Shown: piece by piece, positions 1-24,093 of the stretch
Numbering within the stretch: the stretch's first letter is position 1
Layout: the number at the start of each line of letters is the position of its first letter
Virus record (IMG/VR): IMGVR_UViG_3300034061_002205
Span: 1-24,093 of that record
DNA length: 24,093 bases
Source of the DNA: a virus
Reading direction: 5' to 3' (one strand)
Position numbers and translations under genes: made by a program
The notes under the pieces: generated by a model
Database searches by the model: none
What the model saw: the letters and a program-made list of their open reading frames with translations, nothing else
What the model was told of the DNA's origin: nothing

Positions 1-22
1 CTTCCTGTACTGCTGTTTTCAT
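1..22 (-). CDS. start of a truncated gene at the window edge
   Basis: Only seven codons (MKTAVQE) lie inside the window. The start is supported by an ATGA overlap with the stop of the upstream gene, the same arrangement used by several neighbours, and by the A-rich leader just before the ATG. The function cannot be judged. Confidence 0.5.
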
Positions 23-300
23 TTTTCTATTTGTTTAATTTCTAAAATAATATCATCGTTTTTTTGTATTAAGTTTTTAACGTGCTGGAAGTCGTAAGCT
101 TCAACTATTCGTGTTTCTAACTTAACAGGTGCTCCAACATAAGCCCAAGTTTTGAACGTTGCTTTAAATCGTTTCATAGTTTTTTGTTTTTGGTTTTCGT
201 TTTTTTTAATTCTACATATTTCTAAATAAAGTTGTAAGTCAAAAGACCCGCGCCATTGTCTTTTCCACCAATCCATTTGCTCGTATATCGTTGTGTTCAT
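19..300 (-). CDS. hypothetical small protein, 93 aa (possible internal start at 176)
   Basis: I do not recognise this protein. The first part is tryptophan- and arginine-rich (DWWKRQWRGSF) and the middle is Lys/Asn/Gln-rich. The ATG at 300 overlaps the stop of the upstream gene (ATGA), which favours the long form. A second in-frame ATG at 176 (MKRFKATFKTWAYVG) is preceded by an A-rich run ending in ACT, the leader shared by other genes in this small operon. A 52-aa product starting there, alone or alongside the long one, is therefore plausible. No membrane segment or known motif is visible. It belongs to the left-end accessory operon served by the promoter near 1234. Confidence 0.6.
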   Translation of the reverse strand: MNTTIYEQMDWWKRQWRGSFDLQLYLEICRIKKNENQKQKTMKRFKATFKTWAYVGAPVKLETRIVEAYDFQHVKNLIQKNDDIILEIKQIEK

Positions 301-629
301 AGTTCGTTGTAAAAATTATAGTTACTTTCATCGTTACTCGCTTTCCATTCCCAGAAGTTATAATGCTGAAGGTCGCTGTTTATTGCTTCCTGCATTTCTA
401 AACGTACGTCTTCTAAAATACGAATATTAATAATGTGCGGTTGTAAATGGTCGTCTGTTTCAATAATCCACTTTTCCGAAACTTCAACATCTAATTCTAT
501 AAATGCAAACTCCGAAACTTCGTCGTAGTCTTTAAATTCCCAAGTTCCTGCAATTGAATATTGCCAACCTAAAAACTCGTAGGTTAATTCCCAACCTTTG
601 TTCCAAAATTCTAAATTTCTATTTTCCAT
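297..629 (-). CDS. hypothetical acidic protein, 110 aa
   Basis: This is an unrecognised soluble protein rich in Trp, Glu and Asp. Tryptophans are spread along the whole chain (FWNKGWEL, GWQYSIAGTWEF, EKWII, FWEWKA). It begins one base after the stop of the upstream membrane protein and ends in an ATGA overlap with the next gene, so it is probably translated by coupling within the left-end operon. The mix of aromatic and acidic residues suggests a compact globular fold. DNA mimicry or host inhibition would be guesswork. Coding status is supported by the tight spacing and by the absence of a competing frame. Confidence 0.6.
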   Translation of the reverse strand: MENRNLEFWNKGWELTYEFLGWQYSIAGTWEFKDYDEVSEFAFIELDVEVSEKWIIETDDHLQPHIINIRILEDVRLEMQEAINSDLQHYNFWEWKASNDESNYNFYNEL

Positions 630-630
630 C

Positions 631-768
631 TTACAGCGCTTTAAAATACATTAAACAATAGAACATACCACCGAACACAATAAACACCGTTAGAGTGCTT
701 AAAAAGTGCTTTAAAAACGATTTATGTTCTTCGGTTGTTGGTGTAAAGTAATCAATTAAATTTTTCAT
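631..768 (-). CDS. small single-pass membrane protein, 45 aa
   Basis: The reading frame MKNLIDYFTPTTEEHKSFLK... continues into a hydrophobic stretch at residues 23-41 (TLTVFIVFGGMFYCLMYF) and ends FKAL. This predicts one membrane helix with a polar N-terminus of about 20 residues. The ATG is preceded by AAATAAGACT, matching the A-rich leader of its neighbours, and the stop lies one base before the next ATG. Function is unknown. Small membrane proteins in accessory operons of phages are often superinfection or host-interaction factors, but nothing here proves that. Confidence 0.6.
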   Translation of the reverse strand: MKNLIDYFTPTTEEHKSFLKHFLSTLTVFIVFGGMFYCLMYFKAL

Positions 769-772
769 AGTC

Positions 773-937
773 TTATTTTTTAAATTGGTTAAATAAATTT
801 TCTACTTCCTGCAATTGTTCATCGTCTAAAAATGTACATAAGGTTTGAATAATTAAATGCAGTTGGTTCGTGTTTAGTTTGTTTTCCTGTTGTTGTGTTT
901 CCAAGAAATCAATTACTTTGTTAAATTCTGTTTTCAT
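773..937 (-). CDS. hypothetical small helical protein, 54 aa
   Basis: The protein MKTEFNKVIDFLETQQQENK... is Gln/Glu/Leu-rich and probably all alpha-helical, perhaps two helices (residues 3-20 and 24-50). The frame stays open to a further ATG at 964. I chose the ATG at 937 because it is preceded by AATTTAAAAACT, which is identical to the leader of the gene starting at 1201. The stop lies four bases before the next gene. No known family is recognised. Confidence 0.55.
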   Translation of the reverse strand: MKTEFNKVIDFLETQQQENKLNTNQLHLIIQTLCTFLDDEQLQEVENLFNQFKK

Positions 938-985
938 AGTTTTTAAATTAGTGTGCGTTACCAAGTCGCACCCCTTGTTTTTTTA

Positions 986-1201
986 TTACGCTATTGTAAA
1001 AACTGGACACATTGAATACCTACCTAATAAATAAACAAATTCTTCTCCGTTCCAAACGTTTACTTTTTTGCGTACAATTTCGCCTTGTATTAAAGCAATA
1101 ACAAAATTTCCTTTTCTTTCAATTACTTTTGCAGTCCATACGCAGTTGCTATCGCCAATTGCTGTTGCTTTTAAAATTGTGTTTTTTTGAATTGTTTTCA
1201 T
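986..1201 (-). CDS. hypothetical beta-rich protein, 71 aa
   Basis: This is the first gene of the left-end operon, starting about 30 bases downstream of a good Bacteroidetes-type promoter. Alternating hydrophobic residues (WTAKVIERKGNFVIALI, GEEFVYLL) suggest a small beta-barrel-like fold with two cysteines. I recognise no family. The ATG context AATTTAAAAACT is shared with the gene starting at 937. Confidence 0.6.
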   Translation of the reverse strand: MKTIQKNTILKATAIGDSNCVWTAKVIERKGNFVIALIQGEIVRKKVNVWNGEEFVYLLGRYSMCPVFTIA

Positions 1202-1233
1202 AGTTTTTAAATTGTTTCGTTAATAATTATATG

Positions 1234-1263
1234 CAAATATAAATACTATTTTAATAACTACAA
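1234..1263 (-). promoter_or_regulatory. Bacteroidetes-type promoter for the left-end operon
   Basis: On the minus strand a TTG (1263-1261) is followed by 19 bases and then TATATTTG (1241-1234). This matches the known Bacteroidetes primary-sigma pattern of a -33 TTG and a -7 TAnnTTTG. Transcription would begin near 1229, giving a leader of about 30 bases before the ATG at 1201. The site lies in non-coding DNA. Confidence 0.75.
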
Positions 1264-1590
1264 TACTTTTTAACAATTATTTTTAATTTATTTTTAATTA
1301 TTTTTTAAAACCCTTGTGTTTATTACGTTTTCTGAATAGAAAAAAGTGTAATTTATATTAATTCTAAATAAGTAAAACATATAATTAAGGTAAATTTTAC
1401 TTAATATCGTACTATTATAAAGGTAAAACCCTTAAAATTTTAATTGTTATTAGGGTTATAACCTTAAAACATTTCTATTTAATTAATGTGTCAATTTTTG
1501 CCCCTTATCCTTTATCAAAATGTCAAGTTTTTGCTGTTTAAAACTAGACAATTAATCGGAATTGTTTCGTTTATTGTAACAATTTGTGAC
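1264..1590. other. non-coding, A+T-rich intergenic region with short repeats
   Basis: No credible gene was seen between the left-end operon and the phosphoesterase gene. Visible structure includes a perfect 9-base inverted repeat (TAAGTAAAA at 1369-1377, TTTTACTTA at 1395-1403). A direct 10-mer TAAAACCCTT occurs at 1306-1315 and 1424-1433. An imperfect inverted pair is AAGGTAAAACCC (1420-1431) with GGGTTATAACCTT (1453-1465). A near-direct repeat is TGTCAATTTTTGC (1489-1501) with TGTCAAGTTTTTGC (1521-1534). The palindrome ATTGTAACAAT lies at 1573-1583. These could be operators, iterons or an attachment or replication region; the sequence does not decide between them. Confidence 0.5.
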
Positions 1591-1631
1591 AAAAAAAAAC
1601 AGCTACGTGCTGGGGAGCTTATAACTGTTTT
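1591..1631 (-). terminator. candidate rho-independent terminator after the phosphoesterase gene
   Basis: On the minus strand AAAACAG (1631-1625) pairs with CTGTTTT (1602-1596). The intervening 22 bases hold a smaller GCT/AGC pairing, and the run of T extends to 1591. It lies about 30 bases past the stop codon at 1661, where the late operon would end. The long loop makes it weaker than the other terminators in the window. The same stem followed by TTCTTTTTATT could also act on the plus strand. Confidence 0.45.
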
Positions 1632-1652
1632 CTTTTTATTAACTATGAATTG

Positions 1653-1686
1653 CAAATATATTAAAAAATATGTGTTAATCGTGCAA
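1653..1686 (-). promoter_or_regulatory. weak candidate promoter at the end of the phosphoesterase gene
   Basis: TATATTTG lies at 1660-1653, directly after the stop codon, with a TTG 23 bases upstream (1686-1684) inside the gene end. The spacing is at the upper limit for this promoter class. Any transcript would start near 1648 and meet the terminator-like hairpin within about 60 bases, so it would either make a very short RNA or read through to the left end. Confidence 0.25.
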
Positions 1687-2698
1687 TTTGTCCAAATTCT
1701 TTGTGATGGACGTAGCCTTCAACCGCTCGTGGAACGCCTGTATATCCCATTTTTTGATGCCAACTGTCACTTCCTGAAGGACTTCGTAACGTTTCAAATG
1801 TTACTCCTATAAAATCTTTACTTGTTTTGTGGTGAACGTGATGCGAATAAATATATCGGTGTTTAGTTTCGCTCCATAAAATAGGAAATTCAGTCGCTAA
1901 CAATAAAGGTAAGTGTTCAATTTTCGCTCCGTCTCCGTGTGTAGTGCCTATCAAGTTGTTTCCGTATTTAAACGCTTTTCTGTGTAGCAAATTAACATTA
2001 AAATTGATTGTACTATTAGCAAAGTGTGCTTCAATAAGTTGCATTAAAAAGAAACCGTGCGTTAAGTCGTGATTACTTGGATTGTAAACAACTTCAACTT
2101 CTGCAAAACTTAATAACTTTTCTAACAAATCTATGTACAGGTTCTTAGCCATTATAAAATTGTCGTACCACATTCCATCGGTGTCTTGTGGTGTTCCTGC
2201 TGTAGTTGTTCGTTTGGTGTTGTCGGTGTGTAAAATGTCGTTTCCTGCAACAAATAATACTTTGTCAATGTTAAACCCTTTTGCTTTGTTTAAAATGCCT
2301 TGCATTCCGTCTTTTGCACGTTTAACCGCTATCTGTGAATTATAGTCTTCGCCTGTTTCAAATGCTGTTGCAAGTTTTCCTATGTGTAGGTCGGCAATAT
2401 CTATAACAAGTAAATGCGTGTCTTCGCTTTTAATGGTTTCTATTGCGTGGTATTTTGGAGCGTATAACTTTACTTCTTTTATACATTCGTCTTTTATTTG
2501 TTGAATAGCGTTTAGTTCTTCAGCTTTAAAGTTTGGGTTCTTAAAGAATAAACTTGCTTGTTTAGTTTTTAGCCATCCGTGTTTTACGTCTTTGTCATCT
2601 ACTCCAGCTTCGTCTGTTGCGTTTTTTATTCCGCGATATTGCATAAGTATTTCGATTTCGTCCTGTTTAAGTCGAAACCTTGCGCTGTTATTTTTCAT
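1661..2698 (-). CDS. calcineurin-like metallophosphoesterase
   Basis: This is a probable metal-dependent phosphoesterase, possibly a nuclease acting on phage or host DNA. The binuclear metal motifs appear in order: DLH (residues 103-105), a GND-type segment (GNDILHTDN, 152-160), SNHD (208-211), THGD (253-256) and SHHVHH (285-290), which corresponds to the usual GHxH. Residues 1-45 may form a small helix-turn-helix-like domain (RLKQDEIEILMQYRGI), as in related phage proteins. At 345 aa the length is normal. It is the last gene of the late operon and follows the spanin-like gene by seven bases. Phage phosphoesterases of this family vary in substrate (nucleic acid, cyclic nucleotides, protein phosphate). 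Family assignment is secure; the substrate is unknown. Confidence 0.85.
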   Translation of the reverse strand: MKNNSARFRLKQDEIEILMQYRGIKNATDEAGVDDKDVKHGWLKTKQASLFFKNPNFKAEELNAIQQIKDECIKEVKLYAPKYHAIETIKSEDTHLLVIDIADLHIGKLATAFETGEDYNSQIAVKRAKDGMQGILNKAKGFNIDKVLFVAGNDILHTDNTKRTTTAGTPQDTDGMWYDNFIMAKNLYIDLLEKLLSFAEVEVVYNPSNHDLTHGFFLMQLIEAHFANSTINFNVNLLHRKAFKYGNNLIGTTHGDGAKIEHLPLLLATEFPILWSETKHRYIYSHHVHHKTSKDFIGVTFETLRSPSGSDSWHQKMGYTGVPRAVEGYVHHKEFGQIARLTHIF

Positions 2699-2705
2699 AA
2701 AAAAT

Positions 2706-3155
2706 TTAGATTAATGATTTTTTTGCGTACTTCCATAAGTACGAAAGTAGTAAACCTATTCCAACTCCAACAAATAATAAATTTAAATTGCCTTTTGGAC
2801 GGTTGCTATTTGCTTCAGACTTTGCTTTTTGTCCTTCAGATTTTGCCTTTGCTTTTTCGACAATCCTATCTTTATAGATTGTCTTAACTTTAATTTTATA
2901 TTCTATTCTTTTGTCTAATCGTGTTTTTGGAACGTACTCTGTTCGCCATTGTATAATAGTGTCAAATGTTCTTAAAAAAGTTTCGTAATAAGTTGTGTCA
3001 AACTTCGTGATTAAAACGCTATCAAGTTTTGTTATTGTCAAAGTGTCTGCAACATCTTTACAAACGTAACCTTTTTTTATTGCTTTGTTCAGGTGAAATT
3101 GTGCCGAACACGAATAAAGAAAAAGACTAATAAGAAGAATATTTAGTTTTGCCAT
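2706..3155 (-). CDS. probable unimolecular spanin (lipoprotein with C-terminal membrane anchor)
   Basis: The N-terminus is a lipoprotein signal (LLISLFLYSC, lipobox Cys at residue 16), which predicts an outer-membrane lipid anchor. The C-terminus carries a hydrophobic segment (residues 123-142, LNLLFVGVGIGLLLSYLW) followed by KYAKK, which predicts an inner-membrane anchor. The roughly 105 residues between are polar with a Lys/Glu/Ala-rich stretch containing a short repeat (KAKSE). This double-anchored layout defines u-spanins, such as T1 gp11, which bridge and fuse the two membranes in the last step of lysis. The gene overlaps the endolysin gene by 29 bases, as spanin genes often do. The function is inferred from topology and position; no homologue was checked. 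Confidence 0.65.
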   Translation of the reverse strand: MAKLNILLISLFLYSCSAQFHLNKAIKKGYVCKDVADTLTITKLDSVLITKFDTTYYETFLRTFDTIIQWRTEYVPKTRLDKRIEYKIKVKTIYKDRIVEKAKAKSEGQKAKSEANSNRPKGNLNLLFVGVGIGLLLSYLWKYAKKSLI

Positions 3156-3564
3156 TTTGCTTGTATGCTTTTAAAACTTGTTTTCTGTTTCTACCTTTTT
3201 TATAACTAACGTGAACCCATTGCGGATTTTCATCGTTGCCAAACTCCCAAATTAATTGGTCAAACTCTAATTTATCTTTTATAAAATGAAAACCTTTTGC
3301 GTCTATTTTTATGTCCATTGCTTCAGCTTTACAATGTTGGCTTGATAAACTCCCTTTTATCATTTTATTCAATTGTGGTGAACGGTAGCCAGAACTAATT
3401 TTAATCGGTATGTTTAGGTGAATTCTTAACGGTTCAAAAACATTTTCACACAAAAGCTTTGCGGACGCAATTTGCGACTCGTTCATTTTATTATTTATTC
3501 CGTGTGTTGTTGCAGTAGGTGAATTTTCAAACTCTGCAAGTGTAACGTGTGCGCTTAAATTCAT
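3127..3564 (-). CDS. endolysin, peptidase M15 family
   Basis: This is a peptidoglycan peptidase of the D-Ala-D-Ala carboxypeptidase/VanY-like group. The segment ISSGYRSPQLNK (56-67) is the typical substrate-binding entry. SSQHCKAEAMDI carries the zinc ligands His77 and Asp84, and WVHVS supplies His118, with Glu107 a candidate catalytic base. The 145-aa length fits a single catalytic domain without a cell-wall binding module, as usual for phages of Gram-negative hosts. There is no signal peptide, so release through the holin is expected. It sits between the holin (4-base overlap) and the spanin-like gene (29-base overlap), forming a lysis cassette. Confidence 0.88.
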   Translation of the reverse strand: MNLSAHVTLAEFENSPTATTHGINNKMNESQIASAKLLCENVFEPLRIHLNIPIKISSGYRSPQLNKMIKGSLSSQHCKAEAMDIKIDAKGFHFIKDKLEFDQLIWEFGNDENPQWVHVSYKKGRNRKQVLKAYKQNGKTKYSSY

Positions 3565-4022
3565 TTTAGTTTATTTATGTCGTTTTTAATATCAATAGCG
3601 CGTGTAAAAAGAAGTTTAGCAGACTGCCATAAATTTACTCCTTTTACTATGCGCCAATTTTCTGAAATGGACTGTATTTCGATACTTGCTAAAATTAACG
3701 CTAAAACTTTAGTTAACATTAAAGGCACGGAAAACACGGTTAAAACTATGTCGTTTAATATAAAATAATCTATTAAAAAAAATAGAATAACACACAACTC
3801 GTAAAGTAAAATTTTAGAAATTATTGCCGAAAGTTTACGTGATGTTATTTGTTGCTTTAGGTGTTTAGCTTTCCATATTCCTGTAGCTGTGTCTGCTAAA
3901 ATCAAAGTAAATAAAAGCCCAAGTATTCCAGCTATTGGTAAAAAAAACGAAAAAATAATAGTTAAAAGTTTCAATGCTGAATTTTTAATTGTGTAAAGTA
4001 ATAAATAAAGTTGTAATTTCAT
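3561..4022 (-). CDS. phage holin
   Basis: This 153-aa membrane protein has hydrophobic segments at about residues 18-43, 72-90 and 92-114 and a charged C-terminal tail. The segment ILADTATGIWKAK followed by SRKLSAIISK resembles a holin family common in Bacteroidetes phages, in which an Asp-Thr-x-Thr-Gly motif ends the first helix pair. It would make inner-membrane lesions that let the M15 endolysin reach the wall. It overlaps both neighbours by four bases (ATGA), so the lysis genes are probably translated by coupling. Confidence 0.75.
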   Translation of the reverse strand: MKLQLYLLLYTIKNSALKLLTIIFSFFLPIAGILGLLFTLILADTATGIWKAKHLKQQITSRKLSAIISKILLYELCVILFFLIDYFILNDIVLTVFSVPLMLTKVLALILASIEIQSISENWRIVKGVNLWQSAKLLFTRAIDIKNDINKLK

Positions 4023-4177
4023 AAGTCTTCTAATGCTTCAGTTAAACTGAAAGTTAAATATAAAAACAAAGTAACCCCTGCCAAATTAATGTAAGGTTCT
4101 GTGCCTTGACAAATTAAAGAAAACGAAGTTAAAAAACCTGCTATAAAATAAAGACTTGCTAAATAGTTACTTTTCAT
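4019..4177 (-). CDS. small two-helix membrane protein in the lysis cassette, 52 aa
   Basis: The protein MKSNYLASLYFIAGFLTSFS... has hydrophobic segments at residues 6-23 and 31-46 and an acidic end (EALEDL). Its ATG shares a base with the stop of the Ig-like gene (TAATG), and its stop overlaps the holin ATG (ATGA). The position just before the holin suggests a lysis role such as an antiholin or second holin, but no motif proves it. The SLIC segment is not a standard lipobox. Confidence 0.65.
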   Translation of the reverse strand: MKSNYLASLYFIAGFLTSFSLICQGTEPYINLAGVTLFLYLTFSLTEALEDL

Positions 4178-4863
4178 TATGGTTCTATTAATACTGTGTT
4201 ACTTAATTCAAATGCAGTTCCTTGTGTATTAGTTGCTGTACATTTTACGCCTACCAAATAACCTTCATCGTCACCTGTAAGGTCGTAAGTGTCATCAGTT
4301 GCGCCTGATATATTGCCACCTGTTCTTTGCCATTGGTAAGTTAAAGTAGGAACAGGATTACCACTCCACTCATTACCTGTAAATCCAATTGTCATTCCTA
4401 CCATCCAAGTGGTTAAAGCATCTATTGCAGGTAGTGATAGATTTTCAGGTGCAGATAAAGCTGAAGGCACAAAAACATTTGATGTTGCAGGTGTTGAACC
4501 TGTTGCATTTGTTGCTGTTACTACACAAGTTATATTTGTTCCTGCGTCTGCGTTTACTAAAGTATAAGTGTTTGCGTTTGTTCCTATGTTAGTTGCTCCA
4601 CGTTTCCATTGGTAAGAATAGCTTGTTGGTGTACCTGTCCAAGTTCCGTCCGTAGTAGTAAGTACATCACCAACATAATAGTTTCCTGTTACATTAGGTG
4701 CAACCGTATTAACAGGCGCGGTGGCTGAAGCTCCAATAATATCTGTACGTCCTGCTGAACTTACTGCGTAAACAGAACCCCAACCAATAGCGTTAGTTGC
4801 TCCTTTTCCCCAACCAATTGTGTTGTTTGCTGCTCCGTCACCCCAACCGTTACTATTTGCCAT
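4177..4863 (-). CDS. virion-associated protein with two Ig-like domains
   Basis: Residues 5-31 contain a repeated Trp-Gly motif (NGWGDGA, IGWGKGA, IGWGSVY), a type of N-terminus I associate with Bacteroidetes phage structural proteins. Residues 50-130 and 138-226 are two related Ig-like beta-sandwich domains. Each has a YQW core (SYQW, TYQW) and a late C-V/C-T strand (ITCVVTATNATG, VGVKCTATNTQG). Such domains on virions are thought to bind glycans or mucus, as with T4 Hoc. It lies between head and lysis genes, so a head- or tail-surface location is likely. Adhesion is inferred; the domain type is clear. Confidence 0.7.
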   Translation of the reverse strand: MANSNGWGDGAANNTIGWGKGATNAIGWGSVYAVSSAGRTDIIGASATAPVNTVAPNVTGNYYVGDVLTTTDGTWTGTPTSYSYQWKRGATNIGTNANTYTLVNADAGTNITCVVTATNATGSTPATSNVFVPSALSAPENLSLPAIDALTTWMVGMTIGFTGNEWSGNPVPTLTYQWQRTGGNISGATDDTYDLTGDDEGYLVGVKCTATNTQGTAFELSNTVLIEP

Positions 4864-4926
4864 TTTCTATTTTTTTTAAATAAGTCTTTAATTTTACAAT
4901 GTTGACTTCTTTTGGTTTGTATGTTT

Positions 4927-5427
4927 TTAAATGTACCATCCTGTGTAATTATTGTTTGTGTCAGGAAACATATCACTATTTGAATTCGTGTTGTATTCTG
5001 GAAACAAATTATTATTATTACTTATGTAGTCAATAAAACGTTGTGTGTAGTGTTGTGCTATTTGTGTTTCCTTTTCAATTAAGAAATCTATTTCGCTTTT
5101 TTCTACGCTTGTACTATTTTCGGAATTGTGTTTGTAAACTCCTTTGTTTGAAATCGTGTAAGCTGCGAACGGTAAATAATATTTCATTGCCAAATGAATT
5201 AACATTGGTTTTAAATAAGTCGTTGTAAGCGTTAAATAATTTCCACTTAATGTATTTGCTATTATGTCCGCTTTTATCTTGTTTAGAAGCTTCGTACCCG
5301 TGTAATTTTGCAAGTCTGTATCTTGTGCGATTTTAATATATTGTATAAAATTGTCCGTGTCTACGTTTCCGTTTAACGAAGTGAATTTAACTATGTCTTG
5401 TCTTGTTATTAAAAGTGCTTCTGCCAT
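4927..5427 (-). CDS. head-tail connector-like protein (DUF6712-like)
   Basis: This 166-aa protein begins LLITRQDIVKFTSLNGNVDTDNF, then has a helical core (FIQYIKIAQDTDLQNYTGTKLL, TYLKPMLIHLAMKYYLPFA). That pattern of helices and an aromatic LAMKYYLPF segment is typical of small adaptor proteins that dock on the portal in Bacteroidetes phages, annotated as DUF6712. The C-terminal 35 residues are Asn/Ser-rich and probably disordered. It starts at the base where the portal gene ends (TAATG), consistent with a partner in the neck. Confidence 0.65.
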   Translation of the reverse strand: MAEALLITRQDIVKFTSLNGNVDTDNFIQYIKIAQDTDLQNYTGTKLLNKIKADIIANTLSGNYLTLTTTYLKPMLIHLAMKYYLPFAAYTISNKGVYKHNSENSTSVEKSEIDFLIEKETQIAQHYTQRFIDYISNNNNLFPEYNTNSNSDMFPDTNNNYTGWYI

Positions 5428-7181
5428 TAATTCTCTTTTTTATTTTTAGGTAAAAACCCTTTGTTAGGCATATCAATTGGACGTTGTGCAACTAAACTTG
5501 GATTAGTAATTACATAACCAAATTTAGCAGCTTTTGCTTGTGCTAATTTTTTAGTGTTTGCGGTTATGTTTAATCCTGTTCCTTCAAATACTGCATAAAC
5601 TTGTTTATTCCAACGATGGTGACAATTTCCACCGCCTTTATACAACCAAATAGAATAGTAGTCTGTTCCTTTAGGACCCCAACCTGCGTTAACAATTTGT
5701 GTACTCATATTTAAAATGTCTTCTTTACGGTAAATCTTGTTTGCTGAAACCATTTGTGTACAAAATTCACGTGGATTGTCCGTTACTTCGCCTTCGTATT
5801 TATAACGAACAACAAACTTTACTCCGTCAATTACTTTGTCTTGTCTACTTGTTATGTTTGGTCTTGCGTCACCTGTAGAAACCAAGTTAACAACCTTACT
5901 TAATAAACTTTGTTTTGGCTCTTTACTTAACAACTCGTTTTCTTCGTCGTCTGTGTCGTAGTCAACTTCTTTTTCATCTATAAGCAACCAATTGTCTTGT
6001 GGTTCTTCGCCTAAATCAATTAACGGGTTTGTATGTGCGCTTAATTCCGTTCCTGTTTCTTCTGCAACTTGTTCTGCGTTTTGCGTGTTTTCCAAGTCCG
6101 TAAATTCTAATGGTTGTAAAGTCTTAAAAAATAACTTTAAAGCAACCCCGTTAAACGCTAAAATGCTATCAAAAGCATCTAATATTTCTTCTTGGAATGG
6201 TCGTATAACCATATTATCAAAAAGTATACTTGAATTTTTAAGTTCTTCAGCGTTACTTGAAAAACCATTTGTTGAAGCAACTCCAAATAATAACGGACTT
6301 GTTATGTTGTGTCCTAACATTATTTTGCGTAAACATTCTTCGCTTAAATACGTGTAGTGTTCTGGAGCATCGTTTAACGGTATGTCTTCAACTGTTGTTT
6401 TGCTTTCAGCGTTGTTGTTAAACGCTACAATAACTTTTTGTCCCCTGCTTCCTGTTAACTTGTCAAGTACTTTATTAGATATGATTTGTTGTTGTTCGTC
6501 TGTTGGAACACCGTTGTTAAAATTTACAACTTTTGTACCGCTAAATCCGTTTTGAACTTCATTAATTAAATAGTCTGCAATTTCTTCTTCTAAAAGTGTA
6601 TAAGGAACTGCGCCTTGATAGTCAGGATATGCGTAATATTTCATTCCAACCGAATAAGGTTTAGAAAATAATATTTCTATTTTTTCTTTGCTATACCCAA
6701 AAGCGTTAAATCTAATTGGCGCGAATTTTTTAGTATCGTTCCAATTGTCTGAATAGTAGTAACCTGTTATTTGTCCGTCTTTGTCGCATTTTTCAGCTCG
6801 TAAAAGATTAACAGGAATATGATAAGCTTTTAATATTTTGTCGTGCTTGTCGTTGTAGTGTACTTGTATAGCAAATTGTCCAAACATTTTTCTATCAAGA
6901 ACCATTTTACGTACGTCTTCTTTGTGAAATAAAGACATCATTTGTGCGTACTCGTTTGGCTTTTTATTAGCGTCAAGTGCTGAAAGTCCTTTTCCGTAAA
7001 TTAATCGCGCTACGTTGTTTATAATAGCGTTATTCGTTGTTGAATTGCTATAACGTTCAATTAAGAATTGAAAATATTGGTCGCCGTCTTCAGTTAAAAA
7101 GTCTACCCAATTTTCTCGGTTTGTTTCCAAAACTACAGGTGACGTATAAGCCGACAAATTAAGTACGTGTAAGTTATTCAT
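5427..7181 (-). CDS. portal protein with an extra C-terminal Cys/His domain
   Basis: Residues 1-360 fit a phage portal. There is a helical wing (YFQFLIERYSNSTTNNAII), a central segment (PVNLLRAEKCDKDGQITGYYY), the GFSGTKVVNFNNG stretch, and a stem region around HNITSPLLFGVASTNGFSSNAEE. Portals form the dodecameric ring through which DNA enters and leaves the capsid. After an acidic linker (about 375-425) comes an additional domain at about 435-555 with FCTQMVSANKIYRKEDI and GGGNCHHRWNKQVYAVFEG. The conserved-looking Cys and paired His suggest metal binding or a minor-head fold fused to the portal. The length of 584 aa exceeds a bare portal. It overlaps the upstream gene by eight bases. Confidence 0.85.
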   Translation of the reverse strand: MNNLHVLNLSAYTSPVVLETNRENWVDFLTEDGDQYFQFLIERYSNSTTNNAIINNVARLIYGKGLSALDANKKPNEYAQMMSLFHKEDVRKMVLDRKMFGQFAIQVHYNDKHDKILKAYHIPVNLLRAEKCDKDGQITGYYYSDNWNDTKKFAPIRFNAFGYSKEKIEILFSKPYSVGMKYYAYPDYQGAVPYTLLEEEIADYLINEVQNGFSGTKVVNFNNGVPTDEQQQIISNKVLDKLTGSRGQKVIVAFNNNAESKTTVEDIPLNDAPEHYTYLSEECLRKIMLGHNITSPLLFGVASTNGFSSNAEELKNSSILFDNMVIRPFQEEILDAFDSILAFNGVALKLFFKTLQPLEFTDLENTQNAEQVAEETGTELSAHTNPLIDLGEEPQDNWLLIDEKEVDYDTDDEENELLSKEPKQSLLSKVVNLVSTGDARPNITSRQDKVIDGVKFVVRYKYEGEVTDNPREFCTQMVSANKIYRKEDILNMSTQIVNAGWGPKGTDYYSIWLYKGGGNCHHRWNKQVYAVFEGTGLNITANTKKLAQAKAAKFGYVITNPSLVAQRPIDMPNKGFLPKNKKEN

Positions 7182-7527
7182 AAACTATAAAATCATTTGT
7201 TGTTGAATTAGAAACGTATTGGTTATTGTTAACCGAAAATGTAACTAAAGGTTGTGCGGTGCAAAATATTCTATCCTTGTAAATTATTTCGTTACTTGAA
7301 TTTTTCAATTCTAAAGTATAAAAATGTCCTTCTATTAAACTAAAAGTATGTTGTATTGAATTTGTATAGTCATCGTACCCAACTCCGTGTGCGTTTGTTG
7401 AAACAGAAGTGTTTGTTTGTTCGTCTGTTATAATCATTGTTGCAGGTTGTTGGTTAACTGCGCCCCCTATAACTCGCGGAACGTAACTAAATAATTGTGG
7501 ACTTCCTGAAGGTGTTAATACTATCAT
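7174..7527 (-). CDS. hypothetical beta-rich virion-module protein, 117 aa
   Basis: This unrecognised protein sits between the tail-tube terminator and the portal. Alternating hydrophobic and polar residues (TMIITDEQTNTSVS, FYTLELKNSSNEIIYKDRIF) suggest a small beta-sandwich. Its position upstream of the portal, with an eight-base overlap, suggests a minor structural or assembly role. Because it lies downstream of a terminator and no promoter is visible in the 44 bases before it, it probably depends on read-through. Confidence 0.6.
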   Translation of the reverse strand: MIVLTPSGSPQLFSYVPRVIGGAVNQQPATMIITDEQTNTSVSTNAHGVGYDDYTNSIQHTFSLIEGHFYTLELKNSSNEIIYKDRIFCTAQPLVTFSVNNNQYVSNSTTNDFIVYE

Positions 7528-7571
7528 ATTAGTATAATTAAATATTCGTGTTTTTGTTCTTTTTTTAAGAC

Positions 7572-7601
7572 AAAAAAAAAGCCGAACTTACGAACGGCTT
7601 T
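7572..7601 (-). terminator. rho-independent terminator after the tail tube gene
   Basis: On the minus strand AAAGCCG (7601-7595) pairs perfectly with CGGCTTT (7584-7578), with a 10-base loop. The T run continues to 7572. It lies 21 bases past the tail tube stop. No promoter is visible before the next gene, so it probably acts as a partial terminator inside the late operon. Confidence 0.85.
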
Positions 7602-7621
7602 AAAAATAATTTTTTTAAGTA

Positions 7622-8191
7622 TTAAGAAGCAACTAATGTTCCGCCTGTAAATACTTTTGCTGCACCTATTAAATCAGTATCAGAATAACTACCTGAAACG
7701 TTTAAATGATTTGCAGGAATTGCTTCTTGTCCTACAAGTGTCAAAGTATAACCGTTTAAATCACCCATTGCAGTACCGTTTGAAATTAAACCTGTAGTTA
7801 CATCCATTCCGTGTTCTAAACCTGCAATAAAGAAATTGTTAGCGTTAGTCTTAATTACTACGTGTGGACGACCCCAAGCAAGTAATTTCATTTGTTTTGT
7901 AGTTTGTGCATCTAAACCTTTTATTGTAAAAGTTAAAGTTTGTTCTGCAAAAGTTGTTCCGTTTTCTCTTGAACTTGTAATTGTTTGCTCAAAAGAATTT
8001 GTGCCTTTTAAGTCGTACTTATACAAACTCATAGTTCCGGCAATAGTCGTTATTCTATCTGAATTATCAGTATCAACAGTTCCGTAAGTAATTGCACCTA
8101 AATCTCCGTATTTAATAAAGTAAATAGACTTAATACCGCCTACAAACTCTTTGCAAACTTCAGCTCTACCGTGTGTTAATAAACAAGCCAT
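7622..8191 (-). CDS. major tail tube protein
   Basis: The start MACLLTHGRAEVCKEFVGGI and the body features YKYDLKGTNSFEQTITSSRENG, LAWGRPHVVI and LEHGMDVTTG resemble the major tail (tube) proteins of Bacteroidetes siphoviruses. The 189-aa length fits one tube subunit, which stacks in hexameric rings around the tape measure. It follows the major capsid gene and is flanked by terminators on both sides, a layout expected for a very abundant product. It is separated from the tape measure and chaperone genes by several kilobases, unlike most siphoviruses. Confidence 0.85.
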   Translation of the reverse strand: MACLLTHGRAEVCKEFVGGIKSIYFIKYGDLGAITYGTVDTDNSDRITTIAGTMSLYKYDLKGTNSFEQTITSSRENGTTFAEQTLTFTIKGLDAQTTKQMKLLAWGRPHVVIKTNANNFFIAGLEHGMDVTTGLISNGTAMGDLNGYTLTLVGQEAIPANHLNVSGSYSDTDLIGAAKVFTGGTLVAS

Positions 8192-8212
8192 TTTGTTTTG
8201 TTTTTAATTGTG

Positions 8213-8242
8213 AATAAAATAAAGCGCAGTTGCCTACGCTTT
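8213..8242 (-). terminator. rho-independent terminator between capsid and tail tube genes
   Basis: On the minus strand AAAGCGTAG (8242-8234), a GCAA tetraloop and CTGCGCTTT (8229-8221) form a nine-pair stem with one G-T wobble, followed by ATTTTATT to 8213. The T tract is interrupted, which suggests partial termination. The stem is also flanked by T residues on the plus strand. It lies 11 bases past the capsid stop. Confidence 0.75.
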
Positions 8243-8252
8243 TTATTTAATG

Positions 8253-9203
8253 TTATACTCCGTAAAGAACTACGTCTGAACCGATACCATATTGAACCGC
8301 TCCATTGTAACGCATAATTACACGAACATTTTGTGAACCGTCTATATCAGCCATATCAATTACTTTAACAAGTGAATTGTCATTTAAAAGTCCGCAACCA
8401 AAATAAAGGTTGTCAACTGTTGTTGCAACCATATTGTTTGCACCAAGTCCGTTAGCCATAAAAATTGGAATACCGTCGTAAGATAAACTTCCGTTTGTGT
8501 ACCATTGTGTTCCTTGTGTGTTTGTTCCGTTTGCTCCTAAACCTGAAGCACCAAAACCACCCAAAGCACGAACGTACAATTTAGCAATTTTTTGAGATAC
8601 ATAAATTCTTAAATTTTCGTTTCCGTAAAGTGCTGCTGGAATAGCGTCTACTACTTTTCCTATTTCAGCTATAACAGTTGTTGCATCTAAAGTTGTTGTT
8701 AAACCTGCAACGTCGATAACGTCTGAGTCTGCTAAAAACAAAGTTTTAAAACCTGCAAACTCTCCTGCTGTTGCGTTTGTTCCGTTCCAAATTGTAGTTT
8801 CAATTTTAGCTGCAACTTTAGCTGCTACGTGTGCAATTAAAAAGTCTGAAAAAGATTTTGGCAACGTTTTAAACGATGAATAACCCATTTCAGCTGACTG
8901 CCAAGATTGTGCCAAGTCTGACTTGCAAATTTGTAAATTTACTTGAAACTCTTCTGTTGTTAATACTCTTTCGGTAAGTGTAATAGTTGATGTTGGTGTA
9001 AAGTCACAAGTTGCGTTTGCAACGATGTCACCTGTTGCAACTTTTTGCATAACTTGTTTGTAAGCAACGTTTGGAAGTATAGTTACTCCGCCTTGCTCAA
9101 GTGTTGGTGCGCTTAATAAAGCTGCTGCTAAATATTTACCTGCAAACTGACCTTCGTAAGTTGTGGTAATTGATGTTGTTGTACTTAAATTAATGTTTTT
9201 CAT
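8253..9203 (-). CDS. major capsid protein
   Basis: The 316-aa protein has the composition and layout of an HK97-fold capsid subunit without a long scaffold region. It has an N-terminal arm rich in Thr/Ser, then LEQGGVTILPNVAYKQVMQKV, a spine-helix region (FSDFLIAHVAAKVAAKIETTIWNG), and an A-domain-like end (NVRVIMRYNGAVQYGIGSDVVLYGV). The segment PAALYGNENLRIYVSQKIAKLYVRAL is typical of capsids in Bacteroidetes phages. It follows scaffold-like and decoration-like genes and is followed by a terminator. The assignment rests on overall similarity and position and is strong. Confidence 0.88.
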   Translation of the reverse strand: MKNINLSTTTSITTTYEGQFAGKYLAAALLSAPTLEQGGVTILPNVAYKQVMQKVATGDIVANATCDFTPTSTITLTERVLTTEEFQVNLQICKSDLAQSWQSAEMGYSSFKTLPKSFSDFLIAHVAAKVAAKIETTIWNGTNATAGEFAGFKTLFLADSDVIDVAGLTTTLDATTVIAEIGKVVDAIPAALYGNENLRIYVSQKIAKLYVRALGGFGASGLGANGTNTQGTQWYTNGSLSYDGIPIFMANGLGANNMVATTVDNLYFGCGLLNDNSLVKVIDMADIDGSQNVRVIMRYNGAVQYGIGSDVVLYGV

Positions 9204-9221
9204 TGTATAAATTTTTAAAAA

Positions 9222-9644
9222 TTAAACTGCTGTTAATGTAATTGCACCTGCTGTTGCTCCTACTCCAGAAACATACCAATTAACGCCATCACTATTTAAT
9301 TGAACAAAATCGCCAATTGTATCGGCACTTGCTGAAAAAGTAATTGTGTTTTCATCTGCACCCAAAACGTTAACTGAATTAACAATTACGCCACCTTGAA
9401 TAACATTTGAAGCCGCTTTAATTGTCCAAGCTGTAGTTGCAAATAACGCTTGTACTGTAAAACGGAAATTTAAACCCGCTGAAGTTGCTACTGCTGGTAG
9501 TGTAATTTGCGCTCCTGCTGCTGCATTCAAAGAAAAAAGTTTTCCTGAATCCGCTGCGCTCAAAGTAATTGCTGAACTAATTACTTGTGTTTCTAATACT
9601 TGACGTAAATCGTCGTTTGATATTGATATTAAAGTTCCACTCAT
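9222..9644 (-). CDS. probable capsid decoration or head-fibre protein
   Basis: This 140-aa, nearly all-beta protein is rich in Ala/Thr/Val. Residues 47-130 show the pattern ITLPAVATSAGLNFRFTV ... DTIGDFVQLNSDGVNWYVSG, recurrent in phage surface domains that decorate capsids or fibres. The N-terminal 45 residues (DDLRQVLETQVISSAITLSAADSG) may anchor it to the capsid. It lies immediately upstream of the major capsid gene, with an 18-base gap, which suits an abundant virion surface protein. The exact binding site cannot be told. Confidence 0.65.
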   Translation of the reverse strand: MSGTLISISNDDLRQVLETQVISSAITLSAADSGKLFSLNAAAGAQITLPAVATSAGLNFRFTVQALFATTAWTIKAASNVIQGGVIVNSVNVLGADENTITFSASADTIGDFVQLNSDGVNWYVSGVGATAGAITLTAV

Positions 9645-9663
9645 TTTTTTTTATTTTAAATTA

Positions 9664-10242
9664 TTATTTACTTATTTTTTCTAATATTGAATCCATTATT
9701 GAACGTGGTCTTTTACTTGCGTATTGGAAGTGTTCAACTTCATTCGTGTTTTCAGGGTTAAATGAAATTGGCGTGATGTCTGAAAGTTCGGTTACTTCGT
9801 TTGTAACTTCGTCAACTTTAGACAACTTTTCTAATTGTGCTTTTAACTCTATATTTTCGTTTGTTAATTTTTCTATTTCTGCAAAGAACGTTTCTTTAAC
9901 TACGCTTTCAATTGTCTTCTTTGCTGTTGGTGTTGCTTGTGCTTCAACTTCTTCTTCTACTTCTGGAGCTTCTTCTTCAACAACTTCTTCTTCAGTTGCA
10001 ACTTCTTTTATTTCTAAAATAATTCCTTCAACTTCTACTACTAAAATACGTCCGTCTTCTAACTCATATTCTCCGATTGGAACTGGTATTTTTTGCTCGT
10101 CTTCAGTTACAATAAAAACTTCTTTGTCAGTTTCAAATGTATCGGCTTCAAAAATTGTTATTCCGTCCATTAACTTCATTGTTTCCAATTTTACTTCCAT
10201 TCCTAAAAGTGTTTTGATTTGATTAATTACGCTTGTTTTCAT
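9664..10242 (-). CDS. probable scaffolding or head assembly protein
   Basis: The N-terminal half (KTLLGMEVKLETMKLMDG, EVFIVTEDEQKIPVPIGEYELEDGR) is a compact beta-rich domain. Residues 82-100 are very acidic (EEEVVEEEAPEVEEEVEA), followed by a coiled-coil (residues 106-143, FFAEIEKLTNENIELKAQLEKL). The C-terminus is basic and hydrophobic (RPRSIMDSILEKISK). An acidic helical body with a short capsid-binding tail, placed two genes before the capsid and after the protease, is what scaffolds look like. A related N-terminal domain occurs in other Bacteroidetes phages. No enzymatic motif is seen. Confidence 0.6.
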   Translation of the reverse strand: MKTSVINQIKTLLGMEVKLETMKLMDGITIFEADTFETDKEVFIVTEDEQKIPVPIGEYELEDGRILVVEVEGIILEIKEVATEEEVVEEEAPEVEEEVEAQATPTAKKTIESVVKETFFAEIEKLTNENIELKAQLEKLSKVDEVTNEVTELSDITPISFNPENTNEVEHFQYASKRPRSIMDSILEKISK

Positions 10243-10283
10243 ATTTCGTGTTTTGTTTTAATTATTGTTGTTACCGTTTATTT

Positions 10284-10661
10284 TTAAAGAATTTTTCTAA
10301 AGGTTTTTTCGTAACCTATAAATTGTTGTTGTAGTTTAATTATTTCTTTTATTTCAGGTGAATTTGAAACGTCAATACCTAATTCTTTTGCTTTTGTTGT
10401 AAAAATTTTAATTTCTTCGTTTGCGTTACTTATTAATAAACTTTTAGTTGCGTCTAACCTACTTCTTAAACCACTTTTTACCATTTCAATTTTATCTAAT
10501 TGTTTAGTTAATTCAACAAATGAATTTTTGTCAATTTCAATAACTTTTTTGCCTGTATCAATTAATCTTTTTAAATCATTAATAGTTCTTAACTCAACTT
10601 CGTGCTTTGCTAACTCCGTTTTGTCGGATAACCTATCGTAAACGTTTTGTAGTGTGTTCAT
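10284..10661 (-). CDS. hypothetical coiled-coil protein, 125 aa
   Basis: This is a Lys/Glu/Leu-rich, almost fully helical protein with heptad-like stretches (LKRLIDTGKKVIEIDKNSFVELTKQLDKIEM). Its C-terminal part (AKELGIDVSNSPEIKEIIKLQQQF) resembles the C-terminal part of the protein encoded at 10993-11439 (AKSLGLDSKSVKGYSEAKDL), suggesting a shared ancestor or fold. Position between protease and scaffold genes points to head assembly. The function is unknown. Confidence 0.6.
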   Translation of the reverse strand: MNTLQNVYDRLSDKTELAKHEVELRTINDLKRLIDTGKKVIEIDKNSFVELTKQLDKIEMVKSGLRSRLDATKSLLISNANEEIKIFTTKAKELGIDVSNSPEIKEIIKLQQQFIGYEKTFRKIL

Positions 10662-10703
10662 ATATGTATAATTTAATTGTTTATTATTTGTTGTATTTTC
10701 AAA

Positions 10704-10850
10704 TTAGATTGCGCCTATTCCTTGTGCTTGTAAACTACCGTCACAACACTTTGCAGAGTACGTTTTTCCGTCTTTACATAGGCAACCACGTTGACCGCCT
10801 TTTGGACTTGTTTTCGCTTGTGCTACTTGTTTTGTTATTTTCTTACTCAT
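10704..10850 (-). CDS. small Cys-rich protein, 48 aa
   Basis: MSKKITKQVAQAKTSPKGGQ is followed by RGCLCKDGKTYSAKCCDGSL and ends QAQGIGAI. Four cysteines (23, 25, 35, 36) in a CxC...CC pattern suggest a metal-binding knuckle. I recall very similar small proteins next to capsid genes in many Bacteroidetes phages, so it is a real gene despite its size. Its ATG overlaps the stop of the preceding gene (ATGA). The role is unknown, possibly a minor head component. Confidence 0.75.
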   Translation of the reverse strand: MSKKITKQVAQAKTSPKGGQRGCLCKDGKTYSAKCCDGSLQAQGIGAI

Positions 10851-10984
10851 CGTCCTTGTCTTGTATAAGTTTTAGTATAATTTTTACTTGACTTTAGTTT
10901 ACTATTTCGTGTTTTTGCGTGTACTCCTGCACGTTTAACTTTCGGTTTTTTAAGATGTATTTTAGTGTTAATTTGCTTCGCCAC
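10847..10984 (-). CDS. small very basic protein with GTG start, 45 aa
   Basis: The frame reads (GTG) AKQINTKIHLKKPKVKRAGV, then HAKTRNSKLKSSKNYTKTYT and RQGR. It is strongly Lys/Arg-rich, and the PKVKRAGVHAKTRNSKLKSSKNY core resembles small basic proteins found at this place in Bacteroidetes phages. An in-frame TAG lies two codons before the GTG and there is no in-frame ATG, so GTG must be the start. The stop overlaps the ATG of the Cys-rich gene. Nucleic-acid or capsid-interior binding is a reasonable guess from charge only. Confidence 0.7.
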   Translation of the reverse strand: MAKQINTKIHLKKPKVKRAGVHAKTRNSKLKSSKNYTKTYTRQGR

Positions 10985-10992
10985 TTGCTAAA

Positions 10993-11439
10993 TTATTTTA
11001 ATTGCGATAAAATCTTTTCTCCTGCAAGTTTAGATTGCTCTAATTCTTTCATATACTTTTCATTTAATTTAATTAAATCTTTAGCTTCAGAATAACCTTT
11101 TACACTTTTAGAATCTAATCCCAAACTTTTTGCTTGTGAATCAATTTGACTTAAAATTTTATTAAATTCTTGATTTTGAAAACCTAAAAGATTTTTAGCG
11201 CCGGGAACACTTTTAATATAAGATTGCATATTATCAATATCGTCTACAGCTGAATAAAGTTTATTCCAAGTAACTTTAATATTATCAATAAACCTACTTG
11301 CTTCGCTTACTGCATTTTTATTACTACCTACTAATTTTGTTAAATCATCAGTTAAAGCCAATTCTACTTTTTGACTTGCTAACTTTGCTTCTACTTTTGC
11401 AGTAATATCTGCAATAATTAATTCTTTAGTTGTTTTCAT
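10993..11439 (-). CDS. hypothetical helical protein, 148 aa
   Basis: This helical protein is rich in Lys, Ser, Leu and Asp, with coiled-coil potential at residues 5-25 and 100-145. Its C-terminal region is distantly similar to that of the protein at 10284-10661. The start overlaps the protease gene by 14 bases. Being between the protease and scaffold-like genes, it is probably involved in head assembly, for example as an internal or scaffold-associated protein. I recognise no domain. Confidence 0.6.
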   Translation of the reverse strand: MKTTKELIIADITAKVEAKLASQKVELALTDDLTKLVGSNKNAVSEASRFIDNIKVTWNKLYSAVDDIDNMQSYIKSVPGAKNLLGFQNQEFNKILSQIDSQAKSLGLDSKSVKGYSEAKDLIKLNEKYMKELEQSKLAGEKILSQLK

Positions 11440-12013
11440 TTTCCGTTATTATTTGTTTTATTTTATCAATTAAAATTTCATCTTCGTTAATTAAACTCAT
11501 TTCGTATTTGTCTGCAAAATATCCTTCAATAGAAAAACCTTTTATTTCGCCTAATTTAACTTTGTTCCAAATTTCATCGTTGTTTACTTTCATTGAAATA
11601 ACCCAAGTTCCTTTTGGAAAATTAAAACCGTAGTTCGTGCTTTTGTCGTTTTTTCCTTCTGTAATCCAACTTTCGACAACCGACATCCCTTCTAACTTTT
11701 GTTTGTGTTCTAAAGTTGCGTTGTTCTGGTTGCTATTCATAAAAAATAACTCACTTGCTTTGCGTACCGTTTCTTCAGAAAAGTAAATATAGTATTCTTC
11801 GTTCTTGTCGTTCTTGCGGTAAATTTGTTTGTTAGGTATTAAAGCCGCACCCATTAATATACGCTTTTCAGCATCTACTTCTTTTAACTCTATTTCGTGT
11901 TTTTTTAGTGCTAAAAAGTCGCTTTCAATCGCTGGACTTTCAACAACTGATACTGCCGAAATTCCGCTTTCATCGTCTTTTTCGTCAATTATTAATTCAA
12001 CTATTCTATACAT
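11426..12013 (-). CDS. prohead protease, XkdF-like serine protease
   Basis: The 195-aa protein matches the XkdF-type phage protease pattern. GISAVSVVESPAIESDFLAL is a self-substrate-like N-terminus. RILMGAALIPNKQIYRKN and YYIYFSEETV follow, then TLEHKQKLEGMSVVESWI with candidate catalytic His103, KGTWVISMKVNNDEIW, and GEIKGFSIEGYF with candidate nucleophile Ser161. These proteases cut scaffold and capsid precursors during head maturation. Location just upstream of scaffold, decoration and capsid genes agrees. Catalytic residues are assigned by analogy with the prohead protease group and were not aligned. Confidence 0.82.
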   Translation of the reverse strand: MYRIVELIIDEKDDESGISAVSVVESPAIESDFLALKKHEIELKEVDAEKRILMGAALIPNKQIYRKNDKNEEYYIYFSEETVRKASELFFMNSNQNNATLEHKQKLEGMSVVESWITEGKNDKSTNYGFNFPKGTWVISMKVNNDEIWNKVKLGEIKGFSIEGYFADKYEMSLINEDEILIDKIKQIITENENN

Positions 12014-12051
12014 AATATATTAATTTAATTATTGTTTGTTTGTTGTATTTT

Positions 12052-14214
12052 CTAACCGCCTAAAGTTGCATTTGCTAACCTGTTTCTATCTAACGCCTGT
12101 TGTGATGTTACTTGTCCCGAAACAACGTAAGCTTGTACAGGTTGTTGGTTTAAACTTGCTAATTGATTAACCCCACTTTGTCCAACTACGTTAAATTGTG
12201 GTGCTGACATATTAGGAGCGCCACCACCACCGCCAACATTATCTCCTGAAGGCGCACCACCACCGCCTAATGCTTTTAATCCTTTTGCAGTTGCCGCTAT
12301 GTTTGCAGCTATTCCTATTCCTGTACTTACGTTATTTAATGCAATTTCTGCTGAAGCAAAAGCAAGTCCGCCAGGAATAGATGCGTATTTTAAAGTTGTT
12401 GCTGCGTTAGCCGCTTTTGATGAAATAATCATTTTAGCAATACCAATTGCACTTTCAGCTATTAATGCTGCTTTTTGTATTCCTTTTGATTTTTCAAATA
12501 AAGTTTTTATTAAATCAATGCCTTGCGATGCTACGTCTAAACTTTGTTGTTGTATAGCAATTTTAGCATCAGACACAGACTTTGCAGTTGCTATTTCTTT
12601 GTCGGCGGCTTCTTTGTCTAACGCTTCTTTGTCTTTATTATATTTATTTTTTAACGCTAAAAGTAGTGCTGCGTTTCCTTCAGCCGCTTCTTGTTCTATT
12701 TTATATTTATCGTAAAGTTTTTGTTGTGCGGTGTCGGTTAATTCTGCTAATAAATTTTCTTGTCTAAAAAATTCAGCATCCTTTTTTTCCTGTGCTGTTT
12801 TACGTGCTTCTTCAGCTTGTAAAATATATTTTTGTTCTATTGCTAATAAGTCCGCTTCCTGTCCTTCTTTGTTTAATTTTTGTAAAGTGTCGTAGTCTTT
12901 TTGTTTTAAACTTTTGTCTTTTAATTGCTTGTCTTGTTCTTCTTTTTTTCGTTTGTATGCAAGTAAAATAACCGCTTCTTCTTTTGCTTGTCCTTCGTCC
13001 ATTAAACGAATATTCTCGTCTTCAATGTTTTTAGTTATGTCAATTAATTCTTTGCTTTGTTTCGTTTCAGTTTTTACTTTTTTCTCGTGGCTACTATGTC
13101 TTTCACCTGCTATTCTTACTTCGTTATCGCGTATTAATTGCGCTTTGTTTTCTAACGCTGCTGCTAAATCTTTTCCTTCTTTAATAGAATTTTCCATTGT
13201 AGCTTTTGTAAGTGCTTCTTGTTTTTTTATGACATCGTCACTTGCTCCAATATTTCTTAAATAAGCTAAAGTGTTTTTTTCTTTTACATACGAATTATGT
13301 GCGGTTGCTTTACTTGCTCGTTCTAATGCTATTTCTTCGTTTGCGTGTCGTATTGCTAACTTATGTAAAGCGTTTGCACTTGCACCAGAAGCTTCAGCCA
13401 TTTTGTATTCGTGTCCGTTTTTAGTTTTTAGTGCTGTACTTGCTCGTTCATTTGATTTTATTTGTGTATTTAAAGCTGCAGTATTTTTTTTAATTGAAGC
13501 TTCGTGTTTTAGATTTGCGTTTGTTGAACCTGTAAAAAAACCTATTATGCTATCAAAGTTTGAAATCAATGCAACAAGTCCTGCAACAACTAAACCTATT
13601 CCTAAACTTGCAAAAGCTAAACGTAATAATTTCATCGCGCCTGTTGCTCCTGTTGTTGCTGCGGTTGTCGCTACAGTTGCAGTTCCTTGTGCTACGGTTG
13701 CTTGTGTGTCTGCTACTTTTGCAACTGTTGATTCTGCTGTTGCGGTTATACTTCCTGTTTGTACAAAATTATAAATGCCTTGAAATACTGAAGTTGCTTT
13801 TATTACCGCTCCAAGTTGTTTAAAAGCGTCTATACTTTCACCAACGGCTTGTGCGCCTGAAGCTATTGCCATTGCGCTTTGAACTTTTAGTAAAGCTTTT
13901 TCTACACTTTCGTTTTGTTTTCCGAACGCTCCTAATGCACCTGTAACAACTGAAAAACCACCTGCAACACCTGTTAACGCTCCTGTAACAGCTTTAAACT
14001 TTGCGTCTGGGTTAAAGGCATCTGTTAGTGCTTTTGCATCACCAATTTTGTCTTTTAAAAGTGCTGCTGACTTTGCCGCTTCAACTGCTTGTGCTGAAGT
14101 TGCGCCAAACTTTTCAGACAACGCCTGTACTTCAAGTTGTGCTTCTTTAAATTGTTGTTTTAACGTTCCTAAATTAGCGTTTACTTCTAATTCAATTACT
14201 TTTTTTTCAGCCAT
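12052..14214 (-). CDS. tail tape measure protein
   Basis: This 720-aa protein has an N-terminal helical region (LNANLGTLKQQFKEAQLEVQ-like), long Ala-rich segments, a hydrophobic stretch at about 190-227 (LRLAFASLGIGLVVAGLVALISNF), an extended charged coiled-coil (about 235-560) and a second hydrophobic part. The C-terminus is Gly-rich (GGGGAPSGDNVGGGGGAPN). This is the classic make-up of a siphovirus tape measure, which sets tail length and is ejected ahead of DNA. At about 1.5 angstrom per residue the tail would be near 100 nm. It lies downstream of the long tail proteins rather than directly after the chaperone. Its start overlaps a 55-aa gene by eight bases. Confidence 0.85.
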   Translation of the reverse strand: MAEKKVIELEVNANLGTLKQQFKEAQLEVQALSEKFGATSAQAVEAAKSAALLKDKIGDAKALTDAFNPDAKFKAVTGALTGVAGGFSVVTGALGAFGKQNESVEKALLKVQSAMAIASGAQAVGESIDAFKQLGAVIKATSVFQGIYNFVQTGSITATAESTVAKVADTQATVAQGTATVATTAATTGATGAMKLLRLAFASLGIGLVVAGLVALISNFDSIIGFFTGSTNANLKHEASIKKNTAALNTQIKSNERASTALKTKNGHEYKMAEASGASANALHKLAIRHANEEIALERASKATAHNSYVKEKNTLAYLRNIGASDDVIKKQEALTKATMENSIKEGKDLAAALENKAQLIRDNEVRIAGERHSSHEKKVKTETKQSKELIDITKNIEDENIRLMDEGQAKEEAVILLAYKRKKEEQDKQLKDKSLKQKDYDTLQKLNKEGQEADLLAIEQKYILQAEEARKTAQEKKDAEFFRQENLLAELTDTAQQKLYDKYKIEQEAAEGNAALLLALKNKYNKDKEALDKEAADKEIATAKSVSDAKIAIQQQSLDVASQGIDLIKTLFEKSKGIQKAALIAESAIGIAKMIISSKAANAATTLKYASIPGGLAFASAEIALNNVSTGIGIAANIAATAKGLKALGGGGAPSGDNVGGGGGAPNMSAPQFNVVGQSGVNQLASLNQQPVQAYVVSGQVTSQQALDRNRLANATLGG

Positions 14215-14374
14215 TATTATTTAGTTTTTTTTCTATTAACCTTTTGCGTTGTGCTTGTTTCCATTGTTCTTTTATGCTTGTAGTAAATTTATATTTACCT
14301 TTTGCGATGTCGATGTTTTCACTTTCTCCGTAAAAATCACTTAATAAAAGCATTTCAATTATTTTGTTTATCAT
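14207..14374 (-). CDS. small hypothetical protein before the tape measure, 55 aa
   Basis: The frame MINKIIEMLLLSDFYGESEN IDIAKGKYKF then a basic helix (QWKQAQRKRLIEKKLNNNG). Its ATG overlaps the stop of the 766-aa tail gene (ATGA) and its stop overlaps the tape measure gene by eight bases, so coupling ties it into the tail operon. No family is recognised. A tail assembly helper is possible because of position only. Confidence 0.65.
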   Translation of the reverse strand: MINKIIEMLLLSDFYGESENIDIAKGKYKFTTSIKEQWKQAQRKRLIEKKLNNNG

Positions 14375-16671
14375 ACTTGGTTTATTATTATATAGTTTGT
14401 GTCCGTGTTTCCGTTAAGATAATCTGTGTCTAAAGTTATTGTAATTACTCTTGCAGCCGCTATTGGAACGGTTACGTCTAAATAACCTTCTGCTGTAAAA
14501 AGTACACTTGACAAAGTAACATCACCTGCGCTTTTTTGTACCCTTACTTGTGTTGCTCCGTTTGTAAATAAGATTGCAAAACGTAAAGTGTTTCCTGTTC
14601 CTGTTGGTGTGTTAACTAACTTAATTGGCTTTACTTGTGCAAAGTCACTAATTAAAGTAAAACTTACGTCACCTGTAGTTAAGTCGCTTTGCATTTCGTT
14701 TATCATATAACGTTTGTCTCTTATAATTAACCTATCGTTTAACTGAAGTTGTGTAAGTAAAGAAACAGGAAGTATTGTTTTAACTTTTACTAATCTGTTT
14801 TTTGGGTTGTATAAGTTAACTAAATAATCTCTGTAATATAAAGCGTAAATCGTGTTTGGGTTGTTTACTAAATAAAAACTTGATATTTCTTCACCAAAGT
14901 TTAACGTCAAAGGTATTAAACCTGTTTCAAAAAGTATGTTGCTATCTTGTCCAAATGGAACGTAGTTAGTTATATTAGCAAGTCCGTTCCAATGTATATG
15001 TCCGCTTGTTATGAATTCTTTTTGGTTCATATACAACAAAACAGGTTTCGGAATATACGGCGATAATTCTTTGTTTAGGCAATAACCTACTTGTAATTGA
15101 TTACCAAAATTATTAAATAGTAAGTTCTCAAATGGACTTTCTATTTTGTATTCTCCACCGTCGTAATTAAAACCTATTTTCGTGTTTCCGTAGCCGTGAG
15201 CGTCTGCGTTTAATGGACTTTCTAAAAAGTATTTATTTAACATACATTCGCTATCTTGATATTTAAACTCAATAGACTTATAAAGTTTCATGCGTTCAAT
15301 TTCAATGCTTGTGATGTCGGTGTATTCTGTTATGTCAACTACTGCGCCTTTAGAATACCAATATTGTATTGGGTCAAAAGTAAATACGTTCTTCGTGTTT
15401 GAGTAAACTGTTAAATTAAACTCTTTGCATATTCCTGTTATAAAATCACTAATTTTTAAGTCTGGAGCTAAACCTGCTAAATCAGTAAACGAAGTTGTTG
15501 TTGCCGTTGATACTGCTGTTCCTGTTTGTGTTGTTATTACTCCTGAATCAAAAACCGTTCTAAAATAAGTAAAATTTATTCCAATTGTTATTGCAGCGTA
15601 ACTTCTTATTTTATATGTTATAACATCGTTTTGTTGTACACTTATTGAAGCACTTACACCTGTTGTTGTTCCGCCTACTGCGTGAGAAAATACACCATTG
15701 CGATATAAATCAATAAAATAATCTATTGGTGAACTTAACGAAGCAACTGTAAAAGTTAATTGATGTGCAACCGTGTTTGTGGTGTTTAATTCTATTCGTG
15801 TAAAACTATTTGTTGTTGTGTTAAACGCACTTGCTAAAGCACCACTTGAAGAAGTAAAATCTAATTCTACAGGGTTGTTTGTGTAGTGGTAACTTTCCTT
15901 GTTTTTGTAAAGTAAAAATGCTTTTTTAAATAAATCACTTTGTAAAAATAAACCGTTAAATGTTATTGAGTATTTACTTTCAATTAAATCAAATATACTT
16001 GCAACACGAACCGCAGGAAATAATTCTGTGTAAACTATTTCGCCATTAACGTGGTTTATATTGTTATCGTTGTTTGTAGGGTATTCATACCAATTAGGTA
16101 CGTTTGCAGTAGGCAAAGGATAACTTGAATTAAACTGCCAAACTCTATTTGAACTTATTAACGGGTAACGAACGTTGTAATCGGTTACTGTACTGTCTAT
16201 TGTTACTCTATTGTAAACTTCTTGGTTTGTGTAGTTGTGGTCTAACGTTGAGTAATTTAATTGACTTAATTTGTCTTCGTTAAAGAAGTCTTTTAAACTT
16301 ACACCTGCTCCGTAAAATGTTACTGAATAACTATCAGGTTGTCCGTTTTTTAGGTTCGTCTTTTCGAGCTGAATTTTACCACGTCTAAATAAAATTGTGT
16401 CAATTTCTATATATGCGTTGTATCGGTTTTGATAGTCAATAGTTGCGTCAACATCGTTTTGGTAAAAGTGTTGAAATATTGCGTTGTTTGTAGGTGAACA
16501 AGGAATCGTAAAACCTTGTGAATAGTCTGTAAATATTTTACTTATGTCTGAAATATTTTGTATGGTCGAACTTACGGTTATCTTTTCATCGTTAAATAAT
16601 TCTAAACGTGAAAATTCTAACTCCGTTTGTGCTAAAGCTGTTTCTATAAATATTGCTACTTGCCTTTTCAT
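14371..16671 (-). CDS. large tail-tip or baseplate-like structural protein
   Basis: The 766-aa protein begins QVAIFIETALAQTELEFSRLELF and contains KIFTDYSQGFTIPCSPTNN, a pattern I associate with tail-associated proteins of Flavobacteriia phages. It is Asn/Tyr/Thr-rich with many short beta strands. Notable segments are RVASIFDLIESKYSITFNGLF, LAPDLKISDFITGICKEFNLTVY and RLIIRDKRYMINEMQSDLTTGDVSF. The last two resemble the gp27-like hub folds of distal tail proteins, and the C-terminal 100 residues look like a separate beta domain. It starts at the base where the upstream gene ends. The fold assignment is tentative; the structural role is well supported. Confidence 0.65.
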   Translation of the reverse strand: MKRQVAIFIETALAQTELEFSRLELFNDEKITVSSTIQNISDISKIFTDYSQGFTIPCSPTNNAIFQHFYQNDVDATIDYQNRYNAYIEIDTILFRRGKIQLEKTNLKNGQPDSYSVTFYGAGVSLKDFFNEDKLSQLNYSTLDHNYTNQEVYNRVTIDSTVTDYNVRYPLISSNRVWQFNSSYPLPTANVPNWYEYPTNNDNNINHVNGEIVYTELFPAVRVASIFDLIESKYSITFNGLFLQSDLFKKAFLLYKNKESYHYTNNPVELDFTSSSGALASAFNTTTNSFTRIELNTTNTVAHQLTFTVASLSSPIDYFIDLYRNGVFSHAVGGTTTGVSASISVQQNDVITYKIRSYAAITIGINFTYFRTVFDSGVITTQTGTAVSTATTTSFTDLAGLAPDLKISDFITGICKEFNLTVYSNTKNVFTFDPIQYWYSKGAVVDITEYTDITSIEIERMKLYKSIEFKYQDSECMLNKYFLESPLNADAHGYGNTKIGFNYDGGEYKIESPFENLLFNNFGNQLQVGYCLNKELSPYIPKPVLLYMNQKEFITSGHIHWNGLANITNYVPFGQDSNILFETGLIPLTLNFGEEISSFYLVNNPNTIYALYYRDYLVNLYNPKNRLVKVKTILPVSLLTQLQLNDRLIIRDKRYMINEMQSDLTTGDVSFTLISDFAQVKPIKLVNTPTGTGNTLRFAILFTNGATQVRVQKSAGDVTLSSVLFTAEGYLDVTVPIAAARVITITLDTDYLNGNTDTNYIIINQV

Positions 16672-17711
16672 CAGATAACTGAATTAATAACATCGTATGT
16701 AAACTCAAAGTCTAAACTATAATTAATTTGGTTCGTGTTTATATGCTTAAACAACTCTGTGCTTTTAGTATTAATCTTTGCAGGTTTGTTGTCTATTAAA
16801 ATTCGTTCGCTTAACATTATTTGTTTTAAAACTTCTTTCCAAGTTTCAGCTACCCAACCTGTATTTACTTTAATACTTTTTTTGCCGTTAGCGTTAAATA
16901 CTTTTCTTTGTCCTTCTAAAGTGTTGTAGTTAAAACTATCTGTTTGCAATAAATTGTATTCCGTGTTTTCAACGCTAAAGGTGTCGTTACTTGCTTTAAA
17001 AAAGAACTCACGTTGCCAAGCTCCATACTTGTTTACAAAGTCAATTATAACAGGTGTATATTTACATTCTTCAAGTGGGTAAAAATACCAAGTCGCCTGA
17101 ACTGCTGAAGCTCCGTTTAAAATTTCTACTTTGTTTCCTTCGTTTACGTTTGCGGTTCGAACTCGTGGTATGTCAAATGTTGAACTTGCTACCGCTAAAG
17201 TTGTTACTACTGCTGTACTTAAATTTGTGTAACGTGCTGTAAAACTTGCGCCTGTTGTTACTCTTATTTTTCCTGCGTCACTTGTCGGGTTGTAGTAATA
17301 ATTTCCTGCATCTAAACCGTAGTTTCCTAAATCAAAGTTATAACCGCTTTCGTAATATGTACTTCCGTCAAATGCTATGTAATCTAATTGTGGGTCTGTT
17401 GCTGTTGCAGAATAAGTTGAACCTACTAACTTATAGCGTTTTACCCTTACGTTTACACGTTCTGTTGTCGGGTTTGTTACCGCAGCATTTCCACCTGCTG
17501 AACAACTTGCAAAACGTATGTATTCACGTATGTATGGTGATATATCGTAAAGTGTTTCAACGTTGTTTGAAGCTGGTATTAATTTACTTAAAGTGTATTG
17601 CGGACTTGCTGAAAAAGTTGTTGCGCTTAAAAACAACTCTACTTTAGAACCGTTTTGTCCTGTTTCTGCAATCCTAATTAAATACGGTGAACGTGCAAAT
17701 ATATTAGCCAT
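16671..17711 (-). CDS. tail structural protein, 346 aa
   Basis: The N-terminus MANIFARSPYLIRIAETGQNGSKVELFLS leads into a beta-rich body with YTLSKLIPASNNVETLYDISPYIREYIRF. This pattern recurs in Bacteroidetes siphovirus tail genes. Two domains seem likely: residues 1-160, ending in Tyr/Asn repeats (YNFDLGNYGLDAGNYYYN), and 200-346, with a region around FNANGKKSIKVNTGWVAETWKEVLKQIMLS. It shares one base with both neighbours (TAATG-type junctions), so it is translated with the 766-aa protein and may form the distal tail with it. The exact role is unknown. Confidence 0.6.
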   Translation of the reverse strand: MANIFARSPYLIRIAETGQNGSKVELFLSATTFSASPQYTLSKLIPASNNVETLYDISPYIREYIRFASCSAGGNAAVTNPTTERVNVRVKRYKLVGSTYSATATDPQLDYIAFDGSTYYESGYNFDLGNYGLDAGNYYYNPTSDAGKIRVTTGASFTARYTNLSTAVVTTLAVASSTFDIPRVRTANVNEGNKVEILNGASAVQATWYFYPLEECKYTPVIIDFVNKYGAWQREFFFKASNDTFSVENTEYNLLQTDSFNYNTLEGQRKVFNANGKKSIKVNTGWVAETWKEVLKQIMLSERILIDNKPAKINTKSTELFKHINTNQINYSLDFEFTYDVINSVI

Positions 17712-18250
17712 TATTTCTTTTCGTTTTTAAATTGTGTGTCTTTAAATAAATTCATTGCGTCTAAACCAAACTTTTCGATTAACTCATTTGGCAATCTTTT
17801 AAATGCAGCTTCAAATGGTTTTGTAAAAAACAAACTTGGTTTTATACCTTGATGGTAAACTGTATCTCTAACTGCATACGGATTAAGTCCTTTACTTGCG
17901 CTCCATTGCATAAAATGTTTAACGCTTGGCTTTTTACCTATCTTAAATTTAAACTCACTTTGTGGCGCGTTTTGTTTCCACATTTTACCTTTGTTATTCG
18001 TGCTTTTAAACTTGCTTGTTGTTGCACGAACTCCACCAACTCCTTTAACTCCTTTGTCTTGAAATTGTCCGTACAAATTCATTTCAAAGTCTATAGACAA
18101 ACTATTAGGCATTGCCTTAACGTTACCTTTTAAACTTTGCCAAAGTCCTTTTGTGTGGTTCTTTTTTAAGGTAGTTAAATTCTTTCGTGCTTCTTTAATT
18201 ACCGACTTTGAAAACCTATCTAATTCTTTTTGTACTTCGCTTTGTTTCAT
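17711..18250 (-). CDS. tail completion-like protein (HK97 gp10-like)
   Basis: The 179-aa protein has LNLYGQF-like and DKGVKGVGGVRATTSKF segments followed by a basic stretch, then SVKHFMQWSASKGLNPYAVRDTVYHQGIKPSLFFTKPFEAAFKRLP. The order of a Lys-rich N-terminal helix, an FMNLYGQFQDKGVKG-like strand pair and a C-terminal helix after FFTKPFE is typical of small neck or tail-completion proteins of this type in Bacteroidetes phages. It probably sits at the head-tail joint. It starts two bases after the stop of the previous gene. Assigned by overall pattern; not aligned. Confidence 0.6.
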   Translation of the reverse strand: MKQSEVQKELDRFSKSVIKEARKNLTTLKKNHTKGLWQSLKGNVKAMPNSLSIDFEMNLYGQFQDKGVKGVGGVRATTSKFKSTNNKGKMWKQNAPQSEFKFKIGKKPSVKHFMQWSASKGLNPYAVRDTVYHQGIKPSLFFTKPFEAAFKRLPNELIEKFGLDAMNLFKDTQFKNEKK

Positions 18251-18251
18251 C

Positions 18252-18707
18252 TTAACAAATTGTCATTTCGTTCGGTGTTACTACGTCAAAAGTCATCGTC
18301 CAACCTGCCATGTAATTTTCAAAACGTTCTGTAAATGGTTCTAAATTTGCCGTGCCTTCAACCATATACAAGTCGTATGCTAAACTTCCGTGTTTTATTA
18401 TTTCGTATGCTCTATTTAATACTGCGTGTTGTGTATTCAGTACGTCTATTTCGTTGTCGTTACCTAAAAAAATATTTGTTGTTGCGCTCTTGGACAAGTC
18501 TACTATGTCCATTGCTATTAAACTAATGTTCCAAGTTACTGTACGTTCGTCTAACGTGCAGTTATTAACCATTATATGAACTAAAGGAAATATTGTTTGT
18601 TTACTTAAATCTACTTTAAAAATGTCTCCTTGTGTTACCGTGTTTACAATAACGTCTGCGTCAAAGTGTGTTTTAAGTTTGTCTAATAATTCAAAGTAAC
18701 CTGTCAT
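18252..18707 (-). CDS. probable tail terminator or minor tail protein, 151 aa
   Basis: The protein has an N-terminal helix (FELLDKLKTHFDADVIVNTV), then strands (TIFPLVHIMVNNCTLDERTVTWNISLIAMDIVDL), a central helix (LNTQHAVLNRAYEIIKHG) and a strand pair (FENYMAGWTMTFDVVTPNEM). The alpha-beta layout and length match tail terminator (gpU-like) or head-tail joining proteins. Its ATG overlaps the stop of the frameshifted chaperone frame (ATGA), so its translation is probably coupled to the -1 frame and not to the zero frame, which ends 17 bases earlier. Confidence 0.55.
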   Translation of the reverse strand: MTGYFELLDKLKTHFDADVIVNTVTQGDIFKVDLSKQTIFPLVHIMVNNCTLDERTVTWNISLIAMDIVDLSKSATTNIFLGNDNEIDVLNTQHAVLNRAYEIIKHGSLAYDLYMVEGTANLEPFTERFENYMAGWTMTFDVVTPNEMTIC

Positions 18708-18979
18708 TTTTTATACATTTTATTTAATTGGCGTTGTTCAATTTCTTGCTTTTGCTTTTCGAAGGTAAGATAGGTGAGACATTGAGTAAGTCGATATCCG
18801 GTGACTGTGTCAAATCTTGTAACGTCTCCTTGAGCGAGTGCGTAAATTGATTGATACCAACCCCATTGTTTTCCAAATTGAGCTTGTTCGCTAAACTCGT
18901 TTGCGTCTTCTTGTTCGTTTTTATCTGCCGTTCCAAATAAGTAAGCGTAGCTGTCAATAATTCGCTTCCTAAATTCCAA
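18704..18979 (-). CDS. -1 frame extension of the tail assembly chaperone (GT-like)
   Basis: An open frame overlaps the end of the chaperone gene for 256 bases and codes for 91 residues of well-formed protein (FGKQWGWYQSIYALAQGD, YRLTQCLTYLTFEKQKQEIE). Such sequence resembles chaperone C-termini in Bacteroidetes phages. It has no ATG near its beginning: the only candidate start is a TTG inside the nine-T run, and an in-frame TGA lies at 19009-19007. Expression by -1 slippage from the zero frame is therefore likely, as for lambda gpG/gpGT. The fusion would be about 254 residues (163 from the zero frame plus 91). Its stop overlaps the next gene's ATG, which also supports translation. Confidence 0.7.
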   Translation of the reverse strand: MEFRKRIIDSYAYLFGTADKNEQEDANEFSEQAQFGKQWGWYQSIYALAQGDVTRFDTVTGYRLTQCLTYLTFEKQKQEIEQRQLNKMYKK

Positions 18980-19467
18980 AAAAAAATACTTGAACTTATC
19001 GCTATGTCAACAGGCGTGAACTTCATTAACTCGTGCATTTCTGCCATTGGTGTGTAGTCAATTATTTCGTACTTGTCTTTGAACTTCATCTTTATAGGCC
19101 TGTACATAACAGCCATTGCCTTGTGGTAGTTTTCCCACTTTAACAAATTGTTTTCTAAGTCTACGTATTCGCCAAAACTTATGTCTTCTAAATTAGTTAT
19201 AAATCCAAACTCTTGACTTCCGATTTTAAATGTAGGTTGAAATTTCGGCTTTTGCTCAAACAGGTTTTTAAAGTGTAAAATTAATTCGTTTAAACTTGTC
19301 AGCTTCATTTTGACAATATCTTTTAATTCAATACCGCAGAAAATTTGTATCATTTTTTGTGCAATAAATTCTTCGTCGTTACTTCCTTCCTGTACCTTTA
19401 AAAATTCTTGGTAGCTTTTTAATGGTATTTCATTTAAAGTTGTTGGTACGTTTATTTCTAACTTCAT
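18724..19467 (-). CDS. tail assembly chaperone, zero-frame product (gpG-like)
   Basis: The 247-aa protein begins MKLEINVPTTLNEIPLKSYQ and contains GFITNLEDISFGEYVDLENNLLKWENYHKAMAVMYRPI, a segment typical of phage tail assembly chaperones in this group. These bind the tape measure during tail building. The frame continues for 84 codons past the presumed slip site with a plausible sequence (FFWNLGSELLTATLTYLERQ, then a Ser/Lys-rich end), so both frames seem to code in the overlap. It lies between a 54-aa gene and the tail genes, about 4.5 kb from the tape measure. Which of the two C-termini is the major product cannot be told. Confidence 0.75.
   Translation of the reverse strand: MKLEINVPTTLNEIPLKSYQEFLKVQEGSNDEEFIAQKMIQIFCGIELKDIVKMKLTSLNELILHFKNLFEQKPKFQPTFKIGSQEFGFITNLEDISFGEYVDLENNLLKWENYHKAMAVMYRPIKMKFKDKYEIIDYTPMAEMHELMKFTPVDIAISSSIFFWNLGSELLTATLTYLERQIKTNKKTQTSLANKLNLENNGVGINQFTHSLKETLQDLTQSPDIDLLNVSPILPSKSKSKKLNNAN
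18978..18986 (-). promoter_or_regulatory. candidate -1 ribosomal frameshift site (run of nine T)
   Basis: On the minus strand the zero frame reads AGT ATT TTT TTT TGG. The run contains the heptamer T TTT TTT. Re-pairing one base upstream gives TTT TTT TTG and enters the 91-codon frame. The only window in which the shift can occur is between the TGA at 19009-19007 and the point where conserved-looking -1 sequence begins, and the run sits inside it. Confidence 0.65.
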
Positions 19468-19477
19468 ATATCTATAA

Positions 19478-19642
19478 TTAATTATTTGCTGTTTTGTTGT
19501 GTTCGTTTTTTTGTATGTAATCGTAAGCTTGTTTTAACATATTAATATCTCGGATATCACGTAAATAAATACGAACCTTAACGCCTTTTTTTTGGTAGAT
19601 GTAAATCTGTACGCATTGCATCATTACTTCTAAATCGTTCAT
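19478..19642 (-). CDS. small hypothetical protein after the large terminase, 54 aa
   Basis: The protein MNDLEVMMQCVQIYIYQKKG, VKVRIYLRDI, then a helix (MLKQAYDYIQKNEHNK) looks like a small alpha-beta fold. Its ATG overlaps the terminase stop (ATGA), which supports translation. The next gene starts 11 bases after it ends. No family is recognised. Confidence 0.65.
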   Translation of the reverse strand: MNDLEVMMQCVQIYIYQKKGVKVRIYLRDIRDINMLKQAYDYIQKNEHNKTANN

Positions 19643-20799
19643 CGTATAAAATATTGTCCGTGTGTATTGTTTAACCCTAACGTTTCCATTTCGTGGTATC
19701 TAACAGCGTCTATTGCGTGGTCGTTTTTGCCTTGCGGTTTGTTTAATGTTTTACCAGACTTGTCAGCATCCCAACAGTAAGCTCTTAATTCTTTTATTAG
19801 GTTTGTGCTTTGTGAAGTAACTAAATAATTTTGTGACTGCATTATTTGTATTCCGTAGTTTACACTATCTGCGCCCTTTGTTACTCCTTTTATTTGTTGT
19901 CCTGTTCTGCGTATTTCTTCAATGCTTTTTGGTTCTGAACTATCTGCGTATGCTATTACGTGTTTTTGTAGTTTCTTTGCTATGTCGTTATTCAATAAAC
20001 TTGTTTGGTAACATATTTCGTTTAGTATTCTTTGTCCGTTGTAATTGTAAACTTCAACTATGCTTGTTGGGTCGTTACTATAACCGAAGTCTAAACCGTA
20101 ACCAAGTAAACGTGCTTCAGTTGGTATTGTGTCAATTAGTTTCCAATTACTAAATATAACTCCTTCTAACATTCCGACAAGTCCTTCTCCATATACTCGC
20201 CACCAATTAGCCCAATAACTGCTTGTCGTGGCTTTTAAGCGGTTCTTTTCTATTTCCGTTACTATTCGTTCATCTAACGCTTCGTTGTCTTTGTACGTTA
20301 AAATTAAAAAGTCTGTGTCGGGTTCGTCTTTTAGTTCCGTATGTACCCAAAATTCATTTGCTGGGTTAAAGTCAAGGTATATTCGTTTTTTTGTACGTAT
20401 TGCAAGTTCGTTATATGCTTCAAATGTTACATTGTTACATTCGTTAATATAAAGAATATCACGTCTTGCACCCCTTAATTTACTGCTATCGTCTGCACTA
20501 AAAAATTCAATGTATGAACCATTTTTAAAATCGTACCTTAATAAACTTTTGTTAAAACTACTTTCAAAAAAACGGTTACTCCAACGCATTATTTTAACGA
20601 AGTCTTTTAATGCGCCCCTTCGTAAGTGTGGAATACTTTCAGCAACTATACTTATTTCCGTGTTTTTGTGCTTTGTCGCTATGTCTATTAATAAAGGAAT
20701 TACGCCAAAAGTTTTACCAGCTGAAGTACCGCCTTGAATTATTTTTATTCGCTTGTCTAACTTTGCAATCTTACTAATTGCAGTCGTCCGTATTAACAT
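19639..20799 (-). CDS. terL: terminase large subunit
   Basis: This 386-aa packaging motor has an N-terminal ATPase domain with Walker A GGTSAGKT (23-30), Walker B ILYINE (115-120, catalytic Glu120) and the coupling segment YLDFNPANEFW. The C-terminal nuclease domain has acidic residues at Asp237 (GLDFGY), Asp286 (AYADSSEP) and Asp360/Asp364 (NDHAIDAVRY). It belongs to the PBSX/Terminase_3 type. It cuts concatemeric DNA and drives it into the prohead through the portal. The gene overlaps the small-subunit candidate by 26 bases. At 386 aa it is compact but has all expected motifs. Confidence 0.93.
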   Translation of the reverse strand: MLIRTTAISKIAKLDKRIKIIQGGTSAGKTFGVIPLLIDIATKHKNTEISIVAESIPHLRRGALKDFVKIMRWSNRFFESSFNKSLLRYDFKNGSYIEFFSADDSSKLRGARRDILYINECNNVTFEAYNELAIRTKKRIYLDFNPANEFWVHTELKDEPDTDFLILTYKDNEALDERIVTEIEKNRLKATTSSYWANWWRVYGEGLVGMLEGVIFSNWKLIDTIPTEARLLGYGLDFGYSNDPTSIVEVYNYNGQRILNEICYQTSLLNNDIAKKLQKHVIAYADSSEPKSIEEIRRTGQQIKGVTKGADSVNYGIQIMQSQNYLVTSQSTNLIKELRAYCWDADKSGKTLNKPQGKNDHAIDAVRYHEMETLGLNNTHGQYFIR

Positions 20800-21109
20800 C
20801 AGGAAATAAAGGTTGTTCTATATTTGTTTGTTCTATTTGTTGAACAGGCGCACCGTAGCCACTATCCATTAGTGCTTTGTATGCTGAAACATCTCCGTCA
20901 CGCATTTTTTTAACCATTGCTAAAGTTCCCAAGTCTTCTTGTGTTAAAATTTCTTCAACGCCTGTTATTGGGTTCTTTGCTTTTTGTGTTGTTTCTAACC
21001 AAAGACGCGCTATTGTGCTGCGGTTTCTACTTCCTTTCGGACGTCCAGCAGGGTTTCCGCTTTCGCCTTTATTAAATTCGTGTTTTGTTATGTTTTCTTT
21101 GTTTGGCAT
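20774..21109 (-). CDS. DUF5681 protein, probable terminase small subunit
   Basis: The motif FNKGESGNPAGRPKGSRNRS near the N-terminus is the hallmark of the DUF5681 family, a basic AT-hook-like segment (GRPKGSRN) that can bind the minor groove of A+T-rich DNA. The middle is helical (TQEDLGTLAMVKKMRDGDVSAYKALMDSGYG), as in DNA-recognition subunits of terminases. The gene ends inside the large terminase gene, so its product is almost surely the packaging recognition partner. The 111-aa length is short but usual for this family. Confidence 0.8.
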   Translation of the reverse strand: MPNKENITKHEFNKGESGNPAGRPKGSRNRSTIARLWLETTQKAKNPITGVEEILTQEDLGTLAMVKKMRDGDVSAYKALMDSGYGAPVQQIEQTNIEQPLFPDVNTDDCN

Positions 21110-21127
21110 ATCGCTGTAATTTCGCTG

Positions 21128-21352
21128 TTAAGAATAAAATAAAATGGAATTGTTTATTGTTTCAAGCACAACTAAATTTTCTTTTTTCAAGTCTGTATTT
21201 CCATAGCGTAAATCTGCTTTTCTTTTAAATAAAGATTTGCTTATAACGTATTCATTATTTATAGAATTTAACATACATTTTTTTAATATGTTTAAACGCT
21301 CCAAATGTTTTTTTTTTGTTATAAATTCGTTTTGCGGGTGTATTATTTTCAT
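21128..21352 (-). CDS. hypothetical basic protein, 74 aa
   Basis: This unrecognised Lys/Asn/Leu-rich protein (ITKKKHLERLNILKKCMLNS, SLFKRKADLRYGNTDLKKEN) has many AAA and AAT codons. It starts two bases after the methyltransferase-like gene stops, and the two share a base composition more A+T-rich than neighbouring genes, suggesting they arrived together. No membrane segment or motif is visible. Confidence 0.5.
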   Translation of the reverse strand: MKIIHPQNEFITKKKHLERLNILKKCMLNSINNEYVISKSLFKRKADLRYGNTDLKKENLVVLETINNSILFYS

Positions 21353-21354
21353 AG

Positions 21355-21915
21355 TTATTTTATTTCAAATATACAATAAATTTTTTTATTATCCATATAA
21401 CCTTTGTATTCAGTAATTTTGTTTTTATAAAGGTATTGCTTAAACATTAACCCTATGTTTTTTGCTAACAAACTTTTTTTATTCGTGTTTTTGTATATGT
21501 CACCAAAATAATTTTGCGCTAATAACTTGTCAGGGTTTAAACTAACGGGACTGCAATAAGTACACAATACAAAACCTTTAAAATTGCTTTTAAAAACTTC
21601 TTCTAAATAGTTTACGGGACTTCCCCAACTATCTAAATCTATAATATTAAAAACACTAATATCGTTGCTCTTTAAATATTTTAAAGCATTAATATTATAA
21701 TCAACATTAAATTTTTCGTTTGCGTCTATACTTATTCTTTTAATTTTTTTTTTTGTTTTTTTAATTACGGCGTTCCATAAAATGCTTTCTCCCGCAAAAC
21801 AATCAAGAATAAATGGTTCTTCCACGTTTTTAATTGCTTCCATTCGCAATTTAATTTTTAACGCTGTAAAATTTACGTCGTTGTTAGTTGCTTTTGAACT
21901 GCCCGGCCTTATCAT
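21355..21915 (-). CDS. methyltransferase-like protein with a Trm1-type DLDxWGSP motif
   Basis: Residues 36-49 (ILDCFAGESILWNA) match motif I of class I SAM-dependent methyltransferases, and Asp64 (ISIDAN) fits the acidic residue that binds the SAM ribose. The segment DLDSWGSP (93-100) corresponds in place and form to the DxDPFGSP catalytic motif of Trm1-type tRNA guanine N2-methyltransferases, but Ser replaces the usual Pro. It lacks the DPPY or NPPY motif of DNA amino-methyltransferases. At 186 aa it is a bare domain. The ATG overlaps the ParB-like stop (ATGA). The substrate (RNA, DNA or protein) is unknown, and it could also be an inactive relative. Confidence 0.55.
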   Translation of the reverse strand: MIRPGSSKATNNDVNFTALKIKLRMEAIKNVEEPFILDCFAGESILWNAVIKKTKKKIKRISIDANEKFNVDYNINALKYLKSNDISVFNIIDLDSWGSPVNYLEEVFKSNFKGFVLCTYCSPVSLNPDKLLAQNYFGDIYKNTNKKSLLAKNIGLMFKQYLYKNKITEYKGYMDNKKIYCIFEIK

Positions 21916-22448
21916 TTTGTAACAACTTCCACTAAACCTTTATTTTTAAAGTTTTCTATTTGCAGTAATAAATCTTCAACGTCATTGAAACATTGTTCTT
22001 TTATTGTTAATAACAATATGTAATCAGTATTGTCGTTTATTGTTTCTCCGCCTAACGTTGTTTCAAATTCTTCAGCGCTTAAATCTAACGGCAAGTCTAA
22101 ACCCCAATCTTGTAATTTCTCCGTGTCCCATTCATTAGCTAAAATATCCCAATCCCATTCGCCAAACCCTACGTTGTCTTTTACTATAAATTCGTCTTTT
22201 TGTTCTTCTGTTAAATCTTTTGCTTGTACAATATAAACTTCTTTTAGTCCTGCTTCAATACAAGCTTTATGTCGCATATTTCCACCCAAAATAATATTGT
22301 TTTCATCTACAACTATTGGTCGTAGTTCTAACATTTGCGGAAACTCTTTAATTGAATTGACTAACTTTTTAAACTTGTCGTCTTTTATTAAACGTGGGTT
22401 TTTTGGGTTCGTCTTTATGCTGTTTATTTTAACCTTCGCTACTTGCAT
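21912..22448 (-). CDS. ParB-like N-terminal domain protein
   Basis: Residues 1-105 carry a ParB/Srx-like domain: INSIKTNPKNPRLIKDDKFKKLVNSI, then LRPIVVDENNIILGGNMRHKACIEAGLKEVYIV. The central GGNMRHKA corresponds to the GxxR motif of the family. Next comes KDLTEEQKDEFIVKDNVGFGEWDWDIL, seen in phage proteins of this type. The C-terminal 60 residues are acidic and lack a helix-turn-helix, so it is probably not a partition protein. Such phage proteins often sit beside methyltransferases and terminases and may bind or nick DNA. It overlaps its upstream neighbour by 20 bases and its downstream neighbour by four. Confidence 0.8.
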   Translation of the reverse strand: MQVAKVKINSIKTNPKNPRLIKDDKFKKLVNSIKEFPQMLELRPIVVDENNIILGGNMRHKACIEAGLKEVYIVQAKDLTEEQKDEFIVKDNVGFGEWDWDILANEWDTEKLQDWGLDLPLDLSAEEFETTLGGETINDNTDYILLLTIKEQCFNDVEDLLLQIENFKNKGLVEVVTK

Positions 22449-22809
22449 TTTCTGTTTGTTCTGGACTGTATTCGTTATAAATTACTCTTAACTTACTTAC
22501 TAAATCACGTAAACAACTTGAACAGGTGCTGAAGGTTAATTTTTGGTTTAATACTCTGTTGTTTATTGCTATTAGACTTGTTTGTTCATCGCTTGTAAGT
22601 GTGTTCGTGTTTTGCTTAAAATAAGTGTCTAACGTGTTGAACTCGTCTTCTGTTAAACACAACGGTTTTGCATACGGAAATAGTTTATTTAACTTTTCTT
22701 TACGTTCATCGCATCCGCAGTCTTCACCTGCAATAAATTTTACAACTTTATCGATTCCTGTTGCTTCTGTAATTTTCGCGATTGTATCGCCTAATCCTTT
22801 ACTTTTCAT
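22429..22809 (-). CDS. Cys-containing phage protein of unknown function, 126 aa
   Basis: The sequence starts KSKGLGDTIAKITEATGIDK and VVKFIAGEDCGCDERKEKLN, then LFPYAKPLCL. The pattern, including CGC-x-ER-x-EKLNKLFPY, recurs in Bacteroidetes phages without a known role. Cysteines at 31, 33, 51, 96 and 99 (CSSC) could bind zinc. It overlaps the sigma-like gene by four bases and the ParB-like gene by 20, so it belongs to the same translation-coupled set. A DNA-packaging or regulatory role is possible from position only. Confidence 0.7.
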   Translation of the reverse strand: MKSKGLGDTIAKITEATGIDKVVKFIAGEDCGCDERKEKLNKLFPYAKPLCLTEDEFNTLDTYFKQNTNTLTSDEQTSLIAINNRVLNQKLTFSTCSSCLRDLVSKLRVIYNEYSPEQTENASSEG

Positions 22810-23345
22810 TTTTTCTTTTTTATTAGTTCGTAATCTTTATTTATAAAATCTTGGTAGTCTTCACCTACATTATTTTTAATTCGTTTTTTGCAAGTCTTAA
22901 CCGTATTAAATATACTTGTTACACTTATGTTTGTTTCACTACTTATTTGTCTTAAACTTTTATTCGTGTTTTTGTATAACTCAAATAATTGTTTATCGTA
23001 CCAGTGCCAACTATCGCACTCTAAATCTACGTTATTCAGCAAGTCGTTGTAAGCTTCGTTTTCTTCTGTGTTGTTTTCTTCTGCTAAATTATATACATCG
23101 TCTAAAGGTATAAATTTAATTTTATTGTTTTTGTTCACGTGCTGAAGGAAAGTATTTTTGAGAGCCAACCACATATATCCTTTACTTATGTTTCCGTCTT
23201 TAAATAGTTTTTCTTCGCTGCTCCATTTCATTAACATTATGTAAGTTTCTTGGACTATGTCTTCAGAAAAGAAATATTCGCCAAAAGTGTTTACCATTTT
23301 AACCCATTCGTTGTGATGTTTTGCAACTTTAGTTAACCATTCCAA
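22806..23345 (-). CDS. phage-encoded sigma-70 family (ECF-like) sigma factor
   Basis: The 179-aa protein has a region-2-like segment (residues 8-42, HHNEWVKMV...SEDIVQETYIMLMKW), whose DIVQETYIML corresponds to the core-binding DxxQExF pattern. It has an acidic Asn/Glu linker (83-106) and a region-4-like helix-turn-helix (131-157, LRQISSETNISVTSIFNTVK). It could redirect host RNA polymerase to late genes. It is the first gene after a promoter of host type and heads the late operon, directly before packaging genes. The Bacteroidetes-type promoter suggests that host sigma starts its expression. Confidence 0.78.
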   Translation of the reverse strand: MEWLTKVAKHHNEWVKMVNTFGEYFFSEDIVQETYIMLMKWSSEEKLFKDGNISKGYMWLALKNTFLQHVNKNNKIKFIPLDDVYNLAEENNTEENEAYNDLLNNVDLECDSWHWYDKQLFELYKNTNKSLRQISSETNISVTSIFNTVKTCKKRIKNNVGEDYQDFINKDYELIKKKK

Positions 23346-23368
23346 TTTTTCATTGTTTAGATATTAAG

Positions 23369-23402
23369 CAAATGTATGATTAATTTTTCAACAATAAACA
23401 AA
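23369..23402 (-). promoter_or_regulatory. Bacteroidetes-type promoter of the late operon
   Basis: On the minus strand TTTG (23402-23399), a 22-base spacer and TACATTTG (23376-23369) match the Bacteroidetes -33/-7 pattern. The start would be near 23364, about 20 bases before the sigma-like ATG at 23345. It lies just downstream of a strong terminator. Confidence 0.75.
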
Positions 23403-23432
23403 CGAATTTATTAACAATTAGTTGTGTACAAC

Positions 23433-23461
23433 AAAAAAAGCGCAAACAATTAAGTCTGCGC
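23433..23461 (-). terminator. rho-independent terminator of the upstream operon
   Basis: On the minus strand GCGCAGAC (23461-23454) pairs with GTTTGCGC (23447-23440) over eight positions, with one G-T wobble and a six-base loop, followed by seven T (23439-23433). It lies 22 bases past the stop of the small HTH-like gene. Confidence 0.85.
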
Positions 23462-23483
23462 CTACGTTTTTAATCTGAAAATT

Positions 23484-23675
23484 TTATTTATTTACGAAGT
23501 AATCTATTTTTTTAAGCGTTGAAAGTGAAACGTCTTTGCCTTCTAAAAAATTAGTAAGCTGGAAAAAATGAAATTTATTTCCTTTGTCCTGTATTTCTTT
23601 TGCAATTTGGTTTCGTTTTTTATAAACTAAAATCTTTTTTAATTCCTTGCGTAACTGTTCGTCTTGTATGTACAT
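23484..23675 (-). CDS. small helix-turn-helix-like protein, 63 aa
   Basis: This 63-aa helical protein contains RNQIAKEIQDKGNKFHFFQL followed by TNFLEGKDVSLSTLKKID. That is the pattern of a Cro/C1-type HTH, in which the second part (FLEGKDVSLSTLKKI) matches the recognition helix and the Gly-Lys turn. It ends the upstream operon immediately before a terminator and 20 bases downstream of the next gene's stop region. A transcription regulator of the early-to-late switch would fit, but binding is not proven. Confidence 0.55.
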   Translation of the reverse strand: MYIQDEQLRKELKKILVYKKRNQIAKEIQDKGNKFHFFQLTNFLEGKDVSLSTLKKIDYFVNK

Positions 23676-23676
23676 A

Positions 23677-23913
23677 TCAAAACGGTAAATCGTCGTTTAC
23701 GTCTAACGGCTTATTTTGTGGCTCATCTGTTTTAATATATGGTTCACTAAAACTTGCCGACATAAATTTAACTCCCTTTGCTGAAGTCTTTAACCATAAC
23801 GCTACTTCCATATCCTTGCCGTTTACGTTTACTTTACCTTTGTAGTCTGGGTGGTTTTCCGCTTTTTTGTTGTCGTTCTTAAAAATTGCACCTGTGTTAT
23901 TTCTTGTTTCCAT
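23677..23913 (-). CDS. DUF736-like small protein with an SSB-type acidic tip
   Basis: Residues 7-55 (TGAIFKNDNKKAENHPDYKG, then KVNVNGKDMEVALWLKTSAK) look like the DUF736 fold, a small beta-barrel-like protein found near phage replication genes. The last residues are NDDLPF. Bacterial single-strand DNA-binding proteins end in a similar acidic tip with a terminal Pro-Phe (DDDIPF in E. coli), which recruits replication and repair proteins. The protein may therefore bind ssDNA or act as an SSB mimic. The 78-aa length is smaller than classical SSB. The gap to the next gene is one base. Confidence 0.6.
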   Translation of the reverse strand: METRNNTGAIFKNDNKKAENHPDYKGKVNVNGKDMEVALWLKTSAKGVKFMSASFSEPYIKTDEPQNKPLDVNDDLPF

Positions 23914-23919
23914 TTTTAT

Positions 23920-24087
23920 TTATTTAAATTGTTTGTATTCGTGTTTTAATCGCTCCAAGTATAGAACAAAGTCCATTGCTTCTTCTTGTGCGTGTGTGAG
24001 CCATTCTAACGTGCTTAAATCCGTTCGTTCTAACGTTGTCTTGTATTTCTTTATTCCAGCTTCTGAACGTTCTTTAAATCGTGCCAT
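23920..24087 (-). CDS. small MazG-like helical protein, 55 aa
   Basis: MARFKERSEAGIKKYKTTLE is followed by RTDLSTLEWLTHAQEEAMDF and VLYLERLKHEYKQFK. The sequence of a KYxTTLERTDLSxxEWLxHxxEExMD pattern and an LYLERL helix resembles small phage proteins related to the MazG/dUTPase-like all-alpha pyrophosphohydrolases, whose HxxEE...D residues bind metal. It is short for an active enzyme. The ATG context (TAATG) suggests overlap with a gene beyond the window. Confidence 0.6.
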   Translation of the reverse strand: MARFKERSEAGIKKYKTTLERTDLSTLEWLTHAQEEAMDFVLYLERLKHEYKQFK

Positions 24088-24093
24088 TACGCT

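Follow-up and report, generated by a model that had tools for sequence, protein, structure and literature searches.

Phage genes that join a ParB fold to a methyltransferase are already known. The available part of a 2025 survey describes ParB-fold proteins as nucleotide-binding switches, reports that fusions of N6/N4 methylases to this fold are frequent in phages, and lists bacterial ParB folds fused to UPF0020 proteins, which are predicted RNA methyltransferases (PMC12704722). In cryoconite phages, a variable region ends at the large terminase gene, and ParB and TerS appear in a figure legend in the accessible sections of that report (PMC7468147). For the tRNA-modifying Trm1 proteins, a distinct C-terminal domain is described in the accessible text of another study (PMC9957541).

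The locus analyzed here lies in IMGVR_UViG_3300034061_002205, a 24,093-base virus fragment examined over its full length and referred to as the window. A methyltransferase gene with Trm1-type motifs was originally predicted between ParB-like and terminase genes, and the gene order bears out this location. Loci recovered in our searches are numbered with the prefix L.

Layout and composition of the locus

The interval from 21128 to 21915 consists of two genes, both on the minus strand. One encodes a 186-aa Trm1-like class I methyltransferase (21355 to 21915), assigned by a subthreshold Pfam TRM match, an AlphaFold2 model, and Foldseek searches. The other, a 74-aa gene (21128 to 21352), follows the methyltransferase, has homologs in L110 and L251, and could be a third component. 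The ParB-like partner of 178 aa (21912 to 22448, minus strand; ParB_N PF02195, E 8.7e-8) precedes both, and an ATGA overlap joins its end to the methyltransferase start. The conserved flank beyond the 74-aa gene is formed by a small terminase-like gene (DUF5681; 20774 to 21109, minus strand; PF18932, E 3.8e-13) and the large terminase subunit (19639 to 20799, minus strand; PF17288, E 7.4e-13, and PF04466, E 1.8e-11). No tRNA genes were found within the 24,093 bases.

The methyltransferase and 74-aa genes, at 26.4% and 22.2% G+C, are more A+T-rich than their neighbors, as had been noted from the sequence (31.8% for ParB, 39.3% and 34.9% for the terminase genes; 32.7% for the whole window). Equally low values occur in other window genes (25.9% at 10284 to 10661 and 26.0% at 10993 to 11439), so low G+C alone is weak evidence, and acquisition is not argued from it alone.

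A class I methyltransferase related to Trm1

The reading frame at 21355 to 21915 is a real gene that, judged by its predicted fold, encodes a class I methyltransferase. The sole Pfam match of the protein is TRM (PF02005; residues 43 to 121, E 1.4e-5), with a score of 24.9 bits that falls under the family threshold of 27, and the NCBIfam equivalog TRM1 (TIGR00308; E 8.2e-5) scores 22.1 bits, far under its cut-off of 280.65. The N6/N4 DNA methyltransferase model PF01555 gave no match at an E of ≤1, and no DNA-methylase model in Pfam matches the protein, in agreement with the reported absence of DNA-methylase motifs. Both motifs that suggested a methyltransferase in the first place are present: SAM-binding motif I, DCFAGES, at residues 38 to 44 (21784 to 21804, minus strand), recognized by sequence and column conservation, and motif IV, DLDSWGSP, at residues 93 to 100 (21616 to 21639, minus strand), which occupies the position of the Trm1 DxDPFGSP and aligns with DLDPFGTP/DLDPFGSP of Trm1 (3axs and 2dul). 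In the phmmer alignment to 3axs, the stretch VDLDPFGTPVPFIESV is matched by IDLDSWGSPVNYLEEV in the window protein, at an E of 0.35 that is not significant alone. A profile of 48 rows searched against PDB sequences reached Trm1 (2dul) only at an E of 0.46, which is no evidence by itself, and PDB sequence matches such as perakine reductase were taken as chance.

The 48 rows comprise the window protein, the L110 protein, and 46 of 58 unique sequences from a broader family described below, the other 12 being truncated or omitted to limit size. Four columns (R24, D93, D95, and G98) are invariant in all 48, a level of conservation that is far above chance. K20, G42, P100, and T119 are each kept in 47 rows; at position 38, 45 rows have D and 3 have E. 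Loss of SAM-binding residues across homologs, an outcome that would speak against a methyltransferase, was checked and not found; the SAM-site and motif IV residues are kept. Directly after D95, 47 rows have A or S and one has H, in place of the P of both Trm1 sequences compared; at the next position, Y occurs in 23 rows, F in 16, H in 6, and W in 3. The D..D..G pattern is therefore kept in 48/48 rows in a form that departs from the strict Trm1 motif IV, DxDPFG(S/T)P, and the TDG that follows motif IV in P. horikoshii Trm1 is TYC in the window clade.

AlphaFold2 models were built on 48 relatives. The window protein was modeled with a pLDDT of 79.1 and a pTM of 0.77, and a broader-family member from L182 with a pLDDT of 92.8 and a pTM of 0.90. 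For both models the best Foldseek match in the PDB was 3axs, the Trm1 of Aquifex aeolicus (E 3.0e-5 for the window, 7.3e-8 for L182), and P. horikoshii Trm1 entries were also within the top nine for the L182 model. Alignment to 3axs with VIA-align gave a Z of 9.8 for the window protein (166 residues aligned, rmsd 4.2) and 11.8 for L182 (181 aligned, rmsd 3.7), scores less than one unit apart from those of other class I enzymes, which for L182 include RNA methyltransferases; no DNA amino-methylases were among the best 50 matches listed for the L182 model. These comparisons of predicted structures support both the class I fold and the Trm1 relationship, and a fold other than that of a class I methyltransferase was not found. 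The top BFVD match, a methyltransferase of Stenotrophomonas phage DLP5, was dropped; its DLP3 counterpart is Erm-like in the accessible text of the source (PMC7326821).

The VIA-align alignments cover residues 15 to 228 (window) and 15 to 232 (L182) of the 387-residue 3axs chain, that is, only its catalytic part, and the Trm1 C-terminal domain is missing from the 186-aa protein. Because its scores are below the family cut-offs and this domain is missing despite the matching catalytic fold, the protein is related to Trm1 and is not a Trm1.

Exchange of the cassette together with the ParB tail

Comparison by blastn with 13 sister loci, at 85 to 94% DNA identity per piece, placed the borders of the acquired DNA. 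Homology stops at 21128/21129 in 8 of the 13 and at 21046 to 21077 in 5, and it resumes inside parB, at 22059 to 22098, in all 13. The exchanged piece thus runs from 21129 to 22098 and takes in the tail of ParB together with the methyltransferase and 74-aa genes. These breakpoints confirm the proposal that the cassette was acquired, with the 74-aa gene as part of it. Acquisition of the methyltransferase gene also stands; the idea of an isolated insertion does not, the gene being one of several alternatives that occupy a swap slot, as well as a member of a large ParB-linked family.

Two phages with other backbones, L110 and L251, show the same order of ParB, methyltransferase, and 74-aa homolog. 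Protein identities to the window are 68% and 61% for ParB, 56% and 60% for the methyltransferase, and 35% and 38% for the 74-aa homolog (L110 and L251, respectively), and the large terminase behind the cassette is unrelated-looking in L110 and 38% identical in L251. Between the window and L110, the methyltransferase has a dN of 0.38 against a dS of 1.53, a dS near saturation (none was computable for the window and L251), so the gene is under purifying selection. The 74-aa gene follows the methyltransferase in all three members of the window clade (window, L110, and L251), and its product has no convincing match in Pfam, PHROG, or NCBIfam. In Dulem virus 36, the place of the 74-aa gene right behind the Trm1-like gene is taken by a radical SAM gene (phrog_13321; L002, 6573 to 7358), which might carry out a second step on the modified base.

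Among pairs of ParBs with N domains at least 90% identical, the median identity of the tail was 0.74 when the partner enzymes were of the same class (n = 24 pairs) and 0.09 when they were of different classes (n = 29 pairs). The ParB tail is co-exchanged with its partner enzyme. Since same-class pairs may share recent descent, the tail data are read as co-exchange, and we infer from them that the tail could dock the enzyme. The tail of the window ParB (21912 to 22448) changes completely with the neighboring enzyme, as if it were an enzyme-specific adaptor.

The slot after ParB in related phages

Presence or absence of the gene across related phages was surveyed in two sets of loci. By tblastn, the Trm1-like methyltransferase was absent from the first set, 80 loci with relatives of the window large terminase (75 to 99% identity). 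A second set of 80 more loci came from a ParB scan, with some contigs present in both sets. Together, 108 of the 160 loci had a ParB match, the other 52 being cut, lost, or too divergent, and 105 had a readable gene after or fused to ParB (the slot was cut in 3). Unique slot sequences numbered 88 of the 105. The window itself has its gene directly after a ParB_N domain and before TerS/TerL, in the same place as the slot genes in all 13 sister loci compared.

Classes were labeled from scanned representatives and clustering at a phmmer E of <1e-6. On this basis the 105 slots held 54 N6_N4 methylases fused to ParB, 21 Mom proteins, 11 TAGT glycosyltransferases, 8 ABC-ATPase plus GNAT proteins, 4 C5 methylases, 3 TGT-like proteins, and one each of D12, TET/JBP, an FkbM-type methyltransferase, and a Trm1-like protein (L110). 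Some relatives have an empty slot (L020, L022, and L057). Because the 8 ABC plus GNAT and the 1 FkbM-type proteins are without an established DNA role, and the 3 TGT-like proteins are named as a tRNA enzyme, the slot is not established as exclusive to DNA enzymes.

The ABC-ATPase fused to GNAT (phrog_11143; L023, 790 to 1890, L045, L124, and others) is a candidate for an undescribed DNA modification. The TGT-like slot proteins (L149, 3579 to 4457; L163, 3488 to 4408; L176), annotated in PHROG as "queuine tRNA-ribosyltransferase," are possibly DpdA-type DNA enzymes. A TET/JBP oxygenase and several TET-associated glycosyltransferases occupy the slot in L145 (2724 to 3614) and in L013, L122, L158, L162, and L170. 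L047 (441 to 2008), which has no ParB match, carries genes for QueE-like and GTP cyclohydrolase I proteins ahead of TerS, a combination that points to 7-deazaguanine chemistry.

An unannotated virus family paired with ParB

Scans of viral contigs with the window protein, the Dulem protein, or a two-row profile of both recovered no relatives. Relatives were recovered through the ParB scan (L110), a motif pattern, a nine-row profile, and a two-row profile (L251). The pattern DLD[A/S]FGSP found 18 stretches, 12 of which were relatives by a two-row profile; the other six (L083, L087, L088, L093, L095, and L098) were dismissed as chance. The nine-row profile reached 65 loci in viral contigs, and removal of duplicates left 58 further unique family sequences, a set in which L181 is cellular and a few members are pattern matches. 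None of 10 members tried matched PHROG below an E of 0.001, and Dulem virus 36 was the sole match among 50,697 phage records. The Trm1-like gene belongs to an unannotated virus family. Scans of 10 proteins from 8 loci found large-terminase matches downstream of family members in L184, L185, L198, L201, and L234 and one just under the cut-off in L090, with none downstream in L193 or L197.

Cellular genome contigs yielded one locus, in Bradyrhizobium elkanii, and the same genome was the only one with a family member among 397 genomes of its order. The reading as a cellular housekeeping enzyme was rejected, the family being very rare in cells. In that locus (L181, 4830 to 5641, strain WSM2783), the gene is split over two frames, by decay or by sequencing error.

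Of the 58 unique sequences, 53 have a ParB-like gene upstream on their own strand at a distance of at most 1.5 kb (39 of them within 300 bp), compared with 1/58 that have one downstream and 0/58 that have one upstream on the opposite strand. ParB is the immediate upstream neighbor in the window, L110, L251, and Dulem virus 36 as well. In L090 and L227, less than 270 bp of upstream sequence is present; in L213 and L214, ParB is at 1.9 to 2.4 kb; and in L241, no ParB was found in 5 kb upstream. The second of two ParB profiles was trained partly on ParBs adjoining family members; the first, built from window-type ParBs only, detected 60 adjacent ParBs (E < 1e-3) for 83 methyltransferase ORF rows, which include duplicates and fragments.

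Proposed role and substrate

Because the slot in relatives mostly holds DNA-altering enzymes, the gene most likely encodes a ParB-partnered DNA-modifying methyltransferase, a reading to which we assign a probability of roughly 0.7. A phage DNA base methyltransferase built on a Trm1 catalytic domain would modify the phage's own DNA during infection. Its partners would be the ParB-like protein from the gene immediately ahead and, perhaps, the 74-aa protein from the gene behind. ParB would serve, by analogy, as a DNA-loading or targeting switch, its variable tail would hold the enzyme in place, and the expected benefit would be protection against host nucleases. For a descendant of tRNA-type enzymes that acts on DNA, DpdA, which is akin to tRNA-guanine transglycosylase, sets a precedent. 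In the accessible text of one source it is named as the enzyme responsible for guanine replacement in DNA (PMC8651126). Counting against a DNA-modifying role are the motif IV without the DPFG proline, with W for F, and with TYC for TDG, as well as the VIA-align tie, the known ParB-UPF0020 fusions, and the ParB exceptions in L241, L213, and L214.

As to the base, Trm1 homology suggests an exocyclic amino group, with guanine N2 in DNA as the tentatively favored target; other targets are kept in consideration because the DPFG motif is changed. That a ParB-guided enzyme makes N2-methyl- or N2,N2-dimethyl-deoxyguanosine in phage DNA, with ParB as the adaptor for swapped chemistries, is a working proposal that falls short of even odds. 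Somewhat doubtful, within the same overall reading of a DNA-modifying enzyme in this slot, is a DNA methyltransferase for adenine N6, cytosine N4, or an already modified base, in which the likeness to Trm1 would be one of fold only. In the window motif IV, two of the four DPFG residues of Trm1 are replaced, and many slot enzymes come from adenine- or cytosine-targeting families; against this, Pfam gives no N6/N4 methylase match, and the DxDxxGSP pattern is one that Trm1 also has and DPPY-type motifs lack.

The original prediction envisaged a Trm1-type enzyme that modifies tRNA or another nucleic acid. The methyltransferase stands, and tRNA is no longer its preferred substrate, given a slot and a ParB partner typical of phage DNA-modifying enzymes and the missing Trm1 C-terminal domain. 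A trimmed Trm1 that methylates guanine N2 in tRNA or other RNA, altering host translation or protecting tRNA, would fit with Trm1 being the closest family by sequence and structure, and ParB folds are also fused to predicted RNA methyltransferases in the available part of the survey (PMC12704722). The absent domain, the exchange of the gene with DNA-modifying enzymes, the lack of a tRNA gene in the window fragment, and the fixed link to ParB make such an enzyme unlikely. A catalytically dead protein, or a methyltransferase for something other than nucleic acid, such as a regulator or an enzyme acting on a protein like ParB, could be suspected from the lost DPFG proline and from the variation among Y, F, H, and W at the next position; because 45 to 48 of the 48 rows retain the acidic, glycine, and motif IV residues and the gene is under purifying selection, this alternative is very improbable.

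Comparison with known systems

The protein is a testable candidate guanine-N2 DNA methylase. Literature searches found nothing on a Trm1-like phage family or an N2-methyl mark in phage DNA, with the proviso that key papers may lie outside their coverage, and as far as these searches tell, an enzymatic N2-methylguanine mark in DNA would be new. If the proposal is correct, such a minor-groove mark could block other nucleases than known marks do, and a tRNA-type enzyme would have switched to DNA within a family of viruses that current annotation misses. Ten gene classes occur as partners of a single ParB domain, making the swap slot minable for unknown DNA chemistries, such as that of the ABC plus GNAT proteins, and ParB-like phage proteins are likely to be modification adaptors rather than partition proteins.

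Among described systems, the variable islands of cryoconite phages, with their orphan DNA methyltransferases, likewise exchange methyltransferase genes between variants; Trm1-like enzymes are not mentioned for them in the accessible sections of that report (PMC7468147). Phage ParB-N6/N4 fusions resemble the window in having a ParB-type N domain and a methyltransferase partner, as the available part of the survey describes them (PMC12704722), and those in the loci analyzed here sit in the same place beside the terminase genes. The window partner differs in that it is a stand-alone Trm1-like protein, has no PF01555 domain, and is followed by the 74-aa protein. The Mom, TET/JBP, TAGT, and TGT/DpdA-like genes share the slot after the same ParB N domain and represent different chemistries and protein families. 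With Trm1 itself (tRNA (guanine26-N2) dimethyltransferase; PF02005, TIGR00308; 3axs and 2dul), the phage protein shares the catalytic-domain fold, the motif order, and DxDxxGSP. It is about half the length, lacks the C-terminal domain, scores below the family cut-offs, and belongs to a family with DSWG or DA(F,Y,H)G where Trm1 has DPFG, and unlike Trm1 it is encoded in a DNA-modification slot with ParB.
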